A DNA stretch of 51,471 nt. It comes from Nitrospira sp. CR1.2 (lineage in GTDB: Bacteria; Nitrospirota; Nitrospiria; Nitrospirales; Nitrospiraceae). The stretch lies in assembly GCA_014055495.1 (NCBI GenBank), contig WIAG01000025.1, positions 1 to 51,471 on the forward strand. The letters run 5' to 3'. A program made the position numbers and the translations under genes. Shown piece after piece: positions 1 to 51,471 of the stretch. Under the pieces are notes generated by a model. That model saw only the letters and a program-made list of their open reading frames with translations. It ran no database searches and was not told the origin of the DNA. How positions within the stretch are numbered: the stretch's first letter is position 1; every line of letters starts with the position of its first letter.

Positions 1-708
1 GATGAAGCCGCGCTGTTTGCGGGGGATCTCTTTCGTATGTATGTCAAATACGCTGAGCGGCATCGACTTCGTCTAGAGGTGGTCGATGCGTCCGAGACCG
101 GTATCGGCGGCTACCGGGAAGTGATCGCGCTGCTGGAAGGGAAGGGTGCGTTTGGGCGTCTCAGATATGAAAGTGGCGTCCATCGTGTGCAGCGCGTCCC
201 TACCACTGAGGCGAGCGGAAGAATTCATACGTCGACGGTCACGGTGGCGGTGATGCCTGAGGTGGACGAGGTCGACGTGCACATCGATCCGAAGGACTTG
301 CGCATCGATACCTTCTGCTCGTCAGGAGCCGGCGGGCAAAGCGTGAACACGACGTATTCCGCCGTCCGCATCACGCACATCCCGACCGGAGTGGTTGTCA
401 GTTGTCAGGATGAGCGGTCGCAGCTCAAGAACCGCACGAAAGCGATGCGGACATTGCGCGCTCGCATCGTGGAGGCCGAGCGGGAAAAGCAGGAAGCCGC
501 GATTGCGCAAGACCGGAAGTCTCAGGTCGGAACCGGCGATCGGAGCGAAAAAATCCGTACGTACAACTTTCCGCAAAACCGCGTGACCGATCATCGGATC
601 GGTCTGACGGTTCACAAGCTTGATCAGGTATTGGCAGGCGACCTGGAGGAGATCGTTCAGGCGTTGCGTGCGCACTATGAGCACTTGGCCAGCTTAGAGG
701 TCAAATGA
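1..708 (+). CDS. prfA: Peptide chain release factor 1, 5'-truncated by window edge
   Basis: Release factor that recognises UAA/UAG in the ribosomal A site and triggers peptide release. The frame is open to base 1, so the start lies outside the window; about 235 C-terminal residues of a protein usually near 360 are present. The catalytic GGQ is encoded at 331-339, in SGAGGQSVN. The stop-codon-reading P-x-T tripeptide is PTT (199-207) followed by GRIHTS, which marks RF1 rather than RF2 (which has SPF). The stop overlaps the prmC start by four bases (ATGA). prmC methylates the Gln of this GGQ motif, so the pair is functionally linked. Confidence 0.97.
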
Positions 709-1649
709 GCGAGGCACAGTTGGCCGCCCTCGCGGCTGCCGTCACAACAATACGCCTCGTAACGAAGGAGGCTCAACGCCGATTGGCTGCCGTCGGAATC
801 GAGCAGCCTGCCTTGGAAGCAGCCTGGTTGGTGGAGCATGCGGTGGGGTTGTCGCCGCTGCTGCAGCGTGTAAAGGCGGACCGAACATTAACCGCTGCGG
901 AATGCGAATGCGTGCGGACGCTGGTCGAGCGTCGTGCCCGTCGTGAGCCGTTGCAGTATGTCCTCGGTACGCAGGAGTTCTGCGGAAGAGCATTCCACGT
1001 GACCTCTGCGGTCCTGATTCCACGTCCGGAGAGCACATTGTTGGTTGCGGAAGTGGTTCGTCGTTGTGCGAATCATCCCGCTGCCGCCATTGTAGATGTC
1101 GGGACCGGTTCCGGCTGTCTAGCGGTGTCCGTGGCGCTGTCTTTGCCGAAGGCGCGGGTGCTCGCGATCGATATTTCGTCTGAAGCCTTGGTGATTGCGC
1201 GACGCAATATGGTTCAACACGGGTGCGATGCTCGCATTGACTGCTTTGAGGGGGATCTCCTGGCACCGCTTGGTGACGCGGAATGGCGGCAGAAGATCGA
1301 TGTGATCGTGTCCAATCCTCCCTATATTGCGGATAACGAGATTTCGAAGCTGCAACCCGAGGTGGGGTGCTTTGAGCCGCGATTGGCATTGGCAGGCGGT
1401 CCGGATGGGATGGAGGTGCATCGACGCCTCCTCCAGCAGGCTCCGATTTATTTACGGTCCGGCGGCGCGCTTCTTATGGAAGTCGGATTCGGTCAGGCTG
1501 CGGCAGTCTGCCGTGCGGCGGAGGAGAGTGGATGGTTTGGCGCCGCCACTGTCCTGCAGGACGACGCCGGAATTGGGCGTGTCGTCTGTGTTGAAAAACG
1601 TGAACCGCAAAGAGAGCCCTGCATGGGTGACCGCCGACAGCGGCCTTGA
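705..1649 (+). CDS. prmC: Release factor glutamine N5-methyltransferase PrmC (HemK)
   Basis: SAM-dependent methyltransferase that modifies the GGQ glutamine of release factors. It has an N-terminal helical substrate-binding domain (about residues 1-90), a SAM-binding motif VGTGSG at 132-137 and the diagnostic NPPY at 204-207. At 314 residues it is slightly longer than usual; the extra length is a polar Arg/Gln-rich C-terminal tail of about 20 residues without obvious conservation. The ATG at 705 overlaps the prfA stop, the usual prfA-prmC coupling. murA follows after 33 bases. Confidence 0.96.
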
Positions 1650-1682
1650 GTCGATAGCCACTCCAGGCGCACACGGAAACGT

Positions 1683-2939
1683 ATGGATCAGATTCTTATT
1701 CATGGCGGACGCCGACTGAGGGGGGAGGTTCGCATCAGCGGGGCGAAAAACGCCGCCTTGCCGATTCTTGCATCGACGATTCTCGGTGGGGGAGAGTGTG
1801 TGCTCTCGAACATGCCGAGCGTGGTGGATGTGCTCACCATGGGGAAATTGCTCCGCATGCTGGGCATTGCGGTGGCCCAAGAGGGGGAGCATACGGTCGT
1901 ACGCGCGCAGACCATCGCGTCAACGGAGGCCCCCTACGATTTGGTTCGGACGATGCGGGCATCGGTGTTAGTGTTGGGCCCGCTTGTGGCTCGCATGGGT
2001 GAAGCGAAAGTGTCGCTTCCCGGAGGCTGCGCTATCGGATCTCGGCCGGTGAATTTTCACTTGGCCGGCCTGGAAAAGATGGGCGCCTCCGTTGAAATCG
2101 AGCACGGGTATATCAAAGCCACCGCCCGTCGCTTGCGTGGAAGCCGTATTTATTTCGACATACCAAGTGTTACCGGTACTGAAAATCTCATGATGGCAGC
2201 TGTGCTGGCCGAAGGAACCACGGTCTTGGAAAATGCCGCAAAGGAACCGGAAGTCACGGACCTGGCCGATTTCCTGGTGAAGCGGGGCGCGCGTATTGCC
2301 GGTGCGGGGACGGACATGATCACGATCGAGGGGGTGACGGAATTACATGGAGCCGATCACGACGTGATTCCCGATCGCATCGAGGCAGGGACCTATCTTG
2401 TGGCCGGCGCCATCACCGGAGGTGAGGTCTCGGTCGAGCGTTGCCGCCCTGAGCATCTGGAACCCTTGTTGGTGAAATTGCGGGAAAGCGGTGCAGAGTT
2501 GGCTGAAGAGGGGGGGAGGGTCCGCCTGAAGATGAACGGGCGCCTGAAAGGAACGAATGTTCGCACCAGCCCGCATCCAGGTTTTCCCACCGATATGCAG
2601 GCACAGTTTGTCGCCCTGATGGCCGTAGCTGAAGGTACCAGCGTGGTGACGGAGACCATTTTCGAAAGCCGGTTCATGCATGTGGAGGAACTGCGTCGCA
2701 TGGGCGGGGATATTCGCGTGGAAGGCAACCGGGTGGTGATCACGGGCAGGGAGCGGTTGACGGGCGCGCCCGTTATGGCGTCGGATCTTCGGGCCAGTGC
2801 CGGTCTGATCGTGGCCGGTCTCGCGGCCGAAGGCACGACGGAGGTGTCCCGTGTCTATCATCTCGATCGAGGCTATGAACGGCTTGAGGACAAACTGAAC
2901 GCGTTGGGCGCAAGTATCGAGCGGAAGAAGGGAAAGTAA
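1683..2939 (+). CDS. murA: UDP-N-acetylglucosamine 1-carboxyvinyltransferase
   Basis: First committed step of peptidoglycan synthesis: transfers enolpyruvate from PEP to UDP-GlcNAc in the cytosol. The length of 418 residues is normal. Lys22-Asn23 near the N-terminus (SGAKNAALP) and the catalytic loop [11 protein letters not shown] with Cys116 are intact; Cys at this site is the fosfomycin target in the family. It is followed after two bases by hisG and is probably cotranscribed with the histidine genes. Confidence 0.97.
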
Positions 2940-2941
2940 TC

Positions 2942-3607
2942 GTGAGGGCGAGGCGAGCCGTGGAGGAGAGACCGAAGGGTTTGACAATTGCGCTATCCAA
3001 AGGAAAACTGCTTGGCCCCGTGCTGGAGTTGATGAAGCAGGCCGGGTATGACAGCCCCGGTCTCTCCGCCGAGAGCCGAAAGCTGGTGTTCGACTGTTCG
3101 GCCAACGACGCCAGATTTCTCATCGTCAGACCGACCGATGTCCCGACGTACGTCGAACATGGGGCTGCCGACGTCGGGGTGGTGGGGAAGGACGTGTTGT
3201 TGGAACAGGGCAGCGACGTCTATGAACCGTTGGATTTGAAGGTCGGAGCGTGTAGAATCTCGGTCGCCGCGTTGCAGGGCCAACCGTCGCCGGACCGTTG
3301 GTCGTCCAAAATTCGCGTGGCGACAAAGTATCCCAACGTCACCGAGCATTATTTCAATCAGCGCGGCGTGCCGGTCGAGATCGTCAAGCTGTATGGGTCA
3401 ATTGAACTGGCCCCACTGGTCGGTTTGGCCGATCGAATTGTCGATCTGGTTGAAACGGGGAGCACCTTGAGGGCCCATGACCTGGCAGAGGTAGAGGTGA
3501 TCACCCACTCCACCGCTCGCTTGATCGTGAATCGGGCCAGCCTCAAGCTGAAACACGAACCCCTGAAGCTGTTGATCGAACGGTTGCGCGCAGCCGTGGT
3601 GCGCTGA
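2942..3607 (+). CDS. hisG: ATP phosphoribosyltransferase, short (HisG-S) form
   Basis: Catalyses the first step of histidine synthesis, ATP + PRPP to phosphoribosyl-ATP. At 221 residues it is the short form, which lacks the C-terminal regulatory domain and in other bacteria needs HisZ as partner; no hisZ is visible in this window. The start TIALSKGKLLGP, the GVVGKD segment and the PRPP-site region LVETGSTL are recognisable. Two GTG starts are possible, 2942 and 2960; the first has a purine-rich AAGGGAAAG upstream. Confidence 0.94.
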   Translation: MRARRAVEERPKGLTIALSKGKLLGPVLELMKQAGYDSPGLSAESRKLVFDCSANDARFLIVRPTDVPTYVEHGAADVGVVGKDVLLEQGSDVYEPLDLKVGACRISVAALQGQPSPDRWSSKIRVATKYPNVTEHYFNQRGVPVEIVKLYGSIELAPLVGLADRIVDLVETGSTLRAHDLAEVEVITHSTARLIVNRASLKLKHEPLKLLIERLRAAVVR

Positions 3608-3698
3608 GTAAGCGCGCCGACCTATCCCACGCGGGTCGCCGTGGAGGTTTGAGGGAGTGCCGCCGTGATATCACGCCTGCGGCGGCAAGACGGAAGTT

Positions 3699-4982
3699 AT
3701 GACCATTTTTGCGAGTACCGATCGAGGATTTGCCAACGCGTTGCGGAAAATTGTGACCCGTTCGCGTTCGCAGGGGGCCAGTGTGGAAAAAAGTGTCCGG
3801 ACGATACTCCAGGCTGTCGAGCGTGGTGGAGATCGGGCGGTGCTGCGGTATGCCAAGAAATTCGATCGGCTCGCCCTGAAAGCAGATCAGGTGCGTGTGC
3901 AGCCTGAGGAAGTGAAGGACGCGTACTATCACATTCGAAAGGATGAAGGGGACTCGCTCCGATATGCGGCGGAACGGGTTCGCCAGTTTCACGAACGCCA
4001 ACGAACCAAGACCTGGATGTATCAAGAGCGGACGGCGACGCTCGGTCAGGCGGTGACGCCGCTTGATGCGGTCGGTATCTATGTGCCGGGTGGAAAGGCC
4101 GTCTATCCTTCGTCGGTGCTCATGTGCGCCATCCCTGCGAAGGTGGCCGGGGTTCGTCGAATCGTCATGTGCACGCCGACCCCGAAGGGGAGCATCAATC
4201 CCTATCTGTTGGTCGCGGCCGACATCGCCGGCGTCGACGAAATTTACCGGGTCGGCGGGGTGCACGCGATCGGGGCCATGGCCTACGGCACTGCGACGAT
4301 TGCCAAGGTCGACAAGATTGTGGGGCCCGGCAATATGTATGTCGCGACCGCCAAGCGTCTGCTGTATGGCACGGTGGGCATTGATATGGTGGCCGGTCCC
4401 AGTGAGCTGCTGGTCGTGGCCGATGAGGACGCGAAGCCGGCGCATGTGGCGGCAGACTTACTCTGTGAGGCCGAGCACGACGAAGAGGCGCAGGTGTACC
4501 TCGTGACGACATCGCCAGCATTGGCGAAAGAAGTCGTGCGGTTGATGCAGGTACAGCTGAAGGGACTTCAACGAGAGAAGATCGCGGCCAAGTCGATCGC
4601 GCGGCATTTTGCCGCGTTTGTGGTTCCCACCATGGACGAAGCCATTGAGGTGGCGAATCAGATTGCTCCCGAACATCTGACGTTGTCGGTCGATCGTCCC
4701 TTCGATTATCTGGAGCAGGTCCGCCACGCCGGCGCGTTGTTCCTCGGACGATATACTCCGCCCGCGGTGGCGGATTACGTGGCCGGTCCCAACCATGTGT
4801 TGCCGACCGGCGCGACGGCGCGTTTCTTCTCTCCGCTCTCGGTCAACGACTATGTGAAGGTCAGCAATATCGTGCATTACACAAGGGAAGAATTGACGAA
4901 AGCCAAGGATCACATCGTCCGACTGGCGCACATCGAAGGCTTCGATGCGCATGCGAAATCAGCCCAAAGTAGGTTCTCATGA
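3699..4982 (+). CDS. hisD: Histidinol dehydrogenase
   Basis: Zn- and NAD-dependent enzyme for the last two oxidations from histidinol to histidine. It is 427 residues, typical for the family. The segments [41 protein letters not shown] and [10 protein letters not shown] (Zn and catalytic region) are clear, as is the C-terminal NHVLPT. The stop overlaps the hisB start by four bases (ATGA), which indicates coupled translation. A 91-base spacer separates it from hisG. Confidence 0.97.
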
Positions 4983-5584
4983 AAAAGACCGGCGCTCCGA
5001 GACAAGCCGCGCTTCATCGTGCCACGAAGGAAACCGACATCCGTGTGGAGTGGGTGTTGGATGGGGGCGGGCGCGGACAGATCGACACCTCCATCCGGTT
5101 TTTCGATCATATGCTGGAGCTGTTGGCCAAACATGGATTTTTCGATCTCACGGTTCAAGCCAAAGGTGATATCGACATCGACGAACACCACACGGTGGAA
5201 GACGTCGGCATCACGATGGGCAAGGCATTGCATCAGGCCTTGGGGGAAAAGGCCGGAATCAAACGATTCGGATGGGCCTCGGTGCCTCTGGATGAAACGC
5301 TCGCTCAGGTGACGGTGGATCTCAGTGGGCGGCCGTACTTGGTGTACAATGTAAATTTGCCGGATCGGAAGATCAAAACGTTCGACTTGGGCTTGTTCGA
5401 AGACTTTTTTCAGGCGTTCGTAACCCACGGTGGCTTGAATCTTCACGTTAATCTCCAGTATGGACGCAATCCCCATCACATCATGGAAGCCATCTTCAAA
5501 GCGCTGGCTCGGGCGCTGGATCAGGCCACTATGGTGGAGGAGCGGTTGTCGGGGACGGTCCTGTCGACGAAGGGACGCCTCTAG
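4979..5584 (+). CDS. hisB: Imidazoleglycerol-phosphate dehydratase
   Basis: Converts imidazole-glycerol phosphate to imidazole-acetol phosphate. It is the monofunctional dehydratase (201 residues) without the histidinol-phosphatase domain found in enteric HisB. The two metal-binding motifs are present: [13 protein letters not shown] in the N-terminal half and [19 protein letters not shown] near the C-terminus, along with FFDHML. The start overlaps hisD. A separate phosphatase is therefore expected elsewhere in the genome. Confidence 0.97.
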
Positions 5585-5660
5585 TTCCGGCAAGTGACGT
5601 CGGCGGGCGTCCTCCATCACGTGTTGGACGGCGCCTCACTGCGCATCTTCGAGCGTCATC

Positions 5661-6269
5661 ATGATCGCCATCATTGATTACGGGATGGGTAATTTGCGGA
5701 GCGTCTCCAAGGCGTTTGAGGCCGTGGGGCATCAGGCCGTGGTGACACGCGATCCTCGCGCCATCGCGAATGCCGGCCACGTCGTGCTGCCAGGCGTGGG
5801 GGCTTTCGGCGATTGCATGGCGAATCTCGAACGGTATGGGCTCATCGCGCCCATTCTGGCCGCGATCCAATCCGGCAAACCTTTTTTGGGCATTTGCTTG
5901 GGGCTCCAGCTGCTGTTCACGGAGAGCGAGGAGTTCGGAACCCACAAGGGGCTTGGGCTCATCCCCGGACGCGTCAGGAAATTTTCGCTGGATCTCGCGC
6001 TGAAAGTCCCGCATATGGGGTGGAATGAAATTCAGGTCGTACGGTCGGCGCCTCCCTTGGCCGGCATTGTCCCGGGCAGCTACTGCTACTTCGTGCATTC
6101 CTACTACGTGGAACCTGCGGATCCGACGGTCATCGCGACCACGACAGACTATGGGAAACCGTTCGTGTCGGCGGTATGGAAAGACAATGTCGTCGCGTGC
6201 CAGTTCCATCCCGAAAAAAGCCAAGCGGTCGGTCTGCAGCTCATCAAGAACTTTGGTGCCTGGACGTGA
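5661..6269 (+). CDS. hisH: Imidazole glycerol phosphate synthase, glutaminase subunit
   Basis: Class I glutamine amidotransferase that supplies ammonia to HisF. The nucleophile is the Cys in FLGICLGLQLL and the His/Glu of the triad lie in CQFHPEKSQ. The length of 202 residues is typical. The partner hisF is three genes downstream. The last codon and stop overlap a GTG start for a lipoprotein gene (GTGA), so that gene is translationally coupled to hisH. Confidence 0.96.
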   Translation: MIAIIDYGMGNLRSVSKAFEAVGHQAVVTRDPRAIANAGHVVLPGVGAFGDCMANLERYGLIAPILAAIQSGKPFLGICLGLQLLFTESEEFGTHKGLGLIPGRVRKFSLDLALKVPHMGWNEIQVVRSAPPLAGIVPGSYCYFVHSYYVEPADPTVIATTTDYGKPFVSAVWKDNVVACQFHPEKSQAVGLQLIKNFGAWT

Positions 6270-7000
6270 GCGCGCCGGGGCTCCGCTGCCTTCCGGCTGT
6301 GCTGACCGCTCTGCTTATCGTCGGGTGCAGCGGGACGAAGGTGACGACCAGGGTTTCTGCACAAGCAGCGAAGTATCCAATCCGGACGATCGCACTGGTT
6401 CCGTTCGATACCATCGCGACACCTCAAATTGTTGATCCCAGCGGTCCGGCATTTTCGGTCCCCTCCGGAGCGCGACGGTCTGACATCGCGCCGACCGGCT
6501 CCCCGGCGACCGATCAATTTGTGCGTCAGACACAGGTCGTGCCACCGGCCGCCGGCGAAAAAATTACGGAGTTGTTGTGGGCGAAACTGAAGGCTAAGCC
6601 TGGCCTGCGCGTGCTCTCTCCCAACGACGCGAGATCCGCGGCGCGAGACCTCTCCGGCGGGGCTGCGCCTGAGGCATTGCCCGCTCACAAAATTGCTCAG
6701 CGTCTGGGAGCCGATGCGGCATTGAGCGGGAAGGTGCTGGTCTATCAAGAACGAGTGGGGAGCCGGTTGGGAGCGGATCCACCCGCCGCTGTTGGGTTCG
6801 AGGTGAAGCTGGTGGCACCGGACGGAATGGTCTTGTGGGAAGGCAATTACTACGAAAAACAGCGGCCCATGACAGAAGATTTCATCGGATTCATCCAACG
6901 ATCTGGTGGATTTGTGACTGCTGATGAGTTGGCGGCGTATGGAGCTTCCGAATTGGCGGAGGTCTTTCCCTATGGTGGCGCGGCCGACGGCACTCCATAG
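6266..7000 (+). CDS. Predicted lipoprotein embedded in the his operon
   Basis: Protein of 244 residues read from GTG 6266, which overlaps the hisH stop. This start gives a clean lipoprotein signal: basic N-terminus, hydrophobic stretch and lipobox LIVGC with Cys21. The longer frame back to 6176 would run inside hisH and bury the signal. The mature part has an IALVPFD strand, a helix ITELLWAKL, and a later segment LGADAALSGKVLVY. This order resembles the CsgG/TolB-N-like alpha/beta fold of LpoB- and GNA1162-like lipoproteins, but I cannot assign a family with certainty. It has no evident link to histidine synthesis, yet sits between hisH and hisA without breaking the operon. Confidence 0.8.
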   Translation: MSAPGLRCLPAVLTALLIVGCSGTKVTTRVSAQAAKYPIRTIALVPFDTIATPQIVDPSGPAFSVPSGARRSDIAPTGSPATDQFVRQTQVVPPAAGEKITELLWAKLKAKPGLRVLSPNDARSAARDLSGGAAPEALPAHKIAQRLGADAALSGKVLVYQERVGSRLGADPPAAVGFEVKLVAPDGMVLWEGNYYEKQRPMTEDFIGFIQRSGGFVTADELAAYGASELAEVFPYGGAADGTP

Positions 7001-7022
7001 TGGAGTTGTGACAGGTGAATGC

Positions 7023-7748
7023 ATGCGTGTGATTCCGGCGATTGATCTGAAGGACGGGCGTTGCGTGCGGTTGCGGCAGGGGGATATGGCGGCTGAAACC
7101 GTGTATTCGGAGGACGTGCCTTCGGTCGCGCGACGGTGGCAGGAACAGGGGGCCGACCTCATCCACGTCGTCGATCTCAATGGTGCAGTGGATGGTGAAC
7201 CGAAGAACCTGTCTCAGATCCAAGCGGTGATGAAGACCGTGAGTGTGAAGGTACAAGTCGGGGGGGGCATCAGAACCATCGAGACGGTCAGGGCATATCT
7301 TCGAGCGGGGGTGGCGCGAGTGGTGCTCGGGACGGCTGCCCTCACTGATCGAGCATTTCTCGCGCAGGCGTGTCGTGAATTTCCGCGTCGAATTCTTCTG
7401 GGACTGGATGCGCGAGACGGCAAAGTGGCGGTGAAGGGGTGGACGACGGTGTCGGAGACCAGGGCCATCGACCTGCTCAAGGAGCTTGCCGCGCATGAGC
7501 TGGGTGCGGTGATCTATACGGATATTGCACGCGACGGCATGTTGGGTGGGCCGAATCTGGCGGCACTGCGGGAGGTGGTGGAGAGTAGCGCATTGCCTGT
7601 CATTGCTTCGGGCGGCATCACGCGGGTCGAGGATTTACAGGCGGTGCAGGCGCTTGGCCCGCGCGTCGAGGGAGCCATTGTGGGGAAAGCGCTGTATGAC
7701 GGCAAGTTGGACTATCGCGCCGCGCTGGCGGCTCTCAGTACAGCATAA
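7023..7748 (+). CDS. hisA: Phosphoribosylformimino-5-aminoimidazole carboxamide ribotide isomerase
   Basis: Isomerase of histidine synthesis with a TIM-barrel (ProFAR to PRFAR). The start [17 protein letters not shown] at ATG 7023 is the canonical N-terminus; the open frame extends further upstream into the lipoprotein gene but without family similarity. The catalytic Asp in AIDLKDG and the second Asp in [10 protein letters not shown] are present, as are the phosphate-binding loops VGGGIR and ASGGITR. 241 residues, the normal size. Confidence 0.96.
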
Positions 7749-7812
7749 GGAGTCCGGTGGGGATGGTTCTCAGGGTTGTCATCGAGTCACCGTTCGCGTC
7801 TCACAGGCCAGC

Positions 7813-8586
7813 ATGTTGACCAAGCGCATCATCCCCTGTCTGGATGTGAAGGATGGTCGGGTCGTCAAGGGCGTCAGTTTTGTGAATTTGCGCGATGCCG
7901 GAGACCCTGTGGAAGTGGCCACGATGTATGACCGTGAAGGTGCGGACGAATTATGTTTCCTGGATATCACGGCCTCGCATGAAAACCGCAAAACCATTAT
8001 CGATGTGGTGGAGCAGACGGCTGCCCGGGTTTTCATGCCGGTCACGGTGGGCGGCGGTGTGCGCACACTGGATGATATTCGCGCGTTGCTCAATGCCGGG
8101 GCCGACAAGGTGAGTATCAACACCACGGCCGTCCAGCAGCCGGAATTTGTTCGTGAAGCGGCGCAACGGTTCGGCACGCAGTGCATCGTGGTGGCTATCG
8201 ACGCCAAACGGAATGAAACCGGCGGACAGTGGCAGGTGTATACGCATGGCGGGCGGAAGGCGACCGGGCTGGATGCGGTAGAATGGGCCCAGCGTATGGA
8301 AGCGTATGGCGCCGGAGAGATCCTCCTGACCAGCATGGATCAGGACGGTCGGCAGAATGGGTACGACTTGGCGCTGACGGCCGCGGTGTCGGAGGGCCTC
8401 TCAATTCCGGTGATCGCTTCGGGAGGGGTGGGCACCTTGGAGCATCTCTACGATGGGCTGGTTCAGGGAAAGGCCGATGCTGTGTTGGCCGCCTCGATTT
8501 TTCACTACCGGACGTATACGATTCAGCAGGCCAAGGCCTATTTGCGGGAGCGTGGCGTGCCGGTTCGGTTCGGGGTCGTACCGTAG
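7813..8586 (+). CDS. hisF: Imidazole glycerol phosphate synthase, cyclase subunit
   Basis: Cyclase subunit that uses ammonia from HisH to make imidazole-glycerol phosphate and AICAR. The start [20 protein letters not shown] at ATG 7813 matches the family exactly; the upstream part of the open frame is an overlap with hisA. The catalytic residues sit in CLDVKDG and in LLTSMDQDG; the phosphate loops are VGGGVR and ASGGVGT. 257 residues. hisA and hisF are paralogous half-barrel duplications, and the similarity is visible in their N-termini. Confidence 0.97.
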
Positions 8587-8597
8587 GAGCAGGGGTG

Positions 8598-9281
8598 ATG
8601 ACGAAGGAGAGTCGGGATTTGACGTTTGACGGGCAGGGGCTGCTTCCTGCCGTGATTCAAGACTGGCTCGATGGGACGGTTTTGATGGTGGGCTTCATGA
8701 ATCAGCAGGCCCTCGCCAAGACGCTGGAGACCAAGTTCGTTCACTTCTGGAGTCGCTCGCGCCGGAAATTGTGGCAGAAAGGGGAGTCGTCCGGCCATGT
8801 GCTTCGGGTGAAAGACCTCTTTGTCGATTGTGACCATGACACGATCCTTGTGAAGGCGGAACCGGTTGGGCCAACCTGTCATACCGGTGAACGTGCCTGC
8901 TTCTTTTCTCGAATGACGGCGCAGGGGCAGGCCGGCGAGGAGAAGACTCAGGATGCCGGTGGCGGGATCCTCGAGCGCATTTACCAGACCGTTCTGGAGC
9001 GGAAGGCCAATCCCCAACCTGATTCATACGTCTCGAAACTGTTGCAGGGTGGGGCCGACCGGATTTTGAAGAAGGTGGCTGAAGAGGCGGGTGAAGTGAT
9101 CATTGCGGCCAAGAACGGGAAACGAGAGGAAATCGTCTACGAAACCGCCGATCTGCTCTTTCACACGCTTCTGGTGTTAGGCTATCACGACGTGACGCTT
9201 GGCGACGTGTATCGCGAGTTAGGCTCCCGGTTCGGCAAATCCGGGATCCGGCCGGAGCCGGGAGGGAACGCAGGTGAATAA
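8598..9281 (+). CDS. hisI: Bifunctional phosphoribosyl-AMP cyclohydrolase / phosphoribosyl-ATP pyrophosphatase
   Basis: HisIE fusion of 227 residues. The N-terminal cyclohydrolase contains VGFMNQQAL, FWSRSRRKLWQKGE, the metal-binding DCDHDTIL and TCHTGERACFF. The C-terminal pyrophosphatase part (from about residue 120) has the helical EEAGEVIIAAKNG and YETADLLFHTLLVL signatures. ATG 8598 is preceded directly by an in-frame GTG at 8595, so the true start may be one codon earlier. The 3' end overlaps the next gene by eight bases. Confidence 0.96.
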   Translation: MTKESRDLTFDGQGLLPAVIQDWLDGTVLMVGFMNQQALAKTLETKFVHFWSRSRRKLWQKGESSGHVLRVKDLFVDCDHDTILVKAEPVGPTCHTGERACFFSRMTAQGQAGEEKTQDAGGGILERIYQTVLERKANPQPDSYVSKLLQGGADRILKKVAEEAGEVIIAAKNGKREEIVYETADLLFHTLLVLGYHDVTLGDVYRELGSRFGKSGIRPEPGGNAGE

Positions 9282-9618
9282 TTGCATCTTCTGTCGTATT
9301 GTGGCTGGTACTATTCCGGCAAAGATCGTGCACCAGGACGACCAGGTGCTGGCATTCGAGGACATCAATGCCCAGGCCCCCGTTCACATCCTGGTGATCC
9401 CCAAACGACATGTCGCGGCCGTCCAAGACTGTGCAGACGGCGATCAGGCGTTGCTGGGGAAACTCCTGTTGACCTGCGCGGAGGTCGCGCGGGCCAGGAA
9501 ACTGAACGGGTCCGGTTATCGTATCGTCACCAACACGGGGGCGGACAGTGGCCAGACGGTGTTTCATCTCCACCTACATGTGCTCGGCGGCAGGTCGATG
9601 GGATGGCCTCCGGGATAA
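9274..9618 (+). CDS. HIT family nucleotide hydrolase (HINT-like)
   Basis: Small 114-residue histidine-triad protein of the HINT branch, which hydrolyses nucleoside phosphoramidates and AMP-lysine-type substrates. It shows the N-terminal zinc pair CIFCRI, the LVIPKRH segment and the triad FHLHLHVLGG. It starts at GTG 9274 inside the hisIE 3' end. Linkage of a HIT gene to hisIE is seen in many bacteria; the physiological substrate is not known from sequence. Confidence 0.93.
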   Translation: MNNCIFCRIVAGTIPAKIVHQDDQVLAFEDINAQAPVHILVIPKRHVAAVQDCADGDQALLGKLLLTCAEVARARKLNGSGYRIVTNTGADSGQTVFHLHLHVLGGRSMGWPPG

Positions 9619-9635
9619 GCGGTTCGCCAACTCGA

Positions 9636-9664
9636 TTGACACTTGTGCGGACCGTTTGTTAGTG
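9636..9664 (+). promoter_or_regulatory. Sigma70-type promoter for dnaG-rpoD
   Basis: A consensus -35 TTGACA (9636-9641) is followed at 16-17 bases by a weak -10 in GTTAGTG. It lies between the HIT gene and dnaG, where the his transcript would be expected to end. The -10 region TTTGTTAGTG resembles TTTGTTATAGTG found at the RDD-gene and topA promoters in this window. Confidence 0.55.
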
Positions 9665-9749
9665 TGAACGGTCAACTTTCAATCGCGTCAAAGGCATCCA
9701 GCCGGGTATCCGACCGGTGGGATCCCTGCGGGCACTAGCGAGGACCGCC

Positions 9750-11594
9750 GTGGGCCAAGGCCTGATTTCGGACGACGTCATCAACCAAATCAGAGACCGA
9801 GTGGACATCGCGGAAGTCGTGGGCCAACATGTGACGTTGACGCGGGCCGGGCAGAATCTCAAGGGCCTCTGTCCGTTCCATCAAGAGAAGTCTCCCTCCT
9901 TCACCGTCAGTGCTTCGCGACAAATCTTCCATTGTTTCGGCTGCGGGGCCGGGGGCAATGTCTACACATTTCTGATGAAATTGACCGGGGCGGCCTTCCC
10001 CGAGATTGTGCGAGATCTGGGTCGCAAGGTGGGGGTCGATGTTCCGGAATCGAGCGGTGGATATTCGAATGAGGCACGCGCACAGCTTGGCCGATTAGAG
10101 CGCCTGAACGCGGCCGCCGGAGCCTGGTATCGACGCATGCTGACAGAGGGGCCGACGGGGGCGCAGGCTCGCATCTACCTCGAAAGTCGCGGCATCCAGC
10201 TCAACACGTCTGAGCAATTCAAGATCGGGTTTGCCCCACCTGAATGGGATGGATTGACCAAGGCCATGCTCAAGGAGGGGTTTGCCGCAGCGGACCTTGT
10301 TGCCGCCGGGCTTTCAATTCCGCGGGATCAGGGCAGTGCGCCGAAGACCGGGGCGTCCGGGCATTACGATCGTTTCCGCTCTCGCGTCATGTTTCCCATT
10401 GTCGATTTGCGGAAGCACATTGTGGCATTCGGCGGACGTATTGTGGGGGATGGTACGCCCAAGTATCTGAATTCGCCTGAGACGCCCTTGTTTAAGAAGG
10501 GGCACACCCTGTTTGCCTTGGAGGCGGCTCGTGATGCGGCAGGGCAACAACAGACGTTGATCCTCGTTGAGGGCTACTTTGATGCGGTCGCCCTCCACCA
10601 GGCCGGGATCCGCCATGTCGCGGCGACGTTGGGTACAGCCTTGACCCCCGAACATATTGTCGTGATCAGGCGGTTTGCGTCGAATGTCGTGCTGCTGTTC
10701 GATCCGGATCAGGCGGGAATCAGAGCTGCCCTGCGGACGCTGGATTTATTCGTCAACAGCGGCATCAGCGTAAAAGTGGTGTCACTGCCGGAAGGTGAAG
10801 ATCCGGATACCTATGTCAGGAAATACGGGGCTGAGGGGTTTACGACGCTGCACCAGGCGGCCCCCAGCCTATTGGATTTTGCGGTGGAGCACAGTCTGCG
10901 GACCGCAGAGGCCGGCACCGTTGAAGACCGGATTCGCGCCGTGGACGCGGTGTTACGTATCCTCCAGAAAAGCGCCCATCCCATCGAACGGGAAGAGCGG
11001 ATTCGGCTGGTGGCGGAACGCTTGGGGCTGAGTCAGCAACGGTTGATCGATCGGTATCCCGCCCTGTCAGCTCAGGAGCCGCGTCGACCTGAACGAGAGG
11101 TGAAGCGTCCGTCCCCGGTTGGGCCCTCCAAACTGAAGGGAAATCCCGAGGAGCGCGATCTGGCACACTTGCTGGTGCAGGGTCATTTATCGGCGCAGGA
11201 CTTGGGAAAGTTGTCCCCGGAGGCCTTTTCGGATCCGGCCTATCGCCGCTTGATTCACTGTGCGATGCAGCATCTGGGGCAGGATGGCCGCCTGTCGGTA
11301 CGTGACCTCCTGGATGCGCTCATCCATGATGAGGCGTGCGGTACGTTGATTTCCGAGCTGTCGATGCTGGAACAACATTATGACGATGTCCCGGCACACA
11401 TCGCCGGGTGTTTGGAAACGCTGGAACGACGAGGTCGAGAGCGGACCATGGGGGCCTTGATTCAGGAGTTGAAGGCTGCGGAGCGAGAGCGACGGGAAGA
11501 TGACGTGCATCGCCTGAACAGATTGATTAACGATATGCGGATTCGGAAAGCCGGCGTGTCGCCGGTTGCGCTGACGTCTGCGGTGAAGGAGTAG
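9750..11594 (+). CDS. dnaG: DNA primase
   Basis: Synthesises RNA primers at the replication fork. It has the N-terminal CHC2 zinc ribbon ([11 protein letters not shown] and [10 protein letters not shown]), the TOPRIM catalytic core with EGYFDAVAL and LLFDPDQAG, and a C-terminal helicase-binding region. I place the start at GTG 9750, which has AGGA five bases upstream and gives the usual short lead into [15 protein letters not shown]; an upstream GTG at 9717 would add 11 residues. About 614 residues. The rpoD start follows two bases after the stop. Confidence 0.96.
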
Positions 11595-11596
11595 GT

Positions 11597-13402
11597 ATGC
11601 CGAAACAAGAATTGCTCGGCGAGGTGAAGAAGCTCATTAACCTGGGCAAGGAGAAAGGGTTCCTCACGTACGACGATCTCAACAGCACGTTGCCTGCGGA
11701 TGTCGTGTCGTCGGATCAGTTCAGCACGATCATGACGATGTTCGGCGAGATGGACATCGAGATTGTGGAGTCCGCCGAAACCGAGCGTGCTCCGAAAGCT
11801 GCGGAGAGCGATGACACCATTGAGGAAAGCGAAGAGGCGGACTCGTCGGAGGAGAACGAAAAAGAAATCGATCTCACTCCGGGGGCACTCAGCCGCACCG
11901 ATGACCCGGTCCGTCTGTATCTTAAAGAGATGGGTAGTGTGGCATTGCTGAGCCGCGAGGGTGAGATTGAGATCGCCAAGCGTATCGAGGAGGGGAAAAA
12001 AGACATTGCGACGGTCGTCTATGGCCTACCGATGACCCTGGAGTTCGTCCTTAATCTGCGTGATCAGCTGAAAAACGGCAAGATCGACGTGCGGGAAATC
12101 GTGCCGGTCGTCGAGACGGAAGAAGACTTTGAAGAAGAGGCCGTCGAAAAGGACTATGAGGAGCTGCGGGTCAAAACGCTGGATTCCTTGAACGCGGTGC
12201 GCAAGGTGTCGGCCTCGCTGAAAGACTTGTATGACAAGGCCCGCCATGTCGGCGCTGACCCCGAGAAGCAGAAGAAGCTTCGCAAGCAGATCGATACGGT
12301 ACGCGGACAGGTCGTGGATAAGATGGAGTCGGTGAACCTGCATGGCGTCCTGAAGGATCGGATGACTCAACGGGTGCGTGACCTCAATCTGCTGTTCCGT
12401 CAGGCGGAGCGCGAAGTGACGAGCTGCCAGCGGCGGTTGGGTGTCGGCGGCGAAGCCGGCGCAGAGTTGTTGCGGAAGTTGTGTCGCACCCATAAGGATG
12501 TATTGGCCGTCAAGCGCAGAACCAGTCTGTCTGAGGAGGTCCTCCAAGACATCAAGAAGCATTACCAGGCTGCAAAGGGTCGTATCCGTCAGTTGGAGGA
12601 AGAAGAGGCACTGATTTCTGCCGAAGAGATCAAGGATGCGGTCAAGCATCTGGATGTGGCCGAGGAAAAGGTCAAGCGCGGGAAAGCGGAGTTGGTCGAG
12701 GCCAATTTGCGGTTGGTCGTCAGTATCGCCAAGAAATACACGAACCGCGGGTTGCAGTTCCTGGATTTGATTCAGGAAGGCAATATCGGCCTGATGAAGG
12801 CAGTCGACAAATTCGAATACAAGCGTGGATACAAGTTCAGCACCTATGCCACCTGGTGGATTCGTCAGGCGATTACCCGTGCGATTGCCGACCAGGCGCG
12901 AACCATCCGCATCCCGGTGCATATGATCGAGACGATCAATAAGTTGATCAGGACGTCCCGGCACCTGGTGCAGAAGCTCGGGCGCGAACCCACGCCGGAG
13001 GAGATCGCGGAGCGGATGGACTTGCCGCTCGACAAAGTGCGGAAGATTTTGAAAATCGCGCGCGAGCCGATTTCCCTCGAAACTCCGATCGGCGAAGAAG
13101 AGGACAGCCATCTGGGAGATTTTATCGAGGACAAGAAAGCCGTGTCCCCGTTGGAGGCCGCGATCCGGTATGACTTGCAGCGTCAGATCAACGGGGCGCT
13201 GGAGACCCTGACGCCGCGCGAAGAGAAGGTCCTCCGCAAGCGGTTCGGTATCGGTGAAGCCACCGATCATACCCTGGAGGAAGTGGGACAGGATTTCGAG
13301 GTGACCCGAGAGCGCATCCGGCAGATCGAGGCGAAAGCATTGCGCAAGCTCAGGCATCCCAGCCGGAGTAAGAAATTGCGCAGTTTTGTCGAGAGTCTCT
13401 AG
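11597..13402 (+). CDS. rpoD: Primary sigma factor RpoD (sigma70)
   Basis: Housekeeping sigma factor, 601 residues. Region 1.1 is followed by an acidic stretch (about 55-95), region 1.2 ([12 protein letters not shown]), a non-conserved spacer, region 2 ([19 protein letters not shown] and [16 protein letters not shown]), region 3 and region 4 with the -35 helix-turn-helix ([20 protein letters not shown]). It immediately follows dnaG, the conserved macromolecular-synthesis arrangement. An AAGGAG ribosome-binding site overlaps the end of dnaG. Confidence 0.98.
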
Positions 13403-13422
13403 GGCCTGGCGCCGAGTCTCGT

Positions 13423-13451
13423 TTGACTCTGGGGTATCGGCAGCCTAGAAT
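13423..13451 (+). promoter_or_regulatory. Sigma70 promoter of the tRNA gene
   Basis: TTGACT (13423-13428), 17-base spacer, TAGAAT (13446-13451). This is close to consensus and lies 64 bases before the mature tRNA 5' end. It probably also drives the downstream zinc-ribbon gene. Confidence 0.75.
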
Positions 13452-13514
13452 CGGGCCGCTCGAACCAATGATGCCATGACGTGAGCTGAAGCTTGCGGCG
13501 TGGTCGGCAGGATT

Positions 13515-13591
13515 GGGCCCATAGCTCAGGTGGTTAGAGCGGCTGACTCATAATCAGCTGGTCCTAGGTTCAAGTCCTAGTGGGCCCACCA
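13515..13591 (+). tRNA. tRNA with anticodon CAU, probably tRNA-Ile2
   Basis: Full cloverleaf of 77 bases with encoded CCA (13589-13591). The GGGCCCA/TGGGCCC acceptor stem, D loop with GGTGG, anticodon stem GCTGA/TCAGC with CAT at 13549-13551, and T arm CCTAG-GTTCAAG-CTAGT all fold. CAU can mean initiator Met, elongator Met or Ile2 (read as AUA after TilS makes lysidine). The G1-C72 pair rules out a typical initiator, and the GGGCCC...GGGCCCACCA acceptor resembles bacterial tRNA-Ile. Elongator Met is the alternative. Confidence 0.9.
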
Positions 13592-13632
13592 GTCTGAGCA
13601 TCTCCCGGTCATTTCACCACGAGGAGGCGCCG

Positions 13633-14445
13633 GTGCGGCGCTACCCTCGGACAATCCACAAGGAACCTGTGAACCTACAGCTTGCCCCCCTCATTCAACT
13701 GCAGAAACTCGATCTCCGCATTGCCGACCTGAAAGAGCAGCGGCGAAGAATACCGGAGCGTCTGGAGGCGAGCGAGGCGCCGGTTCGCGATGTGAAGCAG
13801 GTGTTGCAGCAGGCGTCGACCTCGGTCGACACGTTGAACAAGGAGCGCCGCAGCCACGAGAAGGACCTTGAGGCGCACGAGGACCGGATCGGCAAAATGA
13901 AGGACCGTGCCGCTCAGTTGAAGACCAATCAGGAGTACCAGGCGCATCTCTTCGAGGTTGAGCTGGCGAATAAAAAGCGGGGTGAGTTCGAGGAGAAGAT
14001 CCTGCTGGCTATGGAGCAGATCGAAGGGATTCAGCGGACCATCACGGCGGCCCAGGCACAGTTGAAAGAGTCGGAAGCCCTCTTTCTGAAGGAGAAGGCC
14101 GTGTGGGACGAGAAGGATCGCGCGCTAGCGGCAGAGTTGGCCGAATTAGAGGGGAAACAGGTGCAGTCGGCAGGGCAGGTAGAGAAAGGGCTCTTCGCGC
14201 GGTACAACAAGCTGAAAGCCATGCGAAAGGAGCCGGCCTTGGTACTGGTCAAGGACGGCATCTGCGTCGGATGTCGGTTGCAATTGCCCCCGCAGCTGGT
14301 TTCTCAGGTGAAGCGGGGAGACGACGTGCATACCTGCCCGTATTGCTACAGGATGTTGTATTGGGAAGGCGAGCCTGGGCTCGCAGAGAAGCCGGCCCTG
14401 GCGCAGGACCAAGCCAAAGATCTCGAGGTCGGCGAATCCGTTTAG
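13633..14445 (+). CDS. Coiled-coil protein with C-terminal C4 zinc ribbon
   Basis: Long charged coiled coil (about residues 20-190) followed by a zinc ribbon with CVGCRLQLPP and CPYC, the layout of the C4-type zinc-ribbon (DUF164-like) family often annotated as nucleic-acid-binding. The function is unknown. Two GTG starts are plausible: 13633 with a strong GAGGAGG five bases upstream, and 13669 with AAGGA, which gives the family-like N-terminus beginning at NLQLAPLIQLQKLD. 270 or 258 residues. It sits 41 bases after the tRNA and is convergent with rnhC. Confidence 0.85.
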   Translation: MRRYPRTIHKEPVNLQLAPLIQLQKLDLRIADLKEQRRRIPERLEASEAPVRDVKQVLQQASTSVDTLNKERRSHEKDLEAHEDRIGKMKDRAAQLKTNQEYQAHLFEVELANKKRGEFEEKILLAMEQIEGIQRTITAAQAQLKESEALFLKEKAVWDEKDRALAAELAELEGKQVQSAGQVEKGLFARYNKLKAMRKEPALVLVKDGICVGCRLQLPPQLVSQVKRGDDVHTCPYCYRMLYWEGEPGLAEKPALAQDQAKDLEVGESV

Positions 14446-14556
14446 CAGGTCGTGGGGAAGCCCGCCCCGCCGTCCGTTGCACTCACTAGCCCCCGTACCG
14501 ATTCACAACAGCCCGTCGGTTTCCTCGCAGAGTCGCCTGGCGAAAGCCCGCATGAT

Positions 14557-15294
14557 TCATGAGGGCTCGGGTTCCGCCAGCACCTGTTGTGTGGTTTTAA
14601 AGTGCAGTTTCGCGACGGTGCTCAATCGGTCGCGCCCATACTTCTTCACGACCATTCGTCCCGCCAACTCCACTGAGGAGGATGCGCCCTTCGGCAACGT
14701 GGTGTGCACCTCCTGCGACAGTCGCTGGAGTCGCGACAAAAATTCCGCGCGAGCCAGAATCGAAGCTGCTGCGACCGCAAGATCCGACTCAGCTTTTGTC
14801 CGTTGCACCAACCGGATTCGTTTCCCCTTTTCCTGCAGCGCAGCGAGAATTAACCCCTCGTCGCCGAACTGATCTGCGATGGCAAGGTCGCAATCGACCT
14901 GCTGAAGGAGATTTTCCAGCGCCCGTGCGTGGCCCCAGGCGAGGAGCCGATTCAAGTTTTTGATTTTGGCGTAGAGCTCGTTGTACCGTTGCGGCCCGAT
15001 GGTCACGATGCTGTGGGGACAAAGCAGCCTGATATCCGGCGCCATTTCAAGTATTCGCCCATCAGAGATTTTCTTGCTGTCCCGCACCTGCATGAGGGCC
15101 AGGTCTCGCTCTGACGCCGGCGTGACGAAGACGGCGGCAATGACCAGCGGTCCGAAATAGTCGCCCTTGCCGGATTCGTCGATGCCGATGCGATTGAGTG
15201 AGGAGAGCGTCGTAGCGGCCGGCACTCGGTGAAACTCCCAGTGGAAACGGGCAGGGTGGCGCGGTAATCTATCAAAGCTCACCAACCTGGTCAA
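14557..15294 (-). CDS. rnhC: Ribonuclease HIII, short form
   Basis: Endonuclease for RNA in RNA-DNA hybrids. The core has the HIII-type motif GIDESGKGDYFGPLV, VRDSKKI and AESDLAVAAASI, so the acidic DEDD-type residues are present. Classical RNase HIII (about 310 residues) carries an N-terminal TBP-like substrate-binding domain of about 90 residues; here only about 36 residues precede the catalytic motif. The open frame begins at TTG 15294; GTG 15282 is an alternative. Upstream DNA belongs to the divergent protease gene, so the missing domain is not simply cut off by a wrong start. Confidence 0.88.
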   Translation of the reverse strand: MTRLVSFDRLPRHPARFHWEFHRVPAATTLSSLNRIGIDESGKGDYFGPLVIAAVFVTPASERDLALMQVRDSKKISDGRILEMAPDIRLLCPHSIVTIGPQRYNELYAKIKNLNRLLAWGHARALENLLQQVDCDLAIADQFGDEGLILAALQEKGKRIRLVQRTKAESDLAVAAASILARAEFLSRLQRLSQEVHTTLPKGASSSVELAGRMVVKKYGRDRLSTVAKLHFKTTQQVLAEPEPS

Positions 15295-15310
15295 TTTTCG
15301 GAGGCGTGTG

Positions 15311-16201
15311 ATGGCATGTGAAGGGCATCAGAATATTGGGTGGCAATCTGGAGCGTCCTCCAGGGTGCAGTGGCTGCTGTTCGGCATCGTGACCCTGCTG
15401 GTGACGACCGGCTGTCAAACCAATCCATACACGGGACGCTGGCAGCTCATGATGATGCCGATGTCGCAGGAAGTACAGATGGGGGCGCAGGCCTATGCCG
15501 AGGTCAAGAGCGACCCTAACATGAAACCGTCGACCGATCCGCGTGAGATTGAGCCGGTCAAGCGGGTGGCAGCAAGAGTGATCGAGGCCGCCAAACGATC
15601 TCAATACAGCGAGATGGCCAACCAGTTCGAGTGGGAAGTGACGGTCATCAAGGATGACAAGACCATGAACGCGTTTGCCCTGCCTGGTGGAAAAATCGCC
15701 GTCTACACCGGTATTTTCCCGGTTGCCAAGACGGAATCGGGACTCGCGGCCGTGATGGGCCATGAGGTCGTGCACGCCTTGGCCCGGCATGGCGGAGAGC
15801 GCATGAGTCAGAACACATTGGCGCAGACCACGTTGCAAGCGATCGGAATAGTGCTTGGAGTGAGTGGGGCCAATCCGGTGGTCTCCCAGGCAGGGATGGC
15901 GGCCTTGGGTTTGGGGGCCCAAGTTGGGGTGTTGCTCCCGTTCAGTCGCAAACACGAGTCGGAGGCGGACTACGTGGGCGTGTTGCTGGCGGCGGATGCC
16001 GGATATGACCCGCGCGAGGCCATTCACTTGTGGCAGCGAATGGGCGAGTTGTCAGGCGGGAAATCGCCGTCGGAATTCATGTCCACTCACCCCAGCCACG
16101 AAACCAGAATTCAGCAGCTTGAAGAATGGATGGCCGAAGCCATGCCGATCTACCGGTCCAAGGCACCTGCACCGAACAGCGACTTGCCGGCGCTTCGGTA
16201 G
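15311..16201 (+). CDS. M48 family metalloprotease lipoprotein (LoiP/BepA-like)
   Basis: Periplasmic zinc protease anchored by lipid. Signal sequence with lipobox VTTGC (Cys35), then a conserved QEVQMGAQAYAEV segment, the zinc motif HEVVH at 151-155 and the third ligand in KHESEADYVG. Family members act in outer-membrane quality control. ATG 15311 has GGAGG six bases upstream; the GTG one codon earlier is too close to it. About 296 residues. It is divergent from rnhC with only about 16 bases between. Confidence 0.93.
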   Translation: MACEGHQNIGWQSGASSRVQWLLFGIVTLLVTTGCQTNPYTGRWQLMMMPMSQEVQMGAQAYAEVKSDPNMKPSTDPREIEPVKRVAARVIEAAKRSQYSEMANQFEWEVTVIKDDKTMNAFALPGGKIAVYTGIFPVAKTESGLAAVMGHEVVHALARHGGERMSQNTLAQTTLQAIGIVLGVSGANPVVSQAGMAALGLGAQVGVLLPFSRKHESEADYVGVLLAADAGYDPREAIHLWQRMGELSGGKSPSEFMSTHPSHETRIQQLEEWMAEAMPIYRSKAPAPNSDLPALR

Positions 16202-16219
16202 GCACATGCGCGGCGGCGC

Positions 16220-16248
16220 TTGAATCCTCCGCAACCGGCCCGTATACT
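16220..16248 (+). promoter_or_regulatory. Promoter of rnpB
   Basis: TTGAAT (16220-16225), exactly 17 bases, TATACT (16243-16248). The predicted transcription start, about seven bases on, falls at 16255, which is also where the P1 helix of RNase P RNA begins. The two independent predictions agree. Confidence 0.85.
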
Positions 16249-16254
16249 TTTCCC

Positions 16255-16690
16255 GCGCGCTGGGGGGACACGGGTGATCGCTCGTCGAGCAGGCTTGGCG
16301 GGAGGAAAGTCCGGACTCCAAGGGCAAGGACGCTGGATAACATCCAGGCGGAGCGATCCGACACCAGCACCACAGAAAACAAACCGCCGATGGCTGTTGT
16401 CGGGGACCTCGGTTTCTGCCAGCGGCTCAGGTAAGGGTGAAACGGCGGGGTAAGAGCCCACCGCGGTGATGGCGACATCAACGGCACGGTAAGCGTCGTC
16501 CGGAGCAAGACCAAATAGGGAGACGCCCGCGGGTTCGCAAGAGCTCAGCGGAAAGGCCGGCCCGGCCGAAGTCTTCGGGTAGGTTGCTTGAGGCTCGAGG
16601 TAACTCGAGTCCCAGAGAAATGATCACCCCCGGGTGAGCGCAAGCTTCACGCGGGACAGAATCCGGCTTATAGGGTTTCTCCAACGCGCT
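16255..16690 (+). ncRNA. rnpB: RNase P RNA, bacterial class A
   Basis: Catalytic RNA that matures tRNA 5' ends. Universally conserved elements are visible: GAGGAAAGTCCGGACTCC at 16302-16319, GGTAAGGGTGAAACGGC near 16430, GTAAGAGCCCACCG near 16450, AGAGAAATGATC near 16613 and ACAGAATCCGGCTTA at 16656-16670. The ends are set by P1 pairing: GCGCGCTGGGGGGAC from 16255 pairs with GTTTCTCCAACGCGC ending near 16689 (one mismatch plus G-U pairs). No T-run terminator follows. The 3' 60-70 bases overlap the end of a minus-strand coding region. Confidence 0.97.
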
Positions 16691-16929
16691 CTTTGTATCG
16701 CTTTGCGCAGCTCTCCCCCGGTGACTTTGCCGGAAAGAATTTCCCGGTCGTCCAGCAGCACGACGGGTATCCGATTGCCATATTCCCGACGCAGGTTTTC
16801 GTCGTTGTCGACGTCGACGATGGTCAGTTGAAAAGCGAGATCCTCCTGTACCTGGGCAGCCACGCGGGTCACCACGTGGCACAAATGGCATTCTCGGCGG
16901 GACATGATGGTGACGCGCATGGGACTCAT
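16624..16929 (-). CDS. Glutaredoxin-like thiol protein overlapping rnpB antisense
   Basis: About 101 residues, a small thioredoxin-fold protein with active site CHLC, a DVDNDENLRREYGNRIPVVLLDD stretch and the cis-Pro in RIPVV; this matches the glutaredoxin-like DUF836 family. Likely starts are ATG 16929 or ATG 16920; a GTG at 16956 would add nine residues. The last 20 or so codons (basic, Arg/Lys rich) are antisense to the conserved 3' part of rnpB, so this tail is constrained by the RNA rather than by the fold. Confidence 0.8.
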   Translation of the reverse strand: MSPMRVTIMSRRECHLCHVVTRVAAQVQEDLAFQLTIVDVDNDENLRREYGNRIPVVLLDDREILSGKVTGGELRKAIQRARWRNPISRILSRVKLALTRG

Positions 16930-17020
16930 CGGGAGTCGGTTCCACAGTTCGAGCACGTTCGTATACCACGGGTCGGTGATCGAGACCAGGCTCTTGCGCA
17001 GGGCATGTGCCTCGGCTCTC

Positions 17021-17050
17021 TTGACCTCACTTGCGGGCTGGTGATACGAT
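17021..17050 (+). promoter_or_regulatory. Possible promoter of the ilv operon
   Basis: TTGACC (17021-17026) and TACGAT (17045-17050) separated by 18 bases, about 140 bases upstream of ilvB. The leader up to ilvB shows no T-box or obvious attenuator. Confidence 0.45.
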
Positions 17051-17187
17051 TCGCCATCTTACCCGTTGATTTTTCAGAAAGATCGTAGCAGTCTGCGGTG
17101 CGGTTTGCCGCGAACGGCTCGTAGCGCGGCGGTGTTGTTAGTTCAGGCATCACGTCCTTCGCCTTGATGCGCGAAGGGGAGGTGGAT

Positions 17188-18966
17188 ATGAAGTTGACAG
17201 GCTCTGAAATCCTGATCGAGTGTTTGCGGGCGGAAGGCGTAAAAACGATTTTTGCCCTGCCGGGCGGTGTTGTGTTGAAGATTTTCGACATGCTGCACCA
17301 GCAGAAGGACATTGAGGTCGTATTGACTCGGCACGAACAGGGAGCCGGGCATATGGCGGAAGGGTACGCCAAGGCTACAGGGAAGGCCGGTGTCTGTCTA
17401 GTGACCTCCGGACCCGGCATGACGAATGTAATCACCGCGTTGGCCGATGCGTATATGGATTCGGTTCCGCTGGTGTGTATCAGTGGACAGGTGTCCACGA
17501 GTTTGATCGGGAACGATGCGTTTCAGGAAGCAGATAACATCGGCCTGAGTCGCCCCTGTACAAAGTACAACTTCCTGGTGAAGGATGTGAACGACCTGGC
17601 CACGACGATCAAGGAAGCGTTCTACATTGCGACGACCGGGCGTCCGGGGCCGGTGCTGGTGGACATCCCGAAAGACGTGTCCATGGCCAAAGCCGAGTTC
17701 ACCTATCCCAGCTCTGTGGCGATTCGCGGCTATAACCCGACCTATGAGGGCAACAAGTGGCAGATCAAGCAGGCCGCTGAAGCCATCATGAAGGCAAAGA
17801 AGCCGATTCTCTATGTGGGTGGCGGCGTGGTGTTTTCCCAAGCTGCCAAGGAACTGCTGGAATTGGCGGAGATGACCCAGATTCCTGTGGACATGACGTT
17901 GATGGGGCTTGGGGCCTTTCCCGGCGAACATCCCTTGTCGATGGGCATGATGGGCATGCACGGGACTTACTGTGCCAACATGGCCGTCCACTATTCCGAC
18001 CTGGTCATTGCCGTGGGGGCGCGTTTCGACGATCGGGTGACGGGCAAGGTGTCGGAGTTCTGTCCGTTCGCAAAGGTCATTCACATCGATATCGACCCGA
18101 CCTCGATCCGGAAGAATATCCATGTCGATATTCCCATCGTGGGCGATTGCAAAGCCGTGCTGCGGGAGTTGAACCAAATTCTCCGGGCTACAGTGAACGG
18201 CAATCAAAAGGACCTGCGAAAGCCGTGGTGGGATCAAATTCGCGATTGGCAGCAGGCGCACCCGCTCGCCTACCAACAGGATGCCGATGGTGCGATCAAG
18301 CCGCAACACGTCGTGAGACGGCTCTACGAATTGACCAAGGACCGCGATCCGATCGTGGCGACAGATGTAGGACAGCATCAAATGTGGACGGCTCAATACT
18401 TCAAGCTCGCCAGGCCGAATCGCTGGTTGACGTCGGGCGGATTGGGCACGATGGGGTTCGGGCTTCCTGCGGCAATGGGTGCGCAGGCTGCCTTTAGAGA
18501 TCGTCTGGTCCTGTGCGTCGCCGGAGACGGCAGTATCCAGATGAATATGCAGGAAATGGCCACTGCCGTGGTGTCGAAGCTACCGGTCAAGGTCATTATT
18601 CTGAACAATCGGTTCCATGGCATGGTGCGGCAATGGCAGGACCTGTTCTACGAAGGGCGGTATGCGTCTAGTTATCTCGAGACGACGCCGGATTTCGTGA
18701 AATTGGCCGAGGCCTATGGCGCGGTCGGTTTGCGGGCAAACAAAGTGGGGGATCTCGATGCGGTGCTGAAAGAAGCCGTCGGCATCGAGAAGCCGGTGAT
18801 CGTGGATGTCCCGACCTATCCGTTCGAGAACTGTTATCCGATGATTCCAGCCGGCGGCTGCAATCACGAAATGATTCTCGAAGATCCGCCGGAATTGAAG
18901 CAACGAATGGCCGGCGCGCCCAGCACCGGGTCCGACGAAAGTAAAGACACTATCCTGACCGCGTAA
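17188..18966 (+). CDS. ilvB: Acetolactate synthase large (catalytic) subunit
   Basis: ThDP enzyme that makes acetolactate or acetohydroxybutyrate for Val/Leu/Ile. 592 residues from ATG 17188, with GGGGAGG five bases upstream; the frame extends to 17164 but lacks a better site. It shows the catalytic Glu in RHEQGAGHMAEGYA, the FAD-domain centre (YVGGGVVFSQ onward) and the ThDP/Mg motif GDGSIQMNMQE with the NN pair in IILNNRFHG. First gene of ilvB-ilvN-ilvC. Confidence 0.97.
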   Translation: MKLTGSEILIECLRAEGVKTIFALPGGVVLKIFDMLHQQKDIEVVLTRHEQGAGHMAEGYAKATGKAGVCLVTSGPGMTNVITALADAYMDSVPLVCISGQVSTSLIGNDAFQEADNIGLSRPCTKYNFLVKDVNDLATTIKEAFYIATTGRPGPVLVDIPKDVSMAKAEFTYPSSVAIRGYNPTYEGNKWQIKQAAEAIMKAKKPILYVGGGVVFSQAAKELLELAEMTQIPVDMTLMGLGAFPGEHPLSMGMMGMHGTYCANMAVHYSDLVIAVGARFDDRVTGKVSEFCPFAKVIHIDIDPTSIRKNIHVDIPIVGDCKAVLRELNQILRATVNGNQKDLRKPWWDQIRDWQQAHPLAYQQDADGAIKPQHVVRRLYELTKDRDPIVATDVGQHQMWTAQYFKLARPNRWLTSGGLGTMGFGLPAAMGAQAAFRDRLVLCVAGDGSIQMNMQEMATAVVSKLPVKVIILNNRFHGMVRQWQDLFYEGRYASSYLETTPDFVKLAEAYGAVGLRANKVGDLDAVLKEAVGIEKPVIVDVPTYPFENCYPMIPAGGCNHEMILEDPPELKQRMAGAPSTGSDESKDTILTA

Positions 18967-19074
18967 GAGCGTGTGGGGGCGGCTGCTCGTGCCATGCATA
19001 ATTGTCGATCGGGGGAGGTGGGTGCGTTTCGGTGGATGCTGTAACGCTACCGGGTTCGCGCTCGTGAGAATGCC

Positions 19075-19593
19075 ATGGAACACATTATCTCAGTGACCGT
19101 AGAAAATAAGTTTGGCGTGTTATCCCGCGTGGCCGGATTGTTCAGTGGACGCGGGTTCAATATCGAAAGCCTATCCGTTGCTCCCACCCTCGATCCCTCG
19201 ATGTCGCAGATGACGATAGTGACGTCAGGGGATGAGCGGATCGTGGAGCAAATCGTCAAGCAACTCAACAAGCTGATCGACGTGATCAAGGTCGTGGATC
19301 TGAACGAAAGCGACTTCGTGTCACGGGAGACGGCATTGATCAAGGTGCATACGAAGGCAGAGGACCGTGCCGAAGCGCTGCGAATCGCCGATATTTTTCG
19401 CGCCAACGTGATCGACTCGACGCCCTCGACCTATACCATTGAGGTCACCGGCGATCCCAAGAAGCTCGAGGCCATCATCAACCTGCTCCAGCCGCTCGGC
19501 ATCAAGGAGCTGATTCGGACGGGGCGAGTAGCGATTGCGCGTGAGGCGATCCGGCCGGCCGTCAGCCAACCGAAGAAGCTTGTGCGCGAATAG
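19075..19593 (+). CDS. ilvN: Acetolactate synthase small (regulatory) subunit
   Basis: 172 residues with an N-terminal ACT domain (HIISVTVENKFGVLSRVAGL) that binds valine for feedback inhibition, and a C-terminal domain (TIEVTGDPKKLEAII) that activates the large subunit. ATG 19075 fits the family start. It lies 108 bases after ilvB, an unusually long gap for this pair; that gap contains a GGGGGAGG purine run but no convincing gene. Confidence 0.96.
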   Translation: MEHIISVTVENKFGVLSRVAGLFSGRGFNIESLSVAPTLDPSMSQMTIVTSGDERIVEQIVKQLNKLIDVIKVVDLNESDFVSRETALIKVHTKAEDRAEALRIADIFRANVIDSTPSTYTIEVTGDPKKLEAIINLLQPLGIKELIRTGRVAIAREAIRPAVSQPKKLVRE

Positions 19594-19655
19594 CGCGCAT
19601 CCTCTCTGTGCAGCTGCCGTTTCCATCCATGTGCCCTATGAACATTCAGGAGTGA

Positions 19656-20672
<1,017 letters not shown>

Positions 20673-20721
20673 CCCGGTGGCCGGGCTTCTCGTGGTAGCA
20701 TGAGAGAAGGCCTGGAGGTGT

Positions 20722-21372
20722 ATGGCTGATCGAGCGGTCGGAATCCCGATCGTGAAAGAAGGGCTGCCCTTTGTCGGTGGTCTTGCTGGTGCGACCCTGC
20801 TGTGCGGGCTGGTAGGGTGGACTGTTCCCGCAGTGGTGAGCGGTGGGTTTCTGCTCTTCACCGGGTGGTTCTTTCGAAACCCGAGTCGAACCATCCCCCA
20901 ACAGCCGAATGTGGTGGTCTCGTCCGGAGACGGCAAGGTCATTGCGATTGAGGAAGAGTTCGAGCCCCGGTATTTGAAGGAAAAAAGTATCCGCGTGACG
21001 GTGTTTCTGAACGTGTTCGATGTGCATGTGAACCGAATGCCCTGTGCCGGAACCGTCGAAGGGGTGAGTTATCAGCCGGGGCAGTTCCTCGTGGCGAGCA
21101 AGCCGGAGGCGACGCTTCGGAATGAGCAGAATGCCGTAATGCTGAAGACCGAGTCAGGTGCGAAGGTGCTCTGCGTGCAGGTCGCCGGGTTGATTGCTCG
21201 CCGGATCGTCTGCTGGGTCGGGCAGGGTGACCGTGTGCAGCGCGGTGAACGGTTTGGGTTGATTAGATTCGGTTCGCGGATGGACACCTTCCTTCCGCTG
21301 GGCTCCAAGGTTTGCGTGTCGATCGGTGACCGGGTTAAAGGAGGCGAAACCGTCGTGGGGGAGCTCCGATGA
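20722..21372 (+). CDS. psd: Phosphatidylserine decarboxylase proenzyme, short form
   Basis: Makes phosphatidylethanolamine. 216 residues, the short PSD type. A membrane-associated N-terminus (about 12-50) precedes the catalytic part with NVFDVHVNRMP and the self-cleavage site FGSRMD (Gly184-Ser185), where Ser becomes the pyruvoyl group. Its stop overlaps the pssA start by four bases (ATGA). The enzyme acts directly on the PssA product. Confidence 0.95.
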   Translation: MADRAVGIPIVKEGLPFVGGLAGATLLCGLVGWTVPAVVSGGFLLFTGWFFRNPSRTIPQQPNVVVSSGDGKVIAIEEEFEPRYLKEKSIRVTVFLNVFDVHVNRMPCAGTVEGVSYQPGQFLVASKPEATLRNEQNAVMLKTESGAKVLCVQVAGLIARRIVCWVGQGDRVQRGERFGLIRFGSRMDTFLPLGSKVCVSIGDRVKGGETVVGELR

Positions 21373-22166
21373 AACCAGCTATGAAACCTCCGTTCGCGAA
21401 GGGGAATCGAAAGCGACAGGCCATGTACCTGATTCCCAACCTCTGCACCACGGGGAATCTCTTCTGCGGCGTATTTGCGATTCTGTCGGTATTTAACGGG
21501 CAGCATCTGTCGGCCGCCATCGCCATCCTGGTGGGCATGATCTTTGACATGCTGGACGGAAAGTTGGCGCGATTGACGAACAGCACCGGGCAGTTCGGCA
21601 TCGAGTACGACTCGCTGTCAGATGTGGTGTCGTTCGGTGTCGCGCCGGGCCTGTTGATCTATTCCTATGCCTTGAGCGGACAGGGCACGTTTGGTGTGGC
21701 GGTGATGTTCGCCTATGTCGCCATGGGTGCGGTCCGGTTGGCTCGCTTCAACGCCACGGTGAGCAACGCGGACAGCAAATACTTCACCGGCTTGGCGATC
21801 CCGGCGGCGGCCGGGGTGATTGCCTCCCTGGTAATTTTCGATTTGCATATCACCCAGCTGGGCTCGGAAGTCAAACCATTGCTCATCTTGGTGATCACAT
21901 TCGCCCTGGCGTTCTTGATGGTCAGCACGATCAAGTATCGCAGCTTCAAAGACCTCAAGTTCCGGCGGGGCGATCACTTTACGTATCTGGTCTGGGGCAT
22001 TCTGGCGCTGATGTTGATTGTCGCGTGGCCTCAGGCTATGCTGTTCGTCGCGTTCAGTGGTTACGCCATGTCCGGTCCGTTGTCACGTCTCTGGACGATG
22101 GTTGCAAAAGGCGCCGGGAAACCCGTCACGAAAGTCGATGGGCCGGTCTTGGATTCGAAAGAGTAG
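21369..22166 (+). CDS. pssA: CDP-diacylglycerol-serine O-phosphatidyltransferase
   Basis: Integral membrane CDP-alcohol phosphotransferase that forms phosphatidylserine. 265 residues, about seven or eight hydrophobic segments, with the family signature spread over about residues 60-85: DGKLAR, then G and YDSLSD with the metal-binding aspartates. Translationally coupled to psd. The ilvBNC-psd-pssA-leuA order is also known from deltaproteobacteria such as Geobacter. Confidence 0.95.
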   Translation: MKPAMKPPFAKGNRKRQAMYLIPNLCTTGNLFCGVFAILSVFNGQHLSAAIAILVGMIFDMLDGKLARLTNSTGQFGIEYDSLSDVVSFGVAPGLLIYSYALSGQGTFGVAVMFAYVAMGAVRLARFNATVSNADSKYFTGLAIPAAAGVIASLVIFDLHITQLGSEVKPLLILVITFALAFLMVSTIKYRSFKDLKFRRGDHFTYLVWGILALMLIVAWPQAMLFVAFSGYAMSGPLSRLWTMVAKGAGKPVTKVDGPVLDSKE

Positions 22167-22169
22167 CAC

Positions 22170-22430
22170 AGGCGTTGACGAGGAGTAGTAGGGAGTCTCA
22201 ACCGAACTGAGAGAGCTGGTGGTCGGTGCAAACCAGCCGGTTGTCTTCTGAACTCACCTCTGAGCCGGATTCGTGAAGCCCGGATCGACGGGTAGTAATG
22301 GGTCCCGACTGATCCCCGTGACGGATTCATGAGGGTATCGGATGAAGAGGGCTTCATCCGGTGCTGAATCAGGGTGGTACCACGAGGCTCGTAGGGCCTT
22401 CGTCCCTGTTCCCGGGGCGAAGGCTTTTTT
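22170..22430 (+). promoter_or_regulatory. T-box riboswitch, leucine specifier, upstream of leuA
   Basis: tRNA-sensing leader. Stem I elements are AGTAGTA near 22185, AGAGAG at about 22210 and the distal loop GGTGCAAACCAG. The specifier loop reads GAA-CTC-ACC with codon CTC (Leu) at 22253-22255, matching leuA. A stem III hairpin GGATGAAGAGGGCTTCATCC lies at 22340-22359. The T-box sequence AGGGTGGTACCACG is at 22371-22384; its TGGT pairs with the tRNA 3' ACCA, consistent with discriminator A of tRNA-Leu. It ends in a strong terminator. Uncharged tRNA-Leu should favour the antiterminator and leuA transcription. Confidence 0.93.
22396..22430 (+). terminator. T-box regulated intrinsic terminator
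   Basis: Stem GCCTTCGTCCC (22396-22406) with GGGGCGAAGGC (22414-22424), 11 pairs including one G-U, loop of seven, then six T. Its 5' arm contains CCCT, which can instead pair with the AGGG of the T-box sequence, giving the alternative antiterminator. Confidence 0.9.
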
Positions 22431-22581
22431 ATTGCCCGCATGCTGAAACGGGTTCCCAACTTTGTTCTCGGCTTGAAAACATCCTCAATGTGCCCGAGAG
22501 GGTACGCCTCCGGTGTTTTCTCCGCCTGCGGTCGTGTTGGAAAGCCCGGTTGAGCATGCTGGAGCTCAAGAGGAGGTTGCC

Positions 22582-24129
22582 ATGACTCGGATGATCAGAA
22601 TATTCGACACGACGTTGCGGGACGGCGAGCAATCGCCGGGGGCGAGCATGAACGTCGAAGAGAAACTAATGATCGCCAAGCAGCTGGCGCGCCTCGGCGT
22701 GGATATCATTGAGGCCGGCTTTGCCTATAGTTCACCAGGAGACTTCGAAGCGGTACGACGGATCGCCCTGGAGGTCGAGGGGCCGGTGGTGTGCAGCCTT
22801 GCGCGAGCAAGGCCGGAGGATATCACCAGGGCGTCGGAAGCGTTGAAAGGTGCCCCACGCGTCAGGATCCACACCTTCCTGTCGACGTCCGACATCCACT
22901 TGAAGCATCAATTCAGGATGACGCGGGACGAGGCCAAGAAACGGGCGGTGGAGATGGTGCAATTGGCGCGCACCTATGTGGACGACGTGGAGTTTTCGCC
23001 CATGGACGCCAGCCGGTCGGATCCAGCGTACCTCTGTGAAGTGATTGAGGCCGTGATTGCGGCCGGAGCGGGAACGATCAATATTCCCGATACGGTCGGC
23101 TATGCCGTGCCTCAGGAGTTCAGCGGGTTGATTCAGCGCATCAGAGATCGGGTGCCGAATAGCGGGCAGGCGGTGATTTCGGTGCATTGCCACAACGATT
23201 TGGGGTTGGCGGTGGCGAATAGCCTGGCGGCGGTGGTGGCCGGGGCCGGGCAGGTGGAGTGCACCATCAATGGCATCGGCGAACGGGCCGGGAACACCTC
23301 GCTGGAAGAAGTAGTCATGGGGCTCCGGACCCGCAAGGATTGGTATGGGGCCGATACGAAGGTCGTCACGGAGGAGATTGCCAAAACCAGCCGGCTGGTG
23401 AGCAAGATTTCGGGGATGGTCATTCAGCCCAACAAGGCGATCGTCGGCGCGAACGCGTTCGCCCACACATCAGGCATTCATCAAGACGGGTTGCTGAAGG
23501 ATAAAACCACCTATGAAATCATGCGACCGGAGTCGGTGGGGTTGGAGCAGGTCAAATTGGTGATGGGCAAGCTGTCCGGGCGCCATGCATTCCGTCAACG
23601 GTTGGAGGAGCTGGGCTACAAGCTGAGTGAGGAAGAGGTCAATCACGCCTTTGAACGCTTCAAGCGGCTGGCGGACCAGAAAAAAGAGATTTACGAAGAA
23701 GATCTCGAGGTCATTATCTCCGAAGAAGTGGCGAAGATGTCCGAACGGGTGGTCCTGAAGTCGTTTCAGGTCGAAAGCGGAACCAATAAGGTTCCCAGGG
23801 CGACGGTTGAACTGGAGATCGACGGAAAACTCGTATCCCACAGCGGAACGGGAGATGGACCGGTGGATGCGGTCTACCGGACGATCGCTGCCATGACGCA
23901 GACAAAGAGCACATTGTTGATGTTCGGAGTCAATGCCATCACGGGCGGGACCGATGCGCAGGGAGAAGTGTCGGTCCGTCTCGAAGAGGACGGCCGAACG
24001 GTCTCCGGGCACGGGGCGGATACCGACATTATTACAGCGGCTGCGAGAGCCTATCTGAATGCGCTCAATAAGCTGGCTTACTTTTCCGCCAAGCAGGCGG
24101 AGGGGATTCAGAAGGTCAGCTTGATTTGA
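22582..24129 (+). CDS. leuA: 2-isopropylmalate synthase
   Basis: Committed step of leucine synthesis. 515 residues from ATG 22582, with AGGAGG five bases upstream; the frame extends to 22513 but only as leader. The TIM-barrel begins [16 protein letters not shown]; the metal ligands are in [14 protein letters not shown] and the [11 protein letters not shown] motif is present. The C-terminal leucine-binding allosteric domain runs from about residue 390. About 150 bases separate it from the T-box terminator. Confidence 0.97.
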
Positions 24130-24229
24130 TCCCAACCTGCAGGGTAGATTCCTCCGTCCGGTCGGTACAGGTGTGCGGACCGGAGGGGGCGATGTCTGTT
24201 CGTGCACCCCATCATGATCAAGGTATCGT

Positions 24230-24592
24230 ATGTTCGGCACGCATCGTGAGCGCTGCCCAGAATTTTTAGCCGGAGACCATACCCGGTTGCGGGAACTGCT
24301 GCATCCGGCCAAGGCCGACCTGAAACTGGGCTATAGCCTTGCCCACGGATTTCTCGATGCCGGCAAACAGTCGCGCTGGCACCGGTTGACCTCCTCCGAG
24401 GTGTATTACTTCATCGCCGGTCGCGGTCTGATGAAGGTGGAAGAGGAGTCAATGCCGGTGGAGGCCGGTTCGGTGATTTATGTGCCGCCGGGCGCGAAAC
24501 AGGCCTTGCTGAATATCGGAACGAGTCCGATCGAATTTCTCTGCCTCGTCGATCCTGCGTGGAAGGCGGAAGACGAGGCGGTCGTTGAATAG
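24230..24592 (+). CDS. Cupin-domain protein
   Basis: 120 residues forming one small beta-barrel cupin: WHRLTSSEVYYFIAGRGLM (motif 1 with H and E) and PVEAGSVIYVPPGAKQALLN (motif 2). Probably metal-binding; the substrate is unknown. It lies between leuA and leuB and ends 18 bases before leuB, so it is likely cotranscribed. The 100 bases between leuA and this gene contain a TCCGGTC/GACCGGA dyad without a T-run. Confidence 0.85.
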   Translation: MFGTHRERCPEFLAGDHTRLRELLHPAKADLKLGYSLAHGFLDAGKQSRWHRLTSSEVYYFIAGRGLMKVEEESMPVEAGSVIYVPPGAKQALLNIGTSPIEFLCLVDPAWKAEDEAVVE

Positions 24593-24610
24593 ACGAGAGG
24601 AGAGCGCGAC

Positions 24611-25687
24611 GTGAAAGCGAGAATTGCAGTCCTGGCCGGTGACGGAGTCGGTCGCGAAATTGTTCCGGAAGCAGTCAAGGTCTTGAAAGCCGTGGCCGCG
24701 CGGTACGGGCATATCTTTGAATTCCAGCCGGCCGACGTGGGGGGGCATGCCATCGACAAGGTTGGGGTACCACTTCCGGCAGAGAGCCTCACCATCGCCA
24801 AGCACAGCGATGCGGTGTTGCTCGGCGCCGTCGGCGGTCCGAAATGGGAAGGGTTGGAATATAGCCTTCGTCCCGAGCGGGCGCTGCTAGGCTTACGGGA
24901 ACAACTGGGTCTCTATGCGAACCTCCGTCCGGCGAAACTGTATCCCATGCTGGCCGATGCCTCCACGTTGCGGCGCGAGGTCATCGAAGGCATCGACATG
25001 CTGGTGATTCGCGAGCTCACCGGCGGTATCTATTTCGGCAAGCCGAAAGGGATTGAGAAATTGCCCGGCGGGGGCGAGCGCGGGGTCAATACTGAAGTGT
25101 ATACGACCGAGGAAATTCGCCGGATCGCGGTCGTGGCCTTCGAAGCGGCCCGCAAGCGTCGGAAGAAGGTCATGTCGGTCGACAAGGCGAACGTGCTGGA
25201 GTCGTCGGAGCTCTGGCGGCGAGTGGTGACCGAGGTACAGAAAGACTACGCCGACGTGGCCCTGAGTCACATCTACGTCGACAATTGTGCGATGCAACTC
25301 GTGCGGAATCCGCGGCAGTTCGATGTGCTGCTCTGCAATAACATTTTCGGCGATATTCTGAGCGATGAGGCGGCGATGCTCACCGGGTCGATCGGCATGT
25401 TGCCGTCCGCCAGTGTCGGAGCCAAGGTCGGACTGTTCGAGCCGATTCACGGCAGCGCGCCGGACATCGCGGGGAAAAATATTGCCAACCCGATCGCGAC
25501 CATTGCCTCCGCCGCCATGATGCTGTCCTACGCATTTCAGTTGGACAAGGAAGCGGCGGCGATTGAGCAGGCGATTGTGAAGACGCTTGAACTCGGATTC
25601 CGTACCAAGGATATCCATGCCGAGGGGATGCGGCTGGTCGGCACGACGGAAATGGGCGATGCCATCCTGCAGAATCTTCCCGCATAA
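24611..25687 (+). CDS. leuB: 3-isopropylmalate dehydrogenase
   Basis: NAD-dependent decarboxylating dehydrogenase of leucine synthesis, 358 residues from GTG 24611 with AGGAG upstream. It has [34 protein letters not shown], the catalytic [10 protein letters not shown] and the metal/NAD region [21 protein letters not shown]. leuC and leuD are not in this window. Confidence 0.97.
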
Positions 25688-25692
25688 GCCTC

Positions 25693-26907
25693 ATGACAAC
25701 CGGTGCGACATCATCTGGAATCATTGAGACCCTGGCGGGCGACGGCGAACCGGGGTATGCCGGTGACGGTGGACCGGCGACCGCGGCCTCACTGAATGAG
25801 CCGAAGGGCTTGTGTGTGGATTCGCAGGGCAATCTCTATATTGCGGATTCGGAGAACCATGTGATCCGCCGGGTCGATCGAATCACCGGGGTGATCACAA
25901 CTGTAGCGGGAATCGGTCCTGCGGGAAGGATGCCGCAGGTTGCGACGCCGGAGCCGGCGGTCGTCGGGGGCGCCGAGGACGAAGATCCCTTCGCGGATCA
26001 TTCCGACGACAAGACGAAGTCGTATACCCAAGTCACCGATCTGAGCGGCACCGTTCGCTACGTGACCGGTGGGCGACTGACGGTCGAACAGGACTCTGGA
26101 GACGGTGGCCCTGCGCGGCGCGCCCGCCTGAACTTTCCCAGTGCCGTGGCCGTCGATCGTGCGGGCAATCTTTATATTGCCGACACGATGAACCATCGGA
26201 TCAGGAAGGTCGATGCCACGACGGGCATCATCACTCATGTGGCGGGGACAGGGCAGGCGCGATATTCCGGGGACGGCGGGCCAGCGGCCCAGGCGGCGAT
26301 CAATGAGCCGACCGGATTGGTCGTCAACGACCAATCGTTGTACATCGCAGACCAAAGCAACAACCGAGTCCGCCGGGTCGATCTGGGCACCGGTCTGATC
26401 AGCACCGTCGCAGGAGACGGGACCGCGGCCTACCGTGGTGATCAGGTTCCTGCCACAGAGGCGAGTGTGGCCGGTCCCAGCGGCGTGGCGTTAGGCGCCG
26501 ATGGTGTGCTCTATGTCGCAGACACGTTCAATAGCCGGATTCGATCGGTCGATCCGGCAACGGGCCAGATCGCCACGGTGGCGGGGGACGGGGGATCCTA
26601 TCGTTATCAGGGGCCGGAAGAACCCCACTCGCCGAGTGTGTCGCGCCCGGCCGCGATTGCGGTCGATGGCGACGGTCGGGTGTATTTGACGGATTCGGAC
26701 AGTCACCTGATCCGGGTGTGGGACGGGCGTGCCAACACCATCACGCGTGTGTCGGGGACCGGTGTCGCCCAATTTGGTGGAGATGGCGGCGAAGCGTTGG
26801 CGGGAAGTCTCAGTTATCCATTCGGTGTAGCGGTCGATGCGGCCGGAACCGTGTATGTGGCGGATACCTTCAACCACCGCATCCGGGTTTTGAGGGCCAC
26901 GGCGTAA
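25693..26907 (+). CDS. NHL-repeat beta-propeller protein without signal peptide
   Basis: 404 residues built from six NHL repeats, each with a pattern like SGDGGPA, a turn, AVDxxGNLYIADTxNHRIRxVD and TVAGTG; six repeats suggest a closed six-bladed propeller. Blade 2 carries an acidic insertion of about 50 residues (GAEDEDPFADHSDDKT region). The start at ATG 25693 gives MTTGATSSGIIETLAG, with no signal peptide or membrane helix, whereas many NHL proteins of this repeat type are exported. It lies five bases after leuB and eight before asd, so it is likely cotranscribed. Function unknown. Confidence 0.85.
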   Translation: MTTGATSSGIIETLAGDGEPGYAGDGGPATAASLNEPKGLCVDSQGNLYIADSENHVIRRVDRITGVITTVAGIGPAGRMPQVATPEPAVVGGAEDEDPFADHSDDKTKSYTQVTDLSGTVRYVTGGRLTVEQDSGDGGPARRARLNFPSAVAVDRAGNLYIADTMNHRIRKVDATTGIITHVAGTGQARYSGDGGPAAQAAINEPTGLVVNDQSLYIADQSNNRVRRVDLGTGLISTVAGDGTAAYRGDQVPATEASVAGPSGVALGADGVLYVADTFNSRIRSVDPATGQIATVAGDGGSYRYQGPEEPHSPSVSRPAAIAVDGDGRVYLTDSDSHLIRVWDGRANTITRVSGTGVAQFGGDGGEALAGSLSYPFGVAVDAAGTVYVADTFNHRIRVLRATA

Positions 26908-26914
26908 GGACAGC

Positions 26915-27937
26915 ATGATGTTGAAGAAGAAGCAGGCCTATACGGTGGCGGTACTCGGGGCGACCGGGGCCGTTGGGAAAGAAAGTCTGGAAATCTTAGA
27001 GGAACGCAACTTTCCGATCGAGACGCTGAGGCTCTTTTCATCGAAGCGCTCCGCCGGCGAGGTGTTGTCGTGTCAGGGCAAAGAATACAAGGTTGAGGAA
27101 CTGACAGAGGCCTCGTCGTTCGCCGGCGTCGACATCGCCTTTATCTCCGCCACAGACGCCATCAGTCGCGACTACGGTGCACGATTAGGCGCGGCCGGCA
27201 TCGTCGTGATCGATGACAGCGCGGTGTTCCGGATGGACCCCAACGTCCCGCTGGTGGTGCCGGAGGTCAATGCCGCGGCGTTGCAGTCCATAAAGCGGGG
27301 CATCGTGGCTATTCCGAACTGCACGACGACTCCGTTGGTCATGGCGCTGAAACCGCTTCGTGATGCGGCCGGCCTTAAACGTGTGATCGTGACGACCTTT
27401 CAATCGGTATCAGGCACCGGGGCCGCCGCGATGGATGAATTGATGGACCAGACGAAGGCACTCATCTCGCTTCAGGATGTGAAGGTACAGGTCTACCCCC
27501 ATCAAATTGCCTTCAACATCCTTCCTCAGGTGGGATCGTTCGGCGAGGGCGGCGATTGCTCTGAAGAAGTGAAGATCGTGCAGGAGACCAGGAAAATTCT
27601 TGAGATGCCGTCACTGCGGGTCACGGCGACCACCGTGCGGGTGCCGGTCTTGCGCTGCCACTCGGAAGCGATCAACGTGGAACTCGAACGTCCGTTGAAG
27701 GCCAACGACGCGCGGGCCGCCATTGCCGACATGCCGGGGGTGATTGTCTACGACGATCCCGTCAAGAAACTCTATCCGATGCCGTTTGACGTATCCGGCA
27801 AGGATGAGGTCTACGTGGGACGTGTGCGAGTCGACGAGTCGATCACCAACGGCTTAAATCTGTGGGTCGTCAGCGACAATCTGCGGAAGGGGGCCGCACT
27901 CAACGCCGTTCAGATCGCCGAATGTTTGATACAATGA
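26915..27937 (+). CDS. asd: Aspartate-semialdehyde dehydrogenase
   Basis: NADPH-dependent reduction of aspartyl phosphate, the branch point to Lys/DAP, Thr and Met. 340 residues. It has VAVLGATGAVGKESLEIL, the catalytic Cys in IPNCTTTPLVMAL and the RVPVLRCHSEAINVEL segment with the substrate His. The start could be either of two adjacent ATGs (26915, 26918). Confidence 0.96.
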   Translation: MMLKKKQAYTVAVLGATGAVGKESLEILEERNFPIETLRLFSSKRSAGEVLSCQGKEYKVEELTEASSFAGVDIAFISATDAISRDYGARLGAAGIVVIDDSAVFRMDPNVPLVVPEVNAAALQSIKRGIVAIPNCTTTPLVMALKPLRDAAGLKRVIVTTFQSVSGTGAAAMDELMDQTKALISLQDVKVQVYPHQIAFNILPQVGSFGEGGDCSEEVKIVQETRKILEMPSLRVTATTVRVPVLRCHSEAINVELERPLKANDARAAIADMPGVIVYDDPVKKLYPMPFDVSGKDEVYVGRVRVDESITNGLNLWVVSDNLRKGAALNAVQIAECLIQ

Positions 27938-27940
27938 ACT

Positions 27941-28195
27941 ATGGATGCTTGGAACGGGATCGGCCGTCTCCTGATCGTCACGGGGTTGGCCTTGGCGGCT
28001 GTCGGTCTCGTCCTCACGCTGGCCGAGAGGTGGCCCGGTATCGCCTCCCTGTTCGGGTGGGTCGGCAGATTACCCGGTGATCTTTCCATTTCGCGAGAGC
28101 GATTCAGCCTCTATGTTCCAATCGCGACCAGTCTTGTGCTCAGCATTCTGCTGAGCCTGCTTTTTTACGTCCTTTCATGGCTCTTTCGCCGCTGA
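27941..28195 (+). CDS. DUF2905 small membrane protein
   Basis: 84 residues with two hydrophobic segments (about 8-26 and 58-82) flanking the conserved motif GRLPGDLSISRERFSLYVPI, the hallmark of DUF2905. Function unknown. It begins three bases after asd and overlaps the following SpoIID-like gene by 19 bases. Confidence 0.9.
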   Translation: MDAWNGIGRLLIVTGLALAAVGLVLTLAERWPGIASLFGWVGRLPGDLSISRERFSLYVPIATSLVLSILLSLLFYVLSWLFRR

Positions 28196-29391
28196 TTCGA
28201 CATCGGTTTCTCAGGCTGGTCGTCGTCGCGGGGGGGATGGCGTGGCTTTCGGTCGTTTGTGCCCCTCCCTCCTCCGCTGAATCCATTCGTGTATTGTTGG
28301 CGCAGGAAGCGCCGTTCCTCGATGTGCGCGCCGAGGGTGCCTTTGCTCTGGTGAGTGAGAGCGGTGAGACGAAGACGATGCGCGGGTCGGTCCGTTTTAC
28401 TGCTCGGGGAGACGGGCTCTATCTCGACGGCCGACGCCTTGCTGGTGGGCAGATCCAGCTTCGCCCGCTCCGGCACAGCTTGACGTTGCTCATCGGGAAG
28501 GACGGAGGAACCGGCGCGGCTACTCCGCTGCCGATCAGCGGGGCCGTGCGGGTGTTGCGGAAGGGGCATGCGCTCTCCGTCGTCAACCAGGTGGATTTGG
28601 AGGAGTACGTCAAAGGCGTGGTGCCGTCGGAAGTCAGCTCGGCCTGGCATCCGGAAATGTTGAAGGTGCAGGCGGTGGCTGCGCGAACGTATGCGTTGTA
28701 CAACAAGATGTTGAGCGCCGCACGGGAGTATGACGTTGTCGCCACGATTCAAGATCAGGTCTATCGGGGGCGCGTGGGTGTGGACCGCCGGGTCGAGGAT
28801 GCGGTTGAATCGACACGCGGAATTGTGGTGACCCATCAGCAGGCGCCGATCTATGCGGCCTTCTCTTCTACCGCCGCCGGCCCGACCGAAGACGCCGTGA
28901 ATGTGTGGGCCAATAAAGATTTGCCCTATTTGAAAGGCGTCGAGTGTCCGTTCGATTTGGAATCGCCGTATTATCAATGGAAAGCCAGCGTGAAGATTGA
29001 TCAGCTTGAGCACAATCTCCGCCACCAGGGCTTTTCCGTGGGGACGATTGCAACGATCACTCCGATTACCTATAGTCGTGCCGGGCGAGTCGCCCGCTTA
29101 CGTATTCTGCATTCCGGGGGCGAGACGATCTTGCGAGGGGAGGACCTTCGCAAGGCAGCGGGATATACGGTGATCCCGAGCACCCAATTTGAAGTCGAAT
29201 CGATCGGTGCCGAGGTCGTCTTTGCTGGATACGGGGCAGGCCACGCCGTGGGGCTCTGCCAGTGGGGTGCGAAAGAGTTGGCGGAGCTCGGCTATTCCTA
29301 CAACAGTATCCTGCAGTACTACTATCCAGGCACTGAGTTGCACAATGCCGCCCGGTCGCAACTTCTGATGCCGGTGATGCCGACCCCCTGA
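28177..29391 (+). CDS. Exported SpoIID/LytB-domain protein
   Basis: 404 residues with a signal peptide (hydrophobic 12-32, APPSSA end) and a SpoIID domain: VNQVDLEEYVKGVVPSEV, HPEMLKVQAVAARTYAL, the QVYRG turn, STAAGPTED and the C-terminal GHAVGLCQWGAKELAELG. SpoIID members are lytic transglycosylases or amidase-associated factors acting on denuded peptidoglycan; outside spore formers they are thought to act in wall remodelling. It is coupled to queA by TGATG. Confidence 0.9.
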   Translation: MALSPLIRHRFLRLVVVAGGMAWLSVVCAPPSSAESIRVLLAQEAPFLDVRAEGAFALVSESGETKTMRGSVRFTARGDGLYLDGRRLAGGQIQLRPLRHSLTLLIGKDGGTGAATPLPISGAVRVLRKGHALSVVNQVDLEEYVKGVVPSEVSSAWHPEMLKVQAVAARTYALYNKMLSAAREYDVVATIQDQVYRGRVGVDRRVEDAVESTRGIVVTHQQAPIYAAFSSTAAGPTEDAVNVWANKDLPYLKGVECPFDLESPYYQWKASVKIDQLEHNLRHQGFSVGTIATITPITYSRAGRVARLRILHSGGETILRGEDLRKAAGYTVIPSTQFEVESIGAEVVFAGYGAGHAVGLCQWGAKELAELGYSYNSILQYYYPGTELHNAARSQLLMPVMPTP

Positions 29392-30431
29392 TGTTGCTCA
29401 GCGAGTTTGATTTCCCATTCGATCCGGTGCTCGTAGCCGACCATCCTGTGCTCCCGCGAGATCAGGCCCGGTTGTTGGTGATGGAGCGCTTGAGCGGTGC
29501 GAGGACCCATCGCCGAGTGGCGGATCTGCCCTTGTTACTCAGTCCGGGTGATCTGGTGGTCGTGAACAATACCAAGGTGATGCCGGCGCGAATGCCCGCG
29601 CGGGTCCGGGCGACCGGAAAACTCCTGGACCTGTTGTTTGTGCAGGATCTCGGACAGAATGTGTGGGAAGTGCTGATGAAGGGACGTTTTAGACCCGGGG
29701 CCGTGATCGATTTTCCGGGGGGGGGCAGCGCCGAGATCGTGGAACGGAGCCAGGCTCGAACGACCATGATGGTCAGAGGCGTCACCAATGTGTACGACCT
29801 CATGCATGAGGCCGGCACAATGCCGCTCCCTCCTTACATCAAACGGGAGCCGTCACCTGAGGATCAGGGGTGGTATCAGACGGTCTTTGCGAAACACGAG
29901 GGGGCCATTGCGGCGCCGACCGCAGGACTGCACTTCACGCGGGCATTGGTGGAGTCGATGACGGCTAGGGGGATCGAGGTGACGCAGGTGACATTACATG
30001 TCGGCCCCGGGACATTTCGTGGCGTGAAAAGTGAGCGCATCGAAGACCACCGCATGTTGTCGGAGCAGGTAGATGTGCCGGCTGCCGCGGTCGAGCAGAT
30101 TCAGCGAACACAGCGCAGCGGGCATCGTGTGGTTGCGGTCGGCACCACCGTCGTACGTGCGCTGGAGACAGCAGCTCGGGGGGGGCGTGGAATCGAGCCG
30201 TTTCGGGGGCCGGCCGACCTGTTCATCACCCCGGGTTTTCGGTTTCACGTCGTCGATGCGCTGGTCACAAATTTTCATTTGCCCCGGACCACGTTGCTGA
30301 TGCTGGTGTCCGCGTTTGTCGGCGTGGAACCGCTTCGCGCTGCCTATCAGGAAGCGGTGGCGCAACGATACCGGTTTTACAGTTATGGGGATGCGATGCT
30401 GCTCGGGACGGGGTGGCCGGCCGCTACATGA
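29391..30431 (+). CDS. queA: tRNA preQ1(34) S-adenosylmethionine ribosyltransferase-isomerase
   Basis: Queuosine pathway enzyme that transfers and isomerises the ribosyl moiety of SAM onto preQ1 at tRNA position 34. 346 residues, the standard length. It has the segments GDLVVVNNTKVMPARM, MPLPPYIKR, AAPTAGLHFT, LHVGPGTFRGVK, HRMLSEQ and FHLPRTTLLMLVSAF. Its start shares one base with the preceding stop (TGATG). The 3' end overlaps the convergent chaperone gene by eight bases. Confidence 0.97.
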   Translation: MLLSEFDFPFDPVLVADHPVLPRDQARLLVMERLSGARTHRRVADLPLLLSPGDLVVVNNTKVMPARMPARVRATGKLLDLLFVQDLGQNVWEVLMKGRFRPGAVIDFPGGGSAEIVERSQARTTMMVRGVTNVYDLMHEAGTMPLPPYIKREPSPEDQGWYQTVFAKHEGAIAAPTAGLHFTRALVESMTARGIEVTQVTLHVGPGTFRGVKSERIEDHRMLSEQVDVPAAAVEQIQRTQRSGHRVVAVGTTVVRALETAARGGRGIEPFRGPADLFITPGFRFHVVDALVTNFHLPRTTLLMLVSAFVGVEPLRAAYQEAVAQRYRFYSYGDAMLLGTGWPAAT

Positions 30432-31122
30432 GTTCTTTGTGGATTTTGACGGGAACTTTGCTCTTCATCGATTCAGAATAGGCCATCAAGGCGCGCTGCT
30501 GCTTTTGGAACAGCAGGTTCTGATACACCCGCTCCTTGATGACGGCGGCTTTGGCCGGATCGGATTCGCCCTCTCGTGAAGCCAGGGTCTGCGCCTCGGC
30601 ATATTCGGACGGCGTCAAGGCCACCGCGTCCATGATGACCAATCGTGCCTTGTTGGTGAGGATATCCTTGGCTTCCATGGCTTCGAAGGAAGCCGGTGTC
30701 AACCGGTTTGCCGCCAACAGCCGACGATAGGCCTCGGGGTCGAAGGCGCCGTTTTTCTGAAACTCCGTCCGCTGCATGATCGCCTTCCGCAAATCTTCGT
30801 CGGATACCGTCAGTCCCATTTCCTTCGCCACATGCAGCCACATGCGGTTGTCGATGAGCTGGTCCAGCACAAATTGTTTGAGGAACTCATCCTTGATCTC
30901 GTTCTGGCCTTTGTCTTTGTAGAAGCGGTACGTATTTTCATAGGCCCGCCGATATTCATCGAGCGGGACGAACTGGTCCCCGACGGAGGCGACGACGTTG
31001 CCGCTTTCCTGGCCGAACCCCCACCAGCCCATCGTGATGACGAACGCCAGGGCGAGGGTGCCCATGATGGATTTCAAAAACCATGGATAGTCGTGAGCCG
31101 CTTCGCGTAACAGTTTGATCAT
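30424..31122 (-). CDS. Membrane-anchored SurA-N/PpiD-like chaperone, no PPIase domain
   Basis: 232 residues: a short cytosolic N-terminus, one membrane helix (about 17-37, IMGTLALAFVITMGWWGFG), then a periplasmic SurA_N-type helical domain (VASVGDQFVPLDEYRRAYEN, QLIDNRMWLHVAKEMGLTVSDEDLRKAI). PpiD and SurA carry parvulin domains after this region; here the protein ends without one, so a pure holdase role is likely. It is convergent with queA. Confidence 0.85.
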   Translation of the reverse strand: MIKLLREAAHDYPWFLKSIMGTLALAFVITMGWWGFGQESGNVVASVGDQFVPLDEYRRAYENTYRFYKDKGQNEIKDEFLKQFVLDQLIDNRMWLHVAKEMGLTVSDEDLRKAIMQRTEFQKNGAFDPEAYRRLLAANRLTPASFEAMEAKDILTNKARLVIMDAVALTPSEYAEAQTLASREGESDPAKAAVIKERVYQNLLFQKQQRALMAYSESMKSKVPVKIHKELM

Positions 31123-31154
31123 CGAGAAGGCCTCTTATCGGCAACGTTTCGCGA

Positions 31155-31184
31155 ATTCTACTCAGGCGACGCCGGCAAAGGCAA
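31155..31184 (-). promoter_or_regulatory. Possible promoter of the SurA-N gene
   Basis: Read on the minus strand: TTGCCT, 18 bases, TAGAAT, placed about 35 bases upstream of the ATG at 31122. Confidence 0.5.
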
Positions 31185-31242
31185 GGGCTAGAATCGTCTG
31201 GAGCACCGGTGTGAGAAGGGCGTGAGAAGATTGCGACTTTGT

Positions 31243-31271
31243 TTGTGCAGGTTCGAGAGATTTGTTATAGT
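31243..31271 (+). promoter_or_regulatory. Promoter of the RDD gene and mre operon
   Basis: TTGTGC (31243-31248), 17 bases, TATAGT (31266-31271) inside GAGATTTGTTATAGTG. The same 16-base string is present at the topA promoter. The expected transcript start near 31278 leaves a short leader with GGGGAG before GTG 31296. Confidence 0.6.
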
Positions 31272-31295
31272 GACGACGAATTGGGGAGATTTCCG

Positions 31296-31754
31296 GTGGC
31301 GGAGGAGGCAATCGGGCACAGCCCGGTGGAACTGGGTGTCTATCCCAAGGCCCAGGTGCTGAATCGCTTCATCGCCAAAACGATCGATCTCCTGATCGTC
31401 GCGGCGGCGGGCAAACTGGTCCCTCCGATCGGTGTTCTTGCCGGACTTGCCTACATTCTGCTGGCCGACGGATTCGGTGGCGGTCGCAGTATCGGGAAGC
31501 GGCTCATCGGGCTTCAAACCATCGTCCCACGTACACGGGATCCGGCGGGCTTCCGGGAGTCGATCATCCGTAATCTGCCTTGCGGGCTTGCCCAGTTGGC
31601 GTTTGAAATTCCGTATGTGGGTTGGATCGGATGGGGAGCGGTGCTCTCAGTGGAAGGGTTGTTGGTCATCGGGAACGAACAGGGGCGCCGCTTGGGGGAT
31701 GACATCGCCAAGACGCAGGTGCTGGAAAGCGGACAGTTGGATGTGTCGGATTGA
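31296..31754 (+). CDS. RDD family membrane protein
   Basis: About 152 residues from GTG 31296, seven bases after GGGGAG. The open frame begins at 31239 but that region is the promoter. RDD features: NRFIAKTIDLLIVAAA in the first helix, DGFGGGRSIGKRLIGLQTI, and two further hydrophobic segments. Function unknown; the family includes Na+/H+ antiport-associated and uncharacterised members. It lies 47 bases upstream of mreB and is probably cotranscribed with the rod-shape genes. Confidence 0.85.
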   Translation: MAEEAIGHSPVELGVYPKAQVLNRFIAKTIDLLIVAAAGKLVPPIGVLAGLAYILLADGFGGGRSIGKRLIGLQTIVPRTRDPAGFRESIIRNLPCGLAQLAFEIPYVGWIGWGAVLSVEGLLVIGNEQGRRLGDDIAKTQVLESGQLDVSD

Positions 31755-31762
31755 AGGCGTAA

Positions 31763-32851
<1,089 letters not shown>

Positions 32852-32863
32852 CCTCCATCCCGA

Positions 32864-33751
32864 GTGTGGATGGCTATATCGCGCTCTACATATGGCACCC
32901 GGCGTCTCGCCTTCGTCTTGTTCGCCTGTCTGCTGATCGCCCTCTTTCTGCTCCCTAGCCAAAGCCAGAGGTTGTTGCAGTACGTGGGAGGCCCGTTGGG
33001 GCAGGTCCTCAGTTTGCCGCTCGCCGCATTCTCTTCTGTGGATCACGGGATCTCCGAAACCTGGAACGGCTATGTCGCTCTGCAGACCGTCCATGAGGAA
33101 AACCGCCAGCTCCGCCGAGACATTGACCTGCTCAAAGGCCAGAACAATCAGCTGCGGGAGTCTGTGGCCGCCGCGCAACGATACGAGACGCTGCTGAACT
33201 TCAAACAGCAGGCGCCCTCGCAAACCGTGGCAGCGCAGGTCATCGGTCGAGATGCCACCAACTGGTATCGGGGGATGATTCTCAATAAGGGTGAGAGCGA
33301 CGGGGTGCGCCCGGAAATGGGCGTGGTCACTCCGGCCGGTGTTGTCGGGCGCATCGTCAAAACCAACTCCACGTCTTCCGTCGTCCTGCTCGTGACCGAT
33401 CCCAACAATGCGATTGCCGGCGTGGTGCAGCGGACCCGTGACGAAGGCATCGTCGAGGGCACAAGTAACGGCCGTGCGCGACTCAAGTACATTCCTCTGC
33501 TGTCGCGGGTTCAGGCGGGAGACCGGGTGGTCACCTCCGGTTTGACGGGGGCTTTCCCGCGCGGGCTGTCGATCGGCGGGCTGACCCAAGTTGAAAAGTC
33601 GGAAGGTGATCTGTTTCAGTCGGCGGAAATCGAGCCGGAAGTCGATCTGTCCAAGCTGGATGAAGTACTGATTATTACGGCTCCCTACGAGGATGCCGAG
33701 GCCGCGCAGAAGTTGTTGCAGGAAATCCACGGGGATCGGAAGAAGCCATGA
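32864..33751 (+). CDS. mreC: Rod-shape determining protein MreC
   Basis: Bitopic periplasmic scaffold of the elongasome. 295 residues: one membrane helix (about 15-32), a coiled coil (about 70-110, EENRQLRRDIDLLKGQNNQL) and two beta-barrel subdomains (AAQVIGRDATNWYRGMILNK and GDRVVTSGLTGAFPRGLSIG). It overlaps the mreD start by four bases (ATGA). Confidence 0.96.
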   Translation: MWMAISRSTYGTRRLAFVLFACLLIALFLLPSQSQRLLQYVGGPLGQVLSLPLAAFSSVDHGISETWNGYVALQTVHEENRQLRRDIDLLKGQNNQLRESVAAAQRYETLLNFKQQAPSQTVAAQVIGRDATNWYRGMILNKGESDGVRPEMGVVTPAGVVGRIVKTNSTSSVVLLVTDPNNAIAGVVQRTRDEGIVEGTSNGRARLKYIPLLSRVQAGDRVVTSGLTGAFPRGLSIGGLTQVEKSEGDLFQSAEIEPEVDLSKLDEVLIITAPYEDAEAAQKLLQEIHGDRKKP

Positions 33752-34248
33752 AGTTTCTCCTGTACCTCCTCTTGGCGTTGGTTGTCGTTCCTTTTCAGAC
33801 CACGCTGCTGCATTACCTCAGCGTATTCGGCGTCCGGCCTGATCTTGGGTTAGTCGCCGCCTGTCTTGTGGGGTTTCTTGGTGGAGAACTCGACGGGTTG
33901 ATCCTCGGCCTCATACTGGGATGTTTCCAAGACATGTTGTCTGCGGGAGACCTCTGGATCAATGTGGTGACCAAGGGGGGAAGCGGCTTCCTTGCCGGAT
34001 TGGCCGGGCGCCATATGGCACATATCACGCCGGCGGTCATGACGGCGGGGCTGGCCATCATTTCCTGCCTGTCGAGCGCGGTATTTCTCTACTCCTTGAA
34101 TCCCGCCGGCCTGGACGAAGTGTGGCTGGGGGTGCGATCGACGATTGTCGTGCAAGCGGGGCTTGATGCGGCCGTCGGCGCCGGTCTCTATCTATTGTTC
34201 CGACAACGCTGGTCCGATGATCGGATGGTAACGGAGGGGACGCTCTAA
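33748..34248 (+). CDS. mreD: Rod-shape determining protein MreD
   Basis: 166-residue polytopic membrane protein with about five or six helices and the typical short loop RPDLGLVAACLVGFLGGELDG. Its sequence is poorly conserved in the family; position and topology make the call. Coupled to mreC. Confidence 0.92.
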   Translation: MKFLLYLLLALVVVPFQTTLLHYLSVFGVRPDLGLVAACLVGFLGGELDGLILGLILGCFQDMLSAGDLWINVVTKGGSGFLAGLAGRHMAHITPAVMTAGLAIISCLSSAVFLYSLNPAGLDEVWLGVRSTIVVQAGLDAAVGAGLYLLFRQRWSDDRMVTEGTL

Positions 34249-34292
34249 AGCCGGCCCGGTTTTCCGAGGAGGGCAGACGCGAGCGGACGTCA

Positions 34293-36176
34293 ATGGCGAC
34301 GGCAGGATTCAATGATTCCGAGCTCCTGGATCTTCAGCGGCGCCTGGTCATTCTGCGCGTGGGCCTCCTGCTGGTGGTGGGGCTGCTCGCCTTGCGCCTG
34401 TGGCACCTCCAGATTCGAGAGGGGCCCTACTACCGAGACCTGTCCGAGAACAACCGGACACGTTCGGTGGTGTTGGAGCCGGCGCGGGGGCTTATTTTCG
34501 ACCGGAACGGCCTGTTGCTGGCCAACAATGTCCCCAGTTTCGCCCTGTACGTCACGCTGGAAGATGTGAAGGATCGGGCGGCGCTGGTAGGGCAATTAGC
34601 CTCGCTGCTCAGCCTTGACCCGGAGCTGATCCAGAAGAAGCTGTCGATCGGCAAGGGAAGCAAATTGCAGCCCCGCAAGATCAAAGACCGGTTGACCTTG
34701 CGTGAGGCGACGCTGATTGAGTCTCATCGGCTGGATTTGCCGGGTGTGATGATCCAGGTTGAGTCACAACGGAATTATCCCGCCGGAGACGTCGCCGCGC
34801 ATCTCCTGGGGTACGTCGGAGAAGTTTCGGCCGATCAGCTTGAGAAGCCGGATTTTGCCGATCTGCATCAGGGCAGCATCGTCGGTCAATATGGCGTCGA
34901 GAAATGGTTCGATCGTCAGGTGCGCGGGCGGGCGGGCCAGAAGAGTGTCGAGGTCGATGCGCTCGGCCATGAAAAACGTGCCATCGTGTCGGACAAGCCG
35001 GTGGCGGGGGATGACCTCTATCTGACCATCGATGCCCGTCTGCAGAAGATCGCCGAAGATCTCCTGGGGGAGGAATCCGGTGCCATCGTCGCGCTCGACC
35101 CCACGAACGGCGATGTTTTGGCGATGGCGAGCCGGCCGGGATTCGATCCCAACGTGTTGTCCAAAGAATTGACCAACAAGCAGTGGGTGGAGATCGTGCA
35201 GAATGAACGCCGCCCGCTGAACAATCGTGCCACGCAGGGACAGTATCCACCCGGCTCGACCTTCAAAGTCATCATGGCGGCAGCCGCACTCGAATCCAAT
35301 ACGGTCACTCCTTCGACCATGGTGCGTTGCAACGGCGGGTATCAATTCGGGAATCGGCTGTTTCGTGACTGGAAGCAGGGCGGGCATGGATCGGTGGACC
35401 TGAACGAGGCGTTGATCCATTCCTGTGACGTCTATTTTTACACCGTGGGCCAGCGGATGGGGATCGATACGATCGCCGAATACGCGAAACAGTTCGGTTT
35501 GGGGCAGGAGACCGGCGTGGAACTGCCGTCCGAGCGGGTGGGCATCGTCCCGTCCACGGCCTGGAAGCAGAAGGCGCGGAATCAGCCCTGGTATCCGGGC
35601 GAAACCATTTCTGCCGCCATCGGGCAGGGGTATGTGACCGTCACTCCGCTGCAGATGGCCAGCGTCATCGGCACGGTCGCCAATGACGGGGTGGCGGTCA
35701 AGCCGCGATTGGTGCAAGCGGTGATGAATCGAGCGACCGGAGAACGGGCCGAGTTTCCACCGGCCGTTCGTGGAAAGGTGGCGGTCAAGCCGGCGACCAT
35801 TACGCTCATCAAGGAGGCGCTGGCCGACGTGGTGACCAAGGGAACGGCGACACGAGCCAAGTCGTCGCTGGTCACGATCGGTGGGAAAACCGGAACGGCT
35901 CAGACCGCGGCGCTCCGTACCGGCCCGGAGAAAGATATTCCGAAAAAGTTTCGGGACCATGCATGGTTCGTCGCCTTCGCGCCGGTCGAGGCTCCGCGCA
36001 TCGCTGTGGCTGTCCTGGCCGAGCACATGGGGCATGGTGGATCCGCCGCTGCGCCTCTGGCGAAAGATGTGATCGAAGCCTATGTGAAAGCCTATCCTCA
36101 AGTTCTCCAGGGCAATCCCTCAGGCAGGCGGGCAAAGTCGGCTGCGGCGGCAGTCGGTACAGGGCCGAACTTGTGA
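34293..36176 (+). CDS. mrdA: Penicillin-binding protein 2, elongasome transpeptidase
   Basis: 627 residues: N-terminal membrane helix (about 15-36), pedestal domain, then the transpeptidase domain with the catalytic Ser of GSTFK at about residue 322, the SCD motif (HSCDVYFYTVGQRMG) and KTG in GGKTGTAQT near 532. It cross-links peptidoglycan with RodA as glycosyltransferase partner. The 3' stop shares a base with the rodA start (TGATG). Confidence 0.97.
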   Translation: MATAGFNDSELLDLQRRLVILRVGLLLVVGLLALRLWHLQIREGPYYRDLSENNRTRSVVLEPARGLIFDRNGLLLANNVPSFALYVTLEDVKDRAALVGQLASLLSLDPELIQKKLSIGKGSKLQPRKIKDRLTLREATLIESHRLDLPGVMIQVESQRNYPAGDVAAHLLGYVGEVSADQLEKPDFADLHQGSIVGQYGVEKWFDRQVRGRAGQKSVEVDALGHEKRAIVSDKPVAGDDLYLTIDARLQKIAEDLLGEESGAIVALDPTNGDVLAMASRPGFDPNVLSKELTNKQWVEIVQNERRPLNNRATQGQYPPGSTFKVIMAAAALESNTVTPSTMVRCNGGYQFGNRLFRDWKQGGHGSVDLNEALIHSCDVYFYTVGQRMGIDTIAEYAKQFGLGQETGVELPSERVGIVPSTAWKQKARNQPWYPGETISAAIGQGYVTVTPLQMASVIGTVANDGVAVKPRLVQAVMNRATGERAEFPPAVRGKVAVKPATITLIKEALADVVTKGTATRAKSSLVTIGGKTGTAQTAALRTGPEKDIPKKFRDHAWFVAFAPVEAPRIAVAVLAEHMGHGGSAAAPLAKDVIEAYVKAYPQVLQGNPSGRRAKSAAAAVGTGPNL

Positions 36177-37294
36177 TGATTGATCGAGTAATCGACAGTC
36201 GAGGGCTCGATAGTTTCGATCTACGCTTTATCGGCCTGGTCGCGATCATTCTGTCGGTCGGTGTGCTGTCGATCTACAGTGTGACGCACTCGCAGGATAC
36301 GTCCTTCCCGTTTTACCTCAAACAGCTGGTCTGGATTCTCCTGGGAACGGTGGCGTTCCTCGTGATGTATCTGTCGGACTACCATAAGATCGCGCGGTTG
36401 GCCTATCCGACCTACGCGGTCATTTTGATCATGCTGGCGGTGGTGTTGTTCATGGGGAAATCCAGCCGTGGGGCGCAGCGTTGGATTCCGATCGGTCCTT
36501 TTGCCTTTCAACCGTCGGAGTTTGCCAAATTAGTATTGGTCTTGGTGTTGGCCAACTATTATTCCCGGGCCCCTCGCGTCGGGTGGTTGCCCCGGGTGGT
36601 CTTGCCGGGCCTGATCGTGCTGCCGGGGCTCCTGCTGATCCTCAAGCAACCGGATTTGGGCAGTGGGCTGAGCTTCTTGGCGGTCTACGCAGCCATGCTG
36701 CTGATGGTCGGGGTCCGATCGAAGGCTTTGGGAATTATTCTGCTGCTCTCGGTGATGCTGTTTCCGTTTGTCTGGGAAATGGTCTGGGCCTCGCTGCATG
36801 ACTACCAACGCGAACGGGTCATGGCGTTTGTGGATCCGGATTATGATCCGGGCGGGAAGGGCTATCACGCACTGCAATCGAGAATTGCGATTGGTTCGGG
36901 GGAACTGGCGGGGAAGGGGCTGTACGGCGGCACACAAAGTCAGCTGAAATTCCTGCCCGAAGGCCACACCGATTTTGTGTTCGCCGTGTATGCGGAGGAA
37001 TGGGGCTTCGTCGGGGTCTTAGTGCTCTTGGCCTTGTTTATCGCGCTGATATGGGTGTCATTGGAAATTGCCGCGCGTGCGAAGGACACGCTGGGGGCGC
37101 TCCTCGCGGCAGGCATCGTCGCCATGTTGTGTTTTTGCGTTGTGGTCAATATCGGCATGACTGCGGGCATGTTTCCCATCGTCGGGATTCCACTTCCCCT
37201 CGTGAGTTATGGAGGCAGCGCGACCATCATGACCATGGCGTCATTGGGGCTTTTATTGAACGTCAAGCGACGTCGGTTGACCCTGTTTTACTAG
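36176..37294 (+). CDS. rodA: RodA, SEDS peptidoglycan glycosyltransferase
   Basis: Integral membrane polymerase of lipid II, 372 residues from ATG 36176. About ten helices; SEDS signatures are RWIPIGPFAFQPSEFAKL, KQPDLGSGLSFLAVY, GYHALQSRIAIGSGELAGKG, LPEGHTDFVFAVYAEEWGF and GIPLPLVSYGGSATIM. The frame opens earlier but overlaps mrdA. Last gene of the mre operon. Confidence 0.97.
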   Translation: MIDRVIDSRGLDSFDLRFIGLVAIILSVGVLSIYSVTHSQDTSFPFYLKQLVWILLGTVAFLVMYLSDYHKIARLAYPTYAVILIMLAVVLFMGKSSRGAQRWIPIGPFAFQPSEFAKLVLVLVLANYYSRAPRVGWLPRVVLPGLIVLPGLLLILKQPDLGSGLSFLAVYAAMLLMVGVRSKALGIILLLSVMLFPFVWEMVWASLHDYQRERVMAFVDPDYDPGGKGYHALQSRIAIGSGELAGKGLYGGTQSQLKFLPEGHTDFVFAVYAEEWGFVGVLVLLALFIALIWVSLEIAARAKDTLGALLAAGIVAMLCFCVVVNIGMTAGMFPIVGIPLPLVSYGGSATIMTMASLGLLLNVKRRRLTLFY

Positions 37295-37438
37295 GCCATG
37301 CCTGGACAGAGGCCGACTTGTTGTGAAATAACCATCTGAACCAGATCGGCGCTGGAGCGACAGCGAGACGAGCCAGAACCCGGACTGCGTGTCCGCGTGC
37401 GTCTGCCGATCCGTCGATCTGAGTGTAAAGGAGTGTCT

Positions 37439-38950
37439 ATGGGTGTGGAGATCGCGATCAGTATCGCGCGGGAAGAAACCCGCGTGGCGGTGTTGGATAA
37501 CGGGGTGGTCACGGATTTGTACGGTGACCGGGCCAAAGACCAGGATTACGTCGGCAACATTTACAAGGGGCGGGTGGCAAAGGTGCTGCCGGGGATGCAA
37601 GCTGCCTTCATCGATATCGGGTTGGAGAAGGCGGCGTTCATGCATGTGTCCGACCTGTCGATCGATATCGAGCCGGGCGACACTCTCGTTGATGGTGATG
37701 ACGAAGATAGTAAAGATTCGGAGGTTCCCAAGCCCAAGCGGCAGAGCTCAAAACCTATAGAAGAGTTGCTGTCCGAAGGGCAGGAAGTGATGGTGCAGAT
37801 TTCCAAGGGGCCGATCGGCACGAAGGGGTCGCGCGTCACGACATATGTGTCGTTGCCCGGTCGATATCTGGTGTTCATGCCGACGGTGGAGCATATCGGT
37901 GTCTCCCGCCGGATTCCCCGCGACGAGGAGCGGGCGCGCTTGAAAGAAATCATGAAACGGGCCCGCCGGCCGGGATACGGCTACATCGTCCGGACGGTCA
38001 GTGAAGGGGTCAAGGAAGAAGAATTACGCTCCGACGTCGAGTTCCTCCATGTCTTGTGGCAGGACGTCCTGACGAAGCGCGACCAGCAGCCAGCCCCCAG
38101 CCTGCTCCACAGCGATCTCAGTTTGAGCTTTCGCGTGGTGCGGGATCTGTTCGGCCGGCGTGTCGACCGGTTGCTGATCGATTCTCGAGAAGAATACAAC
38201 GCGATCAAAGGATTCGTGCAGCGATTTTCTCCGGAGCAAACCTCGCGCATCCATTTTTACGACAAAGAAGAAAGCCTCTTCGACTACTTGGGTGTGGAAC
38301 AGGAGATCACCCGCGCCATGAGCCGGAAAGTGTGGCTCAAGTCGGGCGGCTACCTGGTGATTGATCACACCGAGGCCATGACGGTCATCGATGTGAATAC
38401 CGGGCGTTTTGTCGGTAAACGGGATCAGGAGGAAACCATCCTGCGGAACAACTTGGAGGCGGCTCGGGAAATCGCCTACCAGGTCAAATTGCGGGGGATC
38501 GGCGGGATCATCATCGTCGATTTTATCGATATGGAACGGGAAAAGAATCGCGACAAGGTCTACCATGCGCTGGTGGACGCCATGTCTTCGGACAAGGCTC
38601 GCACGAGAATCTCCAGAGTCTCCGATCTCGGATTGATTGAGATTTCCCGTGAGCGTGTGCGGGAAGACTTGCTCCGCTCCCTGTCGGAGCCCTGTCACTA
38701 CTGCGACGGCCGCGGGTACACGAAGTCTCCCATGTCGGTGGCCTACGAAATTTTTCGGGAAGTGCGTCGACTCGGTCAGGAAATCGAACAACAGCGTGTC
38801 GTGGTGGGAGCGCATCCCGCGGTGGCGTTGCTGTTGCAGGAGCAGGAGCTGTCGGGAGTCGAGGATCTTGAGCGGCGGTATAGTGCCAAGATTCTCGTGA
38901 CTCCCGACGAGCGGTTGCATCTGGAGCAGTTCGACCTGGTCGTGATGTAA
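37439..38950 (+). CDS. rng: Ribonuclease E/G family protein
   Basis: 503 residues from ATG 37439 with AAGGAG five bases upstream. An S1 domain begins at about residue 38 (GNIYKGRVAKVLPGMQAAF) and is interrupted by an acidic/Lys insertion of about 30 residues. Then come the 5' sensor and DNase I-like domain with the Mg aspartates in VIDVNTGRFVG and GIIIVDFIDM, and the zinc-link CHYCDGRGY. The length favours RNase G over RNase E, whose long C-terminal scaffold is absent. rng next to mre genes is a conserved arrangement. Confidence 0.94.
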   Translation: MGVEIAISIAREETRVAVLDNGVVTDLYGDRAKDQDYVGNIYKGRVAKVLPGMQAAFIDIGLEKAAFMHVSDLSIDIEPGDTLVDGDDEDSKDSEVPKPKRQSSKPIEELLSEGQEVMVQISKGPIGTKGSRVTTYVSLPGRYLVFMPTVEHIGVSRRIPRDEERARLKEIMKRARRPGYGYIVRTVSEGVKEEELRSDVEFLHVLWQDVLTKRDQQPAPSLLHSDLSLSFRVVRDLFGRRVDRLLIDSREEYNAIKGFVQRFSPEQTSRIHFYDKEESLFDYLGVEQEITRAMSRKVWLKSGGYLVIDHTEAMTVIDVNTGRFVGKRDQEETILRNNLEAAREIAYQVKLRGIGGIIIVDFIDMEREKNRDKVYHALVDAMSSDKARTRISRVSDLGLIEISRERVREDLLRSLSEPCHYCDGRGYTKSPMSVAYEIFREVRRLGQEIEQQRVVVGAHPAVALLLQEQELSGVEDLERRYSAKILVTPDERLHLEQFDLVVM

Positions 38951-39062
38951 CGCGCAACCCCGTGTCCCACGGCCGATTCCGATCGGATACCCCGCAGCCG
39001 CCCGGCGTCTCCCGCTACAATGGTTTCTGGGTCGTTCCAGCCGTGCGAGGACAAATCGGACG

Positions 39063-40202
39063 ATGGTCAACAGTCAGTTTCTCCGGCCCTGGCTAATGCT
39101 TCGCGCAATTCCCGGAGTGGGCGATGCGGTGTTGGTCAAGTTGGTGCAGGCGTTCGGCTCTCCGGATGCGGTGTTCTCGGCGACGCAAGCCGCTCTGGAA
39201 GATGTCGGATGTCGGCCACCGTTGGGCGAGGCGATCCGAGGCGGGCCTGATGCGGATGCGGTCAAGCAGCTTGACCGTGAATTGACGCAATTGCAGCAAC
39301 GCCGGATCTCGGTGCTGACCTATCTGGATCCACGGTATCCCGCGCCGTTGAAGGGAATTGCGGATCCGCCCCCGCTGCTCTACGTCCAGGGCACGTTGGA
39401 GGAGACTGACCGGCGGGCCGTGGCGATTGTCGGCACACGAAAGGTCAGTCCGGCGGGTCGGGCATTTGCCGAAGAATTGGCGTCCGAGCTGGCGGCCTTG
39501 GGATTTACGATCGTCAGCGGGTTAGCTCGCGGAGTCGATGCGGCTGCCCATCGGGGTGCCTTGGCCGGACAGGGACGGACACTCGCGGTCATGGGGTGCG
39601 GACTGGACCGTACCTACCCGACGGATCACCGGCAGCTGCGCGAGGCGATTGAGCAGCGGGGGGCCGTATTATCCGAACTGCCGTTGGGGGCTCCTCCGCA
39701 TAGCTATCATTTTCCCCGTCGTAATCGCATCATCAGCGGATTGTCGCTGGGAGTCGTGGTCACCGAGGCAACCGTGCAGAGCGGCTCTCTCATCACCGCG
39801 CGTCTGGCCGGTGAGCAGGGACGCGAGGTATTTGCGGTGCCCGGATTCGTGAAGGCGGAGAATAGCCGAGGGCCCAATAGCCTGCTCAAAGACGGCGCGA
39901 GATTGGTCGAATCAGCGCAGGATATCGTCGAAGAATTGCTGTCGCAACTCGATGCCCCGTTCCGTGAACAGCTCAGCACGCGAGGCGCGGCGACGAAACG
40001 ACCAGGCCTCGCGTTAGCCGCCGACGAGGCGCGCGTGTATGAGGCGCTGTCCGTCCTGCCACAGTCGGTTGACGACGTGATTCGGCGAAGTGGGCTGCCC
40101 GCCGCCCAGGTTGCGGCGCTGTTGCTCTCGTTGGAATTGAGGAATTGCATCCGGCAGTTGCCCGGCAATGAGTACGTACGGCTCTCGAACGAGATCCGCT
40201 GA
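39063..40202 (+). CDS. dprA: DNA-processing protein DprA (Smf)
   Basis: RecA loader for incoming single-stranded DNA in natural transformation. 379 residues: N-terminal helix-hairpin-helix/SAM-like region (IPGVGDAVLVKLVQAF), Rossmann core (AIVGTRKVSPAGR, TIVSGLARGVDAAAHRGAL, FPRRNRIISGLS, EQGREVFAVPG) and a C-terminal winged helix (about 320-375). A TACAAT at 39016-39021 may be its -10, but no good -35 is visible. Confidence 0.95.
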   Translation: MVNSQFLRPWLMLRAIPGVGDAVLVKLVQAFGSPDAVFSATQAALEDVGCRPPLGEAIRGGPDADAVKQLDRELTQLQQRRISVLTYLDPRYPAPLKGIADPPPLLYVQGTLEETDRRAVAIVGTRKVSPAGRAFAEELASELAALGFTIVSGLARGVDAAAHRGALAGQGRTLAVMGCGLDRTYPTDHRQLREAIEQRGAVLSELPLGAPPHSYHFPRRNRIISGLSLGVVVTEATVQSGSLITARLAGEQGREVFAVPGFVKAENSRGPNSLLKDGARLVESAQDIVEELLSQLDAPFREQLSTRGAATKRPGLALAADEARVYEALSVLPQSVDDVIRRSGLPAAQVAALLLSLELRNCIRQLPGNEYVRLSNEIR

Positions 40203-40212
40203 GAGATTAGAG

Positions 40213-40240
40213 CTGACAAGGCGTCGAGATTTGTTATAGT
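40213..40240 (+). promoter_or_regulatory. Promoter of topA
   Basis: CTGACA (40213-40218), 16 bases, TATAGT (40235-40240) within GAGATTTGTTATAGTG. It starts 10 bases after the dprA stop, 44 bases before the topA ATG. Confidence 0.65.
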
Positions 40241-40283
40241 GGGTGTGGTACTCTGACGCGGGCATTGAGAAACCTGTATCGAT

Positions 40284-42620
40284 ATGGCCAAATCGCTGAT
40301 CATTGTTGAGTCGCCGACGAAGGCGCGCACCATCACGAAATATCTCGGCCGCGGCTACTCCGTGATGGCCTCCGTCGGACACGTCAAAGACCTGCCGACC
40401 AGCAAATTGGGCGTGGATCTCGAAAATGACTTCGAGCCCCAATACGTCACGATCAAGGGAAAATCCAAGGTCCTTGCGGATATCAAAAAGAAAGCCCAGG
40501 AAGTGGACACGGTCTTTCTGGCGCCGGACCCGGACCGTGAAGGAGAAGCGATTGCCTGGCATATTGCCCAGGAGTTACATGGTAAGGGCAAGAAGAAGGA
40601 CGGAAAGGTCTTTCGGGTCTTGTTCAACGAAATCACGGAATCGGCGATCAAACGGGCGCTGAAGTCGCCTGGCGAGATTGATATCAAACTGGTGCAGGCG
40701 CAACAGGCCCGCCGCGTGCTTGATCGCATCGTCGGGTACCAGGGCAGCCAGTTGTTGTGGAAAAAGGTCCGCCGCGGCCTCAGTATGGGGCGGGTCCAGT
40801 CCGTGGCGGTTCGGCTCATCTGTGATCGAGAGAAGGAGCGTGAAGCGTTCAGGGCCGAAGAGTACTGGTCCATCGTCGCGCTCCTAAGCGGGGTAAATCC
40901 CCCGGCCTTTGAAGCCAAGTTACATTCCGTCGACGGGCAGGACGCGGACATCGGCACTCAAGAGCAGGCCGAGCGTATTCTCCAAGCGGTGCAGGGGAAG
41001 TCGTTCGTGGTTCAATCGATCGAGCGGAAGGAAAAGAAGCGGAACCCTGTCGCTCCGTTCATTACCAGCCGGCTTCAACAGGAGGCGGCCAGGAAACTGC
41101 ACTTCACGCCTAAAAAGACCATGACGCTGGCGCAACAGCTCTATGAAGGAGTAGAAGTCGGCGCAGAAGGCCAGACCGGCCTCATCACCTACATGCGAAC
41201 GGACTCGCCGAGAATCTCTCAGGAGGCGACCGAGGATGCCAGGGCGGTGATTGCTGAGCGATTCGGGGCGGAGTATCTGCCCGCCACGCCCAATGTGTAT
41301 AAGACGCAAAAGGCGGCACAGGAAGCCCATGAAGCGATCCGCCCCACCGTCGCGGCTCGTGATCCGGAATCCATTAAACAGTACCTCGAACAGGATCAGT
41401 ACAACCTGTACAAACTGATTTGGAACCGCTTCATCGCGTCGCAGATGGTTCCCGCTATTTTGGACGTCACCCGAGTGGACTCGAGTCCCGTCGGGACCGC
41501 GGAGCGGTATGTGTTTCGCACGACCGGGACCGTAGTCAAGTTTCCGGGACATACGGCCGTGTATCTCGAAGGAACCGATGCGGTCCTACCTTCACAGAAG
41601 CCGAAAAGCGAACAGGAGTCCGAGGAGGAATCAGACCGGCAACTCCCGGCCCTCAACGAAGGCGAGTCGTTGCACCTCGTGAGCCAGGAAGGCCAGACCG
41701 CGCCGGGCTTGGTGTCCAAACAGCACTTCACCCAGCCGCCTCCGCGATACAACGAAGCCCTCTTGATTCGAGAGCTGGAAGAGAAGGGCATCGGACGTCC
41801 GTCGACCTATGCCACCATCATCTCGACGATTCAGGACCGGAAATATGTCGAGAAGCTTGAGGGACGGTTTTTGCCTACCGAAACCGGACGGACGGTGAAT
41901 GATTTTTTGTTGAAGGGCTTTCCCGATCTCCTGGACACCGAGTTTACTTCGCACATGGAGGAGCAACTCGACGAGGTTGAGGAGGGCACGAAGCCCTGGG
42001 TTTCGGCAGTGCGGGAGTTTTATGCGCCGTTCGTAAGAGAAATGGAGCTGGCGCAGAGTATTCCCGGGCCGAAGGATACGGTCGAGCCCCCGACAAACCT
42101 GCCCTGTGAAAAGTGCGGCCGCATGATGGAGATCAAGTGGGGACGGAACGGCAAATTCCTGGCCTGTCCCGCGTACAAAGAAGACCCCCCGTGTAAGAAC
42201 ACCCAAAATTTTGAACGATTGCCGGACGGGACCATCAAGATCGTTCCCAAGTTGGAAGAGACGACGGACGAGAAATGTGAGAAATGTTCCAGTCCCATGG
42301 TCGTCAAGTCCGGGCGGTTCGGCAAATTTCTCGCCTGTTCCGCCTATCCGGATTGTAAGACGACCAAAGCGATCGCGTTGGGGGTGAAATGTCCCCAACC
42401 AGGGTGCGGCGGTGATCTGGTGCAGAAGCGCACAAAAAAGGGGCGAAATTTTTATTCCTGCGGGCGTTACCCCGAATGTGAATTCGCGCTGTGGGATCGT
42501 CCTATCAACAAGCCATGCCCGACGTGTCACGCTCCCTTCCTTATTGAGAAGGTCAGCAAGCAGGCCGGCCGCTCGGTGCAGTGTCGTAACGAAGAGTGCG
42601 GGTATCGCGAGGTGGGATAA
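40284..42620 (+). CDS. topA: DNA topoisomerase I
   Basis: Type IA topoisomerase that relaxes negative supercoils, 778 residues. It has the TOPRIM domain (SLIIVESPTKARTITKYLG, APDPDREGEAIAWHI), the catalytic Tyr in GLITYMRTDSPRIS and the KGIGRPSTYATII motif. The C-terminus holds four Cys-rich zinc-ribbon units starting near residues 610, 665, 700 and 740, each of the CxxC type. dprA-topA adjacency is common in bacteria. Confidence 0.97.
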   Translation: MAKSLIIVESPTKARTITKYLGRGYSVMASVGHVKDLPTSKLGVDLENDFEPQYVTIKGKSKVLADIKKKAQEVDTVFLAPDPDREGEAIAWHIAQELHGKGKKKDGKVFRVLFNEITESAIKRALKSPGEIDIKLVQAQQARRVLDRIVGYQGSQLLWKKVRRGLSMGRVQSVAVRLICDREKEREAFRAEEYWSIVALLSGVNPPAFEAKLHSVDGQDADIGTQEQAERILQAVQGKSFVVQSIERKEKKRNPVAPFITSRLQQEAARKLHFTPKKTMTLAQQLYEGVEVGAEGQTGLITYMRTDSPRISQEATEDARAVIAERFGAEYLPATPNVYKTQKAAQEAHEAIRPTVAARDPESIKQYLEQDQYNLYKLIWNRFIASQMVPAILDVTRVDSSPVGTAERYVFRTTGTVVKFPGHTAVYLEGTDAVLPSQKPKSEQESEEESDRQLPALNEGESLHLVSQEGQTAPGLVSKQHFTQPPPRYNEALLIRELEEKGIGRPSTYATIISTIQDRKYVEKLEGRFLPTETGRTVNDFLLKGFPDLLDTEFTSHMEEQLDEVEEGTKPWVSAVREFYAPFVREMELAQSIPGPKDTVEPPTNLPCEKCGRMMEIKWGRNGKFLACPAYKEDPPCKNTQNFERLPDGTIKIVPKLEETTDEKCEKCSSPMVVKSGRFGKFLACSAYPDCKTTKAIALGVKCPQPGCGGDLVQKRTKKGRNFYSCGRYPECEFALWDRPINKPCPTCHAPFLIEKVSKQAGRSVQCRNEECGYREVG

Positions 42621-42929
42621 CCGATTGCGTTTTCTCCCCGCGGGCTGCCGTTCGAACCGCCATCCTTTTCAGCTCATCGGCTCACTTCCTCACAGGTGAA
42701 CGTCCGCTACGAGTGTGTGTGAACGGTAGGCTTGTGCTATTGTTCTGATGAGGGGAATGAGAAGCGTTCTCGACGAAGTTGATAACCCTCCTCATTACTA
42801 CGTACTTCTCTTGTTGACAATCGCATCGAGAATCTCTAAGTACGTTATAGAATACGTTCAAGAAGGTTGGTCGACTGGGGCCATCCGACTTGGGATTCAG
42901 AGGATGTTCACGGCCGGAGGGAGGGATGT
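42621..42929 (+). promoter_or_regulatory. Bacterioferritin control region with Fur-like box and dyad
   Basis: No gene is supported in this 309-base gap. It holds a Fur-like box TGAGAAG-C-GTTCTCG (42758-42772), a consensus -35 TTGACA (42814-42819) with a weak -10 TAAGTA 17 bases on, and an inverted repeat ACGTACTT (42800-42807) / AAGTACGT (42838-42845) that brackets the -35 and overlaps the putative -10. An AT-rich TTATAGAATACG follows. Iron-responsive control of the ferritin genes is plausible. Confidence 0.55.
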
Positions 42930-43406
42930 ATGAAAGCGAAACAGGGTGTGATCGAATTGCTGAATAAGGTGCTGACGGCTGATCTCACCGCCATCAACCA
43001 ATATTTCGTTCATGCGAAGATGTGCGCGAATTGGGGATACGAACGGCTGCACCACAAAGTGAGGGAGCGCAGCATCGATGAGATGAAGGATGCCGACGAA
43101 CTGATCAGCCACGTATTGTATCTGGAGGGCGTCCCGAACGTTCAGCGGATGAATACCGTGCACATCGGTGAGACGGTTCCTGAGCAGTTAAAGCTCGATC
43201 TCAAGGCCGAACAGGAAATGCTGACCTTGTTGAGCGACGGGGTCACCCATTGTGCAAAGGTCGGTGATTTTACAACCAGGCACATGCTTGAGGAGATGGC
43301 CAAAGATGTGGATGCGCACATCGATTGGATTGAGACGCAAATGGAGACGATCAAGCAGATAGGCCTCGAGAACTATCTGGCTGAGCAGATCAACAAGGAC
43401 AGTTAA
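42930..43406 (+). CDS. bfr: Bacterioferritin, heme-type subunit with degraded ferroxidase site
   Basis: Iron-storage cage subunit of 158 residues, aligned without gaps to E. coli Bfr. Heme ligand Met52 is present (SIDEMKDAD). Of the ferroxidase ligands, Glu51, Glu94 and His130 are kept, but position 18 is Asp, 54 is Asp and 127 is Val. So this subunit should bind heme but oxidise iron poorly alone. GGAGGGAGG precedes ATG 42930. A paralogue follows 35 bases downstream. Confidence 0.94.
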   Translation: MKAKQGVIELLNKVLTADLTAINQYFVHAKMCANWGYERLHHKVRERSIDEMKDADELISHVLYLEGVPNVQRMNTVHIGETVPEQLKLDLKAEQEMLTLLSDGVTHCAKVGDFTTRHMLEEMAKDVDAHIDWIETQMETIKQIGLENYLAEQINKDS

Positions 43407-43441
43407 CGAAGCGCCGGATCGGCGTGGTCATGGGGGCAGGG

Positions 43442-43918
43442 ATGAAAGCGAAAGAGGGAGTCCTCGATATTTTGAATAAGGTGTTGGTCAGTGAACTCAC
43501 GGCGGTGCACCAGTACTTGCTGCACGCGGCCCTCTGCAAGCATTGGGGGTATGGTCGACTGCGCGAGCACTATAGTCACTTGGCTCAGGAGGAAGTCAGC
43601 CATTCTTCAGGCCTCATCGATCATATTCTCTATCTCGGCGGAGCGCCGGCAATGGATCGTTTGGATACGGTAGCCGTGGGCAAGAAGGTGTCGGAGCTCT
43701 TTGAGGCTGATCTTGCGTTCGAGCGCGAGGATGCAGATGCGTTGCGCGGCGGAATCGCGCACTGTGTTAAGGTCGGGGACTACACCACGAGACATCGGTT
43801 GGAAGAAATGATCGTCGATACTGAAGAACATATCGAGTGGTTTGAGACCCAGCTTCGCACCATCTCGCAAGTGGGAGTGGAGCGGTATTTGGCCGAACAG
43901 ATCGCAGGTAAGTCGTAA
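43442..43918 (+). CDS. Bacterioferritin paralogue lacking heme Met, ferroxidase-type subunit
   Basis: 158 residues, same length and fold as the preceding gene. Position 52 is Val (QEEVSHSSG), so the axial heme ligand is missing. The ferroxidase ligands Glu18, Glu51, His54, Glu94 and His130 are present; position 127 is Thr rather than Glu. The residue pattern is complementary to its neighbour, so the two probably form a mixed 24-mer, as described for two-subunit bacterioferritins. The start at ATG 43442 mirrors the first gene's MKAK N-terminus. Confidence 0.92.
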   Translation: MKAKEGVLDILNKVLVSELTAVHQYLLHAALCKHWGYGRLREHYSHLAQEEVSHSSGLIDHILYLGGAPAMDRLDTVAVGKKVSELFEADLAFEREDADALRGGIAHCVKVGDYTTRHRLEEMIVDTEEHIEWFETQLRTISQVGVERYLAEQIAGKS

Positions 43919-43936
43919 CGAGCTCGCATCATCGGG

Positions 43937-43973
43937 GCCGGTCGGCATTCCTTGAATGGAAGTGTCGACCGGC
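43937..43973. terminator. Hairpin after the bacterioferritin pair
   Basis: GCCGGTCG (43937-43944) pairs with CGACCGGC (43966-43973), with an inner TTCC/GGAA pair. It lies between convergent genes. No T-run follows on the plus strand, so termination is only probable. The rest of 43919-44122 shows nothing else. Confidence 0.45.
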
Positions 43974-44122
43974 TACCCCCCTCACCTTCTTGTCCTACCT
44001 CTTTCCGCAGCCGCATGGCATGCCTGTTGGCGTCCTGGGTGTTTCAAGGCAGAACGGCAGTTCCCTTTCTTGCGAAGAGTCTGCGGGCGGGCGATCGTAC
44101 TCGTCGCCGCTCTGTCGTGGAT

Positions 44123-44704
44123 TCAGAGCCTACGCAGAGTTATCGGGGGGCGAGTATCGGAGCGCCCGAATATCCTGGTTGGGCGCTGCCGGGTGTGGTG
44201 TATCCGTAACTCCATCGGTGAGTGGCCGGTCGCTCGCTTGAAGAAATGACTGAAGGCGAATTGATCGCTGAATCCAAGGCTCGTTGCGATTTCGGCGAGT
44301 GTCTGACCGCTGGTGCGAAGCAGTGTGCGGGCCTGCTCGACCCGGTAGCGGCGCAGGTAGGTCGAAAAGGGTTCCCCCATCATTCGTGCGAACAGATCGG
44401 AACAGTATTTTTCTGAACAGCCTAGGAAGTGTGCCAAGACTTTCAGGCTCATTCCACGGTGGATGTTGTCTCTGATGAAGGCTGCGATGCGGGCAGGTAG
44501 GCCAGGCGGAGCGAGAAGAGGCGATCCATTCGAGTGGATCGTGTGCGAAAGATTGAAGAGATCGCAGACGAGGCCTCGCAATTCGTGTTCCGTTCGGACT
44601 TGCTCCAATCGATCGGCCCATTGGGGTGACTGGGTTCGAAGCTCGGACGCGAGGATGTGTAGGCGATCTGCAAATACTGGCGATGCAGAGGATTTGGTCG
44701 TCAT
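44123..44704 (-). CDS. AraC-family transcriptional regulator
   Basis: 193 residues from ATG 44704, with AAGGAG seven bases upstream; the open frame runs on to 45091 antisense into the next gene, without support. The C-terminal ~100 residues form the double helix-turn-helix: MSLKVLAHFLGCSEKYCSDL, then TLAEIATSLGFSDQFAFSHF and the FKRATGHSP end motif. The N-terminal ~85 residues resemble no ligand-binding domain I recognise. It follows the HD-GYP gene by 40 bases and is probably cotranscribed with it. Confidence 0.9.
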   Translation of the reverse strand: MTTKSSASPVFADRLHILASELRTQSPQWADRLEQVRTEHELRGLVCDLFNLSHTIHSNGSPLLAPPGLPARIAAFIRDNIHRGMSLKVLAHFLGCSEKYCSDLFARMMGEPFSTYLRRYRVEQARTLLRTSGQTLAEIATSLGFSDQFAFSHFFKRATGHSPMELRIHHTRQRPTRIFGRSDTRPPITLRRL

Positions 44705-44744
44705 ACGGCGTCTCCTTGCTTGTGTGCTCAGAGCATTCTGAGCG

Positions 44745-45476
44745 TTACGGTAGCGGGGCGCGAAGCGTCTGGACCGGGTCAGTGCCTGGGCTGAATGGTG
44801 CGTCGTTGCCCGACTGCCTGTGTGCAGCCGGGTCATGTAGCAGGGTACAAAATGTGGTACAGAGCTCTGGGTCAAACTGGGAGCCTCTCGAAGCGAGTAG
44901 CGCGCGCAAGGCGATGTGCCATGACCTTGCGCGGGAGGCAATGGTGTCGAACACGTCTGCGAGAGACAGGATTCTGGCCTCGACAGGAATGTAGATGCCT
45001 CGAATCCCATAGGGATATCCGGCGCCATCCCATCGCTCATGGTGATGGGCGATGAACCGTGCAGGCTCGCCGAGAAACGAGAAGGCGGCAAGGAGGGCGG
45101 CGCCGTCCCTCGGGTGACTCTGGAGCAAGGCGTAGTCGTTCGATGCAGGAACGGCGGGGTCGTCGAATACGTGCCTTGGTAATGTCAGCAACCCGACGTC
45201 GTGCAACAATGCCGCATAGTGCAATTCGACGCACCGTTGACGGTCAAGGCCGATGTGTTCGGCGAGCAGGAGCGCATAATGCGCCGTGCGTTCGCCATGA
45301 CCGAAGTGGCCCGGGATCACGGCTTCGATTTGACGTGTCAACCGTTGAAGCCGAATGATTCGAACTGATTCCAATGCATCTTGGGACAGTTCGAGGATGT
45401 CCAGGCTGCCAAGTTGTCGGCAGACATCGTGCATCAGTTCTGTCGCGGAATTGATTGGCACTGCTGGTCCATGCAT
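44745..45476 (-). CDS. HD-GYP domain protein, putative c-di-GMP phosphodiesterase
   Basis: 243 residues. HD-GYP core: HGERTAHYA, LLHDVG with HD at 92-93, the diagnostic HHERWDGAGYP at 145-155 (GYP 153-155) and SLADVFDTIASR. There is no receiver or sensory domain; the N-terminal ~45 residues are a short helical region. The C-terminus is proline-rich. GGAGGG precedes the ATG at 45476. Activity is inferred from motifs only. Confidence 0.88.
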   Translation of the reverse strand: MHGPAVPINSATELMHDVCRQLGSLDILELSQDALESVRIIRLQRLTRQIEAVIPGHFGHGERTAHYALLLAEHIGLDRQRCVELHYAALLHDVGLLTLPRHVFDDPAVPASNDYALLQSHPRDGAALLAAFSFLGEPARFIAHHHERWDGAGYPYGIRGIYIPVEARILSLADVFDTIASRARSWHIALRALLASRGSQFDPELCTTFCTLLHDPAAHRQSGNDAPFSPGTDPVQTLRAPLP

Positions 45477-45495
45477 GAAATCCCTCCGAAATAAC

Positions 45496-45530
45496 AGAGC
45501 CCAGGACCGTGTGGCACGATCCTGGGCTCT
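45496..45530 (-). terminator. Long hairpin between membrane-protein gene and HD-GYP gene
   Basis: AGAGCCCAGGA (45496-45506) is perfectly complementary to TCCTGGGCTCT (45520-45530), with an inner CGTG/CACG extension across one mismatch. On the minus strand it follows the membrane-protein stop by about 40 bases and is followed by GTTATTT, so it may end the FMN operon; the HD-GYP ribosome-binding site comes directly after. Confidence 0.6.
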
Positions 45531-45568
45531 GGGCGTCTGGCCTCTGGCCGCTGTATGGGAACAGAAGA

Positions 45569-46099
45569 CTAGGGGGAGGGCTTAGACCCCTCACTGTGTT
45601 TGCCGGCCATGAGCGGCTGTTTCAGGACCCACATTTCGTGCAACGGGATCCACATCATCACCAGAAACGACACCATCATGAAGGTATCTCCGGTCAGCAT
45701 CGTCAGGACGAAGATCGGAGACACGTAACTGATGAGCCAGGGGGAGAGCAAATCCAGCCCCACCCCGGCGAACGAGAGCCACGACATCCACACTTTTGTG
45801 GCGTGACTCGCATTCGTGAGGTACAGCACGTGAACCAGGATCATGAACACCACCGGCATCGTAAACAGGTGAAAGTGAGTGACTTCAGCCAGCTCACGAA
45901 ACGACATCGGTTCGCCGAAGGTGGCATCGGAGCCACGATAGTGAGCCGCAATCCCTTGGGGGGAGAGGCCGGTCATGCTATGGGCCCAGAAGAAGGAAAA
46001 GAGAAACCCCACCAGCATCAACAGGAGGAATTGCGTGTACAACAGCCTGATGTGACGATCCGAATCACGCAGGCGGAATCGGGTATTGAAATTTCGCAT
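45569..46099 (-). CDS. Four-helix membrane protein with several histidines
   Basis: 176 residues and about four membrane helices (roughly 19-39, 77-95, 103-126, 128-151). A 35-residue loop after helix 1 contains His40 and His53; His75 and His77 sit at the entry of helix 2, His90 lies inside it and His154 at the end of helix 4. This is compatible with heme b or metal binding but is not proof. I do not recognise the family. It lies 23 bases after the exported FMN-binding protein, so an electron-entry role for that protein is a reasonable guess. Confidence 0.75.
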   Translation of the reverse strand: MRNFNTRFRLRDSDRHIRLLYTQFLLLMLVGFLFSFFWAHSMTGLSPQGIAAHYRGSDATFGEPMSFRELAEVTHFHLFTMPVVFMILVHVLYLTNASHATKVWMSWLSFAGVGLDLLSPWLISYVSPIFVLTMLTGDTFMMVSFLVMMWIPLHEMWVLKQPLMAGKHSEGSKPSP

Positions 46100-46122
46100 G
46101 CCGGTGCAGTGCCTCGACGCCC

Positions 46123-46809
46123 TCAGTTGCCGAACAGGGTCCCTAGGAATCCTCGCTCGGCCTTCTGCACTGCCACCGTATCGCTGCCTAAGCCAGCCGG
46201 CTTCAGGTAAAACTCGTCTACCAGGACCAGAACTCGTTTGACGCCGGCGTTCATCGAACGGACGGACATGGTTGCGCCGCTGATGTTGATGATGTCCTTG
46301 TTGATGCGGATAGGATCCGAGACGGTCTTGCCGTCATACTGGGAGTTGAATCGTTTCTTACCGACCTCACTGCCCTTGGCATCTCGAAACACCAGCAACT
46401 CGACATCGGTGCAATTGCCTTTGGCATCCACACCGACCATATAGGTCATGGGTTTATATTTGCCGATGGTGTTGTGGATCATCGCATACCCATCGATTTT
46501 GTCTCCGGTCTCTCCGATGTACAGATCGAAGGAGTCTTCCGGGAATTTCCACCCGATGCGCTGTTCGATGAGTTCTTTCTTGTCTTGCGCGAGGCGAATC
46601 ATTTCCTTGCGGACACGTTGAGATTTCGGGAGGATCGTTTTAACGGCTTCCTCCTCCGTCATGAACTCTTCGTATTTGAAGTCGTCGTCTTTCAGAAAGC
46701 GGCGCAATTCATTGTCCCAAACTTTCTCCGTTGCCAGAGCCGGGATCGACGAGGTCATCAGCAAAACGATGGTGATCAAGGTGCGGTACGCACTCACTGT
46801 ACTGAACAT
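46123..46809 (-). CDS. Exported FMN-binding domain protein
   Basis: 228 residues from ATG 46809 with AAGGAG five bases upstream; the open frame extends further back but loses the signal peptide. Signal peptide 1-27 (SSIPALA). The C-terminal FMN_bind domain ends in the motif SGATMS (177-182); in NqrC/RnfG-type proteins the Thr of SGAT carries covalent FMN added by ApbE. The Asp usually three residues before the Ser is not at that position (Ile174; Asp172 is nearby). An N-terminal helical part (30-85) precedes it. Its start overlaps the lipoprotein stop by 16 bases. Confidence 0.85.
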   Translation of the reverse strand: MFSTVSAYRTLITIVLLMTSSIPALATEKVWDNELRRFLKDDDFKYEEFMTEEEAVKTILPKSQRVRKEMIRLAQDKKELIEQRIGWKFPEDSFDLYIGETGDKIDGYAMIHNTIGKYKPMTYMVGVDAKGNCTDVELLVFRDAKGSEVGKKRFNSQYDGKTVSDPIRINKDIINISGATMSVRSMNAGVKRVLVLVDEFYLKPAGLGSDTVAVQKAERGFLGTLFGN

Positions 46810-47255
46810 CCGTGCTCCTTCAATTTGGTATTCAAGCGGTTCTGCACATCGGTCATGACTTCGGTCGAGGGCTCGGTGTCGGTCCATCCGAACAGTCGAG
46901 AGCCGCCGCGGAAGGCCCACCGTTGTCGCTCTTCGACGAAGCCGATTTTGGTCACGTCGTCCAGTCGTTTGACTGTCAGGGAAATCCGGGACCGATCTTT
47001 GCTGTCCCCCAAGTCTCGCTGGAGCGCACCAAAGGTCCGTCCCGGCATGGGGATTTCAAGCCATGCGGTATCGATCACGCCAGCCGCCCTATCCTGCCGG
47101 GCGATCGCGCGATCTTTGACCGCGTCAAGCGCCGCCTCCCAGGCATGGTCGTAGCTGCAGACCGCGAATCGTTCCTGCATGCCGTCCAGCGACGCGCAGG
47201 CGGCGAGAAGAGCGGGAAGCAGAAGCAAGTTGAGGGTGCGGAGGCGTTGTATCAT
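46794..47255 (-). CDS. Predicted outer-envelope lipoprotein
   Basis: 153 residues with a short lipoprotein signal and lipobox LLAAC (Cys20). The mature part has an AWEAALDAVKDRAIARQD helix followed by strands (GVIDTAWLEIP, RISLTVKRL, KIGFVEERQRW), reminiscent of BamC/NlpB-like or related two-layer folds. No firm family. It sits between porin and FMN-binding gene and is coupled to the latter. Confidence 0.82.
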   Translation of the reverse strand: MIQRLRTLNLLLLPALLAACASLDGMQERFAVCSYDHAWEAALDAVKDRAIARQDRAAGVIDTAWLEIPMPGRTFGALQRDLGDSKDRSRISLTVKRLDDVTKIGFVEERQRWAFRGGSRLFGWTDTEPSTEVMTDVQNRLNTKLKEHGCSVQ

Positions 47256-47269
47256 GCCGTCTCATTCGG

Positions 47270-47309
47270 CCTCGGTCAGGCCGTCCCGATCGGGACGGCC
47301 TGGCCGAGG
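47270..47309 (-). repeat. 40-base near-perfect hairpin between porin and lipoprotein genes
   Basis: CCTCGG-T-CAGGCCGTCCC, loop GATC, GGGACGGCCTG-G-CCGAGG: 17 Watson-Crick pairs plus one T-G, starting six bases after the porin stop. No T-run follows on either strand, so it is more likely an mRNA-stabilising or processing element that separates abundant porin mRNA from the downstream genes than a classical terminator. Confidence 0.75.
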
Positions 47310-47315
47310 AACCGG

Positions 47316-48764
47316 TTAGAAGTACGTGGCTGCTTGGATCAGGAACCCGTTTCCATTCATCGGGCTGCCGGAGGTGCCGAGGTCCCCGGCGTTAACCAGT
47401 CCCTTGGCGTCTTTCTGAGTGTTGAATTGCCAGTCGAATTTGATCACCGTGTCTTCGATCGGCCGGAAATTGAGACCGAGCGTCAAGCGCTCAAGCTTAC
47501 GCTGGCCTCCCAGCGCATTCTGCTTGGTGCGATCGTCGGTGTCCGTGTTGACCTGCTCCCACCTGACAACTGCTGTAAAGGTGGATGCGTCGGTGAAATG
47601 GCTGGGTGCCCATTTCTTGAGGAACTCCGGCATAAAGTGATAATTCCCCTGCACGTAGTACCCTTGCATACCGGCCGGTCCGATGGCGCGGTTGGCCACG
47701 CCCGTCGCATTGTTGTTGCTGATTCTGGTCCATGCCGACTCGCCGATGATTTCAAAGGGACCTTTTTGGAGCGTCCAGTCTAATGCAAACATATCGATGT
47801 AGCCTGCGCCCACGGCTCCGGCTGCCGGCTTGTATGCTCCATGGTAGCCGGAGCCCGCGATTTCAATGCCTAACATCGGGCTGAATGCGACACGGCCCAC
47901 GACGGCCTTGTTGTCATCGCGATCCCGGGAGACACTGCCGCGTGCGCTACGCACTCCAAGATCCGTGATTCCCCCGGCCGTCTGGCTCATGCCATTGACG
48001 GCATAGACTTCGTAGTCTAACTTCGACCGTGAGGAGGGATACAAGGTTCCGTAAATACCGGCGCCTGCCTCAAACCAGGTGCTGGGAATGACGATCCGGG
48101 ATACCATGGGTCGATCAACAAGATCGTTAAGCGGGGAGTCGTGCAGCAAGTTAAACTTTCCGACCGGCATCAGCAGAATGCCGGCGCGGAGGTTGATGGA
48201 TTCATCGATTAAATAGTCCAGTTGGGCGAATTCGATCTGCATGGATCCATCGCCGCTCTGCGGAGCATTTTGGCCGCCGCGTTCGATCTCGATTTCAGTG
48301 GCAAACTTGATATGGTCGGTAATGTCTGCATAAATAAACGGCACCAGCCGTTGCTGGCCGAACGAATTCCGGCTGGGGTTGTCCAGGTTCTGCCGAGACA
48401 ATGAGTTGTACATCACATCGGCGTATCCACCGACCGTTGCCTTCGGAGCACTCAAGAAGGGTTTTGCATACAGAAGTTTGCCGGATCCGGTTGATCCGAA
48501 CCCCAACGGAATCTTTTCTTCGCCCGGACGGCCTACGCGAATATCGGTCATGGGGCCGGTCGCGACCGGGTATTGTGGGGCTGAGCCAGGTTCGGCTTGG
48601 CCCTGCTGCATGCCGCCTTCATGCCGTTCGTGTTCTTTCAATCGTTTCTCGACCGCTTCATCAACGAGTTTCTTGATGTCCTCCGGGGTCATGTTTTCCG
48701 CCAAAGCCGGCAGTGCCGGTAAACTGGCTAGCACGAGAGCCCCGAGGATTGCCCGGATCTTCAT
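47316..48764 (-). CDS. Outer-membrane porin with N-terminal coiled segment
   Basis: 482 residues from ATG 48764 with GGAGG six bases upstream; the frame runs back to 48902 without a better start. Signal peptide ends at ALA22. A charged helix follows (TPEDIKKLVDEAVEKRLKEHE), then a beta-barrel rich in alternating aromatic strands from about residue 95 (ATVGGYADVMYN) to the C-terminal Phe (QAATYF), the outer-membrane sorting signal. It resembles phosphate-selective/OprP-like or related porins; substrate unknown. Cotranscribed with the FMN genes unless the hairpin downstream ends transcription. Confidence 0.88.
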   Translation of the reverse strand: MKIRAILGALVLASLPALPALAENMTPEDIKKLVDEAVEKRLKEHERHEGGMQQGQAEPGSAPQYPVATGPMTDIRVGRPGEEKIPLGFGSTGSGKLLYAKPFLSAPKATVGGYADVMYNSLSRQNLDNPSRNSFGQQRLVPFIYADITDHIKFATEIEIERGGQNAPQSGDGSMQIEFAQLDYLIDESINLRAGILLMPVGKFNLLHDSPLNDLVDRPMVSRIVIPSTWFEAGAGIYGTLYPSSRSKLDYEVYAVNGMSQTAGGITDLGVRSARGSVSRDRDDNKAVVGRVAFSPMLGIEIAGSGYHGAYKPAAGAVGAGYIDMFALDWTLQKGPFEIIGESAWTRISNNNATGVANRAIGPAGMQGYYVQGNYHFMPEFLKKWAPSHFTDASTFTAVVRWEQVNTDTDDRTKQNALGGQRKLERLTLGLNFRPIEDTVIKFDWQFNTQKDAKGLVNAGDLGTSGSPMNGNGFLIQAATYF

Positions 48765-48898
48765 GGCTATCCTCCATCCGCGAGTAAGGTTGTGGTTGGA
48801 CTCGGGACTCAAAGGTCTCTGGTCTACGGGGAAAACAGGTGAATATGATTGATTGACTGGAGCGGGGCTGGTTGCGAGGCCTCCTTTCATATCTCGAA

Positions 48899-49078
48899 TC
48901 ATGCTGTGGCGGTCCCCCAGCCTTCGATTGAGGTGAATGGGATGACGACGATACGTTTACAGCGTTTGCACTTGAGCTCAAGACCTTGTCTGCGGACTTT
49001 CGCAATGAGTTGACCGCATTCGCAACGGGTCTCACTGTCTTGGCAGCATGGCCTCGCGAGGTCATTGTGTACAGGCAT
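48899..49078 (-). CDS. Com-like small zinc-finger protein
   Basis: A 59-residue gene, ATG 49078 to TGA 48899. The protein has Cys19-x-Cys21 (TRCECGQLIAKV) and Cys37-x-x-Cys40 (LELKCKRCKRIVVIP), the layout of the Com family, named for the phage Mu translational activator that binds mom mRNA. Here it is not in a prophage. It is the first gene after the divergent promoter and precedes the porin by 134 bases. The ribosome-binding site is weak. A role as zinc-dependent nucleic-acid-binding regulator is inference. Confidence 0.75.
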   Translation of the reverse strand: MPVHNDLARPCCQDSETRCECGQLIAKVRRQGLELKCKRCKRIVVIPFTSIEGWGTATA

Positions 49079-49102
49079 AGCGACTGTCCGAGTTGGTGTA
49101 AT

Positions 49103-49144
49103 TGAGAACGATTATTAATATTCCAATCGATGTCGGATTGTCAA
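49103..49144 (-). promoter_or_regulatory. Divergent promoter with Fur-like box
   Basis: On the minus strand a consensus TTGACA (49139-49144), 18-base spacer and TATTAA (49115-49120) point toward the Com-like gene. Overlapping the -10 and start site is TGAGAAC-G-ATTATTA (49103-49117), 11-12 of 14 matches to the 7-1-7 Fur consensus. A weaker plus-strand promoter (TTGGTG 49093, TAATAT 49116) toward apbE would overlap the same box. Repression by iron-loaded Fur is predicted. Confidence 0.6.
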
Positions 49145-49245
49145 GTCTGCCGTTTGTGCTTCACACGTGGGACAACGTATTTGCAATTTGCAGAGCGGCT
49201 GGAGAATATGGCGCTCTGTTGCCGTTATGCCTGAGGAGGAGCCTA

Positions 49246-50346
49246 ATGAATCGACCTGGGCCCGTCACAGCCTTTGAAGCATCTGCCTCGACCAATCTTG
49301 AACGTTCGCCCCTTGCGCCGATCTGGTCGGTCATGGCCATGGTCGTTCTCTCCTGCCAACTTCTCATCTTCACTGGTTGTGCCGGGACGCAGCGCAGTTC
49401 CTCTTCGGTGGTCGTGAAAAGAACGCAGATGCAGATGGGAACGTTGGTGACGATCACGTCGGTGGCACCAGATCGCCAGATGGCCCAGGCTGCGGCATCG
49501 GCAGGATTTCAGGAAATCCACCGCTTGGAAAAATTGTTGAGTACCTGGATTGCGGATAGTGAACTTTCGCGTGTGAATGCCGCAGCCGGAGCCGAAGCTG
49601 TGACGGTGAGCCCTGAGACGATGCAGGTGTTGAAAGATTCGGAGAAGATTGCCAGACTGACGGACGGAGGGTTCAATATTCTCGTCGGTCCTGCTGTGGA
49701 TGCGTGGAGTGTGCTTGATCGCCAGGAGGTTCCGTCCGAGGCACACTTGGCCGGGCTTCGCCCTCTTACCGACCGTCGTGGACTGTCTCTCGATGAGGAG
49801 CGAGGAGCGGTCAAACTCGCCAAGGCCGGTATGCGGGTCGACGTAGGGGGGATCGGGAAAGGGTATGCCGCCGACATGGCCGTAGGGGCGATGAGACAGG
49901 CAGGTGCCACTGCGGGAGTCGTGGCCTTATCCGGTGATATCAGGACCTTCGGGCTGCTTCCCGACGGACGAACGTTCCCATTCGGTATCCGGCACCCACG
50001 GCGGGAAGGGACCGTGCTGGCGTTGATTGACCTCCAGAACGAGGCTATTTCAACTGCTGGTGACTACGAGCGATATTTTGAGCGAGACGGGGTGCGGTAC
50101 CACCATATTCTGGACCCAGCGACCCTGCAGCCGGCACGGGACTGCCAAAGCGTGACTGTCGTGGCGCCTGACGGAGTCACGGCAGACGGATTGGATACAG
50201 GCATTTTTGTCATGGGGCGGGCGCGTGGTATGGCGCTGGTCGAGCAGATGCCCGGCGTTGGAGCCGTCATCGTGGATCAGGATGGAAAGGTCTGGGTCTC
50301 GTCCTCTCTTCGTGGGCGGGTGAGGATGAACGATGGGAGCAAATAA
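49246..50346 (+). CDS. apbE: FAD:protein FMN transferase ApbE (lipoprotein)
   Basis: Attaches FMN covalently to Thr/Ser of exported FMN_bind proteins. 366 residues from ATG 49246 with GAGGAGG upstream; an earlier frame start at 49102 would overlap the operator. A rather long cytosolic lead precedes the hydrophobic stretch and lipobox FTGC. The catalytic part shows MGTLVTI, LSTWIADSELSRVN, the GGFNILVGP region, RVDVGGIGKGYAAD, ALSGDIRTFG and the Mg/FAD motif HHILDPATLQPA. Its likely client is the FMN-binding protein encoded divergently. Confidence 0.95.
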   Translation: MNRPGPVTAFEASASTNLERSPLAPIWSVMAMVVLSCQLLIFTGCAGTQRSSSSVVVKRTQMQMGTLVTITSVAPDRQMAQAAASAGFQEIHRLEKLLSTWIADSELSRVNAAAGAEAVTVSPETMQVLKDSEKIARLTDGGFNILVGPAVDAWSVLDRQEVPSEAHLAGLRPLTDRRGLSLDEERGAVKLAKAGMRVDVGGIGKGYAADMAVGAMRQAGATAGVVALSGDIRTFGLLPDGRTFPFGIRHPRREGTVLALIDLQNEAISTAGDYERYFERDGVRYHHILDPATLQPARDCQSVTVVAPDGVTADGLDTGIFVMGRARGMALVEQMPGVGAVIVDQDGKVWVSSSLRGRVRMNDGSK

Positions 50347-50347
50347 C

Positions 50348-50701
50348 GTGAATCAGCGCAGACAGCCCGGAGAGAGTGGACACCCTGGCCGGCGCATCAA
50401 CGGTACGCTCATAGGAGTCGTGATAGGTCTCCTGGCATTGGGTGCATGCGCCGGTCGTCCCCCGTATTTCCAGGATGCGGTCAACGAGGCGACTCAGGAC
50501 ATGGTGGGGAAACGATATGGGGCGCCGCACAACAGACAGTCAGCTTCGGACGGAGGCGAAATCTGGACGTATTTTGAGCGAGGCAGCGGGACGGCAGGGT
50601 TCGGTGGCCACGTCCGGGGAGGCAGCTGTCGGTCCTATGTCCTGACTTTCGATCAACGGGCCGTGTTGCGACAGTGGGCGCAGCAACCCTGTCAGGGATA
50701 A
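50348..50701 (+). CDS. Small predicted lipoprotein after apbE
   Basis: 117 residues from GTG 50348 (GGGAG eight bases upstream); ATG 50333 inside apbE would add five. Hydrophobic segment 20-34 with lipobox LGAC. The mature domain of about 80 residues contains MVGKRYGAPHNRQSASDGG and a GEIWTYF strand followed by a glycine-rich turn and two cysteines, similar in pattern to SmpA/BamE-like lipoproteins. Function unknown. It ends ten bases before the convergent tonB stop. Confidence 0.8.
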   Translation: MNQRRQPGESGHPGRRINGTLIGVVIGLLALGACAGRPPYFQDAVNEATQDMVGKRYGAPHNRQSASDGGEIWTYFERGSGTAGFGGHVRGGSCRSYVLTFDQRAVLRQWAQQPCQG

Positions 50702-50711
50702 CGTCTCCCTG

Positions 50712-51471
50712 TTACCTATCGAGGTAATATCCGAGAGGAATCTGAAGTGTCACCGACGGTTTCTCCAGCGGCTGGGTCATCAGGATGGGTGACGATAGTT
50801 GCATCGTCTCGAGTGCCGCCTGGTCGAGAATGTCATGCCCGGAACTTTTCGCGATTGTGGCAGAGACGATCCGGCCGTCTTCCTGCACCACAATACGTAC
50901 GAGTACCCGGCCTTCCAAATGTTTGACCCGCGCTTCCGCCGGATAGTGTTTGAGCGACTCAATCCGAGGCAGAAGCGACGCGGCAAGCCATCCATAGTCA
51001 GGTTTTCTCGCGACAGCGGCATTGGGTGTCGAGGGCGCGAGTGCTGCTGTGTGCGTCGGAGGGGCGACGCTGTCAGGGGCTTGTTCTCTGGCGGCGGATG
51101 CGAAGGAAGGGGCCTGCGTGGGAAGGGTGTCCGGTAACGGCGGTGCGGCTACTGCCCGTTCGGGAGCAAAGGGAGACTCAACAATGGCTTGGGGCGCTGG
51201 GGCAGGATGCGGCAATTCCGTCGTCGCCGGTTCCGGCAGCGATGGAGGTGAAGGCGTGACCGCTTCCGCTGTTGGCTGGACCTGCAGGATTGTCGGCGGA
51301 GGCGGCGGCTCCGCACTCTGAGGTTTCACCGGACCTGGGATGGGCGTGGATGCCACTGCACGAGGACTTAAAGACTGAGTCGGGGCAGGGCGTGCCGGTG
51401 CCACAGGAACAGTCCGTTGAGGGGGGGTAGTGGTTGAGTGCGCCACGGCCGATTCGTGTGATAGGGTGGAC
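50712..51471 (-). CDS. tonB: TonB energy transducer, 5'-truncated by window edge
   Basis: The frame is open to the window edge, so the N-terminal membrane anchor is outside. What is seen: a proline/alanine-rich periplasmic spacer of about 150 residues, then a C-terminal TonB domain (YPAEARVKHLEGRVLVRIVV, DGRIVSATIAKSSGHDILDQ, AALETMQ). It transmits proton-motive force to outer-membrane siderophore or cobalamin receptors. The GTG at 51446 is probably internal. Its position near the Fur-like box and the FMN genes supports an iron theme. Confidence 0.9.
   Translation of the reverse strand, partial: STLSHESAVAHSTTTPPQRTVPVAPARPAPTQSLSPRAVASTPIPGPVKPQSAEPPPPPTILQVQPTAEAVTPSPPSLPEPATTELPHPAPAPQAIVESPFAPERAVAAPPLPDTLPTQAPSFASAAREQAPDSVAPPTHTAALAPSTPNAAVARKPDYGWLAASLLPRIESLKHYPAEARVKHLEGRVLVRIVVQEDGRIVSATIAKSSGHDILDQAALETMQLSSPILMTQPLEKPSVTLQIPLGYYLDR

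Follow-up and report, generated by a model that had tools for sequence, protein, structure and literature searches.

A stretch of 51,471 nucleotides from Nitrospira sp. CR1.2 (the window) carries a genuine conserved gene module that is, apparently, uncharacterised. We consider it reasonably likely that the module is a flavinylated, assimilatory iron reductase that is induced by iron starvation and controlled by Fur, and iron reduction based on flavinylation, rather than an extracellular electron conduit, is the best reading of the gene set. On the minus strand, open reading frames and Pfam matches define genes for a Com-like zinc ribbon, a Porin_O_P porin, the lipoprotein LP1, an FMN_bind protein and the membrane protein TM4; apbE and the gene for lipoprotein LP2 are divergent on the plus strand, with tonB beyond (Table 1). 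All of the parts named in an earlier note on this DNA, which had proposed an iron-responsive flavin redox module, were recovered in place by these analyses. The literature that we searched, with subscription journals mostly outside reach, contained no paper describing this gene set.

Table 1. Features of the module and its surroundings in the window
Feature	Position	Strand	Basis
TM4, 176-aa four-helix inner-membrane protein	45569–46099	-	AF2; conservation; no family match
FMN_bind protein, signal peptide and putative flavinylation site ISGATMS (Thr180)	46123–46809	-	PF04205
LP1 lipoprotein (LLAAC lipobox)	46794–47255	-	Sequence; sub-threshold DUF3576
Outer-membrane porin, Porin_O_P family	47316–48764	-	PF07396; AF2; Foldseek
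Com-like CxC...CxxC zinc ribbon, 59 aa, heads minus-strand set	48899–49078	-	ORF; conservation
Fur-like operator TGAGAACGATTATTA, between divergent gene sets	49103–49117	.	Palindrome score; conservation
ApbE FAD:protein FMN transferase, lipoprotein	49246–50346	+	PF02424, 269.9 bits
LP2 small lipoprotein, overlaps apbE end	50333–50701	+	Sequence
TonB, 5′ end beyond window	50712–51470	-	TonB_C, 56.7 bits
HD_5 phosphohydrolase-type protein, downstream of TM4	44745–45476	-	Pfam
Bacterioferritin genes (two)	42903–43403, 43442–43915	+	TIGR00754

The tonB product is above the Pfam cut-off for TonB_C (24.6 bits), and both bacterioferritins are above that for TIGR00754 (185 and 146.8 bits; cut-off, 125.55). 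The bacterioferritin genes stay near the module in many relatives, and the HD_5 gene is often kept beside it within the family.

The gene order porin, FMN_bind, TM4 occurs in Nitrospirota, including distant members of the phylum, as well as in Binatota, Rokubacteria, Myxococcota, Desulfuromonadales and Methylococcaceae, and it recurred in all nine loci that were added afterwards. Restriction of the cluster to close strains, which the earlier note had set in advance as an outcome that would count against its proposal, is not what we found; the module spans several phyla. In the genome co-occurrence search that the same note had suggested, the FMN_bind gene lies directly before TM4 at 23 of 23 loci, and the porin gene precedes FMN_bind at all but one of those among them that have enough sequence. 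Within the window's order, 85 of 99 genomes sampled contain TM4.

The FMN_bind protein (PF04205, 32.8 bits against a cut-off of 22) is exported, as judged by its signal peptide, and has weak similarity to RnfG; the genome encodes no other protein of this kind. ISGATMS is located where the domain ends, and the flavinylation residue within it is threonine in 47 of 49 aligned sequences, serine in one and lost in one degenerate copy. ApbE scores far above its Pfam cut-off (25.6 bits), has a lipobox that marks it as exported and is encoded by a conserved divergent gene in the window's order. The proposed pairing of ApbE with the module is borne out by its presence in all 19 module genomes checked, compared with 7 of 14 control genomes, and by fusions of ApbE to an FMN_bind domain in relatives (L031–L037). 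From these sequences, we infer that FMN is covalently attached to Thr180 of the FMN_bind protein.

Assignment of TM4 to a known family was attempted and rejected, because Pfam (up to an E value of 0.1), NCBIfam, PDB sequences and PDB folds (best Foldseek E value, 2.8) gave nothing usable; a search for relatives in plasmids also returned no match. The best two VIA results were both cytochrome c oxidase subunit I (Z 7.7, rmsd 5.5, 121 aligned; and Z 7.6, rmsd 2.9, 116 aligned), values that helical bundles can reach by chance, and this weak likeness was set aside as evidence. By Pfam, TM4 falls into no described class of flavinylation-associated membrane protein, as the families for NapH, MsrQ, PepSY, DsbD, NQR/RNF-like proteins and DUF4405 did not match it (E ≤ 0.1), nor did they match 16 diverse TM4 members at E values of up to 1.

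The predicted structure of TM4 (AF2, pLDDT 87.5) has four long helices, in agreement with the original reading of this protein, and the charge distribution places its N terminus in the cytoplasm. Helix 2 (residues 67–93) bears E72, H75, H77 and H90, which, together with W121, are invariant in 48 of 48 aligned sequences. The earlier note was right to single out several histidines at helix edges; the invariant ones, H75, H77 and H90, are confined to helix 2, and bis-His ligation of a haem would therefore require a dimer or other ligands. All 33 long TM4 paralogues examined keep the HxH motif and carry a haem-c CXXCH site, and the TM4 family therefore has redox members. TM4 is best read as a membrane electron carrier of an undescribed type, which we infer to bind haem as a homodimer.

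It is unlikely that TM4 is instead a metal permease, in which E72, H75, H77 and H90 would bind Fe(II) from the FMN protein and move it across the inner membrane in place of Feo. The invariant E72, H75 and H90 do share roughly one face of helix 2, TM4 always adjoins the putative reductase and neither FeoB nor FTR1 was found when we searched the genome. However, the long paralogues combine the same HxH motif with a haem site, four helices of which one is polar are small for a permease, and FTR1 or fbpBC permease genes are already near the module in relatives.

The promoter region also ties the module to iron. Within the window, TGAGAACGATTATTA is the only site that scores 11/14 against the palindrome, and it has a single exact copy in the genome. 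The identical sequence occurs in 9 of 15 other intergenic regions read, with one mismatch in two more, and relatives often show an overlapping Fur-like site that is offset by 6 bp. In other phyla, near-canonical Fur boxes precede the module, with scores of up to 18/19. A Fur score of 14/19 was reached at 10 of 21 loci and in 8 of the 117 upstream regions that served as controls (P = 1.6e-5), and nine later loci scored 13–15, against no more than 13 for controls (P = 1.5e-6). In the distant loci L031, L032, L034, L036, L037 and L043, no good Fur box was found within 300 bp of the porin gene; each has a fur gene nearby. The promoter region thus holds a conserved Fur-type operator, as is expected for a Fur regulon, and control by Fur is the best reading of these upstream sequences.

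In relatives, the genes beside the module include fur, fbpABC, exbBD–tonB, FTR1 or ferritin genes. fur is near the module in L031–L037, L039, L040, L043/L067 and the window's order, and FTR1 and cupredoxin genes are also found near it. Contig C106 of the same genome, which overlaps the window, carries tonB, exbD, exbB, fbpC, fbpB, fbpA and fur; the product of fbpA has structurally characterised ferric-binding proteins among its homologues (E = 8e-48). Because the Fur signal crosses phyla and fur, fbpABC and FTR1 are neighbours, an iron role for the module gains independent support, and conserved operators and iron-uptake neighbours make its tie to iron and Fur stronger than the earlier note knew.

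That note had also allowed for another acceptor at the envelope, but the fur, fbpABC, FTR1, tonB and ferritin neighbourhood makes assimilatory iron reduction the more probable of the two. For example, a Fur-induced flavin carrier could replace iron-rich periplasmic cytochromes, sparing iron, and reduce some other periplasmic acceptor. Fur control and flavin use are compatible with such a branch, and the flanking genes sampled in other phyla (Binatota, Methylococcaceae and Desulfuromonadales) are mostly unrelated to iron. We nevertheless regard it as improbable, as the module in Nitrospirota is flanked by iron-uptake genes and the conserved companion is a porin rather than a reductase for another acceptor.

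The porin (PF07396, 31.2 bits against a cut-off of 20.9) is predicted to form 16 strands with an N-terminal helix (AF2, pLDDT 70.6), and its Foldseek matches are general porins and OprO/OprP (OprO TM-score of 0.54 by query length). Porin–cytochrome conduits such as MtrCAB combine an outer-membrane barrel with a periplasmic redox partner. The module shares both elements but differs in its 16-strand porin and in having no multihaem protein among its genes, and an MtrB-type conduit was rejected on these grounds. An extracellular conduit of this kind in which flavin replaces the multihaem cytochromes would suit an operon that holds a porin, a periplasmic redox protein and an inner-membrane protein, but it is very unlikely: the predicted barrel is an ordinary one rather than the wide, cytochrome-housing type, a protein with a single FMN is unable to span the outer membrane and the regulation resembles that of iron starvation.

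LP1, the gene for which overlaps the start of the FMN_bind gene by 16 nt, was detected in the window's order only, where relatives have it, and its sole Pfam trace is the DUF3576 match; LP2 has no Pfam match and is kept in part of the relatives. Most Nitrospirota loci retain the zinc ribbon upstream of the porin. Its description as 'Com-like' holds in that it is a genuine conserved gene with a CxC...CxxC pattern, but not as a Pfam assignment, as the window's ribbon does not match Com (PF10122) and the L031 homologue reaches 14.5 bits against a cut-off of 22.9.

For an assimilatory iron reductase, we propose that ApbE would flavinylate the exported FMN_bind protein at Thr180 and that TM4, probably as a homodimer, would hold one or more b haems through the histidines of helix 2. 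TM4 would receive electrons from a donor in the membrane, perhaps quinol as the earlier note had proposed, or in the cytosol, and pass them to the FMN of the FMN_bind protein. Either the dedicated 16-strand porin or a TonB receptor may admit ferric chelates, which the reduced FMN protein would then reduce; FbpABC, or in some relatives FTR1, would import the freed iron, and bacterioferritin would store it. The electron direction, iron as the substrate and the cargo of the porin are predictions of this scheme. FbpABC transporters are classically Fe(III) carriers and would not obviously need a reduction ahead of them, which counts against a reductase. Work on pyrophosphate-bound iron in Neisseria meningitidis offers a possible analogue for porin entry followed by FbpABC, but a weak one, because removing either single porin had no effect there (PMC4189776).

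More tentatively, and with slightly less than even confidence, we suggest that TM4 defines a new class of small electron carriers that span the membrane, with haem held between two copies of helix 2. Together, TM4, the dedicated porin and the flavinylated reductase would then constitute Fur-controlled reductive iron uptake, a main iron route in organisms without Feo. Iron acquisition by Nitrospirota is poorly described in the literature searched, and the module is a concrete, testable candidate for it. TM4 is a probable new membrane partner for flavin-based electron transfer, and the module is an example of a flavin-based system to which a porin belongs as a fixed partner.

Known systems share some of these parts. 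RnfG and NqrC have an FMN_bind domain with an SGAT-type site, as does the FMN_bind protein here, but the module contains no other Rnf or Nqr subunit and the partner is TM4. The FpvG/FpvC–FpvF system of Pseudomonas aeruginosa, which releases iron from pyoverdine, likewise combines inner-membrane iron reduction with periplasmic iron-binding proteins in siderophore iron uptake (PMC6954188); the abstract of that account mentions neither an FMN_bind protein nor ApbE nor a porin as a component, and TM4 has no PepSY match in Pfam. PepSY-like flavinylated systems are linked to Fur, associated with ApbE and proposed to function in iron reduction and assimilation, but their usual substrate is DUF2271 and their membrane protein is PepSY, whereas the module has FMN_bind and TM4; the word 'porin' is absent from the main text of that study (PMC8238504). 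Finally, DUF4405 proteins and FezC are small membrane cytochromes linked to flavinylation or iron, and FezC has been modelled with haem sites formed by homodimerisation (PMC11334425). TM4 differs from these in having no DUF4405 match and in carrying its invariant histidines on a single helix.

Pfam supports FMN_bind, Porin_O_P, ApbE and TonB_C (all scoring over the cut-offs) in the gene set that the earlier note had described at 45569-50701, and all of its genes were located. TM4, the predicted four-helix membrane protein, has no match in Pfam, NCBIfam or PDB sequences. No FMN_bind protein other than the module's own was found in the genome. The small, cytoplasmic zinc ribbon, which leads the module in most Nitrospirota loci and in one Myxococcota locus (window, L031-L062), is Com-like but scores under Pfam's threshold for Com; it is possibly an RNA-binding or metal-sensing regulator. 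The HD_5 and AraC-type genes are kept in close relatives; with the ORF boundaries listed for the regulator, the two overlap.

Features of the module, its surroundings and ordinary RNAs elsewhere in the window
Feature	Position	Strand	Remark
Minus-strand set	49078 -> 45569	-	59-aa CxC...CxxC zinc ribbon, porin, lipoprotein, FMN_bind protein, TM4
Zinc ribbon	48899-49078	-	
TM4	45569-46099	-	
apbE and small lipoprotein			divergent, starting from the same intergenic region as the minus-strand set
tonB			extends past the window end
Fur-like site	49103		TGAGAACGATTATTA
HD_5 protein, AraC-type regulator	44123-45476		3' of TM4
Two bacterioferritins			3' of TM4, after the regulator
T-box leader, RNase P RNA	22166-22410 and 16262-16686		

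Conservation of the module extends well past close strains. Of 296 genomes sampled from the phylum, 107 have TM4 (E 1e-3, long paralogues included). A count from the same table, restricted to the window's own order and to identities of ≥65%, gives 85 of 99 genomes; these relatives maintain the gene succession porin, lipoprotein 1, FMN_bind and TM4, with apbE divergent. A distant TM4 profile run against 84,980 genomes gave 23 loci, from Nitrospirota, Binatota, Rokubacteria, Deltaproteobacteria (including Desulfuromonadales), Myxococcota and Methylococcaceae/Methylothermaceae. The co-occurrence that the earlier note proposed to look for is evident: FMN_bind directly precedes TM4 in 23/23 loci, and ApbE is present in 19/19 module genomes, fused to an FMN_bind domain in L031-L037. 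On every contig that reaches far enough, a porin gene stands before FMN_bind; the one exception is L073, which has ApbE in that place. In a later test on one Desulfuromonadales-type order, TM4 was found in 14/136 genomes, and porin, FMN_bind and TM4 stood together in 9/9 loci, none used in building the profiles (two pairs have identical boxes, leaving about seven independent loci). The distribution is patchy, because among 398 sampled Pseudomonadota genomes short-form TM4 occurs only in the query genome itself. In seven loci (L007, L008, L009, L011, L013, L019 and L053), TM4 is directly followed by another member of the porin's family, which shares 43-49% identity with the window porin.

The flavinylation threonine (Thr180 of ISGATMS) is present in 47 of 49 aligned FMN_bind sequences, and replaced by serine in one; one degenerate copy, which lies next to a long-form paralogue, has lost it. 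Flavinylation of the protein is highly likely. The porins of the different phyla are orthologues and share 22 invariant positions. Because the 16-strand predicted structure of the window porin resembles general porins and OprO/OprP, we take it for a solute channel and not for the housing of an electron conduit; a possible OprP-type anion selectivity would suit anionic ferric chelates.

TM4 is predicted to form four long helices (mean pLDDT 87.5), and structural searches with this model gave no significant match. E72, H75, H77, H90 and W121 do not vary among 48 sequences. By charge the N terminus is cytoplasmic, which puts E72, H75 and H77 at the end of helix 2 that faces the periplasm and H90 near the opposite, cytoplasmic end, with H75 and H90 on roughly one face. 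This layout would allow two haems between two TM4 protomers, an arrangement that has been modelled for FezC (PMC11334425) and that may hold for TM4. Long paralogues (about 245 aa; L044-L047, L096-L124) are common in Pseudomonadota and retain HxH; those inspected lack an equivalent of H90, and one (L045) has no Pfam match. In 33 of 33 the loop that joins helices 1 and 2 contains CXXCH, which favours a redox over a permease role for the family. TM4 itself probably carries electrons. At L046:2429-4350, three genes in a row follow one for a P-type ATPase: they encode a divergent short TM4, an FMN_bind-like protein that has lost the SGAT site, and a long TM4, possibly a flavin-free derivative.

The Fur-like operator of the earlier note also held up: the box at 49103 is the window's single best Fur-like site, is identical in 9 of 15 other intergenic regions compared and, as in classical Fur boxes, is often accompanied by an overlapping second site offset by 6 bp. 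In other phyla, 19-mers near the Escherichia coli Fur consensus (up to 18/19 positions) lie 5' of the porin. Matches of ≥14/19 occur in 10/21 module promoters versus 8/117 control regions upstream of other genes within the same loci (p = 1.6e-5), a conservative test because some high-scoring controls sit at fur genes adjoining the module. The nine later loci score 13-15, against ≤13 for controls (p = 1.5e-6).

Iron genes lie near the module in several distant loci and in the window's order. A fur gene is close by in L031-L037, L039, L040 and L043/L067, and a ferritin gene near L040. L031 and L036 have FTR1 together with a cupredoxin; L032, L033, L035 and L037 have an ABC transporter of the FbpBC type. 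Within the window's order the adjoining run is fur, fbpA, fbpB, fbpC, exbB, exbD, tonB and apbE; the divergent module follows, and bacterioferritins are nearby. FbpA shows homology to ferric-binding proteins whose structure is known. Contig C106 of the same genome (L132, G000:C106) overlaps the window's right end (apbE, lipoprotein 2, tonB) and further carries exbD, exbB (by position), fbpC, a permease region, fbpA and fur. Its sequence is close but not identical, and we therefore take it as a strain variant; the slight differences may reflect a strain mixture or assembly redundancy. Searches of the window's genome found 16 TonB-receptor plugs and neither FeoB nor FTR1. The module very probably belongs to iron homeostasis, and we lean towards iron as the physiological acceptor; these likelihoods, like those for flavinylation and electron transfer, are judgements.

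A survey of flavinylation (PMC8238504), whose main text does not contain the word 'porin', lists NapH-, MsrQ-, PepSY-, DsbD- and NQR/RNF-like membrane partners, to which DUF4405 was later added (PMC11334425). It ties PepSY-like systems to iron reduction and Fur, and PMC6954188 describes FpvG of Pseudomonas aeruginosa as an iron reductase of the inner membrane that works with binding proteins in the periplasm. The module would work as these systems do, except that its membrane protein is another one and that a porin is its constant partner. We therefore class it as a new form of flavinylation-based assimilatory iron reduction.
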